Positions 1 through 63,773 of a stretch of 63,773 nucleotides of DNA are shown piece by piece. Both the position numbers and the translations under genes were made by a program. The notes under the pieces were generated by a model, which saw only the letters and a list, made by a program, of their open reading frames with translations, searched no databases and was not told the DNA's origin. Position 1 is the first letter of the stretch. Every line of letters starts with the position of its first letter. Source of the DNA: Betaproteobacteria bacterium RIFCSPLOWO2_12_FULL_68_20 (GTDB lineage: Bacteria > Pseudomonadota > Gammaproteobacteria > Burkholderiales > SG8-39); the NCBI GenBank assembly GCA_001770655.1, contig MERQ01000089.1, positions 1 to 63,773 on the forward strand, given 5' to 3'.

Positions 1-142
1 TTGGCCAATGCCTAGCAAAGTGTCCACCAAATCGGATGAGGATCACGCGCGCGGAGCCACCGTGCCGTGCATGGGCCTGTGGGCGCGCCCCGGTGGGCGT
101 GGACGTTATACCGCGAAGAGGACGGGCGTAGAATAATCACCC

Positions 143-331
143 ATGGGAGACGCAGCGCGGCATCTGCTGAAGTCCTTTGAGGCGCTGTCCGAGGCCGATC
201 GACGCGAGGTCTTGGAACAGCTGCTTCGGCGCGCGGCCGAACTGCCCTACTCCTTCCCCTCCGACGAGGAGCTCTTGCACGCAGCCGATCACGTGTTTCA
301 AGAGCTTGATCGTCGCGAAGCTAAGGGGTGA
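143..331 (+). CDS. Putative antitoxin of a MazEF-like pair
   Basis: A 62-residue acidic, helical protein with no recognisable DNA-binding motif. It lies directly upstream of a MazF/PemK-family toxin gene, and its stop overlaps the toxin's GTG start (GTGA at 328-331), which is the usual coupled layout of a toxin-antitoxin pair. The N-terminal half is rich in Leu, Glu and Arg, as in small 'addiction module' antitoxins that clamp the toxin. The role is inferred from position; the protein itself is not diagnostic. The pair seems to sit in an integron-type cassette because an attC-like site follows the toxin gene. Confidence 0.65.
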   Translation: MGDAARHLLKSFEALSEADRREVLEQLLRRAAELPYSFPSDEELLHAADHVFQELDRREAKG

Positions 332-654
332 GGACACCGCTCCGCGGCGAGGTCTACATGGTCGACCTCGGGCTCGCCGCGAAGGTGCGCCCGTGCCTCG
401 TGCTCAGCGTGCCGCTCGAGGAATCAGACCGTTCTCTGGTCACGGTGGTACCTCACACCACCACTCTTCGCCAATCGCGCTTCGAAGTCACCGCATCGCC
501 TAGGTTCTTGCGTCCGGGCGCATTTGACGTCCAAGGCATCGTCACCGTGCCGACGGTAAGGCTCATGAACCGTCTCGGTACGCTGACTGCTGAACAGATG
601 CGCGCTGTCGAGAAAGGCGTCTGTTTGTGGCTCGGCATCAACATCGCGGCATAA
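328..654 (+). CDS. MazF/PemK-family endoribonuclease toxin
   Basis: This 108-residue protein has the compact PemK/MazF layout: an N-terminal RGEVYMVDLG strand, then KVRPCLVLSVP (the conserved RPxLVLS segment), a central VTVVPHTTT strand, and a C-terminal helix beginning LTAEQM. MazF enzymes are sequence-specific mRNA interferases held inactive by their antitoxin. The GTG start at 328 overlaps the upstream antitoxin stop, so the two are translationally coupled. The TAA stop (652-654) lies inside the R'' box of the attC-like site, a common feature of integron cassette genes. Cleavage specificity cannot be read from the sequence. Confidence 0.85.
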   Translation: MRTPLRGEVYMVDLGLAAKVRPCLVLSVPLEESDRSLVTVVPHTTTLRQSRFEVTASPRFLRPGAFDVQGIVTVPTVRLMNRLGTLTAEQMRAVEKGVCLWLGINIAA

Positions 655-706
655 CCTGCTGCTGCAGCCGACGCGCTGAAGCGCGCGGCTGAGCGCAACG
701 TTATGC
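649..706 (+). other. attC-like integron recombination site
   Basis: A 58-bp imperfect inverted repeat begins at the end of the toxin gene. The outer boxes GCATAAC (649-655) and GTTATGC (700-706) are exact reverse complements and resemble the R'' and R' core boxes. The inner arms CAGCCG (665-670) and CGGCTG (686-691) pair, followed by CGCGC (672-676) and GCGCG (681-685) around a TGAA loop, leaving A671 unpaired like the extrahelical base of attC sites. The central block resembles the arms of classical cassette attC sites. The second R position in GTTATGC departs from the GTTRRRY consensus. No integrase gene is in the window. Confidence 0.75.
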
Positions 707-730
707 GACCTTGACGATTACGGCTGCCTG

Positions 731-1000
731 ATGCTTACCACCGAATCGATTCAGTTGGTGCTCGAAGCGCTCATCCTGCTGCTTCTGCTCTATTTGGCAT
801 TTCTTAAGTCCTACTTTCAGGAAAAAGGTAGGAACGTTGCCACGAAGGAGGACGTTGAAGAAATCACTTCGTTGGTTGAATCAGTCAAATCGCAGCTCCA
901 GTTCTCTTTACAGGCCAAGCTCAGCCTAAGGGCAGAAGAGCATCAAGCGCTAGTGGCTCCCCCAGATGCAGCAGCCGTGATCTCGGAGCAATCGCCATGA
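731..1000 (+). CDS. Small membrane-anchored hypothetical protein, probably truncated
   Basis: This 89-residue product has one N-terminal membrane segment (about residues 8-26, very Leu-rich), then a charged, coiled-coil-prone stretch containing ATKEDVEEITSLVE. That 'ATKEDIEEIT' pattern is familiar from many uncharacterised anchored proteins of integron cassettes and genomic islands, which are usually longer. The C-terminus here looks unrelated (Pro/Ala-rich), so the gene may be cut short. It starts 24 bp after the attC-like site, where a next cassette would begin, and overlaps the following gene by ATGA at 997-1000. Function unknown. Confidence 0.5.
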   Translation: MLTTESIQLVLEALILLLLLYLAFLKSYFQEKGRNVATKEDVEEITSLVESVKSQLQFSLQAKLSLRAEEHQALVAPPDAAAVISEQSP

Positions 1001-1257
1001 CCGACGAGAAAATCAAAATACGCGTAACCGAAACGGGACAAACCGTGGACGTGGTGGTCCTGAGCAAGCGAGCCGAGTGGATCGAGGTTGTCATCGGTGA
1101 AGGAGTCCACAACGTCAAATGCCAACTGACCCCGACCCGCAACGGCCTCGCCTACGTCGGCAACATCATGGGGCGCGAGATCGTCTACGAGCGAAGCAAG
1201 GCGCAGGTCCAGGCCGACATCGACAGGCTCAACCCGACTCTCAAGAAATCCCGGTGA
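997..1257 (+). CDS. Hypothetical 86-residue protein
   Basis: Not recognised as a named family. The product begins with alternating strand-like segments (KIKIRVTETGQTVDVVVLSKRAEWIEVVIGEG) and ends in a basic helix. It overlaps the preceding gene by ATGA and the following gene by GTGA, so all three form one translationally coupled unit. The codon use is typical of the rest of the window, which favours a real gene. No signal peptide, membrane segment or metal-binding motif is visible. Confidence 0.6.
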   Translation: MTDEKIKIRVTETGQTVDVVVLSKRAEWIEVVIGEGVHNVKCQLTPTRNGLAYVGNIMGREIVYERSKAQVQADIDRLNPTLKKSR

Positions 1258-1502
1258 TCTCGAAGCGAACGCTTGCGAAGGCCGTCTCGCACGGCCTGGC
1301 CGGCGACTGGACGAAGGCCCACAAAATCGTCATGCAGGACGAGGACGACGAATTCGCCTGCTGGATCCACGCCGTGCTGCACCGCCAGGAAGGCGACCTG
1401 CCCAACGCGCGCTACTGGTACGCGCGCTGCGGCCGCAGGCTGCGCAAGGGCATCGCGCCCGAAGCCGAGCTGCGCGAGATCGAGAAAGCCCTAGGCGCCT
1501 AG
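1254..1502 (+). CDS. Hypothetical TPR/SEL1-like small protein
   Basis: From the GTG at 1254, which overlaps the upstream stop (GTGA), this encodes 82 residues with helix-turn-helix periodicity. The segment FACWIHAVLHRQEGDLPNAR followed by YWYARCGRR resembles a tetratricopeptide-type repeat in which aromatic and alanine positions alternate. Such short proteins are common in proteobacteria and lack an assigned role. The GTG start was chosen because longer in-frame extensions run through the whole upstream gene. The stop overlaps, by 4 bp, the stop of the convergent anti-sigma gene. Confidence 0.65.
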   Translation: MISKRTLAKAVSHGLAGDWTKAHKIVMQDEDDEFACWIHAVLHRQEGDLPNARYWYARCGRRLRKGIAPEAELREIEKALGA

Positions 1503-2272
1503 GGATTGAGCTGCTGGTAAACCGCGTTCGCGACCTTGTTCAGATCCTCCTTGCTGATGTCGGAGGACGAAAGCGCGTAGCCGAGCTTGCGATCCACCCA
1601 GTAGAACACGCGCACGTTGCCTTCGCGCGCGTAGCGGAATGCGGTCTCGCGATTGCTCGCCGCGTCGGTGCGCAGGTAAAGCGTCACCCGGGTGCCGTAC
1701 TGGCACTGGTACATGAACTGCGCGGTCGGGCTGCCGTCGCCCGGCAGCAGCCTGCCGCCGACAAGGTTGTAGCCCACCGACTCCAGCTTGGGCGCGCGCA
1801 CCGGCGCGCCAAGGCGCTTGGAGAGCCACGCCACAAGGTGCGCCTCCTGGTCAGCGCCGACCTCGACCGGGTGGCGCACCTCGGGCGCATATGTCGCATG
1901 CGCCACTACCGCCCGGCGCACGAACGAGGCCGCCTCCGGCGCGGGAGCCGGCGCCCGCCACTCGTGCAGCGCCCGGTCGCCAAGCACCCCGATCAAGCCA
2001 CCGAGCGCGACCAAGCCCGCGGCCGCGGCGGCGGTGCGCCAGCGCCAGCGCCGGCGCGCAGCGCGCTCCAGGCGCTGCGGCACCGGCTCGTCGAGCACCG
2101 CCGCGTAGACACCGTGCAGCTCGTCGCCGAGCTGACGATAGGCGGTGACGCGTTCGGCTTCCTCGGGTCGCGCGGCGAGCCACTGCTCGACCTCGGCGAG
2201 CCGCGCTTCGGCGAGCCGGCCGTCGGCGTAGGCCTGCAAATCGGCTTCGGTGACCGTCCGCTCTTCGCTCAT
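1499..2272 (-). CDS. Transmembrane anti-sigma factor
   Basis: A 257-residue protein with a cytoplasmic N-terminal region of about 75 residues beginning TEADLQAYADGRL, the typical start of ECF anti-sigma factors. One membrane segment follows (about residues 80-101), then a periplasmic domain. It lacks the HxxxCxxC zinc motif of ZAS-type anti-sigma factors. It begins 9 bp after the stop of the ECF sigma gene on the same strand, so the two are co-transcribed. The expected role is to hold that sigma factor at the membrane until a periplasmic signal releases it; the signal is unknown. Confidence 0.85.
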   Translation of the reverse strand: MSEERTVTEADLQAYADGRLAEARLAEVEQWLAARPEEAERVTAYRQLGDELHGVYAAVLDEPVPQRLERAARRRWRWRTAAAAAGLVALGGLIGVLGDRALHEWRAPAPAPEAASFVRRAVVAHATYAPEVRHPVEVGADQEAHLVAWLSKRLGAPVRAPKLESVGYNLVGGRLLPGDGSPTAQFMYQCQYGTRVTLYLRTDAASNRETAFRYAREGNVRVFYWVDRKLGYALSSSDISKEDLNKVANAVYQQLNP

Positions 2273-2281
2273 CTCACGCCG

Positions 2282-2779
2282 TCACTTCACGACCTTCAGC
2301 TTCGCCGCCGCCTGGCCGGTCATCATCGCGCGCAGCTTTTCGCGCGCGCGGGAGAGCCGCGACATCACGGTCCCGATCGGGATGTCGAGCGTGCGCGCCG
2401 CCTCGTCGTAGCTCATCTCCTCCAGGGTCACCAGCAGAAGCACCTCGCGCTGCTCGGAGGGCAGGCGCCCGATCGCGCGCTCCAGGTCGCGCACCAGCAG
2501 CGCATCGCCCTGCGGAGCGCGCTGCGCGAGCTCGGGCATCTCGTCCTCGAGCGGGTCGGTCGCGCGGCTGGCGCGCAGCTTGTTGACGTGCACGTTGTGC
2601 ATCACCGTGAAGAGCCAGGCGCGCAGGTCGGTGCCGCGGCTGTAGAGGTGCAGCTTCGCCCAGGCGCGTTCCAGCGTGTCCTGGACCAGATCGTCCGCAG
2701 ACGCCCGGTCCCCCACCAGCGCGCGGGCGTAGCGCCGCAGCCGCGGAATCAGCTCGACCAGGCGCTCGGCGTCGCTCAT
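2282..2779 (-). CDS. ECF-type RNA polymerase sigma factor
   Basis: This 165-residue protein has sigma region 2 (DDLVQDTLERAWAKL and RAWLFTVMHN, about residues 29-62) and region 4 (LPSEQREVLLLVTLEEMSY, then the helix-turn-helix ending GTVMSRLSRAREKL, about 105-155). It lacks regions 1 and 3, as ECF sigmas do. It should direct RNA polymerase to a small stress regulon and probably to its own promoter; a GGAATA element at about 2803-2808 (minus-strand reading) could be a -35 box. The anti-sigma gene follows 9 bp downstream. Confidence 0.9.
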   Translation of the reverse strand: MSDAERLVELIPRLRRYARALVGDRASADDLVQDTLERAWAKLHLYSRGTDLRAWLFTVMHNVHVNKLRASRATDPLEDEMPELAQRAPQGDALLVRDLERAIGRLPSEQREVLLLVTLEEMSYDEAARTLDIPIGTVMSRLSRAREKLRAMMTGQAAAKLKVVK

Positions 2780-2827
2780 TGCGAATAACAGTCTACCGCT
2801 GCCGCTATTCCGTCAGGAACTGCAAGC

Positions 2828-2990
2828 TCAGTCCGGCTCCCCGGCGATCGGGGGAAGCGATCGCAGGTAGGCGATGAGCGCCGCGAGGTCCGCGGGCGTG
2901 AGCTGGCTGGTGGTATTGGTGATTACCTCGCCCATCGTCTCGGCGGCCACGTCTCCGTCCGGTGTGAGGCCGGTGGTGAGAGGCTTATTC
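2828..2990 (-). pseudogene. C-terminal remnant of a cytochrome c subunit
   Basis: In one minus-strand frame ending at a TGA (2828-2830) the sequence reads as the last 50 or so residues of a membrane-bound dehydrogenase cytochrome c: NKPLTTGLTPDGDV, then MGEVITNTTSQLTPADLAAL and IAYLRSLPP. This matches the C-terminal haem domain of multi-haem c subunits of alcohol, gluconate or sorbitol dehydrogenases, where the Met ligand precedes 'EVI.NTTSQL'. There is no CxxCH and no start codon. The fragment abuts the end of the cytochrome c4 gene, so the 5' part was lost in a rearrangement. Confidence 0.7.
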
Positions 2991-2998
2991 CGCCGCCG

Positions 2999-3634
2999 CT
3001 AGCGCAACCCGGCAGCGTACTCGGCGACCGCCTTGATCTCGCGCTCGCTCATCTTCGCGGCAACGCCGCGCATCATGCCGCTCGGGTCGTTCGCGCGGCC
3101 GCCTTCCTTGAACGCCTTCAGCTGCGCGGCGACGTATTCCGCGTACTGTCCGGCCAGGCGTGGAAACTGCGCCGGTATCCCCGCCCCGTTCGGGCCGTGG
3201 CAGCCGGCGCATGCCGGGACTCCGGCCGCGACATTGCCGCCCCGCCACAGCTTCTGGCCGAGCGCGGCGAGCTCCTTGTCGCCAGCCGCGGCGGGCTTGA
3301 GCTTCTGCCCGGCATAATAGGCCGAGAGGTTCTTCATGTCGGCTTCGGAGAGGTTCGCCACCATGCCGGACATGACGGCGTTCTCGCGCTCTGCCTTCTT
3401 GCCGCCCTGCGGCTTGAAATTGACGAGCTGCTTGAACAGGTACTCGGGGAACTGGCCGGCGATCTTCGGATTGGCGGGGGCAGCGCTGTTGCCGTCGGCG
3501 CCATGGCAGGCCGCGCACACCTGGCCGGCGAGACTCTGCGCCTTGGCAAGGTCGGGCTTGGCGGCTCCTTGCGCGAGCGCCGGTCCGGCGAACAAGGCTG
3601 CCGCGCTTGCCAAAAGCGCCAAAGCTCGACTCAT
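2999..3634 (-). CDS. Di-haem cytochrome c4
   Basis: A 211-residue exported protein with a signal peptide (about 1-22, ending ALAQG) and two homologous cytochrome c domains. Each has a CxxCH haem site (CAACH near residue 41 and CAGCH near 137) and a distal Met (SGMVANLSE in the first, MMRGVAAKMSE in the second). This is the c4 architecture: a periplasmic electron carrier between the bc1 complex or dehydrogenases and terminal oxidases. The ATG at 3634 was chosen because it directly precedes the signal peptide; the frame stays open far upstream but reads antisense to engB. engB diverges 63 bp away. Confidence 0.9.
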   Translation of the reverse strand: MSRALALLASAAALFAGPALAQGAAKPDLAKAQSLAGQVCAACHGADGNSAAPANPKIAGQFPEYLFKQLVNFKPQGGKKAERENAVMSGMVANLSEADMKNLSAYYAGQKLKPAAAGDKELAALGQKLWRGGNVAAGVPACAGCHGPNGAGIPAQFPRLAGQYAEYVAAQLKAFKEGGRANDPSGMMRGVAAKMSEREIKAVAEYAAGLR

Positions 3635-3697
3635 TCCGACTCCCCCGGTCCCGATCGAAAGCCGCGATTTTATTAGAATTTCCGACCTTCGGCAGAC

Positions 3698-4333
3698 ATG
3701 AGTGCATTCTCGCAAGCCGTTTTCGTCTGTGCCGCAGGACGGCCGGCGGAGCTTCCGCCCGAGGGGCCGCCGGAGATCGCTTTCGCCGGGCGCTCGAACG
3801 TCGGCAAATCCAGCGCGATCAACGCCCTCCTCGGGCGCCGGCGCCTCGCGCACACGAGCAAGACGCCCGGACGCACGCAGACCATCAATTTCTACCGCCT
3901 GCGCGGTGAGGCGCGCCTGGTGGATCTGCCCGGCTACGGCTTTGCGCGCGCGCCGCAGGCGCTGCGTGCGCGGTGGGGCGGCTTGGTTTCCGACTATCTG
4001 CGCTCGCGCTCGACGCTCGCCGCGGTGGTGCTGGTCATGGACGCGCGCCATCCGCTTGCCGCGCTCGACGAGCAGCTGCTCGAGTGGCTCGGTGGGACGC
4101 GGCTGTTCGCGCTTCTCACGAAGGCGGACCAACTCTCGCGCACCGAGCAGCGCGCAGCCCTGGAGCGGGTGCGCCGGCGTCTTTCAGAGCGGGCGGGCGA
4201 GGCGCAGGTGCGGCTGTTTTCGAGCCGCACCGGCCTGGGCGTCGAGGAGGTGAGGGAGCTGCTCGAGGCCTGGCTGCAGGCGGGCCCGCCTGCCTGCAGC
4301 CGGAATAAAAGACCCCCGGTAAAGGGGAAATAA
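3698..4333 (+). CDS. engB: Ribosome-biogenesis GTPase EngB/YihA
   Basis: A 211-residue GTPase with the G1 P-loop GRSNVGKSS (about residue 31), the switch segment TPGRTQTINFY, G3 DLPGYGFA and G4 TKAD. EngB family GTPases assist late assembly of the large ribosomal subunit in the cytoplasm. Length and motif order match the family. The stop codon lies in the loop of the first hairpin of the structured region that follows. The order engB-RNA-hemB is conserved in betaproteobacteria as I recall it. Confidence 0.95.
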   Translation: MSAFSQAVFVCAAGRPAELPPEGPPEIAFAGRSNVGKSSAINALLGRRRLAHTSKTPGRTQTINFYRLRGEARLVDLPGYGFARAPQALRARWGGLVSDYLRSRSTLAAVVLVMDARHPLAALDEQLLEWLGGTRLFALLTKADQLSRTEQRAALERVRRRLSERAGEAQVRLFSSRTGLGVEEVRELLEAWLQAGPPACSRNKRPPVKGK

Positions 4334-4445
4334 ACCGGGGGCGAAACGCCTTAACTAGAGTTAAGGCACCCGCTCAGGGAGGAGAAGCGGGAGACGAACA
4401 ACGTCGTCTACAAGTAAGATTCGCCCTCCCGCAGGAAAGTTCCCC
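4313..4445 (+). ncRNA. Structured RNA between engB and hemB (Betaproteobacteria toxic sRNA-like)
   Basis: Four consecutive hairpins can be drawn: CCCCCGGT 4313-4320 with 4334-4341; GCCTTAAC 4348-4355 with 4360-4367 (perfect 8-bp stem, TAGA loop); CCCGCT 4369-4374 with AGCGGG 4386-4391; and AGACGA 4392-4397 with TCGTCT 4404-4409. The third loop carries GGGAGGAG, a strong Shine-Dalgarno-like sequence. From memory, an Rfam family called 'Betaproteobacteria toxic small RNA' lies between engB and hemB and was proposed to titrate ribosomes through such a sequence. The match is by position and motif; the exact ends are not known. Confidence 0.6.
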
Positions 4446-4487
4446 GGTCGAAAACGGCAGCCAAATCAGACCCCCGCGAACCCTTGA

Positions 4488-7298
<2,811 letters not shown>

Positions 7299-7302
<4 letters not shown>

Positions 7303-7616
7303 GCCTTGGTCTCTGCGGCGACCCATTCGAGGTAAGCGGGCAAGCCGCGCTCGATTCGGACCGCCACGATCTCGGGAAGTTCGTAGGGATGCCCGGCGCG
7401 AATCGCCGCTTCGAGCGCCGCGTAGCGCTCCTCGGTGGTCTTGATCAGCATCGGGTGCTCTTCGTCGTGCTGCACTTCGCCTTTCCACCGGTATACGGAG
7501 CGGCAGGGCGCAAGGATGTTGATGCAGGCCGCCAGCCGCTTTTCGATCAGCGAATCGGCCAGCCGCTCGGCGGCGGCGCGATCCGGCAGGTTGGTGAGCA
7601 CGACGAGCGCGCTCAC
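7299..7616 (-). CDS. cutA: CutA divalent-cation tolerance protein
   Basis: A 105-residue protein of the CutA1 trimer family: the SALVVLTNLPDRAAAERLAD strand-helix, then ACINILAPCRSVYRWKGEVQ and the C-terminal EIVAVRIERGLPAYLEWV. CutA1 has been linked to copper tolerance and, upstream of dsbD, to protein disulfide exchange; its biochemical role remains unsettled. The GTG start at 7616 overlaps the stop of the upstream SDR gene, and its own stop overlaps the dsbD start. The cutA-dsbD order is the same as in E. coli. Confidence 0.93.
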
Positions 7617-8443
7617 GCCGCCTCCATCAGCCGCGGCACCCCGTCGTGCACGGTCGGAAAGCGCAGCCGGATGCCGAGCCGCTCCTTCATGCGGCGGTTC
7701 GAGAGGCGCCTCGATTCGCACATGAACGAGAGCATCGGCTCCGGGATGTGCGCGGCGGCGTCCGCTCGCGCGATGCGCGGCGGGCGCGGGATCCTCATGC
7801 GCCCGGCGACGAAATCGAGCCACTCGCCCATCTTCATCTCGGTGTCGTCGCAGGCGTTGTAGATGCCCGCCGGCGCGTCGTCCTCGAGCGCCCGGACAGC
7901 GATCGCGGCAAGGTCGTCGGCGTGAATGTGATTGGTGTACACGTCGTCCTCCGGGCGCAGCGCCGGAAGGCCCGCGACCAGCCGCTCGAGCGGAAGTCGG
8001 TCGGCGGCGTAAATCCCCGGCGCGCGCAGTACGACGAGCGCCGCGCTGTGCCGCGTGCACCATAGTGCAAGCTGGCGCTCGGCATCGAGCCGGCGCCTGG
8101 CGCGCGCGGTCTGCGGATTCGGTGCGCGGTCCTCGTCCACCCGCGCACCGCCGCAGTCGCCGTACACTCCGCTCGTGCTGACGTAGACGATGCGCGCCGG
8201 TAGAATGCGGCCCTTTTCGAGCGCCGCGAGCAGGTTTGCGGTGCGCGCATCCGAGGCGCCCGCGGGCGGCGGCGGCGCGCAGTGGAGCACCGCCTCGCCG
8301 CCCCCGAGCGCGGCGAGCGTCTCCGGTCGGTCGAGGTCGAAGCCGTTGCGCCGGGAGAGCGCGGTGACCTCGAAGCGGGTATCGAGCGCCGGGCGCGCAC
8401 GGCGCGCGACGTCTCCGTAGCCCGCGACGAGCAGCCGTTTCAT
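7613..8443 (-). CDS. Atypical SDR (YeeZ-like NAD(P)-binding epimerase family)
   Basis: A 276-residue Rossmann protein that starts MKRLLVAGYGDVARR; the GxGxxx nucleotide loop is close to the N-terminus as in YeeZ-type atypical SDRs. STSGVYGD marks the catalytic Ser/Tyr region, but no YxxxK follows, so catalysis may be lost or different. VYTNHIHADDLA and a NACDD segment match sugar epimerase-type C-terminal parts. In-frame ATGs also exist at 8449 and 8452; 8443 gives the usual N-terminus. It is the first gene of a coupled trio with cutA and dsbD. Substrate unknown. Confidence 0.85.
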   Translation of the reverse strand: MKRLLVAGYGDVARRARPALDTRFEVTALSRRNGFDLDRPETLAALGGGEAVLHCAPPPPAGASDARTANLLAALEKGRILPARIVYVSTSGVYGDCGGARVDEDRAPNPQTARARRRLDAERQLALWCTRHSAALVVLRAPGIYAADRLPLERLVAGLPALRPEDDVYTNHIHADDLAAIAVRALEDDAPAGIYNACDDTEMKMGEWLDFVAGRMRIPRPPRIARADAAAHIPEPMLSFMCESRRLSNRRMKERLGIRLRFPTVHDGVPRLMEAA

Positions 8444-8461
8444 GGGCATCATTCTAGCCAT

Positions 8462-9490
8462 ATGCACAGCGTCACCCTGAAGCCGAGCGGACAGCAATTC
8501 CAGGTCGAGGAGGGCGAGACCGTTCTCGGCGCCGCGCTGCGCCAGGGGCTGGTGCTGCCCTACGGCTGCAAGAGCGGCGCTTGCGGCACCTGCAAGGGGA
8601 AGATTCTCGAGGGCAGCGTCGATTACGGCGTGTACACGAAGCACGTGCTGACCGACGAGGAAAAAGCGAAGGGGAAGGCGCTCTTCTGCCAGGCGAAGCC
8701 GCTCGGCGACCTGGTGATCGAGGCGCGCGCGGTCGGGGCGATGAAAGGCATCCAGATCAAGACGCTGCCGTGCCGCGTGCAGCAGATGCAGCGGCTCGCC
8801 GACGACGTGATGGTGCTGCGCCTCAAGCTCCCCGCGAACGAGCGGCTCGTCTACCTCGCCGGCCAGTTCATCGAGTTCCTGCTGAAACGCGGCGCGCGGC
8901 GCAGCTTTTCGATGGCGAGCGCGCCGCACGAGGCAGAATTGATCGAGCTGCACGTGCGGCGCGTTGCTGGAGGGAATTTCACCGAGCACGTGTTCACCGC
9001 CATGAAGGAGCGCGACATCCTGCGCTTCGAGGGGCCGTTGGGCGTGTTCTTCCTGCGCGAGGAATCGGAAAGGCCGATCGTTTTCGTCGCCTCGGGTACC
9101 GGGTTTGCGCCGATCAAGGCGGTGATCCAGGAGGCGCTGCACAAGGGCGTGGCGCGCCCGATGACGCTCTACTGGGGAGGCAGGCGGCCGAAGGACCTCT
9201 ACATGAACGAGCTGCCGGAGAAGTGGGCGGCCGAGCAGGCCAATTTCAAATACGTCCCGGTGATCTCGGACGCACTGCCCGAGGACGCGTGGCCCGGAAG
9301 AACCGGCTTCGTGCACCGCGCGGTGATGGAGGATTTTCCCGATCTCTCCGGCCACCAGGTGTATGCCTGCGGCGTTCCGATCATGGTCGATTCGGCGAGG
9401 AAGGACTTCCTCGAGCAGTGCAGGCTGCCGGAGGACGAGTTCTACGCCGACAGCTTCACGACGCAGGCCGACGTCGCCGGCCCGACCTAG
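8462..9490 (+). CDS. 2Fe-2S ferredoxin/FNR-type oxidoreductase (CDP-6-deoxy-glucoseen reductase-like)
   Basis: A 342-residue electron-transfer flavoprotein. Residues 1-95 form a plant-type ferredoxin with cluster ligands in CKSGACGTC and LFCQA. Residues 100-340 are an FAD/NAD(P)H reductase with RRSFSMAS (flavin binding, RxYS-like), FVASGTGFAPIKA (pyridine nucleotide binding) and VYACGVPIMV. The same layout is used by oxygenase reductase components and by the AscD/RfbI family. No oxygenase gene is adjacent, so the partner is unknown. It diverges from the SDR gene with an 18-bp gap, and its stop overlaps the livF stop. Confidence 0.88.
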   Translation: MHSVTLKPSGQQFQVEEGETVLGAALRQGLVLPYGCKSGACGTCKGKILEGSVDYGVYTKHVLTDEEKAKGKALFCQAKPLGDLVIEARAVGAMKGIQIKTLPCRVQQMQRLADDVMVLRLKLPANERLVYLAGQFIEFLLKRGARRSFSMASAPHEAELIELHVRRVAGGNFTEHVFTAMKERDILRFEGPLGVFFLREESERPIVFVASGTGFAPIKAVIQEALHKGVARPMTLYWGGRRPKDLYMNELPEKWAAEQANFKYVPVISDALPEDAWPGRTGFVHRAVMEDFPDLSGHQVYACGVPIMVDSARKDFLEQCRLPEDEFYADSFTTQADVAGPT

Positions 9491-10197
9491 GCGCCTTCCC
9501 CCAGGTACGCCTCGCGCACCCTGGAATCCGCGAGCAGGCCGCTCGACTCGCCCGAGAGCGCGATCGTTCCGGACTCCATGACGTAGCCCCGCCCCGCCGC
9601 CTCAAGCGCGAGCCGTGCGTTCTGCTCGACCAGAAGGATCGTCACGCCGCGCGCCGCAATCTCGCGCACGATCTCGAAGATCTTCGCCACCATCATCGGC
9701 GCAAGCCCCATCGAAGGCTCATCCAGCAGCAGCAGCTTCGGCCGCGCCATGAGCGCGCGCGCAATCGCCAGCATCTGCTGCTCGCCGCCCGAAAGCGTGC
9801 CGGCGGTCTGGCTGCGCCGCTCCTTCAAGCGCGGAAAGGTCTCGTACTGGTGCTCGAGATCGGCGTCGACCTCGCCGTCGCCGCGCGCGTACGCCCCCAT
9901 CGCCAGGTTCTCGTCCACGGTGAGCTGCGGAAAGACGCCGCGCCCTTCGGGCACCAGCACCAGCCCCCGGCGCGGCAGCTCGTGCACCGGCGCAGCGCCG
10001 ATGTCGGCCCCTGCGTAGCGCACGGCTCCCGCGTGCACCGGCACCAGCCCGCAGATCGCTTTCAGGGTGGAGCTCTTGCCCGCGCCGTTCGCTCCGATCA
10101 GGCAGACCAGCTCACCTTCGTCCACCCGAAGGTCCACGCCTTTCACGGCGCGAATCCCCCCGTAACGGACTTCCAGCCCCAGGATCTCAAGCAGCAC
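9487..10197 (-). CDS. livF: Branched-chain amino-acid ABC transporter ATPase LivF
   Basis: A 236-residue ABC ATPase: Walker A GANGAGKSS (about residue 37), Q-loop region, signature LSGGEQQ (about 136) and Walker B LLLLDEPSMGLAP. The MLLEILGLEVRYGGIRAV start and C-terminal REAYLGEG are typical of LivF. It energises uptake of leucine, isoleucine, valine or related amides together with LivG. The start is GTG at 10197, inside the end of livG (11-bp overlap), and it is the last gene of the liv operon. Confidence 0.95.
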   Translation of the reverse strand: MLLEILGLEVRYGGIRAVKGVDLRVDEGELVCLIGANGAGKSSTLKAICGLVPVHAGAVRYAGADIGAAPVHELPRRGLVLVPEGRGVFPQLTVDENLAMGAYARGDGEVDADLEHQYETFPRLKERRSQTAGTLSGGEQQMLAIARALMARPKLLLLDEPSMGLAPMMVAKIFEIVREIAARGVTILLVEQNARLALEAAGRGYVMESGTIALSGESSGLLADSRVREAYLGEGA

Positions 10198-10957
10198 GCG
10201 GAGCGCCCAGATAGGCTTCGATGACCTTCGGATCGCGCTGCACCTCGGCGGGCGGCCCTTCGGCGATGGTCTCGCCGTAGTCGAGCACCATCACCCGGTC
10301 GCAGACGTTCATCACCAGCCGCACGTCGTGCTCGATGAGGAGCACCGTGATGCCGTCGGCGCGGATGCGCTGGACGAGCTTGCCCAGCGCCAGACGCTCG
10401 GCCGGGTTCATCCCGGCCGCCGGTTCATCCAACGCGAGCAGCTTCGGGTCGGTGGCAAGCGCGCGCGCGATCTCCAGGCGCCGCTGGTCGCCATAGGGCA
10501 GGTTCCCTGCGGCTTCGTTCGCCCGCTCGCGAATGCCGACGTAATCGAGCAGCTCGGCGGCGCGCCGCTCGATCCCGCTCTCCTCGGCGAGCGTGCGCCG
10601 GTCGCGCAGCACCGCGCCGATCACCCCCGCCCGCGTGCGCACGTGGCGCCCGATCATCACGTTCTCGAGCGCCGAGAGGTTGGCGAACAGACGCACGTTC
10701 TGGAACGTTCGCGCGATGCCGATTGCGGCGACCCGGTCGGGCTTGAGCGCGGCGAGCGCTCGGGCGTCGAAACGGAACGTCCCCGCGTCCGCGGGGTAGA
10801 TTCCGGTGAGCACGTTGAACAGCGTCGTCTTGCCCGCGCCGTTCGGCCCGATGAGACCGTAGATCTCGCCCTTTCGGATCGAGAACGACACCCGGTCGAG
10901 CGCCTGCACCCCGCCGAAGCGCTTGGTGATCCCGTCCGCGTCGAGCAGCACGCTCAT
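10187..10957 (-). CDS. livG: Branched-chain amino-acid ABC transporter ATPase LivG
   Basis: A 256-residue ABC ATPase with Walker A GPNGAGKTTLFN (about residue 38) and Walker B LLALDEPAAGMNP. The signature position reads NLPYGDQRR, the altered C-loop typical of LivG. The long insert between Walker A and the C-loop (ARTFQNVRLF) is also LivG-specific. The ATG at 10957 overlaps the livM stop by four bases, and the 3' end overlaps livF. Confidence 0.95.
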   Translation of the reverse strand: MSVLLDADGITKRFGGVQALDRVSFSIRKGEIYGLIGPNGAGKTTLFNVLTGIYPADAGTFRFDARALAALKPDRVAAIGIARTFQNVRLFANLSALENVMIGRHVRTRAGVIGAVLRDRRTLAEESGIERRAAELLDYVGIRERANEAAGNLPYGDQRRLEIARALATDPKLLALDEPAAGMNPAERLALGKLVQRIRADGITVLLIEHDVRLVMNVCDRVMVLDYGETIAEGPPAEVQRDPKVIEAYLGAPRAA

Positions 10958-12054
10958 GTCCGGACGTCGGCGAGCCGGCTCTCGGCGCTGGCGGCGAGCT
11001 CGCGCTTGCGCACCGCGGAGGGCAGCAGCCCCGCCGGCCTGAAAATCATGATGAGAACGAGCGCGAAACCGAAGATCAGCATGCGGATCACCTCGGGCTC
11101 GACCAGCTGCCGGCCGAACAGCGCCCGCTGGAACGGCTCGACCGTCCAGCGCAGGATCTCGGGCACGAAGGAGAGCAGCAGCGCGCCCAGGATCACGCCC
11201 CAGATGTTTCCCATGCCGCCGAGCACCACCATCGACACCACCATGATGGATTCCACCAGCACGAAGCTCTCCGGCGAGATGAAACCCTGGATCGCCGAGA
11301 ACATGCCGCCCGCCACCCCGCCGAAGCTCGCGCCCATGGCGAAGGCGAGCAGCTTCATGTCGCGGGTGTTGATCCCCATCGCGCGCGCCGCGATCTCGTC
11401 CTCGCGGATCGCCTCCCAGGCGCGGCCGATGCGCGAATCCTGCAGCCGCACGTTGAGCACGATGATGGCGAGCATGACCAGGAGCAGCAGGTAGTAGTAC
11501 TTGATCGGCCCGCTGAAAAACACCCCGGCGAGTGTCTCGTATTTCGAAAAATCGAGCCCGTCGATGCGGAACGGATCGATGCGCGCGATGCCCTGCGGCC
11601 CGTTGGTGATGTTCACCGGGCGCGACAGGTTATTCAGAAAGATTCGCACTATTTCGCCGAAGCCCAGCGTCACGATGGCGAGGTAGTCGCCCCTGAGCTT
11701 CAGCGTCGGCGCGCCCAGCAGCACGCCGAAAAACGCCGCCACCGCGGCGCCGATCGGCAGCACCGCCCAGAACGGCAGATGGAGGTCGAAGTGCGGGCTG
11801 GCGAGAAGCGCGTAGGTGTAGGCGCCCACCGCGTAGAACGCGATGTAGCCGAGATCGAGCAGCCCCGCGAACCCGACCACGATATTGAGGCCGAGGGCGA
11901 GCAGCACGTACAGGATGGCGTAGTTGGTGATGCGCACCCAGGTGGTGCCGATGCTCGCGAGCGCGAACGGCAGCACCGCCAGGACGATGGCGACAAGCGC
12001 CGTGCCGATCCAGACCAGCGCGGGATGGCCCCTGGTGTCGAAAAGCGCGCGCAT
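10954..12054 (-). CDS. livM: Branched-chain amino-acid ABC permease LivM
   Basis: A 366-residue membrane permease with about ten hydrophobic segments and LivM hallmarks: LNIVVGFAGLLDLGYIAFY, LKLRGDYLAIVTLGFGEI and GGMGNIWGVILGA. It starts at the ATG of 12054, which shares one base with the livH stop (TGATG). The frame stays open upstream through livH in antisense-like reading, so the start was set by homology. It forms the channel together with LivH. The C-terminus extends beyond the last helix with a charged tail. Confidence 0.94.
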   Translation of the reverse strand: MRALFDTRGHPALVWIGTALVAIVLAVLPFALASIGTTWVRITNYAILYVLLALGLNIVVGFAGLLDLGYIAFYAVGAYTYALLASPHFDLHLPFWAVLPIGAAVAAFFGVLLGAPTLKLRGDYLAIVTLGFGEIVRIFLNNLSRPVNITNGPQGIARIDPFRIDGLDFSKYETLAGVFFSGPIKYYYLLLLVMLAIIVLNVRLQDSRIGRAWEAIREDEIAARAMGINTRDMKLLAFAMGASFGGVAGGMFSAIQGFISPESFVLVESIMVVSMVVLGGMGNIWGVILGALLLSFVPEILRWTVEPFQRALFGRQLVEPEVIRMLIFGFALVLIMIFRPAGLLPSAVRKRELAASAESRLADVRT

Positions 12055-13040
12055 CAGGCGCGTTCCCCCACCCGCTCGCCGAGCAGCCCCGAGGGCCGCA
12101 GCACCAGCACCAGGATGAGGACCAGGAACGCGAACACGTCCTGGTATTCGGAGCCGAACAGGATGAAATGCCCGCCGTCCGCGCAGCGCACGTCCATCAG
12201 CGCCGCGATCCAGCCGTAGCGGCACAGGTCGGAGACGTCGCCGATGTATCCCGCGCCGAGCGCCTCGACCACGCCGAGCAGCACCCCGCCGAGCATCGCG
12301 CCGGGGATGTTGCCGATGCCGCCGAGCACCGCGGCGGAGAAGGCCTTCAAGCCGAGGACCGAGCCCATGGTGTACTGCGCGATGCCGTAGTAGGTGCCGT
12401 AGAGCACGCCGGCGACCGCGGCGAGCGCGGCGCCGATGACGAAGGTGGCGGCGATCACGCGGTTGATGTCGATGCCCATCAGGCCCGCCACCTGCGGGTT
12501 CTGCGCGGTGGCGCGCATCGCAGTGCCCAGGCGCGTGCGGTACACCAGCGCCGCGAGCCCCCCCATCAGCGCCACGCAGATGGCGATGATCGCGATCTGC
12601 ACGTTGGTGATCGCCGCGCCGCCGACGAAATACGTGGTGGTGCCGAGGATCTGAGGGAAGGCGAGTATGTTGCGGCTCCAGATCATCAGCGCCAGGTGCT
12701 GCAGGATGATCGAGATGCCGATCGCGGTGATGAGCGGCGCAAGCCGCGGCGCGCGCCGCAGCGGCCGGTAGGCGAGCCGCTCCATCGAGTAGCCGACCAG
12801 CATGCACACCGGGATCGCGAAGCCGGTGCCGAGGAGCACCACGGCGAGCGGCGGCAGGCCGGAGGGGGCGAGGGCGCTGATGACGCTGAAGGCGACCATC
12901 GCGCCGATCATCACCACCTCGCCGTGCGCGAAGTTGATGAGCTGGATGATGCCGTAGACCATGGTGTAGCCGAGCGCCACCACGGCGTACACCGCCCCGA
13001 GCGTCACGCCGTTGACGACCTGCTGCAGGAAGACGTCCAC
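12054..13040 (-). CDS. livH: Branched-chain amino-acid ABC permease LivH
   Basis: A 328-residue permease starting MDVFLQQVVNGVTLGAVYAV, with the LivH segment YGIIQLINFAHGEVVMIGAM near residue 30 and LGGIGNIPGAMLGG (the EAA-like coupling loop) near residue 245. About eight membrane helices are visible. It partners LivM. A rho-independent terminator separates it from the binding-protein gene upstream, so its level probably depends on read-through. Confidence 0.94.
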   Translation of the reverse strand: MDVFLQQVVNGVTLGAVYAVVALGYTMVYGIIQLINFAHGEVVMIGAMVAFSVISALAPSGLPPLAVVLLGTGFAIPVCMLVGYSMERLAYRPLRRAPRLAPLITAIGISIILQHLALMIWSRNILAFPQILGTTTYFVGGAAITNVQIAIIAICVALMGGLAALVYRTRLGTAMRATAQNPQVAGLMGIDINRVIAATFVIGAALAAVAGVLYGTYYGIAQYTMGSVLGLKAFSAAVLGGIGNIPGAMLGGVLLGVVEALGAGYIGDVSDLCRYGWIAALMDVRCADGGHFILFGSEYQDVFAFLVLILVLVLRPSGLLGERVGERA

Positions 13041-13058
13041 CGCCGGCTAGCCTAATCC

Positions 13059-13090
13059 AAAAAGAAAAACGGCACCCGCAGGTGCCGTTT
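13059..13090 (-). terminator. Intercistronic terminator after livJ
   Basis: The arms AAACGGCACC (13067-13076) and GGTGCCGTTT (13081-13090) form a perfect 10-bp stem with a CGCA loop. Read on the minus strand, the hairpin is followed by a T-rich tract (GTTTTTCTTTTT, 13059-13070). This is a standard intrinsic terminator placed between livJ and livHMGF. It should let the binding protein be made in excess, with partial read-through into the membrane genes. Confidence 0.85.
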
Positions 13091-13112
13091 CCGGATCAGG
13101 CGCGGGCCGGGA

Positions 13113-14348
13113 TCAGCCCCCGCCCATCGTCTTGAGGAACTCCTCGTAGCCGAAGGTCTTGCCGCCTTTCACCACGGCGATCGGCTCGATCTTGCCGCCC
13201 TTCATGGTGAAGATCGTGATCTCGGCGTCCTTGCGATCGCCCCTGTCGTCGAACGAGATCGGACCGGTGGCGCCGCTGAAGCTCAGCTTCTGCAACTCGG
13301 GCAGGTACTTCGAGGGCTCGGCCGAGTTCGCCTTCTTCATCGCCTCGATCAGCAGGTTCGCCGCGTCGTAGGTAAAGGGCGCATACAGGATCGGGGCGAC
13401 GTTGAACTTCTTCTTGTAGGCGTCGAGGAACTTCCTGGAGGCCGCCTGCGGCGGGATGCCGGCCTGCGAGCACAGCAGCCCCTCGGCGGCGGGCCCGGCG
13501 AGCTCGGTCATCTTGTCGGTGCACGCGCCGTCGCCGAACGAGAACACGGCCTTGATGCCGAGCTCCTTGCCCTGCTTGATCAGCGGCCCGCCGGTCGCGT
13601 CCATGCCGCCGTAGAAGATGGCGTCGGGCTTGCGGCCCCTGAGCTTGGTGAGGATCGCCTTCCAGTCGGTGGTCTTGTCGGTACCCTTCTCGCGCGGCAG
13701 CACCTTGATCTTCGCGGCGGTGAGCGTCTTCTCGACCTCGTTGGCGATGCCCTCGCCGTAGGCGGTGGCGTCGTCGATCACCGCGACGAGCTTGGGCTTT
13801 CTCTCGGCGGCGAGGTAGCTCGCGATGGCCGGGCCCTGCTGGTCGTCGCGGCCCACCACGCGGAACACGTTCTTGAAGCCCTGCTCGGTGAGCTTCGGGT
13901 TGGTGGCCGAGCCGGAGATCATCGGGATGCCGGCCTGGTTGTAGAGCGCGGAGGCCGGGATGGTGACCCCTGAGTTGAGATGGCCGACCACTCCGTTCAC
14001 CTTCGCGTCGACCAGCTTCTGCGCCACGGTCGTGCCCTGCTTGGGATCGGCCTGATCATCTTCCTTGAGCAGGACGAACTTCGCGTCTTTGCCCTCGATC
14101 TTGAGCTTCGCCTCGTTGGCCTCGTCGATCGCGAGCTGCGCGCCGTTCTCGTTGTCTTTTCCGAGGTGCGCGATGCCGCCGGTGAGCGGACCGGCGTGGC
14201 CGATCTTGATCTCGATCGAAGGCGGCGGGGGCGGGGCCTTGGGGGCTTCGGCCTTGGCCTCGGGCTTGGGGGCGGGTGCTTGTTCGCCGCAGCCCGCCAG
14301 CGCGACGGCGGTGGCACTAAGCGCGAGAGCTAGCCAGGTACGCTGCAT
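13113..14348 (-). CDS. livJ: Branched-chain amino-acid ABC substrate-binding lipoprotein LivJ/LivK-like
   Basis: A 411-residue periplasmic binding protein with a lipoprotein signal (lipobox LAGC, Cys20) and a Pro/Ala/Lys-rich linker before the mature domain. The fold starts IEIKIGHAGPLTGGIAHLGKD; NSGVTIPASALYNQAGIPMIS and VFRVVGRDDQQG are typical of the Leu/Ile/Val-binding family. It lies first in the liv operon. The ligand could be Leu/Ile/Val, other aliphatic amino acids or amides; the sequence alone does not decide this. RBS-like GGAGG precedes the ATG. Confidence 0.92.
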   Translation of the reverse strand: MQRTWLALALSATAVALAGCGEQAPAPKPEAKAEAPKAPPPPPSIEIKIGHAGPLTGGIAHLGKDNENGAQLAIDEANEAKLKIEGKDAKFVLLKEDDQADPKQGTTVAQKLVDAKVNGVVGHLNSGVTIPASALYNQAGIPMISGSATNPKLTEQGFKNVFRVVGRDDQQGPAIASYLAAERKPKLVAVIDDATAYGEGIANEVEKTLTAAKIKVLPREKGTDKTTDWKAILTKLRGRKPDAIFYGGMDATGGPLIKQGKELGIKAVFSFGDGACTDKMTELAGPAAEGLLCSQAGIPPQAASRKFLDAYKKKFNVAPILYAPFTYDAANLLIEAMKKANSAEPSKYLPELQKLSFSGATGPISFDDRGDRKDAEITIFTMKGGKIEPIAVVKGGKTFGYEEFLKTMGGG

Positions 14349-14415
14349 AAGACCTCCGGTAAGGGGTCGATATGATACCCAGCCGCCCCCCGAAAGTCAG
14401 CGTACCTGCGTCAGA

Positions 14416-14727
14416 TCACTTGATGGACAGGATCCACTTCACCAGCGCCCTGACGTCGGGGTCGGGCACCGCCGCATTGGGCGGCATCGGCGTCTGGCCC
14501 CAGACTCCCTGCCCGCCTTTCTTCACTTTGTCGACCAGCCTCGCCTCTGCGTCCTTCTGCCCGGCGTACTTCTTCGCCACGTCCGCGTAGGTCGGGCCGA
14601 CTGTTTTCGCGCCCTTGACGTTATGGCAGGCGACGCAGGCGTACTTCTTGGCGAGCGCCTCGCTCGCCTGGGCGGGTGCCGCGGCGGCAAGGCCGGCGAC
14701 GATGATTGCGAGTGCAACGCGTTTCAT
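14416..14727 (-). CDS. Small periplasmic class I cytochrome c (c551/c552-type)
   Basis: A 103-residue protein with a signal peptide (about 1-21), one CVACH haem site and a distal Met in TPMPPN. Length and the [14 protein letters not shown] segment match the c-551/c-552 family of soluble electron carriers. Its ATG overlaps the stop of the upstream YyaL-like gene (ATGA). It probably shuttles electrons to an oxidase or peroxidase elsewhere in the genome. Confidence 0.92.
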
Positions 14728-16778
14728 GCTTTCCCCCTGACGATTTCCATCAAGTGTACAAGATCGCTGACCGGCTCAAGGCAGGTAACGCCGCGGCACA
14801 GCCAGCCGTTGACCGGCTCGGGGCGCTTCGGCTTGTCGAGTGCCGGCGGCAGCCCCGGCTCCCCGTCGGGGATCGCGAGCACCACCATGTCGGGCGCAAG
14901 CTCTTGCGCGAGCGCGGCCTGCCAGCCACCCAGCCCCAGCTGCGCGCCGCGCAGCACCAGCAGCCGCGGCGGCTCCAGCAGCTCGTCGAGCGCGACCGCC
15001 ATCGCCCCGAACCCGGAAGGGTAGTCGCGCATCGGGCCATGGAAAAGCTCGAGCGTGCGCTCGGCGGCGCGCGCGTAGCGAGGCTCGCCCGTGAGCGCGG
15101 CGAGACGCCCGAGCGCCCAGGCGGCGACCGCGTTGCCCGACGGCATGGCCGAGTCGTGGCCGGGCTTGGGGCGGTGGATCAGCTGCTCGTGATCGCGCGC
15201 CGTGAAGTAGAACCCCCCGCCCCGAGGGTCCTCGAACTGCTCGAGCAGCACTTCGGCGAGCTGCCCGGCGAATTCCAGGTCCTTGCCGGAATACTCGGCC
15301 TGCAGCAGCTCGATCAGCGCAGCGGCGAGAAACGCGTAGTCGTCGAGGTAGGCCTCGAGGTGCGCGCGTCCGTCCTTGTAAGTCGCCAGCAGCCGCCCGT
15401 CCTTCCACATGCGCTCGCCGATGAATTCGAGCGCGCGGCGCGCCGACGCGAGCCACTCGGGCCGCCCGAACACGCGACCGGCGTGCGCCATGCCGCGGAT
15501 CGCGAGCGCGTTCCAGGAAACGAGCACCTTCTCGTCGCGCCCCGGTCGCACGCGGTTCTCGCGCGCGGCGAAAAGCTTCGCGCGCGCAGACTCGACCAGG
15601 CGCCGCGCCTCTTCGGGCGAGACGCCCGCGAGCTCGGCACATTCCTCGAGTGCCCGAGCGACGTGCAGGTGCCAGTGCCGCTGCTCGAAATTCGCGCCTC
15701 GGTCCAGGCCGAAGTAGGGTCCCGCCACGCTCCATTCCCCGGGCGCGAGCAGCTGGCGCGCCTCGTCGCGGTCCCAGACGTAGAACTTGCCCTCCTCGTG
15801 CTCGGAGTCGGCGTCGAGCGAGGAGTAGTAGCCGCCCTCCGGCGACTGCATCTCGCGCACCACCCAGCCGGCGGTCTCGGCGGCGCAGCGCGCGAAGCGC
15901 TCCTCGCGCGTGGCGAGCCAGGTATCGGCCAGCAGGGCGAGCAGCGGCCCATTGTCGTAGAGCATTTTTTCGAAGTGCGGGATCGTCCAGTACTGGTCCA
16001 CGCTGTAGCGGCAGAATCCCCCGCCCAGCTGGTCGTAGATGCCGCCCTCGCACATGCGCGCGAGCGTGGTCTGCGCCATCTCGAGCGCGCCGCGCTCGCC
16101 GTTCCTCGCGTAGGCGCGCACGCACAGCTCCAGATCGCTCGGGTGCGGGAATTTCGGCGCCGCGCCGAAGCCGCCGAAGCGCGCATCGAAATTGGCGCGC
16201 AGACCGTCGAGCACCGCGCGCACCGCGTCGGCCGAGAATTTCGGGCCGTGGCCGCCCGGTTGCGGCGCGGTGCGCGCCAGCGCCGCCAGCACTTCGCGGT
16301 TCTGCGCCTCGATCTCGGCGCGCTTGTCGCGCCACACCGCCGCCACGCGCTCGCACAGCTCGGGAAATCCGGGCAGCCCGTGGCGCGGGGTCTTGGGGAA
16401 ATAGGTGCCGCCGAAAAACGGCGCCCCGTCCGGAGCGAGGAACATCGTGAGCGGCCAGCCGCCCGGCCGCTGCGCGAGCATCTGGTGCGCGGTCTGGTAG
16501 ATCTGGTCGAGGTCGGGGCGCTCCTCGCGATCCACCTTGACGTTGACGAACAGGCGGTTCATCACCTCCGCGACCGCGGAGTCCTCGAAGCTCTCGTGCG
16601 CCATGACGTGGCACCAGTGGCAGGCCGAGTAGCCGATCGAGAGCAGGATCGGCTTGTCTTCGCGCCGTGCGCGCTCCAGCACCTCCGGCCCCCACGCATG
16701 CCAGTCGACGGGGTTGCCGGCGTGCTGTTGCAGGTACGGGGACGTCTGGTTGGCGAGCCGATTCGGCATGTCAGGCAT
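14724..16778 (-). CDS. YyaL/DUF255 thioredoxin-domain protein
   Basis: A 684-residue protein. The N-terminal 170 residues are the DUF255 thioredoxin-like domain with the family signature [11 protein letters not shown] (CxxC within about residues 45-56) after the start [15 protein letters not shown]. The remainder is an (alpha/alpha)6-barrel-like region resembling cellobiose-epimerase/glycosidase folds. Relatives include bacterial YyaL and mammalian SPATA20; their role is not established. The start could be the ATG at 16778 or at 16769; neither has a clear RBS. Coupled to the small cytochrome gene downstream. Confidence 0.88.
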
Positions 16779-16789
16779 TATTGCAGCCA

Positions 16790-17338
16790 ATGCAAGCCTC
16801 GGAAGTGCTGTCTTTCTGGTTCGGCCAGGACCGCAAGCGCTGGTTCGAGAAGAACCCTGCTCTCGACGAGGAAATCCGTTCTCGCTTCCTGCCGTTGTTC
16901 GAGCAGGGCTTGTCCGGAGGGCTTGAAGGCTGGAAATCCGATCCTCGCGCCTGCCTTGCCCTGGTCCTGCTTTTCGATCAGTTCCCGCGCAACATGTTCC
17001 GCGGCACGGCGCGCGCGTTTGCCGGCGACGAACTCGCACGTGCTTGTGCAACAACGATTGTCGAGAAAGCCTGGGACAAGGCGATGACGCCGGATGAACG
17101 CCTGTTCGCCTATCTCCCGCTCGAGCATTCCGAGTCGCTCGCCGACCAGGAGCGCTGCCTGGCGCTCATGAGGGAGATCGCCGTTTACCCGGAAACCGCC
17201 GACATGCCGAAGTGGGCCGAGGCGCACCTCGCCATCATCCGCCGCTTCGGGCGCTTCCCGCACCGCAACACCGCCCTCGGACGCGAAAGTACCGCCGAAG
17301 AAATCGAGTTTCTCAGCCAGCCTGGTTCGAGCTTCTAG
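16790..17338 (+). CDS. DUF924 family protein
   Basis: A 182-residue all-helical protein starting [19 protein letters not shown], followed by [34 protein letters not shown] and [13 protein letters not shown]: the hallmark segments of DUF924, a TPR-like fold of unknown function common in proteobacteria. It diverges from the YyaL-like gene with an 11-bp gap, so the two promoters must overlap the opposing coding starts. The stop abuts the convergent restriction gene. Confidence 0.9.
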
Positions 17339-18040
17339 CTAAACCTTCCAAGTTCCATGCACGAAGCATCGTTTCTTGTTGATGTTGGCTATGGTGATCT
17401 TCGCGTCCGATCGATCAAGTTTTAGAGTGAAGTCCGGCGGGTCCTTACCTATCGGGATATTTATCGTCGGTCCGTCCGCCGCAAAGTGTTTCGCTTGGAC
17501 GTCCAGGATTTGCTTGAAAAGAACTACCGGAATCTCGACCAGCTCGTATTTCCTATTCGCTGCGAAGTAACGAAGCTGCATTATTGCATCGACTTCGCTG
17601 CAGTATTCCCGGAAGAGCCGAAAGGTTTCATCACGTCGCTTCTTTGCAGTACGACAATCCTGTATCCAAGCCGCCTCCGTGAGCTTGCTGACGTGCAGCG
17701 TTTCCTCTCTCAGGTTGCGCGCCTTCGTAGACTTAAGGCTGATGTGCCGACCGTCAATTTCTAGATCCCAGAAGCGCTGCCCCACCGGCGCACGCTTGAC
17801 CTTGCAACCGGATTGAGAGCACGCGGACTCCAGAGCCGAGTCGAAGCCATCCTGGAAAAGCGGTGACTTGATGAAGAAATGGTGAATAAGCAGCCGAGAC
17901 CGGAAATCACTCTCGAATTCCGGCTTGTGGTACATCGATTTCGGGTTCATTTGCGCCGTGCATGGCTTCCGCAAGGCCTCAAGGAATTCCTGAAGTCGCC
18001 GTTGCTCGGCCCCTGAAACCGTGGCCTTGAACTCAGGCAT
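17339..18040 (-). CDS. Putative type II restriction endonuclease
   Basis: A 233-residue protein that I cannot place in a named family. Its position last in a vsr-methyltransferase operon strongly suggests the cognate endonuclease. The central segment FWDLEIDGRHISLKSTKA resembles a PD-(D/E)xK core (Asp, then strand ending in Lys), as in MutH/Sau3AI-like enzymes, but the usual acidic residue before the Lys is Ser. It overlaps the methyltransferase stop by 8 bp. Base composition is clearly less GC-rich than flanking genes, indicating horizontal transfer. A non-nuclease role cannot be excluded. Confidence 0.6.
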   Translation of the reverse strand: MPEFKATVSGAEQRRLQEFLEALRKPCTAQMNPKSMYHKPEFESDFRSRLLIHHFFIKSPLFQDGFDSALESACSQSGCKVKRAPVGQRFWDLEIDGRHISLKSTKARNLREETLHVSKLTEAAWIQDCRTAKKRRDETFRLFREYCSEVDAIMQLRYFAANRKYELVEIPVVLFKQILDVQAKHFAADGPTINIPIGKDPPDFTLKLDRSDAKITIANINKKRCFVHGTWKV

Positions 18041-19259
18041 CGAAGAGCTCTTGTTCTCTGCTTCTCGTGAGATCGTCCGGCCTAAGATTCGTCCCTGCGA
18101 GCACTACTTGATCAATCCTTGGACGAACGCCTGTGAGGATCCAACTGCAAAGATGAGCAAGTTGATACGAGATTAAGGGCGGTACGGCATCGCCAATGTG
18201 CCGGTACATGTTCGAGACTGCGGCACCATTGAATGCGAAGTCGTTCGGAAATCCCTGCAGGGCGGCCATTTCTCGCACCGAGCACAGGCGGTCCTTTTGC
18301 GGATGAGCGTATCGACCGTTCCCCACGTGCGCGCACTCCCGCTTGATCGTCGGTGCCGGCTTCCCCCACGCCATGCGACCGTAGACATCTGGATAAGAAC
18401 CGAGATTTCGCAGCTTGACGTTACGTTTCATCGCATTTGTCATCAACGCCTTGGCGTCGTCCCTGCCCATCAGATCGACCCAAGAGCCTCCATCCTTTGG
18501 AATCGCGGCAATGCGCCGTCGAACTTCTTCCGTTGCGAAGCCCGGAAATACGTCGGAACCCGACGCTCCAGGCGCTATCTCGCGAAAGGCGCGGCGGACG
18601 GTAATCGCCGCATCGCTCACGCCCCAACCATTCCAAAGACTCTCAAGCGTGTATAGCGGATACGGTTGCTTGGCGGCAATGACGATGGCGCGTTCGCGAA
18701 TCTGCGGAAGGCCGAATCTGGAGAGCATGTAGGTCCGACCGAAAACGTTGTATCCGCGCTCCTCCAAGAATTCTCTGAACCATTCGTAGTGATGTTTGAA
18801 ATTTCCGCGAATCAACTCGCGGGCGTTTTCCATCACGACGATCTCGGCACCGAGCGCAACCGCGAATTCAGCCGACCTGCGAACCAAGCTGTTCCGGCGA
18901 TCGTCCATAAGGTGATTGTTCGGAACCGCGCGACTGAATCCCGTGCAGGGCGGACATACCACCAACACGGGAATGCGAAGCGCTTCCGGCAGGCGGAGCG
19001 CGGACCTGAGTGTGCGAGGTGCAGCGCTTGCCAGATCCAGCCGCGCCGGATTAACGCCAATATTCTGGAAATAAGTGCTATTGCACTGGAGCCGCTCAAC
19101 ACCGGCGCTCGGCTTTCCAACTTCGGCGTCGGCGGCTGCGACAACTCTGAAAGCGGGATGTCGGTGGAAGCCATAGCTCATTCCACCAGCCCCGGAGAAA
19201 AGATCTACTACGGCAAACTTCGCGGTTGCCCTTCGTGCGGACTTTGAAGTTCTTCTCAT
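18033..19259 (-). CDS. DNA (cytosine-5) methyltransferase
   Basis: A 408-residue C5-MTase. Motif I is DLFSGAGGMSYGF (about residue 19), motif IV is PPCTGFSRAV (catalytic Cys, about 104), motif VI reads ENAREL in place of ENV, motif VIII is QIRERAIVIA and motif X is GDAVPPLISYQLA. The target-recognition region lies between VIII and IX (about 200-310). It methylates the operon's own restriction site. The start directly abuts the vsr stop. GC content is well below that of the neighbouring chromosome. Recognition sequence not predictable here. Confidence 0.92.
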   Translation of the reverse strand: MRRTSKSARRATAKFAVVDLFSGAGGMSYGFHRHPAFRVVAAADAEVGKPSAGVERLQCNSTYFQNIGVNPARLDLASAAPRTLRSALRLPEALRIPVLVVCPPCTGFSRAVPNNHLMDDRRNSLVRRSAEFAVALGAEIVVMENARELIRGNFKHHYEWFREFLEERGYNVFGRTYMLSRFGLPQIRERAIVIAAKQPYPLYTLESLWNGWGVSDAAITVRRAFREIAPGASGSDVFPGFATEEVRRRIAAIPKDGGSWVDLMGRDDAKALMTNAMKRNVKLRNLGSYPDVYGRMAWGKPAPTIKRECAHVGNGRYAHPQKDRLCSVREMAALQGFPNDFAFNGAAVSNMYRHIGDAVPPLISYQLAHLCSWILTGVRPRIDQVVLAGTNLRPDDLTRSREQELFDA

Positions 19260-19781
19260 CTACCTTCGATCGTTAGTATAGCTCGCGATTCGACGCCGGA
19301 CGTTCTCGTTGGCCCTGCGGAGTAGTGTGGGCGGATCGAGAGCGTTGGATCGCCTTGGCGCACCCGAGGCCGATTTCCGAATCCATTTAGCAACCTCTGG
19401 AACGGTTGCTGAGGCGGCTCTAACCAGCTCGCATTCCCAAACCACGCGGGTCCGCCATCCTTGGCGAGCTAGCACTCGAAGGGCACGTCGATCACGCCTC
19501 ACGTTTTCGGCGAATTTTTCCAACCAGAAGCGACGGTTGGTCTTGGGCATGCTGGCGTCCTTGCAGGAGGGGTGCCTATGCCAGAAGCATCCATGCACGA
19601 AAATCACAGCCTTGTATTTGGGAAAAACAAGATCGGGACGACCCGGAAGTTTCGACTGGAGCAAGTGCCTGAGGCCGAGTCTGTGAAGACCGCAACGAAG
19701 TATCCATTCCGGTTTGGTATCCGAACTCCGAACGATGGCCATCAGTTCGGAACGGCGTGCCCTCGAGAGAGAGTCGGCCAC
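19260..19781 (-). CDS. vsr: Very short patch repair endonuclease Vsr
   Basis: A 173-residue Vsr homologue: SDTKPEWILRCGLHRLG, then LPGRPDLVFPKYKAVIFVHG followed by CFWHRHPSC (catalytic Asp and the zinc-binding Cys/His set), then FWLEKFAENVRRDRRA and LARQGWRTRVVWECEL. Vsr nicks T:G mismatches created when the partner enzyme's 5-methylcytosine deaminates, limiting mutation at the methylated sites. The GTG start at 19781 gives the usual N-terminus. It is first in the operon and abuts the methyltransferase ATG with no gap. Confidence 0.93.
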   Translation of the reverse strand: MADSLSRARRSELMAIVRSSDTKPEWILRCGLHRLGLRHLLQSKLPGRPDLVFPKYKAVIFVHGCFWHRHPSCKDASMPKTNRRFWLEKFAENVRRDRRALRVLARQGWRTRVVWECELVRAASATVPEVAKWIRKSASGAPRRSNALDPPTLLRRANENVRRRIASYTNDRR

Positions 19782-19795
19782 TGGACTTCGCCGTC

Positions 19796-21676
19796 CTACG
19801 GTTCGTCAGTGATCGCGCCCTTACTGGCGGTCGACACGAGGCGCATGTATTTCGCCATCAAGCCGCGCGTGTAGCGCGGCTTGGGGGCTTTCCACTTCTT
19901 GCGCCGCGCGGCGAGCTCTTTCGCCGATACATTCAGCTGCAGCAGGCGCTTGCCCGCGTCGATGGTGATCGAGTCGCCCTCCTTCACCAGCGCGATCGTG
20001 CCGCCCACGTAGGCCTCGGGCGCGACGTGGCCCACGACCATGCCCCAGGTGCCGCCGGAGAATCGCCCGTCGGTGAGCAGGCCCACCGATTCGCCCAGGC
20101 CCTGCCCGATCAATGCGGAGGTCGGCGCGAGCATCTCCTGCATGCCGGGCCCGCCCTTCGGCCCCTCGTAGCGGATCACGATCACGTCGCCCGGCCTGAT
20201 TCTCTTGGCGAGGATCGCCTTCATGCACTCCGGCTCGGACTCGAAAACGCGCGCCGGGCCGGTGATCGATGTCTTTTTCAGGCCGCTGATCTTGGCGACG
20301 CAGCCCTCGGTGGCGAGGTTGCCCTTGAGGATCGCGAGGTGGCCCTGGGCATAGAGCGGCTTGTCGATCGGGCGGATCACGTCCTGGTCGCCCGGCCTGA
20401 TTCTCTTGGCGAGGATCGCCTTCATGCACTCCGGCTCGGACTCGAAAACGCGCGCCGGGCCGGTGATCGATGTCTTTTTCAGGCCGCTGATCTTGGCGAC
20501 GCAGCCCTCGGTGGCGAGGTTGCCCTTGAGGATCGCGAGGTGGCCCTGGGCATAGAGCGGCTTGTCGATCGGGCGGATCACGTCCTGGTCGGCGCGCGGC
20601 GCCTCCGGCACGTCGATCAGCTCCTCGGCAAGGGTCCTGCCGGTAATGGTCATGCATTCCCCGTGCACCAGCCCCGCCTTGAGCAACATCTTCAGCACCT
20701 GGGGCACGCCGCCCGCGGCGTGGAAGTCGGTCGCGACGTAGGGGCCCGAGGGTTTGAGCGCGCAAAGCACCGGCACCTTGCGCCGCACCCGCTCGAAATC
20801 GTCGATGTCCCATTTCACGCCCGCAGCGCGCGCGATCGCGAGATAGTGCAGCACCGCGTTGGTCGAGCCTCCGGTCGCCATCACCAGCGCGATCGCGTTC
20901 TCGATCGACTTGCGAGTGATGATGTCGCGCGGCCGCAGGTTGTTCTTCACTGCCTCGAACAATACCTTTCCCGAGGCTGCCGCCGAGTCGGCCTTCTCGG
21001 CATCGGGCGATGCCATCTGCGAGGAGCCGAGCAGGCTCATGCCGAGCGCCTCGAACGAGGAGCTCATCGTGTTCGCGGTGTACTGACCGCCGCAGGCGCC
21101 CACGCTCGGGCAGGCGTTGCGCTCGATGCCGTCGAAGTCCTCGCGCGACATCTTGCCGGCGGTGAGCGCGCCCACCGCCTCGAACGGGGAGACGATCGTC
21201 AGCTTCTGGCCCTTCCAGAAGCCGGGCCTGATGGTGCCGGCGTAGACGAAGATGCCCGGAACGTTCATCCGCGCCATCGCCATCATCGATCCGGGCATGT
21301 TCTTGTCGCAGCCGCCGGCGCACAGCACGCCGTCCATCAGCTGGCCGTTCACCGCCGTTTCGATCGAGTCGGCGATCACCTCGCGCGACACGAGCGAATA
21401 CTTCATGCCTTCGGTGCCCATGCCGATGCCGTCGGTGACGGTCGGAAAGCCGAACACCTGCGGCTTGGCGCCCGCGGCCTCCAGCGCGGCGACGGCGCGG
21501 TCCACCAGCGCCTGGATGCCGGCGTTGCACGGGTTCATGGTCGAGTGGCCGTTCGCCACGCCGACGATCGGCTTGTCGAAGTCGCTGTTCTTGAACCCCA
21601 CCGCACGCAGCATTGCCCGGTTGGGCGAGCGCGCGTCGCCTTGTGTGATCAAGCGGCTCCTGCGGTTGTATGCCAT
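19796..21676 (-). CDS. ilvD: Dihydroxy-acid dehydratase with an internal 67-residue tandem duplication
   Basis: IlvD removes water from 2,3-dihydroxy-isovalerate and its homologue in valine/isoleucine synthesis using an Fe-S cluster. Cluster cysteines are seen in [18 protein letters not shown] and [11 protein letters not shown]. The product is 626 residues, whereas the family has about 560; the excess is an exact in-frame repeat of 67 residues (about 362-428 and 429-495) containing [20 protein letters not shown]. Without it the length is 559. The duplication lies in the C-terminal domain and could impair folding, or it may be an assembly artefact. Other motifs are intact. Confidence 0.93.
20186..20591. 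repeat. Exact 201-bp tandem duplication inside ilvD
   Basis: The block 20186-20390 recurs at 20387-20591 with a period of 201 bp and no mismatch that I can find. The units share GGTCG-type microhomology at the junction. The period is a multiple of three, so the reading frame survives. The perfect identity means a very recent event in the sampled strain, an unstable tandem allele, or a mis-assembly of overlapping reads. Confidence 0.92.
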
Positions 21677-21711
21677 GCGCTGTCCCCCAATCGCTAGAAT
21701 AGGATTCTAGC

Positions 21712-22488
21712 GTGCTGGTCCATCCGAACTTCGACCCGATCGCGTTCTCGCTCGGCCCGCTCGCGGTGCGCTGGTACGGGCTCATGTACCTCGCCGGCTT
21801 CGCCGCCGGCTGGTGGCTGGGCCTGAGTCGCATCTCGCGCGGCCTCGCGCCGATCACGCGGCAACAGTTCGACGACCTGCTGTTTCTCGCCGTGCTCGGC
21901 GTGATCCTGGGCGGGCGCCTGGGCTACGTGCTGTTCTACAAGCCGGCCTACTATGCCGCGCACCCGCTCGAGATCTTCGCCATCTGGCAGGGCGGGATGT
22001 CGTTTCACGGCGGTCTGCTCGGCGTGATGCTCGCCATGGCGTTCGCCGCGCGCCGGCACGGGGTGGACTGGCTGCGCGTCATGGATTTCGTCGCGCCGCT
22101 GTGCCCGCTAGGGCTCGCCGCGGGACGCATGGGCAACTTCATCAACGGCGAGTTGTGGGGCAGGGTGACCGACCTGCCGTGGGGAATGGTGTTTCGCGGC
22201 GCGGGCGATGCTCCGCGCCATCCCTCGCAGCTTTACCAGTTCGCGCTGGAAGGCGTGGCGCTGTTCGTACTGCTGTGGTGGTTCTCGGCGAAACCGCGTC
22301 CGCGCGGCCAGGTGTCGGCGCTGTTTCTCGCCGGCTACGGCGCATTCCGCTTCGTCGCCGAGTTGGCACGCGAGCCGGACGCCTTTCTCGGCTACCTCGC
22401 GCTCGGCCTCAGCATGGGCCAATGGCTGAGCGTGCCGATGATCCTCGGCGGCGCGCTGCTGTTCGCCTGGAGCGGCCGCGGGCGCTGA
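21712..22488 (+). CDS. lgt: Prolipoprotein diacylglyceryl transferase
   Basis: A 258-residue inner-membrane enzyme that moves diacylglycerol from phosphatidylglycerol to the lipobox cysteine of prolipoproteins. It has about seven hydrophobic segments, the N-terminal IRWYGLMYL-like segment ([12 protein letters not shown]), [11 protein letters not shown] and the signature [14 protein letters not shown] (about residue 138). The start is a GTG at 21712; the next in-frame ATG would remove the first membrane segment. It diverges from ilvD with a 35-bp gap. The stop abuts the convergent PilZ gene. Confidence 0.95.
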
Positions 22489-23205
22489 TCAATCGTTCGC
22501 ACCGTCGGCGATCTCCTTCACAAAGGCGCGGACCAGCTTCACGAGATCGCGCCCCGAGGCGATGAAGCGGCAGCCGGCGCGCTGCGCCGGCGTGCCGTCC
22601 TTGAGAACAATTTGCCGAGTGTGGCGGACCTCCAGGTCCGCGAGCGCCGCCCCGCCGTCCGGGAAGACGATCTTGGAGCGCCGCAGGTGCGTGCCCGGCT
22701 CGAGGCGGATGCGGGCGTCGTAGACGATCGTCCCGAGCCCGCCCGGGCTGACGTCGACCACCCGCGCCTCGAACGGCGCGCTTCCCGCTCTGTCGGCGAT
22801 GCAGCGCAGTGACACGCTCGGCGGGACCCGGATGCGCACATGCGCCCGCCGATGCAGCCGCACGAGCGCTTCCGGCATTGCCAGGCGTATCGCGGGACGG
22901 CCGTCGTGGAGCGCCTCCTGGGGGGTGCGGGCGACGAACTCGATGTGCGCGGGACCGTCGCTGCAATGGAACGTCACCGACGCCGAATCGAACAGCGAGG
23001 CGTTGGCCGGCTTGCTCGGACTGTAGTCGATCAGGATGAACCCCTGCGAGGGGTCCACGAGCAGCAGCCGGCTGACGAAGAACCGGTCCTCGACTTCGAA
23101 AGAAACGGTGATGGGCTCCTTGCTGCGGCGGATCTTCTCCAGGATGCGCCCGATCTCGATCCTGGAGCGGATTAATACTCCGGTCGCTGCGGCCTGCGGC
23201 TGCAT
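22489..23205 (-). CDS. YcgR-like PilZ-domain protein (c-di-GMP receptor)
   Basis: A 238-residue protein with an N-terminal YcgR-type beta domain (about 18-105; TVSFEVEDRFFVSRLLLVD) and a C-terminal PilZ domain with the c-di-GMP switch motif RRAHVR (about 120) and DVSPGGLG (about 150). YcgR proteins slow the flagellar motor when c-di-GMP is bound. No flagellar gene is in the window, so a motility role is inferred only from the family; other PilZ proteins control pili or polysaccharide. It begins 12 bp after the stop of the FAD/Fe-S dehydrogenase gene on the same strand. Confidence 0.85.
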   Translation of the reverse strand: MQPQAAATGVLIRSRIEIGRILEKIRRSKEPITVSFEVEDRFFVSRLLLVDPSQGFILIDYSPSKPANASLFDSASVTFHCSDGPAHIEFVARTPQEALHDGRPAIRLAMPEALVRLHRRAHVRIRVPPSVSLRCIADRAGSAPFEARVVDVSPGGLGTIVYDARIRLEPGTHLRRSKIVFPDGGAALADLEVRHTRQIVLKDGTPAQRAGCRFIASGRDLVKLVRAFVKEIADGAND

Positions 23206-23217
23206 GCGGCGATCCTC

Positions 23218-26088
23218 CTACGCGAGCGCCCGTGCCAGCACTCGCGCCACGTGCAGCGCTTCGCGTCCCGCGCCGTCGGCGATCTGGTGGCGGCAACTCG
23301 TGCCGTCCGCAATGAGAAGCGCTCCCTCCGGTGCACTCCGTACCGCAGGCAGCAAGTTCGCCTCGGCCATCTTCATCGAGATCTCGTGGTGCTCGGCTTC
23401 GTAGCCGAACGAGCCCGCCATGCCGCAGCAGCTCGATTCGATCTGCGTCACCTTGAGACCGGGAATCAGCCCGAGCACCCGCTCGACCGAGCCCATCGCA
23501 CCGAACGCCTTCTGGTGACAGTGGCCGTGCAGCAGCGCCTGTTTCGCGACAGGTTTCAGCTGCAGGTCGAGCCTGCCGGCTTCGGCTTCGCGCGCGAGGA
23601 ACTCTTCAAACAGAAATGAGTTGCCGGCGAGCGCCTCGGCGCCCGGCAGCATCACGGTGAACTCGTCGCGGAAGCTCAAGAGGCACGAAGGCTCCAGGCC
23701 GACGACGGGAACGCCGCGCTCGATCCAGGGCGCGAGCGCTTCGAGCACCCGGCGCGCCTCGGTTTTCGCCTCCTCGACCAGGCCGGCCGAGAGAAACGTG
23801 CGGCCGCAGCAGAGCGGCCGGCCCGGCGCAGCCGGCTCTGCGACATGCACCCGGTAGCGCGCGGCCTCCAGAACACGGATCGCCGCGCGCACATTCTCCG
23901 GCTCGAACCAGCGGTTGAAGCTGTCCACGAACAGAACCGCCTCGCGCTCGCCGCGCTTCGCCCAGGGGCGATCGATGAAGCGGTCGCGGCGCCAGCTCGG
24001 CAGCCGGCGCCCTTCCGAGAACCCGAGCGGAGCCTTGAGAAGATCCGAAGCGACATTCGCGACCGGCGCAAAAGCTGCCGCCCAGGGCGCATAGCGCGGC
24101 AGGTAGGCGATCAGCCGGTCACGCAGCGTCAGCCGGTGCTTGCGCCGATAGTGCGCAAGGAACTCGATCTTCAATCTCGCCATGTCCACGCCGGTCGGAC
24201 ACTCCCGCTTGCAGCCCTTGCAGGACACGCACAGGTCGAGCGCTTCTCGCACGGCTGCGTCGGGCTCCGCGCCGAGCTGCCCGGAGAGCGCGAGCCTCAA
24301 TGTATTCGCCCGGCCGCGCGTGAGATGGATCTCGTCGCGCGTCACGCGGTACGAGGGGCACATGGTGCCGACGTCGAACTTGCGGCAGTGGCCGTTGTTG
24401 TTGCACATCTCGACCGCCTTGTCGTAGCCGCCCCATTCCGACCAGTCGAGCACCGTCGCGGGAACGCTCGCCGCATATGCGGGCTTGAAGCGGAACAGCG
24501 ACCGGTCGTCCATTTTCGACGGCGCGACGATCTTCCCCGGGTTCATCAGGCCCTTCGGATCGAGCCAGGACTTCACCTCGGCGAGCGCGGCGGTGAGCCG
24601 CGGCCCGAAGAAGGGCGCGATCCACTCCGAGCGCGCGAGCCCGTCGCCGTGCTCGCCCGAGTACGCGCCCTTGAACTGCTTCACCAGCGCGCACGCCTCC
24701 TCGGCGATGGCGCGCATCTTCGCCGCGCCGTCGCGCCGCATGTCGAGCACCGGCCGCACGTGGAGGCACCCCACCGAGGCGTGCGCGTACCAGGTGCCGC
24801 GCGTGCCGTGCTTCTCGAATACCTGCGTCAGGCGATCGGTGTATTCGGCGAGGTGCTCGAGCGGCACCGCGCAGTCCTCGATGAAGGACACCGGCTTGCC
24901 GTCGCCCTTCATCGACATCATGATGTTGAGGCCGGCCTTTCTCACCTCCCACAGCTCGCGCTGCAGCCGTGCGTCGGTGATCTCCACCACGCTGCCGGCA
25001 AGCCCGAGGTCTGCCACCAGCTCCGCAAGCGTCTTCAGCCTGCGCGCCTGCTCGGCCGCGTCCTCGCCCGAGAACTCGACGAGAAGAATCGCGTCCGGCT
25101 CGCCGCGGATGCAGGAGTCCACGGTGCTGCGGAACGCGGCGATGCCGCGCGCCAGGTCGATCATCGTTCGATCGACCAGCTCCACCGCCGATGGATCGAG
25201 CTTCACGATGTGCTGCGCGCAATCCATCGCGGTGTGGAAGCGCTCGAAATGGCATACGCCGAGCGCGCGCGCGGCCGGAATGCGCGAGAGCATGAGGTGA
25301 ATTCGCTCCGACCAGGCGAGCGTGCCCTCCGATCCGACGAGCAGGTGCGCGGCGTTCGCGTACGGCGGCCCGAGATGATCGAGGTTGTAGCCGGCGACCC
25401 GGCGCGATACGCCCGGAAAGCGCGCGGCGATTTCTTCCTGCTCGCGCTGGTACAGGGAGCGAAGCTTCGCCACCAGCTCCACATAGCCGGCAGGACCCGA
25501 AGCCTCGCTCATCGGGCCGAACCTCCAGCGCTCGCCCGACACGGTGAGCGCGTCGATCGCGAGCACGTTGTGCACCATGTTGCCGTAGGCAATCGAGCGC
25601 GAGCCGCAGGAGTTGTTTCCCGCCATGCCGCCGAGCGTCGCCTGCGCGCTGGTGGAGACGTCCACCGGGAACCACAAACCGTGCGGGCGCAGCAGCGCAT
25701 TCAACCTGTCGAGCACCAGGCCGGGCTGCACCACCGCCACCGCGCGCGCGGGATCGAGATCGATCACGCGGTCGAGATATTTCGAGGCGTCGACGACGAG
25801 CGCCTCGCCCACCGTCTGGCCGCACTGCGAGCTGCCGGCGCCGCGCGGCAGGATCGGCACGCCTTGCGCGGCGGCGATCGCGATCGCCGCGCGCGCCGCC
25901 TCGTCGCTGCGCGGAATCACCACCCCGATCGGCTCGATCTGGTAGATCGACGCGTCGGTCGCGTAGCGACCGCGGCTCGCCGCATCGAACAGCACCTCGC
26001 CGTCCACCTCCTTGCGCAGCCGGGCGGCGAGCGACGAATCGCCGCGCCGCGCCTTGGCGAGCCGGACCGGAATGCCGGGAGCGTTCAT
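23218..26088 (-). CDS. FAD-linked oxidase/Fe-S oxidoreductase fusion (YdiJ/D-lactate dehydrogenase type)
   Basis: A 956-residue fusion. Residues about 40-270 form an FAD-binding-4 domain (PRGAGSSQCGQTVGEALVVD), followed by a cap domain up to about 530. A 4Fe-4S ferredoxin section carries CNNNGHCRKFDVGTMCP (about 560) and CVSCKGCKRECP (about 618). The C-terminal part is a GlpC/CCG domain with CCGRTF, HGHCHQKAFG and ESSCCGMAGS. Such proteins oxidise D-2-hydroxy acids such as D-lactate, glycolate or D-2-hydroxyglutarate and pass electrons to the quinone pool. The divergent neighbour is a glyoxylate-type aminotransferase, which makes glycolate a candidate substrate. Confidence 0.88.
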   Translation of the reverse strand: MNAPGIPVRLAKARRGDSSLAARLRKEVDGEVLFDAASRGRYATDASIYQIEPIGVVIPRSDEAARAAIAIAAAQGVPILPRGAGSSQCGQTVGEALVVDASKYLDRVIDLDPARAVAVVQPGLVLDRLNALLRPHGLWFPVDVSTSAQATLGGMAGNNSCGSRSIAYGNMVHNVLAIDALTVSGERWRFGPMSEASGPAGYVELVAKLRSLYQREQEEIAARFPGVSRRVAGYNLDHLGPPYANAAHLLVGSEGTLAWSERIHLMLSRIPAARALGVCHFERFHTAMDCAQHIVKLDPSAVELVDRTMIDLARGIAAFRSTVDSCIRGEPDAILLVEFSGEDAAEQARRLKTLAELVADLGLAGSVVEITDARLQRELWEVRKAGLNIMMSMKGDGKPVSFIEDCAVPLEHLAEYTDRLTQVFEKHGTRGTWYAHASVGCLHVRPVLDMRRDGAAKMRAIAEEACALVKQFKGAYSGEHGDGLARSEWIAPFFGPRLTAALAEVKSWLDPKGLMNPGKIVAPSKMDDRSLFRFKPAYAASVPATVLDWSEWGGYDKAVEMCNNNGHCRKFDVGTMCPSYRVTRDEIHLTRGRANTLRLALSGQLGAEPDAAVREALDLCVSCKGCKRECPTGVDMARLKIEFLAHYRRKHRLTLRDRLIAYLPRYAPWAAAFAPVANVASDLLKAPLGFSEGRRLPSWRRDRFIDRPWAKRGEREAVLFVDSFNRWFEPENVRAAIRVLEAARYRVHVAEPAAPGRPLCCGRTFLSAGLVEEAKTEARRVLEALAPWIERGVPVVGLEPSCLLSFRDEFTVMLPGAEALAGNSFLFEEFLAREAEAGRLDLQLKPVAKQALLHGHCHQKAFGAMGSVERVLGLIPGLKVTQIESSCCGMAGSFGYEAEHHEISMKMAEANLLPAVRSAPEGALLIADGTSCRHQIADGAGREALHVARVLARALA

Positions 26089-26111
26089 GGGGCCGAAAGG
26101 TAGAATAGCGC

Positions 26112-27308
26112 ATGCCCAGAAGCGCCGGCCGGCACTTCCTGCAGATCCCCGGGCCGACCAACGTGCCCGATCGCGTTTTGCGCGCGATCGATTACCCGAC
26201 CATCGACCATCGCGGGCCCGAGTTCGCCGCGCTCGGCAAGGGCGTGCTCGCCGGCATGAAGCGCGTGTTCAAGACCACGGACGGCGAGGTGGTGATCTAT
26301 CCCGCGTCTGGCACCGGCGCGTGGGAAGCCGCACTAGCCAACACGCTCTCGCCGGGCGACGCGGTGCTGATGTGCGAGACCGGGCACTTTGCCGCCCTGT
26401 GGCGCAAGCTCGCCGCGCGGCTGGGACTCGAGCCGGAGTTCCTCCCGGGCGACTGGCGCCACGGCGCCGATCCGGAGGCGATCGAGAAGCGGCTGCGCGC
26501 CGACGCCGAGCGCAGGGTCAAGGCAGTGTGCGTGGTGCACAACGAGACCTCCACAGGGGTCGCCTCGCGCATCGCCGAGCTGCGCCGGGCGATCGACGCG
26601 GCCGGCCACCCGGCGCTGTTCATGGTGGACACCATCTCTTCGCTCGCCTCCATCGACTACCGGCACGACGAATGGGGCGTGGACGTGACGGTCGCCGGCT
26701 CGCAGAAAGGACTGATGCTGCCGCCGGGACTTTCCTTCAACTGCGTCTCGCCCAAGGCGCTCGCCGCATCCAAATCCGCCAAGCTCGCGCGCAGCTACTT
26801 CGCCTGGGACGAGATGATCGCCAACGGCAGGAACGGCTTCTTCCCGTACACGCCGGCGACGAACCTGCTCTACGGCCTGCGCGAGGCGCTCGCGATGCTC
26901 GAGGAGGAGGGGCTGGAGAACGTCTTTGCGCGCCACGCGCGCCACGCCGAGGCGGCGCGCCGTGCGGTGCGCGCCTGGGGGCTGGAGGTGCTCGCGCTCG
27001 ATCCGCGCGAGTATTCAGCCTCGCTCACCGCCGTGCTGATGCCCGCCGGCCACGACGCCGACCGCGCGCGGAAGATCATTCTCGAGGCGTTCGACCTCTC
27101 GCTCGGAACGGGCCTCGGCAAGCTCGCGGGAAAGGTGTTCCGCATCGGGCACCTGGGCGACTTCAACGACCTGATGCTCGCCGGCACGCTCTGCGGCGTC
27201 GAGATGGGACTCGCGCTCGCGGGCGTTGCGGTGAAGAAGGAAGGCGTGCGCGCGGCGCTGGAATATCTCGCCGAGTGCCGCGGCTCCAGGCAGCGCGCGG
27301 CGGCCTGA
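26112..27308 (+). CDS. Serine/alanine-glyoxylate aminotransferase family enzyme
   Basis: A 398-residue class V PLP enzyme: QIPGPTNVPDRVLRAID at the start, YPASGTGAWEAALANTL (phosphate binding), DTISSLASIDYRHDEWGVD and the PLP lysine in AGSQKGLMLPPGL (about residue 200). The family converts serine and glyoxylate to hydroxypyruvate and glycine, or uses alanine. It starts 23 bp from the divergent FAD/Fe-S dehydrogenase, so both share a short control region. An enoyl-CoA hydratase gene follows after 4 bp. Serine versus alanine preference cannot be fixed by eye. Confidence 0.9.
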   Translation: MPRSAGRHFLQIPGPTNVPDRVLRAIDYPTIDHRGPEFAALGKGVLAGMKRVFKTTDGEVVIYPASGTGAWEAALANTLSPGDAVLMCETGHFAALWRKLAARLGLEPEFLPGDWRHGADPEAIEKRLRADAERRVKAVCVVHNETSTGVASRIAELRRAIDAAGHPALFMVDTISSLASIDYRHDEWGVDVTVAGSQKGLMLPPGLSFNCVSPKALAASKSAKLARSYFAWDEMIANGRNGFFPYTPATNLLYGLREALAMLEEEGLENVFARHARHAEAARRAVRAWGLEVLALDPREYSASLTAVLMPAGHDADRARKIILEAFDLSLGTGLGKLAGKVFRIGHLGDFNDLMLAGTLCGVEMGLALAGVAVKKEGVRAALEYLAECRGSRQRAAA

Positions 27309-27312
27309 GGCG

Positions 27313-28089
27313 ATGCCCGAGGTGCTGCTCGAGCGCGAGGGCGACCTCGCGACCGTCACGCTTTCCAACCCGGAGCGCCTGAACGCTCTCACCCTCGCCA
27401 TGTGGGAGCGGCTGGGCGAGATCGTGCGCAGCCTCGATGCCGACGAGGGGCTGCGCTGCATCGTGCTCAAGGGCGCGGGCGAGAAGGCGTTCGCCGCCGG
27501 CGCCGATATCGCGGAATTCTCCTCGGTGCGCGCGAACGCGCGCCAGGCGAAGGACTACGGCGAGCGCATCGCCGGCACCATGCACGCGATCCGCGACTGC
27601 CGGCACCCGATCGTCGCGGCGATCCGCGGCGCCTGCGTCGGCGGGGGGCTCGAGCTCGCCTCGCAGTGCGACCTGCGCGTCTGCGGCGCGTCGTCGAAAT
27701 TCGGCGTCCCGATCAAGAACCTCGGCCTGGTGGTGGCCTACGACGAGATGGCCGGGCTGATCGCGCTCGCCGGCCGCGCGGTGGCGCTCGAGATTCTGCT
27801 CGAAGGGCGCGTGTTCGGCGCCGAGGAGGCACTCGCCAAAGGCCTCGTCCACCGCGTGGTGCCCGACGAGCGGGTCGAGGAGGAGGCCTACGCGGCCGCG
27901 CGCCGCATCGCCGAAGGAGCGCCGCTCGTCGCGCGCTGGCACAAGAAGTTCGCGCGGCGGCTCGCCGATCCGCGGCCGCTTTCCGAGGCCGAGTACGCCG
28001 AGAGCTACGCCTGCTTCGACACCGCGGACTTCCGCGAGGGCGTGGCGGCGTTCCTCGCCAGGCGCAAACCCGATTTCAAGGGCCGCTAG
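27313..28089 (+). CDS. Enoyl-CoA hydratase/isomerase family protein
   Basis: A 258-residue crotonase-fold protein: LSNPERLNALTLAMW, KAFAAGADIAEFSS (first oxyanion strand) and IRGACVGGGLELASQCDLRV. The segment that usually carries one catalytic Glu (GLxPGxGG) reads LGLVVAYDEMAGL here, so hydratase chemistry is doubtful; isomerase, hydrolase or decarboxylase activity is equally possible. It follows the aminotransferase gene by 4 bp and is probably co-transcribed. The link between the two pathways is not obvious. Confidence 0.88.
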   Translation: MPEVLLEREGDLATVTLSNPERLNALTLAMWERLGEIVRSLDADEGLRCIVLKGAGEKAFAAGADIAEFSSVRANARQAKDYGERIAGTMHAIRDCRHPIVAAIRGACVGGGLELASQCDLRVCGASSKFGVPIKNLGLVVAYDEMAGLIALAGRAVALEILLEGRVFGAEEALAKGLVHRVVPDERVEEEAYAAARRIAEGAPLVARWHKKFARRLADPRPLSEAEYAESYACFDTADFREGVAAFLARRKPDFKGR

Positions 28090-28126
28090 CTCAGCGTCCG
28101 CGGAAGGGGGGATTGCGCTTTTCGGC

Positions 28127-28840
28127 TCACGCTCCGAGCCGGTCGGCGAGTTCCGAAAGGTCGCCTGTGACGATGTCCCACGCGCCCTCCGGCGCCTGGT
28201 CGCGCGTCTGCCCCTCGCCGTGCTCCTTGCGCGGGAAGAACGCGGTGCGCAGGCCTTGCGCTTGGGCGGCCCTGAGATCGTAGTTGTGCGAGGCGACCAT
28301 CATCGCCTCCTCGGGTCGCACCGCGAGCAGCGCGAGCGCCCCACGATAGGTCTCGGGCGCGGGCTTGTAGCGGCGGAACAGCTCGGCGGTGAGGATGCAG
28401 TCCCACGGCAGCCGCGCGTGCTTCGCCATCGCCACCGCCCAGGCGAAATCGTTGTTGGTGAGGGTCGCGAGCACGAACTTCCTCCCGAGGCGGGCAAGCG
28501 CGGGGAGTGTGTCGGGCCAGGGATTCGGCCGGCACCAGACGCGATTGAAATGCTCGCGCTCCGGCTCGTCCATCGACTCCAGCCCGAACCCGGGCAGCAC
28601 CTCGTCGAGGCGCCGGCGGTAGATCTCGCTCACGTTGGTCCAGGGAATCTCGCCGGCGTTCACCCGGTCCATGGCCGGGCGGCGCGCGCTTTCCCAGGCC
28701 GCGATGAAGCGCGGCCAGTCGACGCTCACGCCCTTCGCGCGCGCGAGCGCTTCGCCCTCGGCGAGCAGCGCGCCGCGCCAGTCGACCACGGTGCCGAACA
28801 CGTCGAACAGCAGCGCCTTGACGCGGCCGAGGCCCGCCAT
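28127..28840 (-). CDS. Haloacid dehalogenase, type II
   Basis: A 237-residue HAD hydrolase with the nucleophile motif LLFDVFGTVVDWRGAL, motif II TLTNND, the Lys of RRYKPAPETY and the acidic motif MVASHNYDLRAAQ. These match L-2-haloacid dehalogenases, which hydrolyse 2-halo acids through an aspartyl ester. Some family members act on phosphoesters instead. It starts 4 bp after the MFS gene stop and shares its operon. The start ATG is followed by AGLGRVKALLFDV, a normal N-terminus. Confidence 0.87.
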   Translation of the reverse strand: MAGLGRVKALLFDVFGTVVDWRGALLAEGEALARAKGVSVDWPRFIAAWESARRPAMDRVNAGEIPWTNVSEIYRRRLDEVLPGFGLESMDEPEREHFNRVWCRPNPWPDTLPALARLGRKFVLATLTNNDFAWAVAMAKHARLPWDCILTAELFRRYKPAPETYRGALALLAVRPEEAMMVASHNYDLRAAQAQGLRTAFFPRKEHGEGQTRDQAPEGAWDIVTGDLSELADRLGA

Positions 28841-28844
28841 GGCC

Positions 28845-30032
28845 TCAGGCGCTGCGCAGCCGCGAGGCGCCCGCCGGCTTGAGAAACAGCGCGAGCGGAA
28901 CGGCGAGCAGGATCGTGGCCCCCATCGTCCCGATGGCGAACGATACGCCGAAGCCGTCGCCGAGCAGCCCGTAGCCGAGCGGGGCGGCGATGCCGCACAC
29001 CGATCCGATCGTGTAGAAGATCCCGAATGCGCGCGGCAGGCGGTCCTGCTCGACGAATTCGCCCACCGTGCCGTAGAGGACGGTGGAGGTGCCCTGCAGC
29101 ACCACGCCGAGCAGCGGCAGGAGCGCGAACGTGGCCGGCGCGGGGAGTGCGAGCGCGCCGAGGATCCCCGCGGCGGTCGCGATCTCGGTGGCGACGATCA
29201 TGCGCACCACGCCGAGCCGCTCGGCGAGGTAGCCGCAGGCGAACTTTCCCGCCATGCCGCCGACGAACACCAGCGGCACCGCGGCTGCGGCCCAGCCCTG
29301 CGGCAGCCCGCGCTCGATCAGCAGGAAGGCGATGAAGGTGAGGAAAGCGGTGCGCGTGCTCGAATCGATGACCTCGATCAGGCAGATCGCCGCAAAACCC
29401 CGGCGATCGCGTATGCCCCAGCCCGCTCTTCTCCGCGCCGGCGCGGCTGCGGCGGATGGTTCCGCGGCGCGCGTATTGGCGATGAGCGCGAATACTGCCG
29501 CCGCCATCGCGAGAGCGGCGAGGCCGAACCCGAGCACCGTCGCCTGCCAGGCGATACCGGCCACCAGCAGCAGCGACAGCATCCCGCCGAAGGCGAATTT
29601 GCCCACGTCGCCGGCGAAGTTGTAGGTGCCCAGCGCCGTGCGCCGCCCCTCGGCCGGATAGGCATGCGAGATGATGGTGGAGCTGAGCGGGTGCTGCACC
29701 GCCGAGCCGACGCCCGCGAGGAACAGCGCGCCGAGGATCGCCCAGAACCCCGGCGCGGTGCCGAGCGCGAGGAATGCCGCAGCGGCGACGAGAGTCCCGA
29801 GCGCGAGCAGGTTGCGCTCGCCGAAGCGCTCGGCGACGAGGCCCGCGGGAATCTGGAAGGCGGCCATCGCGGTGCGGTGGGCGCCGCGAATCAGGCCGAC
29901 CTGCGCGAGCGACAGGCCGAAGCTCTGCGCGAACAGCGGCAGCAGCACGTAGGTGAGGTCGGAGAGACCGTCGTGCAGGGTGTGCGCCGCGCAGCAGGTG
30001 GCGAGCGTGCGCTTCTTTTTCGTGACGGCCAC
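28845..30032 (-). CDS. MFS exporter, fosmidomycin-resistance-like
   Basis: A 395-residue permease with about twelve hydrophobic segments. The start region reads TCCAAHTLHDGLSDLTYVLLP, a pattern seen in Fsr-type exporters; the loop 2-3 region is AERFGERN. The GTG at 30032 was taken as start because the frame upstream overlaps the opposing dpp promoter and lacks homology; a longer start at 30083 is possible. The substrate is unknown. It is co-transcribed with the haloacid dehalogenase gene. Confidence 0.85.
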   Translation of the reverse strand: MAVTKKKRTLATCCAAHTLHDGLSDLTYVLLPLFAQSFGLSLAQVGLIRGAHRTAMAAFQIPAGLVAERFGERNLLALGTLVAAAAFLALGTAPGFWAILGALFLAGVGSAVQHPLSSTIISHAYPAEGRRTALGTYNFAGDVGKFAFGGMLSLLLVAGIAWQATVLGFGLAALAMAAAVFALIANTRAAEPSAAAAPARRRAGWGIRDRRGFAAICLIEVIDSSTRTAFLTFIAFLLIERGLPQGWAAAAVPLVFVGGMAGKFACGYLAERLGVVRMIVATEIATAAGILGALALPAPATFALLPLLGVVLQGTSTVLYGTVGEFVEQDRLPRAFGIFYTIGSVCGIAAPLGYGLLGDGFGVSFAIGTMGATILLAVPLALFLKPAGASRLRSA

Positions 30033-30073
30033 GTGACAATCGTAACAGGGCCGCGTGCTAGACTGCCCGCGCC

Positions 30074-31063
30074 GTGGCGACACTGCTCGACGTCAGGGAT
30101 CTCAAGACCACGTTCCTCACTTCCTCGGGAGTGGTGCGCGCAGTGGACGGCGTGTCGTGGGACATCGAGGAGGGCGAGACCGTCGCGCTGGTCGGCGAAT
30201 CGGGCTGCGGCAAGTCGGTATCCGCGCTCAGCGTGATGCGGCTCGTGGACGAGCCCGCCGGCCGCATCGAGTCGGGCGAGATCGTCTACAAGGGCCGCGA
30301 CCTCCTGAAGCTCAGCGAGGAGCAGATGCGCCACGTCCGCGGCCGCGAGATCGGGATGATCTTCCAGGAGCCGATGACCTCGCTCAACCCGGTGCTCTCG
30401 ATCGGGCGCCAGCTCACCGAGGGGCTGGAGATCCACATGGGGATGAAGCCCCCCGAGGCACGTTCGCGCGCGGTCGAGATGCTCGCCATGGTCGGCATTC
30501 CCGACCCCGAGCGCCGCCTCGGCCAGTACCCGCACCACTTCAGCGGCGGCATGCGCCAGCGCATGATGATCGCCATGGCGCTCGCGTGCAATCCGTCGCT
30601 GATCCTCGCCGACGAGCCGACCACCGCGCTCGACGTCACCATCCAGGCGCAGATCCTCGAGCTGATGCGCGACCTCGCGCGGCGCCTGGGCGTCGCGATG
30701 CTGATCATCACGCACAACCTGGGAGTGGTGGCGCGCTACGCGGACCGCGTGAACGTGATGTACGCCGGGCGCATCATCGAGCAGGCGAGCGCGACCGAGC
30801 TGTACGCGAACCCGCGCCACCCCTACACGCTGGGGCTGCTGCGCTCGGTGCCGCGCCTGGACGAGCCGCGCCGCGCGCGGCTCGATCCGATCGAGGGCCA
30901 GCCGCCCGACCTGACGAGGCTGCCCGAGGGCTGCGCGTTCGCGCCGCGCTGCGCCTACCGCGTCGAGCGCTGCGGCGAGGTGCCCTCGCTCGTCGCGCTC
31001 GGCGCGGGCCACCGCTCGGCATGCTGGGAAGCCGAGCGCCTGGTGAAGGAGCTGGCGGCATGA
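30074..31063 (+). CDS. dppD: Dipeptide/oligopeptide ABC transporter ATPase DppD-like
   Basis: A 329-residue ABC ATPase with Walker A GESGCGKS (about residue 38), the signature [10 protein letters not shown] and Walker [14 protein letters not shown]. The C-terminal oligopeptide extension carries cysteines in [14 protein letters not shown], which in DppD/F proteins bind an Fe-S cluster or zinc. The GTG start at 30074 diverges from the MFS gene by 41 bp. Its stop overlaps the next ATPase gene by ATGA. It heads a five-gene transporter operon. Confidence 0.92.
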
Positions 31064-32034
31064 GCCAGGCGCTGCTCGAAGTCCAGGATCTGGTCAAGCA
31101 TTTCCCGGTCGGCGGCGGATTGCTGAAAGGCGCCGCCGGCGTGGTCCGCGCGGTCGAAGGGGTCACTTTCTCCATTCAACGCGGCGAGACGCTCGGGCTG
31201 GTGGGCGAATCCGGTTGCGGCAAGACCACCACCGGCCGCTGCGTGCTGCAGCTCGAGCAGCCGACCAGCGGGCGCATCGTCTTCGAGGGAGCCGAGCTGA
31301 CCGGACTTTCCCAGGACAAGCTCAGGACGGTGCGGCGCCACATGCAGGTGATCTTCCAGGATCCGTATTCGTCGCTCAATCCGCGCATGACTGTGGGCGA
31401 CATCCTCGCCGAGCCGATCAAGGTCCACCGCATCGTTTCCGACCCGGCCAAGCGCCAGGCGCGGGTGCGCGAGCTGCTCGAGCAGGTCGGGCTCCACGCG
31501 CAGCACGCGCGGCGCTACCCGCACCAACTCTCTGGCGGGCAGCGGCAGCGCGTGGGCGTCGCGCGGGCGCTGGCGATGCAGCCCTCGCTCATCGTCTGCG
31601 ACGAGCCCGTCTCGGCGCTCGACGTGTCGATCCAGGCGCAGATCATCAACCTGCTCGAGGAGCTGCAGGCGCGCTTCGGGCTCACTTATCTGTTCATCGC
31701 CCACGATCTCTCGGTGGTGCGCCACATTTCCGACCGGGTGGCGGTGATGTACCTCGGCAGGATCGTCGAGCTGGCCGACCGCCAGTCGCTTTACGACGAG
31801 GCGCTCCATCCCTATACGCGCGCGCTGCTCTCCGCGGTGCCCATCCCCGACCCGAAGCTCGAGGCGCGCCGCGAGCGCACGGTGCTGCGAGGGGAGGTGC
31901 CGAGCCCGCTCAACCCCCCGTCGGGGTGCGTATTCCATCCACGCTGCCCGATCGCGGTGGATCGCTGCAGTGCGGAAATTCCTGCCCTGAGGGAGATCAA
32001 GCCCGGACACTGGGCCGCCTGCCATCTCGCTTGA
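31060..32034 (+). CDS. dppF: Dipeptide/oligopeptide ABC transporter ATPase DppF-like
   Basis: A 324-residue ABC ATPase, second of the pair. Walker A is [13 protein letters not shown], the Q-loop is [16 protein letters not shown], the signature is [16 protein letters not shown] and Walker B is [13 protein letters not shown]. The C-terminal [15 protein letters not shown] is the DppF/OppF cysteine cluster. The ATG at 31060 overlaps the dppD-like stop, so translation is coupled. Confidence 0.93.
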
Positions 32035-32094
32035 CTGGCGGCATTGACAGATCGCCGCAGTCCCACTTACAAGTAACGCTCCGAAAGCAGAAGA

Positions 32095-32109
32095 CCCCCG
32101 GTCCGGGGG
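32095..32109 (+). other. GC hairpin upstream of the dpp binding-protein gene
   Basis: CCCCCGGTCCGGGGG forms a tight stem (CCCCCG with CGGGGG) with a 3-base loop. There is no U-tract, so this is not a standard terminator; it may protect the 5' end of the downstream mRNA or mark a processing site in the 108-bp gap between the ATPase and binding-protein genes. The neighbouring bases AAGACCCCCGGT also occur at the engB-hemB hairpin. Confidence 0.45.
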
Positions 32110-32142
32110 CGGTTGGCGAATTCATCGAGGAGGAGGTGTGGC

Positions 32143-33732
32143 ATGAAACGACTCGCGCGTCTGCTGGCCATCGCGGCCGGCGCATTGCTCGCATTCACGG
32201 TGCAGGCGCAGGCTCCCCGCTCCGGCGGCGAGCTGGTGTTCCCGGTTCCCTCGGAGCCGCCTTCCTACGACGGGCACCGCGAGGAAACGTTCGGGCTGAT
32301 CCATCCGTTCGCGCCCTTCTATAACACCCTGCTGCGCGTGGACCCGTTCGACAAGGGCGGCACCAAGCCGGCACCGTCGCTCGCCGAAAGCTGGACGGTC
32401 TCGCAGGACGGCAAGACCTACACCTTCAAGCTGCGCCAGGGGGTCAAGTTCCACGACGGCTCCGAGATGACCTCGAAGGACGTCAAGGCCTCCTACGACA
32501 AGATCATCTTCCCGCCGGCGGGCGTAGGCTCGACCCGCAAGGGCCAGTACGCGGTGGTGGAGAAAGTCGAGGCGCCGGACCCCGCAACCGTGGTGTTTCG
32601 CCTGAAGCAGACTTCGGGCTCGTTCATCGCGTCGCTGCTCTCGCCCTACAACTTCATCTACAAGGCCGACATCCTCGCCAAGGACATGAATTGGTACGAG
32701 AAGAACATCATGGGCACGGGGCCCTTCACCTTCGTCGAGCACGTCAAGGGCTCGCACGTGCTGGGCAAGAAGAACCCGAACTACTGGGACAAGGGCAAGC
32801 CCTATCTCGACGGCTTCCGCGCGGTGTTCATGCGCGAGTCGGCGGCGCAGGTGGCGGCGATCCGCGGCGAGCGCGCGCAGATCCAGTTCCGCGGCTTCAC
32901 GCCCAAGGACCGCGACAACCTGAAGGCCGCGCTCGGCGACAAGATCACCGTGCAGGAGTCGCCCTGGGACTGCATCCTGCTGGTCACCATCAACCACGAC
33001 AAGAAACCCTTCGACGACAAGCGCGTGCGCAGGGCGCTCACGCTCGCGCTCGACCGCCACGAAGGCTCGAAGGCGCTCTCCCAGATCGCGATCGTCAAGG
33101 CCGTGGCCGGGGTGCAGGTGCCCGGCACGCCGTTTGCGACGCCGCCCGCGGAGCTGAACAAGCTCGCCGGCTACTGGACCGACGCGGAGAAGTCGCGCGC
33201 CGAAGCAAAGCGCCTGCTCAAGGAGGCGGGCGTTGCAGACGGCTTCTCGTTCACCTTCAAGAACCGCGGCATCCCGATGCCGTATGAGCCGCTCGGAGTG
33301 TGGATGATCGACCAGTGGCGCAGGGTCGGCCTGAACGTCAGGCAGGAGGTGATCGAGCCCGCGGGCTATTTCGGCGTCATCCGCAAGGGCGACTACGAAG
33401 TGGCGATGGACTTCCAATGCGGCTACATCGTCGAGCCGGACCTGGACATGTACAAGTTCCTGTCCGTCGACCGCAACCCGGCGAACTACGGCCGCTACAA
33501 GGACCCGGTTCTCGACGACCTGTACGACAAGCAGAGCCGCGCCACCAGCGTTGAGGAGCGCAAGCAGCTCATCCGCACCTTCGAGAAGCGCCTGCTCGAG
33601 GAGGAAGCCCACTACCTGATGACGCTGCAGTGGAACCGGATCGTTCCGCACTCGTCGAAAGTGCGCGGCTGGACGATCACGCCGAGCCACTACCTCAACA
33701 ACACGCTGGACACGGTCTGGCTCGCCCAGTAA
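32143..33732 (+). CDS. dppA: Peptide/solute ABC transporter substrate-binding protein
   Basis: A 529-residue family 5 periplasmic binding protein with a signal peptide (about 1-23, ending VQAQA). APSLAESWTVSQDGKTYTFKLRQ-type signature residues begin near 75, followed by GVKFHDGSEMTSKDVKASYD; KRVRRALTLALDR lies near 290. The ATG at 32143 follows a strong AGGAGGAGG ribosome site; an upstream in-frame ATG at 32113 would spoil the signal peptide. The ligand may be a peptide, nickel-type complex or other solute; the family name alone does not decide it. Confidence 0.9.
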   Translation: MKRLARLLAIAAGALLAFTVQAQAPRSGGELVFPVPSEPPSYDGHREETFGLIHPFAPFYNTLLRVDPFDKGGTKPAPSLAESWTVSQDGKTYTFKLRQGVKFHDGSEMTSKDVKASYDKIIFPPAGVGSTRKGQYAVVEKVEAPDPATVVFRLKQTSGSFIASLLSPYNFIYKADILAKDMNWYEKNIMGTGPFTFVEHVKGSHVLGKKNPNYWDKGKPYLDGFRAVFMRESAAQVAAIRGERAQIQFRGFTPKDRDNLKAALGDKITVQESPWDCILLVTINHDKKPFDDKRVRRALTLALDRHEGSKALSQIAIVKAVAGVQVPGTPFATPPAELNKLAGYWTDAEKSRAEAKRLLKEAGVADGFSFTFKNRGIPMPYEPLGVWMIDQWRRVGLNVRQEVIEPAGYFGVIRKGDYEVAMDFQCGYIVEPDLDMYKFLSVDRNPANYGRYKDPVLDDLYDKQSRATSVEERKQLIRTFEKRLLEEEAHYLMTLQWNRIVPHSSKVRGWTITPSHYLNNTLDTVWLAQ

Positions 33733-33745
33733 GGCCGGCGGCGCG

Positions 33746-33773
33746 CGGGGGCGCGTAGAGGAGCGCGCTCCCG
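33746..33773 (+). other. Intercistronic hairpin after the dpp binding-protein gene
   Basis: CGGGGGCGCG (33746-33755) pairs with CGCGCTCCCG (33764-33773) with one G-T wobble and an 8-base loop. It sits between the binding-protein stop and the first permease start and has no strong U-run. Hairpins of this kind after binding-protein genes stabilise upstream mRNA or limit read-through, raising the binding protein over the permeases. Confidence 0.5.
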
Positions 33774-33788
33774 GACTCCGTTTCTGCC

Positions 33789-34745
33789 ATGGCGTACTAC
33801 ATCCTCAAGCGGCTGCTGGCGATGATCCCGACCCTGCTCGGGGTCGCGGTGCTGATCTTCGTTCTGCTGCGCATCGTTCCGGGCGACGTGGTCGAGGCCC
33901 GCTACCTGGGCCAGGGAAGCCAGTTCCAGTCGCAGGAGCTGATGGACCTGGAGCGCAAGAAGCTCGGCCTCGACCAGCCGCTGTGGACGCAGTTCACCAC
34001 CTGGATGGCGGGGCTCGCGCGCCTGGATTTCGGCCTTTCGATGTGGACCGGCTCGCCGATCACCGAGGAGATCAAGCTGCGCTTCGCCTTATCGCTGCAG
34101 CTCGCCATCATGGCGAGCATCTTCGCGCAGCTGCTGGCCATTCCGCTGGGTATTCTGGCTGCCTTGAAGCAGGACACGTGGGTGGACTACGCGGTGCGCG
34201 TGTTCTCGATCGCGGGCCTTGCCATGCCCTCGTTCTGGCTCGGCATCCTGATGATCCTGACGATGCTCATCGTCTTCAAGTGGGTGCCGCCGATGGTGTT
34301 CACGCCGCTGTGGGTGAACCCGTGGGAGAACCTGGCGCAGCTCATCTGGCCGGCGCTCGCCGTCGGCTACCGCTATTCGGCCGTGGGCACGCGCATGATG
34401 CGCTCGGCGATGCTCGAGGTGCTGCGCGAGGACTACATCCGCACCGCGCGCGCCAAGGGCCTGTGGCTGAAGCTGATCCTCGCGCGCCACGCGCTGAAGA
34501 ACGCGATCCTGCCGGTGCTCACGGTCATGAGCCTGGAGTTCGCTTTCCTGCTCGGCGGCCTGGTGGTGACCGAGCAGGTGTTCAACCTGAACGGGCTCGG
34601 GATGCTGTTCGTCGAGGCGATCGCGCGCCGCGACTACACGCTCACGCAGGCGCTGGTGATGCTCGTCGCCACCTTTTTCCTGATCGTCAACTTCGTGGTC
34701 GATATCGCCTACGCCTGGCTCGACCCGCGCATCCGCTATCGCTAG
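33789..34745 (+). CDS. dppB: ABC transporter permease DppB-like
   Basis: A 318-residue permease with about six membrane helices. It starts MAYYILKRLLAMIPTLLGVA as DppB proteins do, and has the EAA-type coupling loop YIRTARAKGLWLKLILARHALKNAILP-like pattern near residue 216. The C-terminal LDPRIRYR is typical. It forms the membrane channel with the following DppC-like protein, 2 bp downstream. Confidence 0.93.
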   Translation: MAYYILKRLLAMIPTLLGVAVLIFVLLRIVPGDVVEARYLGQGSQFQSQELMDLERKKLGLDQPLWTQFTTWMAGLARLDFGLSMWTGSPITEEIKLRFALSLQLAIMASIFAQLLAIPLGILAALKQDTWVDYAVRVFSIAGLAMPSFWLGILMILTMLIVFKWVPPMVFTPLWVNPWENLAQLIWPALAVGYRYSAVGTRMMRSAMLEVLREDYIRTARAKGLWLKLILARHALKNAILPVLTVMSLEFAFLLGGLVVTEQVFNLNGLGMLFVEAIARRDYTLTQALVMLVATFFLIVNFVVDIAYAWLDPRIRYR

Positions 34746-34747
34746 CG

Positions 34748-35647
34748 ATGGCCGTCACGCCGCAAACCGTGGAAGAGCTGACCCGGGCCGAGCCGCGGCG
34801 CGCAGGCTGGATCGGCGCCGTGCTGGATTTCATCCGCCAGCGTCCGCTCGGGGCGATCGGCGGCGGCATCATCCTCGTGATGGTGGCAGTGGCCGCGACC
34901 GCCGGTCTGCTCGCGCCTTACAACCCGCTCGAAAACGACTACGCCGCGATGCTCTCGGCCCCCAACCGGGACCACTGGCTGGGCACCGACGCTCACGGCC
35001 GCGACGTGCTGACGCGCATCCTCTACGGCTCGCGCACCGCGCTCATGGTCGGCCTGGGCGCCTCGCTCATCGGCGCCGTGTTCGGCGCGCTGATCGGCGT
35101 CGGGAGCGCCTATTTCGGCGGCCGGGTGGACCTGGTCGTGCAGCGCATCATGGATGTGTTTTTCGCTTTTCCGGTGATCATCCTCGCGCTTGCGGTGGTG
35201 GCGATCCTCGGCACCGGCGTCGGCAACGTGATCCTCGCCATCGCCACGCCGATGGTGCCGCGCTGCGCGCGCGTGGTGCGCTCGAGCGCGCTCGCGGTGC
35301 GCGAAATGCCGTACGTGGACGCGGCGCGCGCCGCGGGCTTCGGCCACCGGCGCATCATCCTGCGCCACATGCTGCCCAACGTCATGGCGCCGCTGCTCAT
35401 CATGGCCACCGCGTTCCTCGGCGAGGCGATCCTGCTCGAGTCCTCGCTCTCCTTCCTCGGCCTGGGCGTGCAGGAGCCGACCGCGGCCTGGGGCCTGATG
35501 CTGCGCGGCGCGGCGGTGGAATTCGCCGAGAGCGCGCCGTGGATGGCGATCTTCCCGGGGCTCGCGATCAGCCTCGCGGTGTTCGGCTTCAACCTGCTCG
35601 GCGACTCGCTGCGCGACGCGCTCGATCCGCGGCTGCGCACGCAGTAG
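34748..35647 (+). CDS. dppC: ABC transporter permease DppC-like
   Basis: A 299-residue permease with the DppC N-terminal pattern (RQRPLGAIGGGIILVMV, then LGTDAHGRDVLTRILYGSR) and the coupling loop YVDAARAAGFGHRRIILRHM near residue 195. The C-terminus reads GDSLRDALDPRLR. The ATG at 34748 lies 2 bp after the dppB-like stop. It completes the transporter operon; the large regulator gene starts 20 bp further on in the same direction and may be read from the same transcript. Confidence 0.93.
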   Translation: MAVTPQTVEELTRAEPRRAGWIGAVLDFIRQRPLGAIGGGIILVMVAVAATAGLLAPYNPLENDYAAMLSAPNRDHWLGTDAHGRDVLTRILYGSRTALMVGLGASLIGAVFGALIGVGSAYFGGRVDLVVQRIMDVFFAFPVIILALAVVAILGTGVGNVILAIATPMVPRCARVVRSSALAVREMPYVDAARAAGFGHRRIILRHMLPNVMAPLLIMATAFLGEAILLESSLSFLGLGVQEPTAAWGLMLRGAAVEFAESAPWMAIFPGLAISLAVFGFNLLGDSLRDALDPRLRTQ

Positions 35648-35667
35648 CCGCGCGGCGCAATCGGCCG

Positions 35668-38600
35668 GTGGAAATCTTCCTGCTCGGCCGATTCCAGATC
35701 CTCGTTGCAGGGACGAGGCTCGGCGACGAGGACGTCCCGGGGCGCAAGGCGGCGGCGCTGCTCAAGCTCCTCGCGCTCGCTCCCGATCACCAGCTCGCGC
35801 GCGACATGGCGGTGGAGCTGCTGTGGCCGGAGCTCGGCGCAGGCGGCACTGCGCAGCTGTACAAGGCGTTGCACCAGCTGCGCAAAGTGCTCGGCTCGTG
35901 CGCAAGCGGGTCAGAAGCCGGCAGATGGCTCGCGGCAACCAGGAATCTCATCAAGCTCGCGCCGCCCGACGGCTTGGCAACCGACATTGCAGCGTTCGAA
36001 CGAGCCGCGCGCGAGGCGCTCGGTTCCAGGCGGCTGGAAGCGCTCGAGGCGGCTGCGGGCCGCTACACGGGCGACCTGCTGCCGATGGATCTGCACGCGC
36101 CCTGGGCGGATGCGCCGCGCAACGAGCTGCGGCAGCTCTACATCGACGTGCTGCTCGCGCTGGCCGAGGGGTACCAGCGGCGCGGCGATCTGGCCGCCGC
36201 GGCCCAGACCTGGCGCACGGCGCTGGAAAAGGACGCGACGCTGGAGACCGCTCACCGCGGCCTGATGGAGGTCTTCGCGCGCCAGGGGCAGCGCGACCGG
36301 GCGCTCAAGCAGTACGGCGTCTGCCTCGACGCGCTAGCCGACGAGCTGGGGGTCGCGCCGTCGCAGGAAACGCGGGCGCTGTACGACCGGATCGAGCGAC
36401 AGGTATCGGGGACCGAGGGCGCCGCCGCACCCGCACCGCTGCAAGCGCCGGTGCAGATGCCGCCGCTGGTAAACCGCGTGTCCGAGTGCCAGGTGCTCGA
36501 CGAGTGCCTCGAGCGGCTCGCCGCCGGACGGGGCGGCGTCCTCCTCATCGAAGGGCCGGGCGGCATCGGCAAATCGCGCATGGTGCGCGAGCTCACCGCG
36601 CGGGCGAGGCAGCGCGGCTTTCACGCCCTTGTCGGCTCCGCCTACGAAATGGAAGCGGCGATCGCCTACGGCCCGTTCATCGACATCCTGCAGGCTGCGC
36701 TGCGCGCCAGCCCCGCGGGCGAGGAACTGATACCGGCCGAAATCGCCGGCGCCGTGATCGGCCGCGCGCCGGGCGCGCCGTCCGTGCCCAACTCGGACCC
36801 GCGCGCCGCGCAAACCTACTTGTTCGCCGCGATCGCGGAGTTCCTGCGCCGCCGCGCAGCCGCGGCGCCGCTCGTGGTGGTGCTGGAAAATCTCCACGCG
36901 GCCGACCAGGGCTCGCGCGAGCTGTTCCACTATCTCGCGCGGCGCACGCACGAGACGCCCGTTCTGCTCGCCGCCACGCGGCGCGACGAGGGTGCCGCTC
37001 CGGACAGGCTCCTGCGCGGCATCGCCGAAGCACTGCCGGCCAGCGTGCTTTCGCTCGCGCCCTTGAGCGAAGCCGACCACCACGAGCTGCTGCGGCAGCA
37101 ATGCGGCGACCCGTCGCTGGCGCGCGAGCGCAGCGAGCAGATCTTCCGGCTTTCCGAGGGCAACCCGCTGTACGCGCTGGAGCTGCACGGATCGCGCGGC
37201 CGGCATTCGACCGCGACGATCCCGCTCTCGCTGCGCACGCGCGTCCTGGAGCAGCTGGAGGCGCTTTCGCCGGGTGCGCGCAGGCTCCTGACCATCGCCG
37301 CCGTCGCCGGCGAGGACATCGCGTATCCGTTGCTGGAGGCGCTCTGGTCGGTCGCCGAAGAGCCGAAGGAGGGTGGTGGCCGCCTGCTCGATGTGCTCGA
37401 CGAGCTGATCGGCGCGCAATTGCTGCATGAGCACGGGGTGCACTACCGCTTTCGCCACGCCCTGCATCGCAGCTGCGTGTATGAGTCGGCTTCGGAAGCG
37501 AGGCGCCGGGCGCTTCACGCGCAGGTCGCGCGCAGCCTGCTCGAGCTGGGCGAGCGCGACGGCGAGCTGCCCGTCGAGCGCGTGGCCTTCCATTACCGGA
37601 TGGCGGGCGACGCAAGGCAGGCCGCGCACTTCCTGACCCTCGCCGGCCAGCGGGCGGCCTCGGTGTACGCGCACGACGATGCGCTGGCGAGCTACCGCGA
37701 CGCGCTGGCGATGCTCGAGCCCGCCCGCGACGCCATGGTCAAGCGCATCTGCGCCAACCTGCACACCTTGATCGGCGACACCAATCGCGCCGCCGGCTAC
37801 CTGGGCGAGAGCTTCGCGGCCTACGAGCGCGCGGCTGCGCTGCTCGAGGGTCTGCCGGTCAACGAGGCCGAGCTGACCGAGCTCAACCGCAAGATCGCGC
37901 TCGCCGCCATCTTCGCGGCCGACATGCAGAAGGCGGGCCGGCACCTGGCGCAGGCGTGGCGCCATGCGCCCGAGGATGCGCGCGTGCACGCGCGGCTGCA
38001 CGTGCTGCGCGCGCTCTATCTCTGGCATTTCAACCGCCTCGAGGAGGCGGCGCAGTACGCGCACCGCGCGCTCGAGCTCGCGCAATCGGCAGGCGCCGAG
38101 GTGGAGTCGGCCCAGGCCTGCGAGATCCTCGCCATGACCTATCTGCCGCTGGGACGCTGGCAGGAGGGGCTGCGCTACGAGAAGCAGCGCCTGCGGCACG
38201 GGCGCTGGTCACCGGAGCTGGTGGTGGCGACCGACGCCCACCTGTGCCTGTGGGAGTACCACGTGCGCGACGACCGCATGCTCGAGCAGGCGTCCGCGTT
38301 CATGCGCGAGGTGGCCGCAGAGGCAGATCGCCTCGGCGACAAGCGTTGCGTGGCCATCTGCCAATACGCGCTGGGGACGATTCACCTGTGGCAGGGAGAC
38401 GCTGCGAGCGCCCTGTCAGAACTGGACGAAAGCCTCGCCCTGCACGAGCGGGTCGGCTCGGCGGCGGGAATGGCCTACACGCTCGCGCGGCGCGCGGTCC
38501 TGCACACGCTCGCCGGCGCGATCGACCTGGGATGGCGCTCGGTCGAGGAGGGCGTCGAACAGGCCGAGCGCGCATCCATCCGCGACCACTGCCTGCAGCG

Positions 38601-39000
38601 CCTGTACGGCGTGGGGATCTGGAACCGCATACAGGCGAAGGACAGCGCGCGGGTCGCCGAGCTGGTCGCGAAGAGCGAGTCGCTTCTCGCCGCGGGCGCA
38701 TGCCCGTGGTGCGGGGTCGAGCTGTACCCCTGGCTCGCGCTTCATTACCTCGAGCAAGGCGATGTGGCGCGAGCCGCGCAGTGCGCCGAGCGCCTGGAGG
38801 GCCTCGCCGCCAAGACCGGCAATCCGGTCGGTGAAACCATTGCCGCGATCGTGCGCTGCGGCGCAGCACGCGCCCAGGGCGACCTGCCCCGCTATCGCGA
38901 TGCACGCCGGCAGGCGACGGGACTCATGCAGGGCGGGGCGCTGAAAGGATCCGCCTCGCCCATGACGTATCTTTTCGAGCGCATGGCCGCCGCGCCCTGA
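35668..39000 (+). CDS. AfsR/SARP-like regulator: winged helix, BTAD, ATPase and TPR-like domains
   Basis: An 1110-residue regulator. Residues about 1-95 are an OmpR-type winged helix (GRKAAALLKLLALAPDHQL, VELLWPE). Residues about 95-245 are the BTAD domain, ending ELGVAPSQETRALYDRI. A P-loop ATPase follows, with Walker A GPGGIGKS (about 296) and Walker B VVVLENLHAAD. From about 640 to the end come alanine-rich TPR-like helices. This is the layout of Streptomyces AfsR, unusual outside actinobacteria. No C-terminal helix-turn-helix is seen, so DNA binding is expected at the N-terminus. The start is a GTG at 35668. SARP operators are direct repeats with 11-bp spacing, and two such arrays lie immediately downstream. 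Confidence 0.88.
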   Translation: MEIFLLGRFQILVAGTRLGDEDVPGRKAAALLKLLALAPDHQLARDMAVELLWPELGAGGTAQLYKALHQLRKVLGSCASGSEAGRWLAATRNLIKLAPPDGLATDIAAFERAAREALGSRRLEALEAAAGRYTGDLLPMDLHAPWADAPRNELRQLYIDVLLALAEGYQRRGDLAAAAQTWRTALEKDATLETAHRGLMEVFARQGQRDRALKQYGVCLDALADELGVAPSQETRALYDRIERQVSGTEGAAAPAPLQAPVQMPPLVNRVSECQVLDECLERLAAGRGGVLLIEGPGGIGKSRMVRELTARARQRGFHALVGSAYEMEAAIAYGPFIDILQAALRASPAGEELIPAEIAGAVIGRAPGAPSVPNSDPRAAQTYLFAAIAEFLRRRAAAAPLVVVLENLHAADQGSRELFHYLARRTHETPVLLAATRRDEGAAPDRLLRGIAEALPASVLSLAPLSEADHHELLRQQCGDPSLARERSEQIFRLSEGNPLYALELHGSRGRHSTATIPLSLRTRVLEQLEALSPGARRLLTIAAVAGEDIAYPLLEALWSVAEEPKEGGGRLLDVLDELIGAQLLHEHGVHYRFRHALHRSCVYESASEARRRALHAQVARSLLELGERDGELPVERVAFHYRMAGDARQAAHFLTLAGQRAASVYAHDDALASYRDALAMLEPARDAMVKRICANLHTLIGDTNRAAGYLGESFAAYERAAALLEGLPVNEAELTELNRKIALAAIFAADMQKAGRHLAQAWRHAPEDARVHARLHVLRALYLWHFNRLEEAAQYAHRALELAQSAGAEVESAQACEILAMTYLPLGRWQEGLRYEKQRLRHGRWSPELVVATDAHLCLWEYHVRDDRMLEQASAFMREVAAEADRLGDKRCVAICQYALGTIHLWQGDAASALSELDESLALHERVGSAAGMAYTLARRAVLHTLAGAIDLGWRSVEEGVEQAERASIRDHCLQRLYGVGIWNRIQAKDSARVAELVAKSESLLAAGACPWCGVELYPWLALHYLEQGDVARAAQCAERLEGLAAKTGNPVGETIAAIVRCGAARAQGDLPRYRDARRQATGLMQGGALKGSASPMTYLFERMAAAP

Positions 39001-39075
39001 GCGGAAGATTTCCGGAAGAAGACCGGAAGGGCCGGTCGCTACCGTGGCACACCTCAACCGACAAGGAGGTGCATC
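39001..39075 (+). promoter_or_regulatory. Promoter/operator 1: three CGGAAG repeats at 11-bp spacing
   Basis: CGGAAG occurs at 39002-39007, 39013-39018 and 39024-39029, an exact 11-bp period that places all three on one face of the helix. A -10-like TACCGT starts at 39040, ten bases after the last repeat, so the repeats cover the -35 region as in SARP-activated promoters. An AAGGAGG ribosome site follows at 39063-39069. The 47-bp block is almost identical to the one at 40548-40594. It starts directly after the regulator's stop codon. Confidence 0.7.
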
Positions 39076-39927
39076 GTGACTACGGCGACCGAACTCAAGG
39101 CGGGGCTCGACACCGCGAATCCAAACAAAGCGCTGTGGGAAAAAGGAGACTTCACGCGCATTGCGGCGAGCATGAGAGAGAGCGGGGAGGCCCTGGTCCA
39201 GGGACTCGGAATCACCAAAGGACTCAAGGTCCTGGACCTCGGATGCGGCGATGGAACGACGGCATTGCCGGAGGCCAGACTCGGAGCCGACGTGCTCGGG
39301 GTCGATATCGCGAAGAACCTGGTCGACGCCGGGAACAAGCGGGCAAAGGAGCAAGGCCTCGCGCGCTGCAGGTTTCAGGAAGGCGATGCGTCCAACCTGC
39401 ACGAGTTGAAGGATCACGCTTTTGACCTCGTCGTGAGCATCTTTGGGGCCATGTTCGCGCCGAAGCCGTTCGATGTGGCCAAGGAGATGGTGCGCGTGAC
39501 CCGGCACGGTGGCCAGATCGTCATGGGGAACTGGATTCCCAATGATCCGACGTTGGTGGCACAGATTCTGAGAATCAGCTCCTCCTACTCGCCGCCGCCG
39601 CCGGAAGGGTTCATCAGCCCGATGACGTGGGGGATCGAGAAGAACGTGATCGAGCGATTTGGCGGCGCGGGGGTTCCAAAAGAGAAGATCTCCTTCGTCC
39701 GGGACACGTATACCTTCAACTTTCCAGGCGCACCCTCGGACTTCGTTGCTGCATTCAGAAAATATTACGGGCCGACCATGAATGCATTCGAAGCTGCAGA
39801 AAAGAACGGTCGAGCGGATGATCTGACGAAGGAGCTGGAAGCCCTGTTCGAGAGCCAGAACAAGAGTCCAAGCAAGGACGCCACGGCCATTCCCGCAACC
39901 TTCTTGCGCGCCACGGTTGCGGTTTGA
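39076..39927 (+). CDS. Class I SAM-dependent methyltransferase
   Basis: A 283-residue methyltransferase with motif I VLDLGCGDGTTALPEA (about residue 51), acidic strand-2 end GVDIAKN, and FDLVVSIFGAMFAPKP at motif IV. It belongs to the broad UbiE/class I group; the substrate is unknown. The GTG at 39076 follows an AAGGAGG site. The first 15 residues (TTATELKAGLDTAN) resemble those of the second methyltransferase at 40623 (STATAAKPGLDTAD), and their promoters match too, so both genes share a copied 5' cassette. GC is a little lower than in the neighbouring genes. Confidence 0.88.
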   Translation: MTTATELKAGLDTANPNKALWEKGDFTRIAASMRESGEALVQGLGITKGLKVLDLGCGDGTTALPEARLGADVLGVDIAKNLVDAGNKRAKEQGLARCRFQEGDASNLHELKDHAFDLVVSIFGAMFAPKPFDVAKEMVRVTRHGGQIVMGNWIPNDPTLVAQILRISSSYSPPPPEGFISPMTWGIEKNVIERFGGAGVPKEKISFVRDTYTFNFPGAPSDFVAAFRKYYGPTMNAFEAAEKNGRADDLTKELEALFESQNKSPSKDATAIPATFLRATVAV

Positions 39928-39928
39928 A

Positions 39929-40015
39929 AAGAACGCGGGTGTCGACCTGGTGCGCAAGCGCGCCGCGCAGTCGACCCAGGTCGCCCCGCTCGAGCCGCTG
40001 ACGCTCAGCTTCTGA
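39929..40015 (+). pseudogene. Possible C-terminal gene remnant between methyltransferase and OsmC genes
   Basis: The 99-bp gap contains a reading frame ending in TGA (40013-40015) that reads GVDLVRKRAAQSTQVAPLEP followed by LTLSF. It has the codon use of the chromosome but no start codon, and the reading differs in frame from the preceding gene. It looks like the tail of a lost gene, perhaps deleted when the region was rearranged. The parent family is not recognised, and chance coding-like sequence in GC-rich DNA is possible. Confidence 0.3.
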
Positions 40016-40026
40016 GGAGGCAGCCG

Positions 40027-40542
40027 ATGGAACAGGCAAGAATCCGCGAGTCGCTCGAACGCGCGAGCGACACCCTCGCGAAGAACCCAACCAAGGCGCG
40101 CAGCACAGCTGCGCCGCTCACGGCGAGTCTGATCGACGGGCTCAGGTTCGAAGTCAAAGGCCCCGGAGGAGAAACGGTGCGCACCGACGTGCCGCAGACG
40201 GTGGGCGGCGAGGGCAGCGCGCCCAATCCCGTTTGGCTGATGCGCGCCTCGCTCGCGGCGTGCACCGCGACGGTGATCGCCATGCGCGCCGCACGGCTCG
40301 GCGTGAGGCTGACGCTGCTGGAGGTGGACGCCGAAAGCGACATCGACAACCGCCGCCTACTGGGCCTCGACGATGCGGCGGCGTCGGTGCTCGCCTTGCG
40401 CCTGCGGGTAAGGATCGGCGCGCACGGGGCGAGCGACGATGCCCTGCGCGAGATCGCGGCCTGGGGCGACGCGCATTCGCCCGTTGCATGCACGATGCGC
40501 ATGCCGCCGGCGATCTCGACCGAGGTGGAGATCCTGCGCTAG
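40027..40542 (+). CDS. OsmC/Ohr family protein
   Basis: A 171-residue OsmC-fold protein. The catalytic-type region reads APNPVWLMRASLAACTATVIAMRAA (the helix with the peroxidatic Cys in OsmC/Ohr enzymes), and a second conserved Cys is near the C-terminus in SPVACTMRMPP. OsmC proteins reduce organic hydroperoxides with paired cysteines. It follows methyltransferase 1 by 99 bp with a GGAGG site before the ATG, and probably shares its transcript. Confidence 0.85.
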   Translation: MEQARIRESLERASDTLAKNPTKARSTAAPLTASLIDGLRFEVKGPGGETVRTDVPQTVGGEGSAPNPVWLMRASLAACTATVIAMRAARLGVRLTLLEVDAESDIDNRRLLGLDDAAASVLALRLRVRIGAHGASDDALREIAAWGDAHSPVACTMRMPPAISTEVEILR

Positions 40543-40547
40543 CTAGA

Positions 40548-40622
40548 GCGGAAGGTTTCCGGAAGACGATCGGAAGGGCCGGTCGCTATCGTGGTGCGCA
40601 CTTCAACCGAGGGAGGTGCACC
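40548..40622 (+). promoter_or_regulatory. Promoter/operator 2: second array of three CGGAAG repeats
   Basis: CGGAAG repeats lie at 40549-40554, 40560-40565 and 40571-40576, again exactly 11 bp apart, followed by TATCGT at 40587-40592 (four of six matches to a -10 box) and GGGAGG at 40610-40615. The first 47 bp differ from operator 1 at about four positions, none within a CGGAAG unit. Conservation of the hexamers and phase while the spacers drift points to protein binding, most simply by the AfsR-like regulator upstream. Confidence 0.7.
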
Positions 40623-41411
40623 ATGAGCACAGCGACGGCCGCCAAGCCGGGTCTGGACACCGCGGACCTGGAGCAGAAGGTCAAGGAAATGTACCGGGAC
40701 GTCGCCCGCGACCCGGGCGGCGAATTCCACTTCGAGATGGGGCGCGCGCTCGCCGAGCGCCTGGGCTATCCCCCCGCCGATCTCGACCGCATCCCGGCGG
40801 CCGCGATCGATTCGTTCGCGGGGGTCGGCTACTACTTCCACCTCGCGCAGCTGAAGGAAGGCGAGGCCGTGGTCGATCTGGGCAGCGGATCGGGAATGGA
40901 CAGTTTCGTTGCGGCGCTGCACGTCGGCGCGACCGGCAAGGTGCTCGGTGTCGACATGACCGAGGAGCAGCTCGAGAAATCCGAGCGCCTGCGCGCCGCG
41001 GCCGGTTTCGCCAGCGTGTCCTACCAGAAGGGCTACATCGAGCGGGTGCCGCGCGCCGACGGCACGTTCGACGCGGTCATCAGCAACGGCGTGATCAACC
41101 TCGCGCCCGACAAGCAGCAGGCATTCAACGAGGCGGCGCGCCTGCTGCGCCGCGGCGGGCGGCTCGCCATCGCCGACATCGTCACCGAAGCCCAGCTTCC
41201 CGACGGCGTCACGGAAAAGGCTGACTTGTGGGCCGCGTGCATCGGCGGCGCGATGCAGGTGGATCAGTACCTCGAAGCGATCAAGCGCGCGGGCCTGCGG
41301 CTCGAGACCATCCAGGACAACCCGCAGTACCGCTTCATCTCCGACAACGCGAAGTCTGCCGTCAGGAAGTGGGGCGTGAAGAGCGTCTCGCTCCTCGCCG
41401 TCAAGGCGTAG
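40623..41411 (+). CDS. ArsM-like SAM-dependent methyltransferase
   Basis: A 262-residue methyltransferase with motif I AVVDLGSGSGMDSFVAALHVG (about residue 82), GVDMTEEQLEKSERLR and VISNGVINLAPDK. This order and wording resemble arsenite methyltransferase ArsM and its relatives, as does ADLWAACIGGAMQVDQYLEA. The set of cysteines that bind As(III) in true ArsM is not complete (one Cys in the AACIGG segment is seen), so the substrate may be another metalloid or an organic compound. It has its own CGGAAG operator and likely leads the transcript with the globin and FAD-oxidase genes. Confidence 0.85.
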   Translation: MSTATAAKPGLDTADLEQKVKEMYRDVARDPGGEFHFEMGRALAERLGYPPADLDRIPAAAIDSFAGVGYYFHLAQLKEGEAVVDLGSGSGMDSFVAALHVGATGKVLGVDMTEEQLEKSERLRAAAGFASVSYQKGYIERVPRADGTFDAVISNGVINLAPDKQQAFNEAARLLRRGGRLAIADIVTEAQLPDGVTEKADLWAACIGGAMQVDQYLEAIKRAGLRLETIQDNPQYRFISDNAKSAVRKWGVKSVSLLAVKA

Positions 41412-41444
41412 CGCCTCGACATCGACTCCCTGGAGGAAGGAATC

Positions 41445-41891
41445 ATGAAATCGACACTCATCGCGGCCCTCGCGGCGGTTCTGCTCGGGGCCGGCGTCGC
41501 CCACGCCCAGCAGCCGAAATCGCTCTACGACCGGCTCGGCGGCGCTTATCCGATCTCGGTGGTGGTGGACAGCTTCATCGATCTGCTGCTCGTCAACGAT
41601 GCGCTCAACGCGAATCCCGCCATCAAGGCGGCGAGAGACCGGGTGCCGGCGGCGGGGCTGAAGTTCCACGTGACCGCGCTCGTCTGCCAGACCACCGGCG
41701 GCCCGTGCAAGTACACCGGCCGCGCCATGAAGCCGTCCCACGCCCACCTCAATATCGGCGAAAAAGAATGGCAGGCGATGCTCGCCGACTTCCGGCGCGT
41801 GCTGAACAACTACGGCGTTCCGGCGAAAGAGCAGCAGGAGCTGATCGCCATCGTGGAAAGCACCAAGAAGGACATCGTGGTCAGGAAGTGA
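41445..41891 (+). CDS. Exported group I truncated haemoglobin
   Basis: A 148-residue protein with a signal peptide (about 1-22, ending AHAQQ), then a 2-on-2 globin: SLYDRLGGAYPISVVVDSFI (helices A-B), LVCQTTGGPCKYTGRAMKPS (E-F region) and the proximal His in SHAHLNI (about residue 98-100). Group I globins oxidise NO to nitrate or bind O2. Export to the periplasm is uncommon for this family. The two cysteines in CQTTGGPC could form a disulfide there. It lies 33 bp after the ArsM-like gene. Confidence 0.88.
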   Translation: MKSTLIAALAAVLLGAGVAHAQQPKSLYDRLGGAYPISVVVDSFIDLLLVNDALNANPAIKAARDRVPAAGLKFHVTALVCQTTGGPCKYTGRAMKPSHAHLNIGEKEWQAMLADFRRVLNNYGVPAKEQQELIAIVESTKKDIVVRK

Positions 41892-41916
41892 GGCGAATCG
41901 GTTACCCTCTCGGATC

Positions 41917-43284
41917 ATGTCCGTGGAGCGCTTGACCGACACTGCGATTGCGCAGTTCACCAAGCGTATCCAGGGCACGGTCATCAGGCCCGGCGACGCT
42001 GACTTCGACCAGGCCCGCCGGGTCTGGAACGGCATGATCGACCGCAGGCCGGCGCTGATCGCCCGCTGTGCGAGCGTCGATGATGTCGAGGCGGCGGTGG
42101 AGTTCGCGCGCGTTGGCGAGCTGCTCGTCGCGGTGCGCGGCGGCGGCCACAGCGTGGCGGGACACGGCACCTGCGACGACGGACTGGTCATCGATCTCTC
42201 GCCGATGCGGGGCGTGCAAGCCGACCCGGAGGCGAGGCTGGCGAGGGTCGAAGGCGGCGCGATCTGGGGCAGCGTCGATCGCGCCACCCAGATACACGGA
42301 CTGGCCGTCACCGGCGGGATCGTGTCCGAGACTGGCGTCGCCGGATTGACCCTAGGCGGCGGCATCGGCTGGCTGATGCGCAAGCACGGCCTCACCGCCG
42401 ACAACCTGCGGGGCGCGAGCCTCGTGACCGCCGACGGGCAACTCCTGCAAGCGAGCGCCGAGGAGGACGCAGAGCTGCTCTGGGGTCTGCAGCGCGGCGG
42501 CGGCAACTTCGGCATCGTCACCGAGCTGCGCTTTCGCCTGCACCCCGTCGGGCCGATCGTGCTGGCCGGGTGGGTGCTGTATCCGCAGGAAAAGTCGACC
42601 GAGGTGCTCCGGTTTTACCGCGACTACGCGAGGGCAGCACCCGACGAGCTCACCACGATCGTCATTCTGCGGCGGCTGCCGCACCTCGCCAAGCTGCCGC
42701 CTTTTCTGCGCGGCATGCCGGTGATCGCGATCGCGGCCTGCTACTGCGGCGTCATCGAGGACGGCGAGCGCGCGGTGCAGCCGCTGCGCGCGTATGGGGC
42801 GCCGCTCGTGGACGGCATCGGCTTGAAGCCCTATGTCGACCATCAGACCATGTTCGACGCCGCGCAGCCTCCGGGGCGCCACAACTACTGGAAGACTTCG
42901 TATCTGCGCGAGCTGGGCGATGCGGCGATCGACGCGATCGTCGAGAGCACCCGGCGCATGACCTCGCCGCTGTCGCTGCTGGCGCTGTATCAGCTGGGCG
43001 GCGCGGCAAGGCTCGGGGATGCGGCCTTCTGTCTCAACATCGCGGCGACCTGGACCGATCCGGCCGAGAGCGACGGGCATATTTCCTGGGCGCGCGAGTC
43101 CTGGGCCGCGATCGAGCCGCATTCGAGCGCGGGCGCCTATGTGAATTTTCTGGGCGAAGAAGGCGAGGGGCAAACGCGCTCGGTTTATCGCCAGGGCTAC
43201 GAACGCCTGGTGGCCCTGAAGAACAAGTACGACCCCGACAACTTCTTTCGCTTGAACCAGAACATCACGCCGACCATCGCTTGA
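41917..43284 (+). CDS. FAD-linked oxidase with BBE domain
   Basis: A 455-residue flavoprotein of the berberine-bridge-enzyme/PCMH type. RGGGHSVAGHGTCDDG (about residues 74-89) carries the His used for covalent 8-alpha-histidyl FAD; GGGIGWLMRKHGLTADNL and GGGNFGIVTELRFRLHP complete the FAD domain. The C-terminal BBE motif reads NKYDPDNFFRLNQNI. Such enzymes oxidise alcohols, sugars or alkaloid-like amines and give H2O2. It lies 25 bp after the globin gene. No signal peptide is seen. Confidence 0.9.
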   Translation: MSVERLTDTAIAQFTKRIQGTVIRPGDADFDQARRVWNGMIDRRPALIARCASVDDVEAAVEFARVGELLVAVRGGGHSVAGHGTCDDGLVIDLSPMRGVQADPEARLARVEGGAIWGSVDRATQIHGLAVTGGIVSETGVAGLTLGGGIGWLMRKHGLTADNLRGASLVTADGQLLQASAEEDAELLWGLQRGGGNFGIVTELRFRLHPVGPIVLAGWVLYPQEKSTEVLRFYRDYARAAPDELTTIVILRRLPHLAKLPPFLRGMPVIAIAACYCGVIEDGERAVQPLRAYGAPLVDGIGLKPYVDHQTMFDAAQPPGRHNYWKTSYLRELGDAAIDAIVESTRRMTSPLSLLALYQLGGAARLGDAAFCLNIAATWTDPAESDGHISWARESWAAIEPHSSAGAYVNFLGEEGEGQTRSVYRQGYERLVALKNKYDPDNFFRLNQNITPTIA

Positions 43285-43308
43285 TCCGGCGAGGCAACTG
43301 AAGTTAGG

Positions 43309-44532
43309 TCAGATCACCTTGGCCGCGCGCAGCCGCGCGACTTCCACTTCGCTTTTTCCCAAGATCCCGCGCAGCACCTCCTCGGTGTGCTCCCCCAGCA
43401 GCGGCGGCGGCAGCCGGTGCTCGACGGGCGTGGCCGAGAAGCGCATCGGGCTTCGCACCAGCGCCACCTTGCCCGCCTTGGGGTGCGGCAGCTCGAAGCG
43501 CAAGCCGCGCGCGAGCGCCTGCGGCTCCTCGAACGCCTGCTTGATATCGTTGATCGGCCCGTTCGGAACGCCGGCGGCCTCAAGCGCCTCGACCCAGTCG
43601 CGCGTCGTGCGCTTCGCCGTGATCTCCGAGAGGATTCTCGTCAGCTCGGCGCGGTTCTCGACCCGTTTCGCGTTGGTCGCGAAGCGCGCGTCCTCAGCCA
43701 ACCAGGGGCAGCCCGCAACTTCGCAGAACTTGCGCCACAGGTTGTCGTTGCCGCAGGCGACGATCACGTCGCCGTCGGCGGTGCGGAACGGCTGGTAGGG
43801 CACGATGTTCGGATGCGCGTTGCCCAGGCGCCGGGGCGGCTCGCCGGTGGCGAGGAAATTCCCCGCCTGGAACGCGAGCACCGCCACCTGCGAGTCGAAC
43901 AGCGCGAGATCGAGATGCTGGCCGGCGCCGGTCTCGGCGCGATGCGCGAGCGCGGCGCACACTGCGACGCTCGCGTACATCCCGGTGATGAGGTCGGCGA
44001 TCGGGATGCCCGCCTTCTGCGGCCCGCCGCCGGGCAGGTCGTCGCGCTCTCCGGTGACGCTCATGAGGCCCGCCATGCCCTGCATCATGAAGTCGTAGCC
44101 GGGCCGCTCACGGTAAGGCCCGGTGTGGCCGAAGCCGGTCACGGAGCAGTAGATCAGCCGGGGGTTCACCTCGGCGAGATCGCGGTAGGCGAGGCCGTAG
44201 CGCTCCAGGTCTCCGTACTTGAAGTTCTCCAGCAGCACATCGCACTTCGCGGCGAGCTCGCGAACGATCGCCTGGCCCTCGGGATTGGCGAGGTCGAGCG
44301 TGACCGATTTCTTGCCGCGGTTGGCGCAGGCAAAGTAGGCCGACTCGGTCGTGTCGCTGCCGTTCGCGTCCTTGAGCCAGGGCGGGCCGTAGGCGCGCGA
44401 GTCGTCGCCTTTCTTCGGGCGCTCGACTTTGATCACCTCGGCCCCGAGATCGGCGAGGTTCTGCGCCGCCCACGGCCCGGCGAGGACGCGCGCGAGATCG
44501 AGAACGCGAATGTGCGCGAGCGGCCCGGCCAT
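43309..44532 (-). CDS. CaiB/BaiF family CoA-transferase
   Basis: A 407-residue class III CoA-transferase: IRVLDLARVLAGPWAAQNLADLG, KVERPKKGDDSR, the catalytic Asp in YDFMMQGMAGLMSVTG (about residue 170) and GLDLALFDSQVAVL-type dimer segments (HLDLALFDSQ). The family moves CoA between carboxylic acids. The ATG at 44532 gives the usual N-terminus. The acceptor acid cannot be assigned. It is convergent with the FAD-oxidase gene, with 24 bp between stops and no clear terminator. Confidence 0.9.
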   Translation of the reverse strand: MAGPLAHIRVLDLARVLAGPWAAQNLADLGAEVIKVERPKKGDDSRAYGPPWLKDANGSDTTESAYFACANRGKKSVTLDLANPEGQAIVRELAAKCDVLLENFKYGDLERYGLAYRDLAEVNPRLIYCSVTGFGHTGPYRERPGYDFMMQGMAGLMSVTGERDDLPGGGPQKAGIPIADLITGMYASVAVCAALAHRAETGAGQHLDLALFDSQVAVLAFQAGNFLATGEPPRRLGNAHPNIVPYQPFRTADGDVIVACGNDNLWRKFCEVAGCPWLAEDARFATNAKRVENRAELTRILSEITAKRTTRDWVEALEAAGVPNGPINDIKQAFEEPQALARGLRFELPHPKAGKVALVRSPMRFSATPVEHRLPPPLLGEHTEEVLRGILGKSEVEVARLRAAKVI

Positions 44533-44543
44533 CAGGCCGGATG

Positions 44544-45011
44544 CTACTTCACCGCCAGCGCGTTCTGGACCGATTTCACTCCCGAAACGCCGCCCGCGAG
44601 CTTGCCGGCCCGGGCGACCTGCTCCTTGGTTTCGACGAAGCCGGAGAGCTGCACCCGGCCCTCGTAGGTACTGACCGAGATCGACATCGAGGGAATGCCT
44701 TTGGCGGCGAGGAGCTCGGCTTTCACCTTGGTGGTAATCGCGCTGTCGGAGAGCACGCGCTTCTGGTTGTCGTCCACGGCGCGGCGCCATTCCCCGGTAT
44801 CGAGTCGCCCGTCCCGGTTCGCGTCGAAGCGCTCGAAGCGCTTGGCGAGCTCGCGCTCGCCGCTCGTCTCGCTGGGGGAGAGGAACCCGTCGCCGTTCTT
44901 GTCCAGCGCCTTGAAGGCGGAGTCGGCGTCGGGAATGTCGCTTTGGGGTTGCGCCTGCGCCGCGGCCAGGGGCAGGCCGGCGGCAAACAGGGCTATGATC
45001 AGGCTTCGCAT
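44544..45011 (-). CDS. Exported EF-hand/BON-domain protein
   Basis: A 155-residue protein with a signal peptide (about 1-20), two EF-hand calcium loops (DKNGDGFLSPSE and DANRDGRLDTGE) and a C-terminal BON domain (LSDSAITTKVKAELLAAKGI, VQLSGFVETKEQVARAG). BON domains usually bind membranes or envelope components; joining them to EF-hands suggests calcium-responsive envelope binding. It ends 11 bp before the CoA-transferase start, so the two may be co-transcribed, though their roles seem unrelated. Confidence 0.85.
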   Translation of the reverse strand: MRSLIIALFAAGLPLAAAQAQPQSDIPDADSAFKALDKNGDGFLSPSETSGERELAKRFERFDANRDGRLDTGEWRRAVDDNQKRVLSDSAITTKVKAELLAAKGIPSMSISVSTYEGRVQLSGFVETKEQVARAGKLAGGVSGVKSVQNALAVK

Positions 45012-45098
45012 ACGGTCTCCGCTGGAAATCGGGATTGCGCAGGCTAGCGCCGGCGCCGAACTGTGGACAGGAAAAACCTCACGCGGTTCCGGCCGGCC

Positions 45099-45872
45099 TC
45101 AGGTGCTCAGGTGCGCCGCCAGCTCGGCGAAGCCCGCGCCCGAGGCGGCGCGCGTCACGTACTTCGGCTTCGCCGGCAGCCGAGCCTCGAAGCGCCGCAC
45201 GTTCGCCACGCCGACCGAGTTGTCGAAAAACGCGAACATCGGCGCGTCGTTCGGCGAGTCGCCGGCAAACACGATGCTGCGGTTCGCGGCCGCGAGCTCC
45301 ATTCCGAAACGCTCGGCGAAGAGCAGCCGGGTCATTGCCAGCTTGTCGTAGTCGCCGAACCAGCCGTTGACGTGGATCGAGCTCACTCGCGCGCTGAGGC
45401 CCGCCCGGCGCATCAGCGCGGCAATGCGGTCAGCGGCCTCCAGGGGCAGCTCCGGCACGTCTTCGCAATAGTCGATCGCGAGGTCGGTCTCGCGATAGCG
45501 CTGATCTGCGGCGAGCGCGCAGCCCGGCACCTCGGCGAGGATGCGCCGCGCGATCGCTTCCAATTTACTCCGCTTGTCGCTTCTCGCCGGCTCCTCGTCC
45601 CAGTACCTGCGGCGAAGCCTGCCCTCGGCGTGCCAGAAATAGAACGCGCCGTTCTCGCCCACTACGGCGTCCACCGGCCACATGCGCGCGATGTGGTCGC
45701 ACCAGCCCGCCGGCCGCCCCGTCACCGGCACGACGATCTTTCCCGCGCGCATCAGGCGTTCGAGCGCCGCATAGGCTTCGGCGGTGAGCCGGCCCTGCGT
45801 GGTGAGCGTCTCGTCGAGATCGACGAGCACCGCCTTGACCGGCCCCGGATCCAGCTCGGCGACAGGCTTCAT
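45099..45872 (-). CDS. HAD-IIB family phosphatase
   Basis: A 257-residue HAD phosphatase with motif I VDLDETLTTQGRL, motif II VPVTGRPAG, a C2-type cap (about 85-190) and motif III/IV FAGDSPNDAPMFAFF. This resembles sucrose-phosphatase and mannosyl-3-phosphoglycerate phosphatase relatives that act on small sugar phosphates. Its ATG overlaps the glpD stop (ATGA), so it is the last gene of a coupled four-gene operon. A glycerol- or sugar-phosphate substrate is plausible from context only. Confidence 0.87.
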   Translation of the reverse strand: MKPVAELDPGPVKAVLVDLDETLTTQGRLTAEAYAALERLMRAGKIVVPVTGRPAGWCDHIARMWPVDAVVGENGAFYFWHAEGRLRRRYWDEEPARSDKRSKLEAIARRILAEVPGCALAADQRYRETDLAIDYCEDVPELPLEAADRIAALMRRAGLSARVSSIHVNGWFGDYDKLAMTRLLFAERFGMELAAANRSIVFAGDSPNDAPMFAFFDNSVGVANVRRFEARLPAKPKYVTRAASGAGFAELAAHLST

Positions 45873-47344
45873 GCGCCGAGCGCCTCGGCGAGGCGCGCGC
45901 GACGCCGCTCGTCCATGTGCAGGCCCGCCTTGGTGCGGCGCCACAGCACGTCCTCGGCGCTTGCCGCCCATTCGCGCTCGGCGAAGTAGCGCAACTCGCG
46001 CCCGGTGAGCCCGGCGCCGAAATCTTCGCCCAGGTCGCCCGTTGCGCGCGCGTCGCCGAGCACCTCGTAAGCGAGCATGCCGTGGCGCCGGAATATTCCG
46101 CGCAGCATTTCCTGCGGCAGCGCGGCGTAGCGCGCGAAGAAGGCGTCGCGCGCCTGCTCGCGGCTCGAGCCGCCGAAATCGGCGCCGAGAAGGGGCGTGC
46201 CGGAGGTCCACTCGCCCTTCATGCCGGGGAAATAAGGCGCGAGCTTCTCGAGCGCATGCTCGGCGAGCCGGCGGTAGGTGGTGATTTTCCCGCCGAACAC
46301 CGAAAGCACCGGCGCCTCGCCCGGCTCGGCGTCGAGGCGCAGCGTGTAGTCGCGCGTGATCGCCGATGGGTCGCTCGAGCCGTCGTCGTAGAGCGGCCTC
46401 ACCCCGGCGTAGCGCCAGACGACCTGCGCCGGGCCGACGGGCTGAGCCAGATAGCGTCCGACGGCGCGGCACAGGTAGGCCACCTCGGCCTCGCTCGCCT
46501 GCGGCGTTCCCGAATCGTTCTCGAGCGGCACGTCGGTCGTGCCGACGAGCGTATGCCGGTCGCCGTACGGGATCATGAACACCACGCGCCGGTCGTCATT
46601 CTGCAGGATGAAGGCGTGGTCGCCCGCATAGAGCCGGGGCAGCACGATGTGGCTGCCCTTCACCAGCCGCACGGCGTCGCGGCTCGGCTGCGCAAGGCGC
46701 TCGTTCAGCACGCGCTTTACCCACGGGCCCGCAGCGTTGACGATCGCCAGGGCGCGGATCTCGCGCGCTCCCGAAAGCGTGATGCGCCAGGCGCCGTTTT
46801 CGCGCCGCGCCGCCAGGCATTCCGTGTGCGCCAGGATCGTCGCGCCCCGGCGCTCGGCATCAAGGGCGTTCGAGATCACCAGCCGCGCATCGTCCACGCG
46901 GCAGTCGGAATACGCGAAACCGTGCCTGAACTGCGGCCTGAGGCCGGAGTTGTACGGCGGCACGTCCAGCCGCACCGCGCGCGAGCCAGGAAGGCTCGCG
47001 CGCCGCGCCAGGTGGTCGTAGAAAAAGAGCCCTGCGCGGATCATCCAGCGCGGCCGCAGCTCGGGCACGTGCGGCATGACGAAGCGGACCGGCCAGACGA
47101 GATGTCGCGCCGTCCTGAGCAGGATTTCGCGCTCGGCGAGCGCCTCGGCGACGAGGCGAAACTCGTAGTGCTCCAGGTAGCGCAGCCCGCCATGGATGAG
47201 CTTCGAGGAAGACGACGAGGTCGCGCCGGCGAGATCTCCGCGCTCGGCCAGCAGCACCGAGAGGCCGCGCCCGGCGGCGTCGCGCGCGATCCCGGCGCCG
47301 TTGATTCCGCCGCCGATGACCAGCAGGTCGTAGCTCACTTCCAT
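45869..47344 (-). CDS. glpD: Aerobic glycerol-3-phosphate dehydrogenase
   Basis: A 491-residue FAD enzyme that oxidises sn-glycerol 3-phosphate to dihydroxyacetone phosphate and feeds the quinone pool at the inner membrane. It has YDLLVIGGGINGAGIARDAA (FAD loop), TSSSSSKLIHGGLRYLEHYE, NAAGPWV and VFGGKITTYR, all GlpD hallmarks. The ATG at 47344 lies inside the 3' end of the histidine kinase gene (10-bp overlap). No glpF or glpK gene is nearby; the two-component system in the same operon may be the control. Confidence 0.93.
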   Translation of the reverse strand: MEVSYDLLVIGGGINGAGIARDAAGRGLSVLLAERGDLAGATSSSSSKLIHGGLRYLEHYEFRLVAEALAEREILLRTARHLVWPVRFVMPHVPELRPRWMIRAGLFFYDHLARRASLPGSRAVRLDVPPYNSGLRPQFRHGFAYSDCRVDDARLVISNALDAERRGATILAHTECLAARRENGAWRITLSGAREIRALAIVNAAGPWVKRVLNERLAQPSRDAVRLVKGSHIVLPRLYAGDHAFILQNDDRRVVFMIPYGDRHTLVGTTDVPLENDSGTPQASEAEVAYLCRAVGRYLAQPVGPAQVVWRYAGVRPLYDDGSSDPSAITRDYTLRLDAEPGEAPVLSVFGGKITTYRRLAEHALEKLAPYFPGMKGEWTSGTPLLGADFGGSSREQARDAFFARYAALPQEMLRGIFRRHGMLAYEVLGDARATGDLGEDFGAGLTGRELRYFAEREWAASAEDVLWRRTKAGLHMDERRRARLAEALGA

Positions 47345-48933
47345 GCGATCGGGAAGCGCACGCTGAGCGCCACCCCGTCGCCCGAGGCGAGGTTCGCCGC
47401 CTCGATCGCGCCGCCGTGGAACTCGGCGATCAGCCGCGCCACGTACAGCCCGAGTCCAAGGTGCGGCGCTGCGCCGCCCGTCTCTCGGACCGAGATCATG
47501 GATTCGAACAGCCGCGCGCGCATCTCCGCGGGAAGGAGCGGCCCCTTGTTCGCGATCGAGAGCAGCGCCGAGCCGTCCGTGCGCTCGAGCGCGACCCGCA
47601 CCGGCTCGCCCGTGCGCGCAAAATCGACCGCGTTCTCGACCAGCTTGTCGAGCAGCTGCGCGGCCAGGTCGGGCGAGCCTTCGACCTCGATCGCCGAATC
47701 GGGCAGCTCGAGCGCGAACGACGCGCTGGGATAGGCGATGCGGTAGCCCTCGACGCAGCCGCGCACCACCGGCACCAGGTCGTAGCGCTCGCGCTCGGCC
47801 GCGCTCAGGCTCTGCTCCAGCCGCGAGGCTTCGGTCATGCGTTGCAGGATCGTGTTGAGGCGAGCGAGGCCCTCCTCCGCGCGCTCGACATAGCGGCGCG
47901 CTTCGGCGCCCTCCGGGGCGAGCTTGAGGTTCTCGAGCGAGGAGCGCACCACCGCGATCGGGGTGCGCAGCTCGTGCGAGAGCCTCCCGGCCATGCTCTG
48001 CAGGTAGGCGTGGTGCTGCGCGAGCCGCGCGAGCATCGCCGAGAAGCTGCGCGACAGGTCGCCGATCTCGTCGGAGGCCCCGGAGCCGGCGGCGAGGCGC
48101 GTGATCCGGCCGCGCGCGTCGATCGCCGATTCGGCCTCGTCGCGCAGCCGGCGGATGCGCTCCGAGAGCCGCGAGGCGTAGCCGACCAGCAGCGCCGCGG
48201 CGCCCGCGAACGCGGCCAGCGTGAGAACGAGCAGCCGCTCGAGCGCGGCGCTTTTCACCGAGACGACCGGGTTGGTGGTCTCCTCGGCCACTACGGCGCC
48301 GATCACCTCGTCGCCGCTCCAGATCGGGTGCGACGCCGACATCACCACCGCACGCGCGTCCGACGTGCGGCGCATGCGCGTTGCCGGCGCACCCTGCAGC
48401 GCCTGGGCGATGTCGCGCCCGGTGGCGAGCACCTCGTCGGGCAGCGCCTCTGCGAAATCCTCGCTGGGACGCTTGACCAGCCAGCCGACGAGCGGCCGCC
48501 ACCACGGCTCCTCCGGGGACGCGCCGGCCGGGCGTTTCAGGCTTCCGGCGAGCGCCAGCACCTGGTAACGGCGGTTGACCACCCAGATGCGCGAGGAGGC
48601 GCGCTGCACCGCGCGCAGGATCGAGGCGATCTCCTCGCTCGATTGGCGCGCCCGAAGCGAGTCTTCCTTCTCGAGCGGCAGGCCCTCGCTGCCGGTGAGA
48701 CGCTTCAGCTCCTGCTCCGCCTCGCGGCGCAACTCGTCGTCGCGCTCCGGCGCCGCTGCAAGGAGCTGCGGGCGCTCGTGCAGCGCGGTCGCCACCGCCC
48801 GCGCGGTCGCGAGCAGCGCCTGCTCCTGACTCTCCAGAAGAAATCGCTCCATTTCGTTCACGTACAGCACGCCCGCCCAGGGCAGCGCGAGCAGCGCCAG
48901 AGCCACGAGCGCCAGCTTCGCGCGCAGGCTCAC
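47335..48933 (-). CDS. Sensor histidine kinase (resembles proteobacterial sortase-system kinases)
   Basis: A 532-residue membrane kinase. One helix is near the N-terminus (about 7-25), then a periplasmic domain, a second helix (about 232-252), a HAMP-like segment, the H-box SHELRTPIAVV (about 317) and an ATPase domain with LVENAVDFARTGEP and HLGLGLYVARL. The N-terminal LALPWAGVLYVNEMERFLLE and QEQALLATARAVATALH are reminiscent of the kinase family named for proteobacterial dedicated sortase systems. No sortase is in the window. It starts 4 bp after the response regulator stop. Confidence 0.88.
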   Translation of the reverse strand: MSLRAKLALVALALLALPWAGVLYVNEMERFLLESQEQALLATARAVATALHERPQLLAAAPERDDELRREAEQELKRLTGSEGLPLEKEDSLRARQSSEEIASILRAVQRASSRIWVVNRRYQVLALAGSLKRPAGASPEEPWWRPLVGWLVKRPSEDFAEALPDEVLATGRDIAQALQGAPATRMRRTSDARAVVMSASHPIWSGDEVIGAVVAEETTNPVVSVKSAALERLLVLTLAAFAGAAALLVGYASRLSERIRRLRDEAESAIDARGRITRLAAGSGASDEIGDLSRSFSAMLARLAQHHAYLQSMAGRLSHELRTPIAVVRSSLENLKLAPEGAEARRYVERAEEGLARLNTILQRMTEASRLEQSLSAAERERYDLVPVVRGCVEGYRIAYPSASFALELPDSAIEVEGSPDLAAQLLDKLVENAVDFARTGEPVRVALERTDGSALLSIANKGPLLPAEMRARLFESMISVRETGGAAPHLGLGLYVARLIAEFHGGAIEAANLASGDGVALSVRFPIAWK

Positions 48934-48937
48934 GCGC

Positions 48938-49630
48938 CTAGGCCTTCCACCGGTAGCCCATGCCGTAGACGGTGTCCAGCGCCTCGAACTTCGGGTCGGC
49001 GGCCAGGAACTTCCTGCGGATGCGCTTGACGTGCGAGGTGATGGTCGCGTCGTCCACCACCAGGTTCGCCTCGCCCATCAGCTGCTCGCGGTTCTTCACG
49101 TGGCCGGGAAACTTGGCGAGCGCGTGCACCATCCAGAATTCGGTGAGCGTGAGCGGCACCCCGGTGCCGCGCCAAGCGACGCTGAAGCGCTTCAGGTCCA
49201 TCGCGAGCGCGCCGCGCTCCAGGCGCTCTTCGGCGCCCTGCGGCTCGGCATGCGCAAGCTCGGCGCGGCGAAACAGCGCCGAGATCCGCGCCAGCAGGTG
49301 CGGCAGGCTCACGTCCTTGGTAAGGTAGTCGTCGGCGCCCAGGCGCAGCCCGGCCACCACGTCGAAGTCGCTGTCACGCGCGGTGAGGAAGATGATGGGA
49401 AGCGCGGCCGACATCGCGCGCAGCTCGCGGCACAGCGCGAATCCCGCGTCCGCGTCGCCGCCCAGGCCGATGTCGATGAGCGCCAGGTCCGGCAGCCGGC
49501 TCTTCATCGCCGCGAGCGCCTCGGCGCCGCCGGCGAAGGCCGCGACCTCGTAGCCGTGCTTTTGGAGCGCCTCGGCGTAGTTGGCGCGGATGGCCGGGTC
49601 GTCCTCGACGATGGCGATGCGGCGCGACAC
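48938..49630 (-). CDS. Two-component response regulator (OmpR-like, sortase-system type)
   Basis: A 230-residue regulator with a receiver domain (IAIVEDDPAIRANYAEALQK; phosphoacceptor Asp in LALIDIGLG, about residue 52; switch Thr in FLTARDSDFD; Lys in LTKDVSLPH) and a C-terminal winged helix (LTLTEFWMVHALAKFPGHV and DATITSHVKRIRRKF). The receiver wording closely follows the family annotated as 'proteobacterial dedicated sortase system response regulator'. The GTG at 49630 is the best start by homology, though GGAGG lies very close to it. It leads the operon with the kinase, glpD and HAD genes. Confidence 0.87.
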   Translation of the reverse strand: MSRRIAIVEDDPAIRANYAEALQKHGYEVAAFAGGAEALAAMKSRLPDLALIDIGLGGDADAGFALCRELRAMSAALPIIFLTARDSDFDVVAGLRLGADDYLTKDVSLPHLLARISALFRRAELAHAEPQGAEERLERGALAMDLKRFSVAWRGTGVPLTLTEFWMVHALAKFPGHVKNREQLMGEANLVVDDATITSHVKRIRRKFLAADPKFEALDTVYGMGYRWKA

Positions 49631-49741
49631 GCCTCCGACTATAGCGGAACGAGGCACCGGGACCGGCTGCCGCCGGATTGCCAGAATCTGCCGGCACCGC
49701 GCCACCGCTTCGACCCGGCGCGGCCGGCAGCGAAGGTTTCA

Positions 49742-49870
49742 ATGGGCCTCACCATGAAACGACCAGTCATCGATCTTCTCGCCTTCGTCGCGCTCGCCAC
49801 CGCGATCGGCCTCGGGGCCGGGGTCGCACTCGGGGGCGTGGCCGCGCTGTTCGCGCTGGGCGCGGCGTGA
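49742..49870 (+). CDS. Possible small single-span membrane protein
   Basis: A 42-residue reading frame, MGLTMKRPVIDLLAFVALA and onward, forms one uninterrupted hydrophobic Gly/Ala/Leu-rich helix after a short positively charged start. The ATG could be at 49742 or 49754. It diverges from the response regulator gene. Charge placement fits a real membrane peptide, but the length gives little statistical weight. Confidence 0.4.
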   Translation: MGLTMKRPVIDLLAFVALATAIGLGAGVALGGVAALFALGAA

Positions 49871-49942
49871 GCCGCGGCGAACCGGTCGAAGTACCGCTCG
49901 GCGTCGAGTGCGCCTGGCCGGTCAGGTCTCAGGAACCGCGGC

Positions 49943-49996
49943 GGCGAGCGGCGGGGTTGCGGCGCCTCCTCCTTGCCGCCGCCCTCGCCGCTCGCC
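49943..49996. terminator. Long inverted repeat between convergent genes
   Basis: GGCGAGCGGCG (49943-49953) pairs exactly with CGCCGCTCGCC (49986-49996) around a 32-base spacer. It lies in the 135-bp space between the small membrane-protein frame and the stop of the TRAP permease, so it may end transcription in both directions. There is no U-tract. Nothing else is seen in this gap. Confidence 0.4.
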
Positions 49997-50005
49997 GGCT
50001 TCGGC

Positions 50006-51322
50006 TCATTGCATCGTATTCGGCAGCCAGAGCGAGATCTCGGGGAAGGCGACGAGCAGCGTCATGATCACGACCTCGCAGCCGAGGAACCAGTAGCAGC
50101 CGCGGAAGATCGTCTTCAGCGGAATCGAGTCGCTGGTCGCGCTCGCCACCACGTAGACGTTGAACCCGACCGGCGGCGTCAGCAGGCCGATGCCGATGAA
50201 CTTGACCACCAGCACCCCGAACCAGACCAGATCCAGCCCCAGCGCGTTGAACATCGGCACGAACACCGGGATGGTGAGCAGGATCATGCCGAGCGGGTCG
50301 AGGAACATGCCGAGAATTACGTAGATGATGGACACGGCGACGATGAGCAGCAGCGGGTCGAGCGCCCAGCCGCCGATCAGCTCCGCGAACAGGGGGCCGA
50401 TTCCGGCGAGGGCGAGGAACCTGGTGTAGATCACCGCACCCACCGCGACGAAGAACAGCTGCGAGGTCGTCCCCATCGCGTCCTTGAAGCTGTCGATGAA
50501 GCCGCGCAGGCTGAGCTTGCGCTGCGCGAGCCCGATGACGGTGGCGAGCAGCGCGCCAGCGGCGCCGCCTTCGGTCGGGGTGACCACGCCCGCGTACAGC
50601 CCCCCGATCACGCCGAGAATCAGCACCAGCACCGGCCAGACCTCCGTAGCCGAGCTCCAGCGCTCGCGCCACAGCGCCGCGCGATCGCGGACCACGATGC
50701 GCGGCGCGAGCGAAGGCTGGAGCGAGCAGCGGATCACGATCATCAGCATGTAGATCGCGGCGGTGAGAAGGCCGGGTAGGACGCCGGCGAGCAGCAGCTT
50801 GACCACCGACACCTCGGCGAACACGCCGTAGATGACGAAGGTGATGCTTGGCGGAATCAACGCGTCGAGCGTCCCGCCGCTCGCCACGACGCCGGCGGCG
50901 AGCCCCTTGTCGTAGCGATGTTTGAGCATCTCGGGAACGGCGATGCGCGCCATGGTCGCCGCGGCGGCGATGCTCGAGCCCGACGCCGCCCCGAAGCCGG
51001 CGCAGGCCCAGTTGGTGGCCACCGCGAGCCCTCCCGGAAGAGCGCCGAACCATGCGTGCGCGGCACGAAAGAGCGCCGTCCCCACGCCGGAGTTGCCCGC
51101 GATCGCGCCCATCAGCAGGAACATCGGGATCGCCGAGAGCTCCCAGCTCGCCGCGAACACGAAAGGCGTGTCGCGCAGCACCGAGAGCGCGACGTCGAGG
51201 TTGCGCAGGTGCCAGACACCGGCAAACGCGACGCCTCCCATGGCCACGCCGATCGGCACGCGCAGCCCGATCAGCGCCAGGATCGCGGCGATGCTGCCCA
51301 GCGCGAGCGTGAGCGCGCTCAT
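50006..51322 (-). CDS. dctM: TRAP transporter large permease (DctM-type), system 1
   Basis: A 438-residue protein with about twelve hydrophobic segments. PIGVAMGGVAFAG, ELSAIPMFLLMGAIAGNSGVG and GVVTPTEGGAAGALLA are DctM hallmarks, as is FLDPLGMILLTIPVFVPM. It uses the sodium gradient to import an organic acid delivered by the periplasmic binding protein. It is last in the order dctP-dctQ-dctM. A close paralogue lies at 56467-57771. Confidence 0.92.
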   Translation of the reverse strand: MSALTLALGSIAAILALIGLRVPIGVAMGGVAFAGVWHLRNLDVALSVLRDTPFVFAASWELSAIPMFLLMGAIAGNSGVGTALFRAAHAWFGALPGGLAVATNWACAGFGAASGSSIAAAATMARIAVPEMLKHRYDKGLAAGVVASGGTLDALIPPSITFVIYGVFAEVSVVKLLLAGVLPGLLTAAIYMLMIVIRCSLQPSLAPRIVVRDRAALWRERWSSATEVWPVLVLILGVIGGLYAGVVTPTEGGAAGALLATVIGLAQRKLSLRGFIDSFKDAMGTTSQLFFVAVGAVIYTRFLALAGIGPLFAELIGGWALDPLLLIVAVSIIYVILGMFLDPLGMILLTIPVFVPMFNALGLDLVWFGVLVVKFIGIGLLTPPVGFNVYVVASATSDSIPLKTIFRGCYWFLGCEVVIMTLLVAFPEISLWLPNTMQ

Positions 51323-51335
51323 ACGGCCTCGCCGC

Positions 51336-51833
51336 TCAGGACCGCCGCTCGCGCGACAGGTCGGAGATGACGCGCAGGACCAGGTACACGACCATCAGGC
51401 CGCCGGCGAGCGGAAGCACCCAGCGGCTCGGCCAGACGGCGAGGTAGCCGCCCGATGCCTGCCACGCCTCGCCGGCGTGGAACTGCTGCACCGCCCGGAC
51501 GGCGGTTTGCCAGGTGAACACCGACAGGTAAACGATGGTGAAAAACTTCACCGCGACATCGAGCCAGTAGTGAAATCGCGCCGAGCCGATGCGCGCGAAC
51601 AGTTCCGCCCGGATGTGGCCGTCGTTGCGCGCGACCCAGGCCCAGGGCAGGTAGGCCGCCGCCACCATGTAGTACGCCGCGACGATCTCGGTGGTGCCCG
51701 CGAGCGGCCGGTTGAAGATCGTGCGCCCGGCGACGTCGACGCTGACGTGCATCATCATCAGGAACCCGGCCGCGAGCGAAACCCACAGCAGGAGGTGGAT
51801 CGGCACCTCGAGCCACTTGAGCAGTTTTTCCAT
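51336..51833 (-). CDS. dctQ: TRAP transporter small permease (DctQ-type), system 1
   Basis: A 165-residue protein with four membrane helices, starting MEKLLKWLEVPIHLLLWVSL. HVSVDVAGRTIFNRPLAGTTE and AWVARNDGHIRAELF match the DctQ core. It supports the large permease. The ATG at 51833 directly follows the terminator hairpin downstream of dctP, and the stop is 13 bp from dctM. Confidence 0.9.
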   Translation of the reverse strand: MEKLLKWLEVPIHLLLWVSLAAGFLMMMHVSVDVAGRTIFNRPLAGTTEIVAAYYMVAAAYLPWAWVARNDGHIRAELFARIGSARFHYWLDVAVKFFTIVYLSVFTWQTAVRAVQQFHAGEAWQASGGYLAVWPSRWVLPLAGGLMVVYLVLRVISDLSRERRS

Positions 51834-51866
51834 AAAGAAAAGGGCCGCGGCGGTTCTGTCGCCGCG
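51834..51866 (-). terminator. Intercistronic terminator after TRAP dctP (system 1)
   Basis: CGCGGCG (51846-51852) and CGCCGCG (51860-51866) form a 7-bp stem; on the minus strand it is followed by GGCCCTTTTCTTT, a U-rich tract. Its position between dctP and dctQ suggests partial termination that favours the binding protein. Confidence 0.75.
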
Positions 51867-51889
51867 ACCCCGGTCAGGTCCTCGAGGCG

Positions 51890-53014
51890 TCAAAGCTTGC
51901 CGGGATCGACCTTGTCGTAGATCTCGCGCTGGATCGCGGCGGCGAACTTGTCGATGTCGCGGCCGATCTGCTTCGAGAGCGGCTTCCACTTCCTGCGCGC
52001 GGCATCGTAGGCGTCGATGATCGCCGCGGGGTTCGCCACGCCGAACTTCTTCGCGTTCTCTATGTTCTTCTCGCGCTGCAATTTTTCGTACTTCGCCACC
52101 AGCCCGGCGAACTCCGCGGGGTTGGTCGGCTTGACCAGGCTTACCCCCTTCGCCTGCTGCAGCTCCTTCAGGATCGCCTCGTTCTCCAGCACGAACTGGC
52201 CGAGCGCCAGCTCGGCGCCGATGCGCGAGGCCTGGCGAATGTGGACTTTTTTCTGATCGAGCGTCATCTTGTTCCAGGCGTCGCGGTTGATCGGCAGCCC
52301 GATCGCCGGGCCGGAGAGCCCGAGCGGCAGGTCGGTGATGAATTTCGCGACGTCGCCATAGCCGAAGGTCTTGACCCAGGTATGCACGCCGAACTGGCAG
52401 TCGAGCCCTCCGCGCTGCAGCAAGCCCACGGTCTCGACCAGAGTCGCCGCCACCGGCACCGCGCCGGCGAGGGTCATCAGGTCGTGGTTTCCGCCGGTGG
52501 CGCGCACGCGCTTGCCCTTCAGGTCGGCGAGCGATCTCACCGGCTCGCGGCAGGTGAGGTGGTACGAGGAGCTGGTCCAGCCGGCAAGCGGGACCGTGTT
52601 GAGCTTGCGGTACTCCGCCTGGCACGACGGGCAATTCAGGGTGAAAGTCTCCAGCGCCGCGCCGCTTGCCGCGACCACGTCGTCGTCGAAGACGTTGGTG
52701 CTGTAGATGGTGTTGAGCGAAGGCACCAGGTTCGGCACGTAGACGGAGATTTGCAGCGCGCCATGGATCAGGCCGTCGCCGACCGCCGTAAAGCTGCTTT
52801 TCGGATCGGCGAGCTGGCCGCCCGGCACCAGCTTCCACGTGATTGCGCCGTTGGTCTCCTTGGCGATCGCCGCGAACGACTTGGGCAGCGCGACGCGGTT
52901 GAGATATTCCCCAGCGGGCGGCCACGAGCCGTAGACCAGCTCCGCCGCGGCCGCGGGACCCGCGATCGCGGCAAGCGCCGCCGCTGCGATCGATATCAGG
53001 CGTTTGAACCTCAT
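51890..53014 (-). CDS. dctP: TRAP substrate-binding protein (DctP-type), system 1
   Basis: A 374-residue periplasmic protein with a signal peptide (about 1-23). GSWPPAGEYLNRVALPKSF opens the mature part, and DLKGKRVRATGGNHDLMTLAGAVPV matches the ligand-binding region of TRAP receptors. Unusually, it has a CxxC pair in LNCPSCQAEYRK and further Cys residues in HLTCREP and LDCQFG; the paralogue at 55274 keeps all of them. The neighbouring catabolic genes suggest an aromatic or alcohol-derived acid as ligand. Identity is inferred. Confidence 0.88.
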   Translation of the reverse strand: MRFKRLISIAAAALAAIAGPAAAAELVYGSWPPAGEYLNRVALPKSFAAIAKETNGAITWKLVPGGQLADPKSSFTAVGDGLIHGALQISVYVPNLVPSLNTIYSTNVFDDDVVAASGAALETFTLNCPSCQAEYRKLNTVPLAGWTSSSYHLTCREPVRSLADLKGKRVRATGGNHDLMTLAGAVPVAATLVETVGLLQRGGLDCQFGVHTWVKTFGYGDVAKFITDLPLGLSGPAIGLPINRDAWNKMTLDQKKVHIRQASRIGAELALGQFVLENEAILKELQQAKGVSLVKPTNPAEFAGLVAKYEKLQREKNIENAKKFGVANPAAIIDAYDAARRKWKPLSKQIGRDIDKFAAAIQREIYDKVDPGKL

Positions 53015-53042
53015 GGGTATCCCCTCCTTCGATTGATTCCCG

Positions 53043-53543
53043 TCAGATCCAGAGTTGCTCGTTGATTTTCAGGCCATGCTTGCGGCAATGGCTCACGTAG
53101 TGGTCGACGAACCAGAACACGTCGAGCGTGTCCGCGACCCGGCCCTTGTCGTCCAGGAATTCCAGCGCGCCGTTGAGGCAGAAAAGCGTTTTCATTCCCT
53201 TGGGGTCGTCCACCATCAGAGTGTGCACCGCGCCGGGATTTTCGTACAGGTAGCTCCCCGGGCGCGCCACCCAGTCGTGCTCCTTGTAGTACCAGCTGCC
53301 CTCCAGCACGTAGCCCCAAACCGGGCCGCGGTGGCGATGCGTGCCGAGCATGCCCGGCTTCTGCACCCACAGCACGTTGATGAAGGTGTTGCTCCTGACG
53401 TCGAACGCGAGATGGCGGATGAAGATATCCGGAACGAACGGCACCCAGGGCGAATCGTTCTCGTTCTCGCCGACAAACAGCGAGGGCTGGCCGAATTTCC
53501 GGATCTGCTCGGCGAGGCTCGCTTCATTGACGATCGCGGACAT
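53043..53543 (-). CDS. Cupin protein, 2,4'-dihydroxyacetophenone dioxygenase-like
   Basis: A 166-residue single-domain cupin. Metal-ligand histidines lie in GTHRHRGPVWGYVLEGSW (about residue 66) and in the second box NPGAVHTLMVDD. The wording VPDIFIRHLAFDVRSNTFINVLWV resembles the family of 2,4'-dihydroxyacetophenone dioxygenases, iron enzymes that split an aryl-ketone C-C bond. Its position between a GMC oxidoreductase and a TRAP system supports a catabolic role; the actual substrate is unknown. Confidence 0.8.
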   Translation of the reverse strand: MSAIVNEASLAEQIRKFGQPSLFVGENENDSPWVPFVPDIFIRHLAFDVRSNTFINVLWVQKPGMLGTHRHRGPVWGYVLEGSWYYKEHDWVARPGSYLYENPGAVHTLMVDDPKGMKTLFCLNGALEFLDDKGRVADTLDVFWFVDHYVSHCRKHGLKINEQLWI

Positions 53544-53555
53544 GGCAACGTCGAG

Positions 53556-55214
53556 CTAGGCGGCGACCGGAACCCGCTCGCCAGCGCCGGCCGAGGCGCG
53601 CGCGTCGGCCTTGATCATGTCGGCGCCCTTCTCGGCGATCGCCATCGTCGGCGCGTTGGTGTTGCCGGTGGTGACCGAGGGCATGATCGAAGCGTCGACG
53701 ACGCGCAATCCGGCGATCCCCCGCAGGCGCAGGCGCTCGTCCACCACCGCCATGTCGTCCCGGCCCATCTTGCAGGTGCCGACGGGATGGAACACGGTCG
53801 AGGAGAACTCGCGCACGAATTCGCGCAGCTGCTCGTCGGTCTGCACGCTCGCCGCGGGCCACACCGCTTCGCCGCGGTAATAGTCGAACGCGGGAGCCAT
53901 CAGGATCTTGCGCGCGTCCTTGATGCCGCGGATCAGCACCTCCATGTCGGAGGGGTCGGAAAAGAAGTCGAAGTTGATCACCGGCGGATCCTGCAGCCTT
54001 GCGCTCGCCAGGCGGATGTTTCCCCGGCTCTTCGGGCGCACGAGAACGGTGGTGATGCGGAACCCGTGGCCCCACGCGAGCAGCCGTCCCGGCTTGCCCT
54101 GGTGCGTGGCGACGAAGATGTGCTGGATGTCGGGCCGCTCGAGCCCCGGCTCGGTGCGGATGAAGCCGCCGGCTTCGACCAGGTTGTTGCCGAGGAAACC
54201 CTTGCGCGCCACGGCGTAGAGCAGGAAGTTCCAGGCGATTTTCGGCAGCGCGGGGATGGAGACGCCGTAGGAGGTGATGCGCGGGCTGAGGAAATGCACC
54301 GGGCAGGAGATGTGCTCCTGCAGGTTCTTGCCGACGCCCGCGAGCGCGTGTTTCACCTGGATGCCGTGCTTGCGCAGCTCCTCGGGCTCGCCGATCCCCG
54401 AGAGCATCAGCAACTGCGGCGACTGGATCGTTCCCGCCGAGAGGATCACCTCGCGCCGCGCCTCGACGCGGCGGGTTTCGCCTGCGGCCTGCCATTCGAC
54501 GCCGGTCGCGCGGCTGCCCTCGAGCACGATGCGCGATACCTGCGCCTCGGACACGATTTTGAGGTTGGGCCGGCTCTTGGCGGGATCGAGGAACGCGGTC
54601 GCAGCCGATTCGCGCCGTCCGTCCTTCACGGTGACCTGGAAGATGGCGAAGCCCTCGTTCTCGCCGGTGTTGAAGTCGGCGATGCGTTTCTTCCCGACCG
54701 ACTCGGCCGCCTGAACGAACGTGTAATCCATCTTGTTGGGGCTCGCCAGGAACTTGATGTGCAGCGGGCCATCGCGCCCGTGGAACTTGCCGTCGTTGAG
54801 ATCCTCGTTGTAGATCGACTTGCGGAAGTAGGGCAGCATGTCGTCCCAGCCCCAGCCCGCATTCCCCAGGCTCGCCCACTCATCGTAGTCGCGCCGGTGG
54901 CCGCGCATGTAAATCATGCCGTTGATCGAGCTCGATCCCCCCAGCCCCTTGCCGCGCGGCACGAAGATCGGGCGGTTCTTCACTTTGTCGTCGCCCGGCG
55001 CCATGAACATCCAGTTGTACTTCGGATGAAAGAGCATGCGGATGAAACCAGCCGGGACGTGAATCAGCGGGAACGTGTCCGGCGGACCCGCTTCGATCAG
55101 GCAGACCGTCGCATTGGCGTCCTCGGTCAGGCGGTTGGCCAGGATGCAGCCGGCGGTTCCCGCGCCGACGATCACGTAATCGAAGCTCTCGGCAGCGCTC
55201 ATGTTGGCCTCCAA
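53556..55214 (-). CDS. GMC-family FAD oxidoreductase (choline/alcohol dehydrogenase type)
   Basis: A 552-residue GMC enzyme: FAD loop [17 protein letters not shown] (about residue 11), [18 protein letters not shown] (signature 1), [18 protein letters not shown] (signature 2) and the catalytic His in [13 protein letters not shown] with [17 protein letters not shown] at the end. It oxidises a primary or aryl alcohol to the aldehyde. It sits 12 bp upstream of the cupin gene and after a terminator. Substrate unknown. Confidence 0.92.
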
Positions 55215-55217
55215 TGA

Positions 55218-55253
55218 AGAAAATCCGGACAGGCGCGAGCTGCGCCTGTCCGG
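55218..55253 (-). terminator. Intercistronic terminator after TRAP dctP (system 2)
   Basis: CCGGACAGGCGC (55225-55236) and GCGCCTGTCCGG (55242-55253) form a perfect 12-bp stem with a GAGCT loop. Read on the minus strand it is followed by ATTTTCTTCATT. It ends or weakens transcription after the system-2 binding protein, before the GMC gene. Confidence 0.85.
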
Positions 55254-55273
55254 ACCGGACCTGCTCTAGAGCC

Positions 55274-56395
55274 TTAGAACTTCGCCTTGGTGTAGACCTG
55301 CTTTTCCAGCTCGGCGGCGACCTTTTGCGGATCGCGCCCGAGCTTGTCGACGATGCCTTCCCACTTCTTGAGGCTGGCCGCGTTCGACTTGGCGATCGTC
55401 TCGGCGCTCTGCGATCCGCGCTTCTTCGCCGCATCGATGGAGTTGGCCAATTCCTTCGCCTTGAACGTCTCCCACGCCTTGACGTAGGCCGCTCCGAGCT
55501 TGATGAACTTCGTGCCCTTGGCCTTGGCGTCGTTTTCGCCGCGCTGCTCGTCCTCGTAGTAGCCGTGCACCACGCGCATGATGGTGCCGGGCATGTGCTT
55601 GAGAATGGTCTTGCGCTGGCCGTCCGACAGGCCTGACCAGGATTTCTTGTTGACCGTCATGATGCTGACCGCCGGAAATACGCCGTGGTGCACGTCCAGC
55701 GCGACCGTCTTCACCACGTCCTTCAGGCTGAACGCGTTCAGCCAGTCCTTCGGCCCGAACACGCAATCCGCGGTGCCGCGCTGCAGCGCCTGGAGGTAGT
55801 CCGCGGGCCCCAGCTGAATGCGCGACATCCCGAGCACCGCCGACCAGCGGGCGAACATGGGATTGCCCTCGGTCGACTTCTTGCCCTTGAGGTCGTCCAT
55901 GCTCTTGAACTCGAAATTGCACATCAGGTAGTAGGGCGCGCTTGCGTACACGCCGAGCGACATGGCGTTGAACTTGCCGTACTCGGCCAGGCACTCCGGG
56001 CAGTTGAGCAGCAGCGTCTCGGTGCCGGCGGCGGCGGCCGAGTAGCCGTCGCGCGTCAGCGCCTGCATGTCGGCGAAGGTGACGTGCGACTTCAGCTCCC
56101 CGGCATTGAACACCGGCACCGTGACGCCGCCGTCCACCGCGCCGTCGCGCACGCCGGCGAGCGTGGTGAAGTTGTTGAACAGCTGCGCGCCCATGAAGTT
56201 CTTGAACGTCAGCTCGTCCTTGGTGCCCTTGGTCTCCTTCTCGATCGCCTGGAACATCGGCACCGTGCCGAAGCGGTTGTTCGGCGCCGGCGGCGGCGTC
56301 CACGACGAGTACTTGAACTCCTTGGCGTCGACGCCCGCGGCGAGCGAAACGAGTGCTGCCGTCAGGGCGGCGGCAATGGCTTTCTTCCTGTGCAT
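55274..56395 (-). CDS. dctP: TRAP substrate-binding protein (DctP-type), system 2
   Basis: A 373-residue periplasmic protein starting MHRKKAIAAALTAALVSLAA (signal peptide). KYSSWTPPPAPNNRFGTVPMF and YLQALQRGTADCVFGPKDWL fit the TRAP receptor fold. Like its paralogue at 51890 it has LNCPECLAEYGK, LMCNFEF and ADCVFG, so the Cys set is shared. The canonical arginine region reads KKSTEGNPMFARWSAV and looks altered. The ATG at 56395 has a GGAGGA ribosome site; a longer in-frame start at 56470 would lack a proper signal peptide. Confidence 0.87.
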   Translation of the reverse strand: MHRKKAIAAALTAALVSLAAGVDAKEFKYSSWTPPPAPNNRFGTVPMFQAIEKETKGTKDELTFKNFMGAQLFNNFTTLAGVRDGAVDGGVTVPVFNAGELKSHVTFADMQALTRDGYSAAAAGTETLLLNCPECLAEYGKFNAMSLGVYASAPYYLMCNFEFKSMDDLKGKKSTEGNPMFARWSAVLGMSRIQLGPADYLQALQRGTADCVFGPKDWLNAFSLKDVVKTVALDVHHGVFPAVSIMTVNKKSWSGLSDGQRKTILKHMPGTIMRVVHGYYEDEQRGENDAKAKGTKFIKLGAAYVKAWETFKAKELANSIDAAKKRGSQSAETIAKSNAASLKKWEGIVDKLGRDPQKVAAELEKQVYTKAKF

Positions 56396-56466
56396 GGTCC
56401 TCCTCCAATCCTCTCGGTCGAAATTTGTGGGACATCGCCCACTATTCTTCTTGATCAATCCTACGC

Positions 56467-57771
56467 TCATGACATGAGGCTAGGCAACCAGAGCGAGAGT
56501 TGCGGGAAGGCAATCAACAGCGTCACGATCACCGCCTCGCTCAGCAGGAACCAGGCCGCCCCCTTGAACAGCACGCCCAGGGGGATGTCGGGAACCAGGA
56601 CTTTGATGCCGTAGACGTTCAGGCCGACCGGCGGGGTGATGAGCCCGATCTCGATGAATTTCACCAGCAGGACGCCGAACCAGAACAGGTCCAGCTTGAT
56701 CGCGATCATCATCGGCAGGAACACGGGCAGGGTGAGCAGCATCATGCCCAGGGGATCGAGGAAGCAGCCCAGGACCAGGTAGATCGCGGCAAGACTGATG
56801 ACGAACCACAGCGGGTCGAGGGCGAGGTCCCGCACCGCATCGGCCAGGAACACCGGGACTCCGCTCAGCGCCATGAACCGGGTGAGCAGCACCGCGCCGA
56901 TGGCGACGAAGAAGATCGAGGCGGTGCTGAAGACGGATTCGCGCGCCGCTTCGCGAAAAGCGGCGAGCGTCAGCTTTCTCTGGACGAGGGCGATGACCAC
57001 CGCCAGGAAGGCGCCCAGCGCCCCGGCCTCGGTCGGCGTGGCGATCCCGCTGTAGATCCCGCCGATCACGCCAAGCACCAGGACCGGCAACGGCCAGACG
57101 CCGCTCAGCGACCGCCATTTCTGCCGCCACGTCGGCCGCTCGTCCAGCATCGGCGCGAGACCGGGATTGAGCTTGCAGCGCAGCACGATCTGGCCCGCGT
57201 AGATCGCGGCGGTGAGCAGCCCCGGAATGACGCCGGCGATGAAAAGTTTCGCCACCGAAATCTCGGCGAAGATGCCGAAGATCACCATGATGATGCTCGG
57301 CGGGATCAGGATGCCGAGCGTTCCCGCGCACGCCACCACGCCGGTGGCGAGGCCCGGGTGGTAGCCGTGGCGCAGCATTTCGGGGATGGTGATGCGGCCG
57401 ATCGCCATCGCGGTGGCGAGCGAGGAGCCCGAGGCGGCGGCGAACCCGGCGCAGGCGAAGTTGGTCGCCACGGCGAGCCCGCCGGGCAGGCCGCCGAACC
57501 ACAGCCGCGCGGCCTCGAACAGGTTCGCGGTCATGCCGGCGCGGTGCGCGACCGCGCCCATCAGCAGGAACATCGGGATCGCCGACAGATCCCAGTTCGA
57601 GATGAAGTCGAAGGGCAGGATGCGCAGCAGGCTGAGCGCGACGTCCAGCCCGGCGATCAGGGTGAGCCCGCCGATCGCCACCGCCGCGAGCGCCAGCCCG
57701 ACCGGGACGCGCAGCCCGATCAGCACGATGATCGCGGCAAATCCGGAGAATCCCAGCGCCAGCGACGACAA
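56467..57771 (-). CDS. dctM: TRAP transporter large permease (DctM-type), system 2
   Basis: A 434-residue permease with about twelve hydrophobic segments. LRVPVGLALAAVAIGG, DLSAIPMFLLMGAVAHRAGM and GIATPTEAGALGAFLA match DctM; FLDPLGMMLLTLPVFLPM mirrors the system-1 permease. Here the permease genes precede dctP in transcription order (dctQ-dctM-dctP), the reverse of system 1. The 71-bp gap before dctP may contain a separate promoter. Confidence 0.92.
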   Translation of the reverse strand: MSSLALGFSGFAAIIVLIGLRVPVGLALAAVAIGGLTLIAGLDVALSLLRILPFDFISNWDLSAIPMFLLMGAVAHRAGMTANLFEAARLWFGGLPGGLAVATNFACAGFAAASGSSLATAMAIGRITIPEMLRHGYHPGLATGVVACAGTLGILIPPSIIMVIFGIFAEISVAKLFIAGVIPGLLTAAIYAGQIVLRCKLNPGLAPMLDERPTWRQKWRSLSGVWPLPVLVLGVIGGIYSGIATPTEAGALGAFLAVVIALVQRKLTLAAFREAARESVFSTASIFFVAIGAVLLTRFMALSGVPVFLADAVRDLALDPLWFVISLAAIYLVLGCFLDPLGMMLLTLPVFLPMMIAIKLDLFWFGVLLVKFIEIGLITPPVGLNVYGIKVLVPDIPLGVLFKGAAWFLLSEAVIVTLLIAFPQLSLWLPSLMS

Positions 57772-57798
57772 ACGCTCCTCCCCCCGTCTCCCGCAGGT

Positions 57799-58305
57799 CT
57801 ATTTATGCGCGGCGGCGGCTGCGGCCCCGCCGGAAAGCTTCTGGACTGCCAGCAGCAGCGCGTAGGCGGCCATGATCGCCGTGCCGATCGGCAGATACCA
57901 GCGCGCCGGCCACTTCAGCAGCATCATCCTCGCGGCCTGGTGCGTCTCGCCGGCGTTCGTCATCGAGATCGCCTCGCTCACCGTCTGCCAGGTGAACACC
58001 AGCATGAAAATGCACAGCGCGAGCGCGATCACGCCCTCGAGGATCTCGCGCGCCCGCGGAGCGAGGTTCTGCGTGAAGATCTCCGCCGAGATGTGCCCGT
58101 CGCCGCGCGTGACGTAGGCGAGCGCGAAAAAAGTGAGGGCGGTCATATAGTAGTAGGCGACGATCTCCGGCACCGCGTCCAGGCCGTAGCGGAACAGCCA
58201 CCGCACGATCAGCTCGACGGTGATATGCGCCATCATCAGCGTGATCGCGATCTCGGCGAGGATCATCGCGCCGTCGATGACCCGGTCGAGCAAGCGCCTG
58301 ATCAT
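57799..58305 (-). CDS. dctQ: TRAP transporter small permease (DctQ-type), system 2
   Basis: A 168-residue protein with four membrane helices. MAHITVELIVRWLFRYGLDAVPE and YVTRGDGHISAEIFTQ match DctQ. Its ATG shares one base with the stop of the upstream SDR gene (TGATG), so transport and dehydrogenase genes are coupled. The C-terminus ends in an alanine-rich tail. Confidence 0.9.
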   Translation of the reverse strand: MIRRLLDRVIDGAMILAEIAITLMMAHITVELIVRWLFRYGLDAVPEIVAYYYMTALTFFALAYVTRGDGHISAEIFTQNLAPRAREILEGVIALALCIFMLVFTWQTVSEAISMTNAGETHQAARMMLLKWPARWYLPIGTAIMAAYALLLAVQKLSGGAAAAAAHK

Positions 58306-59066
58306 CAGGCGTTCATCCCGCCGTCGGCCATGTACACGCCGGCGGTCGAGAAGCTGCTCGCCTCCGAAGCGAGGAACAGCGCCGTGCGCGCGATCTCCTC
58401 GGGCTTGGCGTGCCTGCCGAGCGGAATGTTGCGATTGATCATTTCGGTGGCGTCGATGCCGATGGCGGAAGACAGCCGCTTCTCGATGTCGGTCTGGAAG
58501 GCGTTGTCCACCGGCCCGGGGGCGAGCACGTTGACGCGGATCCTGCGCGGCGCGGCTTCCTTGGCGACGACGCGCATCAGCCCGATCAGCGCGTGCTTGG
58601 AAGTCGCGTAGCCGACGATGTTCGGATTCGCCTTTACGCCCATGATCGAGGAGGTGATGATGATCGAGCCGCCGTCGTTCATCTGCGGCAGGCCGTACTT
58701 GCAGGCGAGAAACGAGGCGCGCACGTTCACCGCCATCACCGCGTCGAACACCTCGTCCGGATATTCGGTCACCGGCGCGATCGCGCCGGAGAGGCCCGCG
58801 TTGCTGAACAGCACGTCGATCCTGCCCCAGCGCTTCACCGTCGCCTCGAGATAGGCGCGGGTGTCGGCGGATTGCGATACGTCGGCGGCGTGCGTGGCGA
58901 CCCTCTCGGGCTCGGAAAACGATTGCGCCACTTTCTCGAGCTGCGCCGGGTCCCGGTCGACGAGCATCACGCGCGCGCCTTCGGCGGCGAAGAGCTTCGC
59001 GCTCGCCAGGCCGATGCTGCCGGCGCCGCCGGTGACAATGCAGGTCTTGGAGTCGAGGACCCCCAT
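58305..59066 (-). CDS. Short-chain dehydrogenase/reductase (classical SDR)
   Basis: A 253-residue classical SDR: cofactor loop TGGAGSIGLASA, acidic VDRDPAQ (NAD preference), NAGLSGAIAP, catalytic Ser in IIITSSIMG and YATSK (about residue 151), then APGPVDNAF. It oxidises or reduces a secondary alcohol/ketone. The ATG at 59066 is 4 bp after the molybdopterin-enzyme stop, and its stop overlaps dctQ, which ties it to the TRAP substrate pathway. Confidence 0.92.
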   Translation of the reverse strand: MGVLDSKTCIVTGGAGSIGLASAKLFAAEGARVMLVDRDPAQLEKVAQSFSEPERVATHAADVSQSADTRAYLEATVKRWGRIDVLFSNAGLSGAIAPVTEYPDEVFDAVMAVNVRASFLACKYGLPQMNDGGSIIITSSIMGVKANPNIVGYATSKHALIGLMRVVAKEAAPRRIRVNVLAPGPVDNAFQTDIEKRLSSAIGIDATEMINRNIPLGRHAKPEEIARTALFLASEASSFSTAGVYMADGGMNA

Positions 59067-59070
59067 CGGA

Positions 59071-61395
59071 TCACTTGCGGGAGGCCTGGGCGATGCTCTC
59101 CCACACGCGCCGCGGCGTCGCCGGCATGTCGATATGCTCGACCCCGAGCGGCGCGAGCGCATCGAGCAGGGCGTTGATCACCGTCGGGGGCGCGCCGATG
59201 GTGCCCGACTCGCCGATGCCCTTCACCCCGAGCGGATTGGTCTTGCACGGGATCTCCTCCAGCTGCACGCCGATCGGGGGGTAAAGGTCGGCGCGCGGCA
59301 TCGCGTAGTCCATGAAGCTCCCGGAAAGGAGCTGCCCGGATTCGCGGTCGTAGCGGGCGTGCTCGAGCAGCGCCTGGCCGATTCCCTGCGCCACGCCGCC
59401 GTGGATCTGCCCCTCGACGATCAGCGGGTTGAGCACCCTGCCGAGATCGTCCACCACCATGTAGCGATCCACCGTCACTTCGCCCGTGTCCGGGTCCACC
59501 TCCAGCTCGCACGCGTGGCAGCCGTTGGGATGGTTGGGCGGATTGGTGCCGTAGGTGCCGCTCGCCTCCAGGCCCACTCCCAGCTTGTCGGTGAGGCCCA
59601 TCGGCGCGTAGAACGCCTTGGCGACGTCCACCAGCGCCAATTCCTTGTCGGTGCCGACCACGCGGAACTTGCCTTCCTTGAACTCGAGGTCGGTCGCGGC
59701 GGCTTCCATGAGCGCCGCCGCCATCGGTTTCGCCTTCTCGATGATCGCGTCAGCCGCGACCTTCAAGGCGTTGCCGCCGACGAGCGAGCTGCGTGCCGCG
59801 TAGGTTCCCCGGCCGAAAGGCACCTGCGAGGTGTCGCCCTGGACGTAGCGGATGTTCTCGAAGGGCACGCCGAGAAACTCGCAGGCGAGCTGCGCGAACA
59901 CGGTGGCGTGACCCTGGCCGTGCGAGTGCGTTCCGGCGAGGATGGTGAGCGAGCCGCTCGGGTCGAAGCGCAGGTCCATGCGCTCGTTGAAGATCCCGCC
60001 CTGCTCGATATAGTAGGTGACCGCGCGCCCGCGCAGCCTGCCTTTCTTCTCGGACGCCGCGCGCCGCGCAGCGTAGCCCTTCCAGTCGGCCGCCTCCAGG
60101 CACTGGTCGAGCACGCGTGCGAACTCGCCGCTGTCATAGGTGTAGAAGGTCGGCGTCGCGTAGGGAAGCTTCGAGGGCGGGATGAGGTTGCGCCTGCGGA
60201 TCTCCGCCGGATCGATGCCGCAGGCGCGCGCCGCCTTTTCGATCAGGCGCTCGGCGAGGTACGCCGCCTCGGGGCGGCCTGCGCCGCGGTACGGCCCGAG
60301 CGGGGAAGTGTTGGTGAAAAGCCCCGTCGCGCTCACGTGGAGCGCCTGCACGTCGTAGGCCTCGGGGCTGAAGCGCAGCGCAAACGCCGACATCACCATC
60401 GCAGGGCCGATGAAATAAGCGCCCACGGCATTCAGCGAGCGAGCGCGCAGGCCGAGGATCCTGCCGTTCTCGTCGAGCGCCATCTCGCCGTAGACCACCT
60501 GGTCGCGGCCGGCGGTGTCGGTGAGCATCGCCTCGGAGCGGCTCGACACCCACTTTACCGGGCGGCCGCAGCGCCGCGCCGCCCACAGCACAAGCGCGTC
60601 GTCGGGCATGCAGGTGCCCTTCATGCCGAAGCCTCCGCCCACGTCCGGCGAGATCACGCGGATGCGGTTCTCCGGCACGTGGAACACGTGCGACATCTCC
60701 ATGCGGAAGCCGTGCGGGTTCTGCGAGCTCGTGTACAGCGTGTAGCTGTCGTCGGCAGCGTTGTAGTCGCCGATGGTGGCGCGCGGCTCGATGGTGCAGG
60801 GCGCGAGGCGGTTGTTCTCCAGGCGCAGCGTGACGACGTGCTTCGCCTTGGCGAACGCGGCATCGGTCGCGTCCTTGTTGCCGAACATGAGCCGGAAGGC
60901 GACGTTCCCGGCCGGGCAGTCGTCCCAGACTTTGGGCGCGCCGTCCTTCGCCGCGTCGTCGAGATCCACCACCGCGGGAAGCGGCTCGTAGTCGATCTCG
61001 ACGAGCTCGGCGGCGTCGCGCGCCTGGGCGAGCGTCTCGGCAACGACGAACGCGACCCGGTCGCCGACGAACCGCACCCGGTCCGCCACCAGCACCGGCT
61101 GGAAGACGCGATGTCCTTTCGGCGCACCCACGTCTTCGGGCATCAGCACGGATGTGAACGCGCCGAGGTGCTCCGCCGCCGCGTCCGCGCCGGCGAGCAC
61201 CGCGAGCACGCCGGGAGCGGCCTTCGCCCTGGAGACGTCGACGCGCCCGATCCGCGCGTGCGCGTGCGGCGAAAGCACCGTCACGCCGAAGCACATGTGC
61301 GCCAGATCGATGTCGTCGACATAGCGCCCGCGTCCGGTGAGGAAGCGCTGGTCCTCGACCCGGCGCACGGCTTGTCCGATCCCGAACTTGTTCAT
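59071..61395 (-). CDS. Molybdopterin-binding hydroxylase large subunit (xanthine dehydrogenase/CoxL form II type)
   Basis: A 774-residue large subunit of the xanthine oxidase family. RRVEDQRFLTGRGRYVDDI opens the protein; VGGGFGMKG binds molybdopterin; PYRGAGRPEAAY (about residue 365) is the form II signature rather than the AYXCSFR of true CO dehydrogenase; and GVKGIGESG (about 721) holds the catalytic Glu. The Fe-S and FAD subunits usually encoded alongside are absent here. It probably hydroxylates an aromatic or N-heterocyclic ring or an aldehyde. A GGAGGAG site precedes the ATG. It leads the minus-strand catabolic operon. Confidence 0.9.
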   Translation of the reverse strand: MNKFGIGQAVRRVEDQRFLTGRGRYVDDIDLAHMCFGVTVLSPHAHARIGRVDVSRAKAAPGVLAVLAGADAAAEHLGAFTSVLMPEDVGAPKGHRVFQPVLVADRVRFVGDRVAFVVAETLAQARDAAELVEIDYEPLPAVVDLDDAAKDGAPKVWDDCPAGNVAFRLMFGNKDATDAAFAKAKHVVTLRLENNRLAPCTIEPRATIGDYNAADDSYTLYTSSQNPHGFRMEMSHVFHVPENRIRVISPDVGGGFGMKGTCMPDDALVLWAARRCGRPVKWVSSRSEAMLTDTAGRDQVVYGEMALDENGRILGLRARSLNAVGAYFIGPAMVMSAFALRFSPEAYDVQALHVSATGLFTNTSPLGPYRGAGRPEAAYLAERLIEKAARACGIDPAEIRRRNLIPPSKLPYATPTFYTYDSGEFARVLDQCLEAADWKGYAARRAASEKKGRLRGRAVTYYIEQGGIFNERMDLRFDPSGSLTILAGTHSHGQGHATVFAQLACEFLGVPFENIRYVQGDTSQVPFGRGTYAARSSLVGGNALKVAADAIIEKAKPMAAALMEAAATDLEFKEGKFRVVGTDKELALVDVAKAFYAPMGLTDKLGVGLEASGTYGTNPPNHPNGCHACELEVDPDTGEVTVDRYMVVDDLGRVLNPLIVEGQIHGGVAQGIGQALLEHARYDRESGQLLSGSFMDYAMPRADLYPPIGVQLEEIPCKTNPLGVKGIGESGTIGAPPTVINALLDALAPLGVEHIDMPATPRRVWESIAQASRK

Positions 61396-61449
61396 CGCCC
61401 GTCTCCTCCTGATAATCGGGTACCGACCGCGCCGACGATAGCAAATCCC

Positions 61450-62565
61450 TTGTCCGCCCGCATCCAGCCGCCGTTCCGCGCCGACCAGGTCGGCAGTTTG
61501 CTGCGACCGCAAACGCTCAAGCAGGCGCGCGCGGCGTGCCGTCAAGGGAAGCTTCCCAACGCCGAGTTGCGCGCGCTGGAGGACGCGGAGATCCGCCGGA
61601 TCGTGAAGCGCCAGCAGGACCTCGGGCTGCGCGCGGTCACCGACGGCGAGTTCCGGCGCGACTATTGGTATCTCGACTTCATGTGGCAGGTGGGCGGGGT
61701 GATCCGGGTCGACTCCGGCTACCGGCTGCGCTTTCGCACCGCGGCTGCGAAAGTCGAGGCCCCGGTGCCGTCGTTCCGCGTCATCGCGCCGCTCAAGCTC
61801 GAGAAAACGATCTTCGCGGACGATTTCGCGTTCCTGAAATCGGCGGCAACGGCCTGCCCCAAGCTCACCATCCCGTCGCCGAGCATGATGCACTTTCGCG
61901 GCCGCGCCATGGGCATCGACCGGGCGGTCTATCCCGACCTGGACCAGTACCGGCGCGACCTCGGCGCCGTCTACGCCGAGCAGATCGCGGCGCTCGGCGC
62001 TCTCGGCTGCACCTATCTGCAGCTCGACGACACGAGCTGGGGTTTCGCTTGCGACGCTTCGCGGCGGGCCGACCTCGAAGCCTCGAAGGAGACGCAACAA
62101 AGCCTGCTCGACACCTACGCCGGCGTGGTCAACGCGGCGCTCGCGAAAAAGCCGGCCGGAATGACGGTGTGCATGCACATCTGCCGCGGAAATTTCAAAT
62201 CGGCCTGGGCCGCCGAGGGGGGCTACGACGAGGTGGCGGACACGGTGTTCAACAAGGTCGGCGTGGACGCCTACTTTCTCGAGTACGACGACGCGCGCTC
62301 GGGCTCGTTCGAGCCGCTGCGCCTGGTGCCGAAGGACAAGCTGGTGGTGCTCGGGCTGGTCACCTCGAAGACGCCCGCGCTGGAGAACAAAGACCAGTTG
62401 AAGCGCCGCATCGAGGAGGCCTCGCGCTACGTGCCGCTCGAGCGGCTGGCGCTCAGCCCGCAGTGCGGCTTCGCCTCCACCATCGAGGGCAACGAGCTCA
62501 CCGAGGACGAGCAGTTCGCCAAGCTTGCGCTGGTGGTGGATACGGCGCGCGAGGTCTGGGGATGA
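61450..62565 (+). CDS. Cobalamin-independent methionine synthase-like protein (MetE C-terminal domain type)
   Basis: A 371-residue (beta/alpha)8 protein of the short MetE-like group. RADQVGSLLRPQTLKQAR opens it; VTDGEFRRDYWYLDF, QLDDTSWGF, the zinc ligands in CMHICRGN (about residue 241) and SPQCGFAS (about 336) are all present. It lacks the MetE N-terminal domain, so a methyltransferase role other than methionine synthesis is likely, as in related 'methionine synthase II' proteins near catabolic clusters. The start is a TTG at 61450 diverging 54 bp from the molybdopterin enzyme. Its stop overlaps the next gene (ATGA). Confidence 0.87.
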   Translation: MSARIQPPFRADQVGSLLRPQTLKQARAACRQGKLPNAELRALEDAEIRRIVKRQQDLGLRAVTDGEFRRDYWYLDFMWQVGGVIRVDSGYRLRFRTAAAKVEAPVPSFRVIAPLKLEKTIFADDFAFLKSAATACPKLTIPSPSMMHFRGRAMGIDRAVYPDLDQYRRDLGAVYAEQIAALGALGCTYLQLDDTSWGFACDASRRADLEASKETQQSLLDTYAGVVNAALAKKPAGMTVCMHICRGNFKSAWAAEGGYDEVADTVFNKVGVDAYFLEYDDARSGSFEPLRLVPKDKLVVLGLVTSKTPALENKDQLKRRIEEASRYVPLERLALSPQCGFASTIEGNELTEDEQFAKLALVVDTAREVWG

Positions 62566-63773
62566 TGGAGCGGCGCAAGCCGGTCATCCCGGTGCCTGAG
62601 CCGGACCTCGCGCCGGACACGCTGGTCGCGCGCGCGGCGGCGTTGCGCGGCGAGCTGCGCGCGCGCCAGGACGAGCATGACGCGCTCGGCACCTACGCGG
62701 AGGACCTGCACCGGCGCTTCCTCGCCGCGGGCTTTTACCGCATCACGCAGCCGCGCCTGTTCGGCGGCTACGAGCTCGACCTCGGCACTTTCTATCGCGT
62801 GATGCTCGAGATCTCGCGCGGCCATCCGGCGCTGGGCTGGGGGCTCGCGCTCGCCGCCTCGCACGCCTTCGAGGTCGCCTCGCACTGGCCCGAAGAAGGG
62901 CAGTACGAGCTGTTCGGGCGGGACGGCCATTTCATCGCGCCGCACCGCGCCCCGCCGCTCGGATCGCTCACGCCCGCCAAGGGCGGCTACCTCATGAACG
63001 GCACCTGGGACTACTGCTCGGGCGTCCCGCACGCGACGCACTTCATCGGCGGCGCCTGGCTCAGGCGCGAGGGCGCGCCGCCGCAGCACGCGCACGCGGT
63101 GGTGCGGCGCGAGCAGGTGACGGTGCTCGACGACTGGGGCGGCGACAGGGTGCTCGGCATGCGCGCGAGCGGCTCGAACAGCGTGCGGGTGGAGAACGTC
63201 TTCGTTCCCGAGCAGCATGTGGGCCATCTCACGCCCGGCCTGGGCTCTCGGCTCGACAATCCGTCCGAAGGCACGCCCGGCACGCGCCTGCACGGCAATC
63301 CCATGTATCTCGGCCAGCTCGCCGGCCCGTTTCATGTCACGCTGGTGATGCCGATCATCGGCGCCGCGCGCGCCGCGCTCGATGAATACGAAGACATCAT
63401 CAGGACGCGCAAGACCCTGTCCGTGCCGCAGATCCTGCGCTTCGAGCATTTCGATTTCCAGCGTCCGTTCGGGCATGCGCTGACGCTCACCGACGCAGCC
63501 GAAGCGCTGATGCTCAAGGTGTGCGAGACCTATCACGAGAACTGCCGGCGCTGGGCAGAAACGGGGATCCCCGCCTCGGTCGAGGACAACATGCGGCTGT
63601 GGGGCACGATGCAGCAATCAGGCCGCCTCGCCTGCGAGGCGGTCGAGCTGCTGTTTCACGCCGCCGGCTCGGGTGCGGCGCGCAAGGGCCAGAAGATGCA
63701 GCGCTACTTCAACGACGTCGCGATGTACCGCGGCCACAGCTCGTCGCAGTATCCCAATTTCGCCTCGGGCCTG
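62562..63773 (+). CDS. Acyl-CoA dehydrogenase/HpaB-type flavoprotein (partial at window end)
   Basis: An open frame of at least 404 codons with no stop before the window ends. It starts MMERRKPVIPVPEPDLAPD at the ATGA overlap. FLAAGFYRITQPRLFGGYEL, EISRGHPALGWGLALAASH and GSNSVRVENVFVPEQHV resemble group D flavin monooxygenases (HsaA/DszC-like) and the acyl-CoA dehydrogenase fold; RGHSSSQYPNF lies near the last visible residues. These enzymes use reduced flavin and O2 to hydroxylate aromatic rings. A reductase partner would be expected downstream, outside the window. Confidence 0.8.
   Translation, partial: MMERRKPVIPVPEPDLAPDTLVARAAALRGELRARQDEHDALGTYAEDLHRRFLAAGFYRITQPRLFGGYELDLGTFYRVMLEISRGHPALGWGLALAASHAFEVASHWPEEGQYELFGRDGHFIAPHRAPPLGSLTPAKGGYLMNGTWDYCSGVPHATHFIGGAWLRREGAPPQHAHAVVRREQVTVLDDWGGDRVLGMRASGSNSVRVENVFVPEQHVGHLTPGLGSRLDNPSEGTPGTRLHGNPMYLGQLAGPFHVTLVMPIIGAARAALDEYEDIIRTRKTLSVPQILRFEHFDFQRPFGHALTLTDAAEALMLKVCETYHENCRRWAETGIPASVEDNMRLWGTMQQSGRLACEAVELLFHAAGSGAARKGQKMQRYFNDVAMYRGHSSSQYPNFASGL

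Follow-up and report, generated by a model that had tools for sequence, protein, structure and literature searches.

A SARP-LAL-like regulator and its candidate CGGAAG operator arrays in a betaproteobacterial genome

What could a large SARP-type regulator control in a betaproteobacterium, and through which DNA sites would it act? SARPs are best known, as presented in the available part of PMC10972967, as switches of antibiotic clusters in Streptomyces. Such a protein, which we call REG (1110 residues, GTG start), is encoded at 35668..39000 on the + strand of the stretch of 63,773 nucleotides analysed here (the window).

Architecture, class and relatives of the regulator

REG comprises a SARP domain (winged helix plus BTAD), an AAA_16 ATPase and a C-terminal TPR-like region with conserved cysteines. 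Pfam placed BTAD at residues 106-242 (8.2e-15) and AAA_16 at residues 267-434 (1.1e-22, with AAA_22 also matched), and gave no winged-helix family of its own at 0.001; profile matches to EmbR (2fez, residues 3-255) and AfsR (8hvr, residues 27-245) span the whole SARP domain. Matches in the TPR region were weak (RPN7 at 741-802 in Pfam, and PilW and Tgl-type). The structure model was poor in the DNA-binding part, with most of residues 1-105 at pLDDT <50; Foldseek returned EmbR in the first row and AfsR within the first six (TM 0.41-0.47, rmsd 12-13), and VIA-align with residues about 97-260 of the model listed solely TPR-type and other helical-repeat proteins.

NB-ARC is a feature of large SARPs according to the accessible text of PMC10972967, and in REG it had no Pfam match at E <=0.001, nor was a LuxR HTH among the 4 Pfam matches at <=0.001. 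Residues 264-699 resemble the TIGR03903 kinase/cyclase model (95 bits, 2.6e-27, far under the cut-off of the model), and the SARP-LAL ATPase half is described, in the portion of PMC5930380 at hand, as related to guanylate cyclases/LAL. Because of BTAD, AAA_16 and this sub-cut-off similarity, REG appears to fit better with the SARP-LAL proteins PimR and SanG, PimR being likened by its published description, than with the NB-ARC large SARPs. A previous sequence-only reading had called the protein an AfsR-like SARP/BTAD-ATPase-TPR regulator of 1110 residues; its length, BTAD and ATPase stand, the AfsR likeness fits less well than the SARP-LAL one (AAA_16, no NB-ARC) and its TPR part has weak matches.

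REG was found in 5/98 genomes of the family (E <=1e-60), with relatives at 75, 75, 63 and 35% identity. One at 69% came from the order sample and another, at 43-50%, from a Balneolales MAG, in whose family 2/20 genomes hold parts of REG; the order sample of an Anaerolineae relative consisted of that single genome. An AQLYKA-H--R segment is invariant in 8/8 REG-type N-termini, Balneolales and Anaerolineae included. Of the eight sensor cysteines, 6 are invariant across Pseudomonadota, Balneolota and a Deinococcota remnant, compared with 67/250 columns overall (P = 0.005). Since these six are kept in three phyla, the comparison suggests a thiol or metalloid signal for REG.

Repeat arrays and their company with the regulator

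Two arrays of three CGGAAG hexamers with an 11-bp period lie on the + strand, W1 (39002-39029) just after the regulator stop, where the loci L016 and L017 also have an array, and W2 (40549-40576), whose counterpart in L024 is at 10927-10954. In an anchored comparison of seven three-unit arrays, each had a TAYNNT box at the same distance of 10 nt after its last repeat, which in the window gives the putative -10 boxes TACCGT (39040..39045, +) and TATCGT (40587..40592, +). W1 and W2 were the only matches to CGGAAG-N5-CGGAAG-N5-CGGAAG at <=3 mismatches in the window, where shuffled versions averaged 0.18 matches and one in 100 of them reached 2. Throughout the genome (3,482,551 bases, 109 contigs) they were again alone at <=2 mismatches, both forward and none on the reverse strand, and the reversed-pattern control gave 1 match. 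Five places in this genome encode BTAD, and the other 4 had no array at <=4 mismatches (stretches L006, L008, L009, L010, L020, L021 and L022).

An array was present in all 6 REG-bearing genomes with readable downstream DNA: this genome, G441, G440, G486 and the Balneolota MAGs G849 and G870. G441/G440 and G849/G870 are close pairs, so that the loci represent four lineages only; the G849 regulator was pieced together from two contigs, a join that is itself inferential, and in G870 the part of the regulator that can be seen is the C-terminal one. Hexamer columns were invariant in 16/18 positions versus 5/20 for the others in the seven three-unit arrays (p = 9e-5, indicative only because the rows are related). 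One array of G486 has two units, with exactly one 11-bp unit missing and N10 to TAYNNT kept. The intergenic DNA of the Balneolales locus, 220 bases long, contains the array at 1 mismatch, and 0/20,000 first-order Markov resamples fell below 3; both Balneolales arrays have the spacer AAAAC, AGGAAG as third repeat and the same N10 spacing. The six proteobacterial arrays (W1, W2, G441, G440, G486a and G486b) all have an RTTTC spacer before CGGAAG. A chance origin of the arrays was rejected on the window shuffles, the genome scan and the Markov resampling.

Does the array follow the regulator or the target gene? In the order sample REG (E <=1e-80) occurred in 2/399 genomes and an RTTTC-type array in the same 2, while copies of the recurrent target gene MT2 (68-72% identical) in 4 genomes without a regulator match had no array (0/4, one of them, G409, readable for 88 bases upstream). 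At the level of these comparisons, the array is seen to go with the regulator and not with the target gene. The G390 regulator (63% identity) runs off its contig inside the gene, and that assembly, rated 93% complete, had neither an array at <=1 mismatch nor MT2 at E <=1e-60, for which a missing contig is a possible reason. No array at <=4 mismatches was found in the stretches examined around the 35% relative of G433 or the decayed relative on the Allomeiothermus silvanus plasmid pMESIL01.

Exact triples occurred in 3/369 genomes of the class sample (our own, G354 and G137, the latter two being 11-bp tandem repeats with other spacers) and in 4/399 of the order sample, two of which (G597, G738) are likewise tandem repeats with other spacers. 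At <=1 mismatch the triple showed no enrichment in the order sample, with 11/399 genomes matching and the reversed control reaching about 12 in a count by eye, and the family sample gave 5/98 against 2/98, with other spacers and no regulator at the G410 and G422 matches. It is the conserved position and spacing of the array, and not the bare pattern, that carry the evidence. A search of 6 genomes for GGAAGRTTTCCGGAAG at 0 mismatches returned solely the known loci of G000 (2), G440 (1), G441 (1) and G486 (2), so no further exact site of a wider regulon emerged in them; the one single-mismatch match (G441, contig C85) lacks a third unit.

The sequence-only reading had reported the exact 11-bp triple at two promoters and proposed a candidate self-contained regulon, to be abandoned if the arrays were unconserved in homologous loci or scattered at random. 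The two arrays are exact, they are alone in 3.48 Mb at <=2 mismatches and they recur in all five relatives with readable downstream DNA; the conservation and the uniqueness in the genome favour the proposed regulon.

This geometry resembles that of known SARP operators. According to the sections of PMC5930380 available, PimR recognises a set of three CGGCAAG heptamers that stand 4 nt apart, in an 11-bp period, and the SanG and PolR operators hold two such heptamers; these Streptomyces proteins share with REG a SARP domain and an ATPase half, and CGGCAAG is close to CGGAAG. PimR differs in its host phylum, and the REG targets are not an antibiotic cluster; its main operator is clear of the -35 box (PMC5930380, same sections), whereas W1 and W2 abut the -10; and REG has six invariant sensor cysteines. 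SARP sites are placed near the -10 with 11-bp spacing by the accessible part of PMC10936776, which gives 8 bp from the repeat against 10 nt here, a distance that shifts with the point chosen as the end of the repeat; direct repeats of this period beside a putative -10 were found here too, all 7 three-unit arrays having the N10 step to TAYNNT. AfsR of Streptomyces coelicolor shares the SARP-ATPase layout, and may share the TPR part, for which REG has weak matches; as described in the same part of PMC10936776, its 11-bp repeats also lie close to a -10 that is weak and accompanied by a poor -35, but REG has AAA_16 and no NB-ARC match, the repeat sequence differs and the REG targets seen are local. 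EmbR of Mycobacterium tuberculosis is similar in the SARP domain, as its profile match over residues 3-255 indicates. In place of ATPase and TPR, however, EmbR has an FHA domain.

Besides the decayed REG relative, pMESIL01 encodes a second, distinct BTAD regulator, which matches at 28% across about 300 residues. By eye, we found GCGACG-N5-GCGACG-N10-CATACT in the intergenic region downstream of the latter, a pair suggestive of the geometry of the CGGAAG arrays.

Genes behind the arrays

Behind W1 lies MT1 (39076..39927, +, GTG start), a class I SAM methyltransferase by Pfam (Methyltransf_11). Its first ~15 codons resemble the start of MT2 in a 5' alignment, and its GC content is 59.6% versus 71.5% for the regulator, 70.0% for OsmC, 68.1% for MT2, 68.2% for the oxidase and 64.7% for the globin; used as a query in L016, L017 and L024, MT1 matched the MT2 gene alone, at 27-28%. 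Beyond its N-terminal codons MT1 is apparently foreign, and, as the W1 and W2 promoters resemble copies of each other, the arrangement suggests regulon growth by copying of a promoter module before an apparently foreign gene.

Between MT1 and OsmC we observed what is left of a DsrE-family gene after an internal deletion (39923..40016, +; 88% in tblastn to the L016 DsrE, residues 41-66), a remnant which ends in ...PLTLSF* as the L016 C-terminus does. The OsmC-family protein (171 aa, 40027..40542, +, Pfam OsmC 4e-13) is 91% and 88% identical in L016 and L017, with no match in L024. Behind W2 follow MT2, an ArsM-like methyltransferase (40623..41411, +, Methyltransf_31 4.9e-31), a bacterial truncated globin (41445..41891, +, Pfam Bac_globin 2.1e-11) with an N-terminal signal-like sequence from which, judged by eye, export may be supposed, and an FAD-binding_4/BBE oxidoreductase by Pfam (455 aa, 41917..43284, +). 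The globin has a 79% counterpart in L024 and no match in L016 or L017, and the oxidoreductase is 76-80% identical in all three.

In 6/6 array-bearing genomes the gene of an ArsM-like methyltransferase lies behind an array, and the presence of DsrE, OsmC, redoxin, DsbD-N, globin, FAD oxidase and cupin differs from locus to locus; as judged from these gene orders, the regulon is modular and its gene set is not fixed. Pfam bore out the OsmC, methyltransferases, globin and FAD oxidase that had been listed from the sequence, a list from which the DsrE remnant was missing and which describes a set that changes between loci.

Alternative explanations and the proposed circuit

The RTTTC spacer of the six proteobacterial arrays creates an inverted repeat, CGGAA-N3-TTCCG (TGGAA-N3-TTCCG in G486a), so the operator could be this dyad, the site of another, dimeric regulator and not of REG, with the direct repeats incidental. 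We rejected it, as a very unlikely reading, on the Balneolales arrays, whose AAAAC spacer leaves no dyad although three direct repeats and N10 are kept; moreover, the array accompanies the regulator and not the target gene. That the arrays bind nothing and merely persist from a common ancestor and from duplicated promoters would agree with the duplicate-like pairs W1/W2 and G486a/G486b and with the small number of independent loci, but it is highly improbable given that arrays were kept between phyla while other promoter columns diverged, that hexamers are more conserved than the remaining columns and that a unit was lost as exactly 11 bp. We also consider it unlikely that REG represses by covering the region beside the -10: a protein bound only 10 nt from the box could block polymerase, but AfsR works as an activator from a similar position (PMC10936776, in the part accessible), and TACCGT and TATCGT seem weak boxes, as in activator-dependent promoters.

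A different doubt concerns the output, which might be arsenic (or antimony) methylation and detoxification. MT2 is nearest to ArsM models and structures, shares with ArsM the methyltransferase core and the cysteine after LWxx, and the REG sensor is rich in cysteines. However, MT2 scores 215.7 bits against the arsenite methyltransferase model, under the curated cut-off of 263, and the cysteine of the SNC motif found in three aligned ArsM structures, which has a role in arsenic binding, is a glycine in MT2 (SNG), so that arsenic methylation by MT2 is not implied; the remaining cluster genes encode thiol, sulfur, haem and flavin proteins. An arsenic regulon is accordingly a doubtful reading.

We favour, with a probability of about 0.8, a portable self-contained activator-operator circuit formed by the SARP-LAL-type regulator and its own CGGAAG array. 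The array, its spacing to the -10-like box, its presence in two phyla, its link to the regulator and not to the target gene, and the conserved cysteines can be read from the loci compared; that REG binds DNA, activates transcription and assembles by means of ATP we infer, as we do the signal and the biochemical role of the circuit. The winged-helix/BTAD domain would bind one CGGAAG per protomer, with neighbouring protomers 11 bp apart on the same face of the DNA. The signal, probably a thiol-reactive species or a soft metalloid, would be caught by the six invariant cysteines of the TPR-like sensor, and signal-bound REG would assemble on the three repeats, with the ATPase as part of the protein, and bring in RNA polymerase at a promoter whose -10 is weak and in which no -35 is evident. 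Expression of the ArsM-like methyltransferase would thereby be switched on, together with thiol/redox genes that change from locus to locus, and new operons would enter by copying of the operator-promoter-leader module.

Arrays were found in two phyla and REG relatives in four. We regard as evenly balanced the broader proposal of a SARP-type activator beyond actinobacteria that serves a mobile stress circuit with cysteines as its sensor, the regulator moving together with its operator and the cassette being copied before incoming genes. In a literature short on subscription papers, we found no paper that describes a SARP operator beyond Actinobacteria, and none with a gene set like that of the REG locus. 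One regulator with two promoters is a small system, and the reading of the operator, ATP-dependent assembly and the signal of a large SARP would be testable with it in E. coli. A SARP-LAL-like protein would keep SARP operator logic in proteobacteria and Balneolota, beside methyltransferase, thiol and sulfur genes, and, if true, this would be the first case outside Actinobacteria of a SARP regulon whose conserved operator has been defined.

The regulator and its relatives

The ORF at 35668-39000 (forward strand), which the sequence-only reading had described as a 1110-residue regulator with BTAD and ATPase parts, indeed contains BTAD and AAA_16 domains, and a profile built from its N-terminal 260 residues together with 7 relatives matched the solved chains of EmbR (3-255) and AfsR (27-245). 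The segment AQLYKA-H--R is invariant in 8/8 aligned N-termini, and its position suggests that it is part of the recognition helix. Residues 403-414 (window 36874-36909) read VVVLENLHAADQ, with EN at the position where LAL-type proteins usually carry DD; the three closest orthologs likewise have EN, so the protein may hydrolyse ATP poorly.

The regulator is present in 5 of the 98 family genomes, namely its own, G441 and G440 (both 75% identical), G390 (63%, cut by the contig end) and G433 (35%), while the order sample holds it in 2/399 genomes, its own and G486 (69%). A wider contig scan, confined to two peptide patterns, returned six relatives. Those added by it come from the phylum Balneolota (a Balneolales MAG, 43%), from Chloroflexota (an Anaerolineae MAG, 42%) and from an unclassified bacterium (65%, cut). 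In the Balneolales assembly a C-terminal part (50%, residues 860-1107) is encoded on another contig; we take it to be the remainder of the same gene, and the equivalent part (51%) occurs in G870, a MAG of the same family. A decayed relative (48%) lies on plasmid pMESIL01 of Allomeiothermus silvanus (Deinococcota).

Association of the array with the regulator

Both exact CGGAAG triple arrays proposed for the window (39002-39029 and 40549-40576) were borne out and, rather than being scattered at random, are the sole matches in the 3.48-Mb genome at up to 2 mismatches. The arrays are also kept in homologous loci, being found in 6/6 regulator-bearing genomes with readable downstream DNA (own genome counted), a count that leaves out G390, G850 and G851, where the contig breaks off within the regulator gene. 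The array directly follows the stop codon of the regulator in G441 (1 mismatch) and G440 (0 mismatches), G486 has two arrays, one of two units behind the regulator and an exact one of three units before MT2, the ArsM-like methyltransferase gene found at 40623-41411 in the window, and the Balneolales MAGs G849 and G870 carry CGGAAG-AAAAC-CGGAAG-ATCAC-AGGAAG between regulator and MT2. In this Balneolales intergenic stretch the real array has 1 mismatch and 0/20,000 resamples fell below 3. In all seven three-unit arrays the last hexamer stands exactly 10 nt from a TAYNNT box (TACCGT, TATCGT or TATTAT), and in G486 the two-unit array is shorter by exactly one 11-bp unit and retains this distance. 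Invariant columns make up 16/18 of the hexamers versus 5/20 of the spacers plus N10.

Within the order sample, arrays with the proteobacterial RTTTC spacer are confined to the two genomes that have the regulator; a looser one-mismatch pattern matched 11/399 genomes, about as many as its reversed control, and is uninformative alone. The stretches examined around the 35% relative of G433 and around the decayed relative on plasmid pMESIL01 contain no array, even with 4 mismatches allowed. G390 stands against a strict regulator-array rule, with no array in its whole assembly (up to 1 mismatch) and no MT2 match (E <=1e-60), which may reflect a missing contig, as its regulator contig ends inside the gene.

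The array goes with the regulator and not with its predicted target MT2. MT2 relatives occur in 9/98 family genomes (E <=1e-60), and four of them (G409, G421, G413 and G412; 68-72% identical) gave no regulator match at E <=1e-60 and no array at their MT2 loci at up to 4 mismatches on both strands, with 88 bases readable upstream in G409 and known arrays beginning 74-101 bases upstream. Completeness is rated at 87% for G421 and 86% for G413, which leaves room for an overlooked regulator in either. An array precedes MT2 in 6/6 regulator-bearing loci versus 0/4 regulator-less ones (p = 0.005; with close pairs merged, 4 against 4, p = 0.03). The remaining relatives, in G383 and G417 (42-46% identical), have one in-frame TGA each (loci L092 and L093) and are possibly selenoproteins.

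Gene order and history of the locus

The identities previously given to the neighbouring genes were confirmed. The order is regulator, array, MT2, DsrE, OsmC and FAD oxidase in G441 and G440; regulator, array, ResA-like redoxin, DsbD_N protein, array, MT2, globin and FAD oxidase in G486; and regulator, array, MT2 and cupin in the Balneolales MAGs. In the window, the methyltransferase gene MT1 (39076-39927; GC 59.6%) lies behind the regulator-proximal promoter with MT2-like initial codons, and a DsrE-family fragment with an internal deletion (39923-40016) lies between it and OsmC; DsrE is intact in the G441 and G440 loci. On the simplest account, a foreign methyltransferase would have replaced the MT2 body and part of DsrE behind this promoter, and a second promoter and MT2 copy would have been placed upstream of globin and oxidase. 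The two window arrays share a leader sequence, as do the two of G486, suggesting that promoters were copied on more than one occasion.

An ABC transporter operon, Dpp-type by eye, lies directly 5' of the regulator (~30046-35647) and is common to the window and G441 (78-90%). In G441 the regulator cluster has the opposite orientation relative to this operon; an ORF between the two (L016:9362-10855, in the G441 locus) looks phosphonoacetate hydrolase-like by eye. A search around the G486 cluster for the ORFs that flank the cluster in the window (>=200 residues) found none of them, so the whole cluster may travel as one block.

Predicted mechanism, signal and relation to known systems

The operator bound by PimR, a SARP-LAL protein, consists of three CGGCAAG heptamers set four nucleotides apart; each takes one monomer, and at least 2 are needed (passages of PMC5930380). 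AfsR sits as a side-by-side dimer on two 11-bp repeats beside a suboptimal -10 and touches polymerase (passages of PMC10936776); two or three heptamers are reported at the sites given in sections of a review (PMC10972967). The window array matches these published sites in period and number; its repeat unit is closely similar to theirs, and its -10-like box is weak. From this likeness and the invariant AQLYKA-H--R segment, we infer that the regulator probably binds the array and activates transcription. STAND/LAL proteins undergo signal-gated assembly, and by analogy the ATPase and TPR-like parts suggest the same here.

The families of OsmC, DsrE, the ResA-like redoxin and DsbD_N consist of thiol or disulfide proteins. 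In the regulator C-terminus, 6/8 cysteines (860, 894, 898, 975, 1012 and 1015) are identical in 7/7 rows from three phyla, versus 67/250 for all columns (cysteine excess, P = 0.005). Our best guess, at roughly even odds, is that the signal would be a thiol-reactive or soft-metalloid species. Arsenic methylation proper is a less likely role for MT2, because it has SNG where ArsM has SNC and scores below the ArsM cut-off. OsmC-like and DsrE-like proteins appear among selenoprotein families in passages of PMC1088965.

On pMESIL01 (locus L083, 1045-10058), the operon behind a BTAD regulator comprises genes for antibiotic biosynthesis monooxygenase, GYD, SRPBCC, cytochrome c and VOC proteins, and an intergenic GCGACG-N5-GCGACG-N10-CATACT resembles the array geometry; in this locus the decayed relative of the window regulator is situated downstream of an ArsR gene.

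This kind of regulator and this kind of operator are already known from Streptomyces. What is new, as far as the open-access literature searched can show, is a conserved SARP operator outside Actinobacteria, the gene set of the locus and a cysteine-rich putative sensor in a SARP-type regulator.
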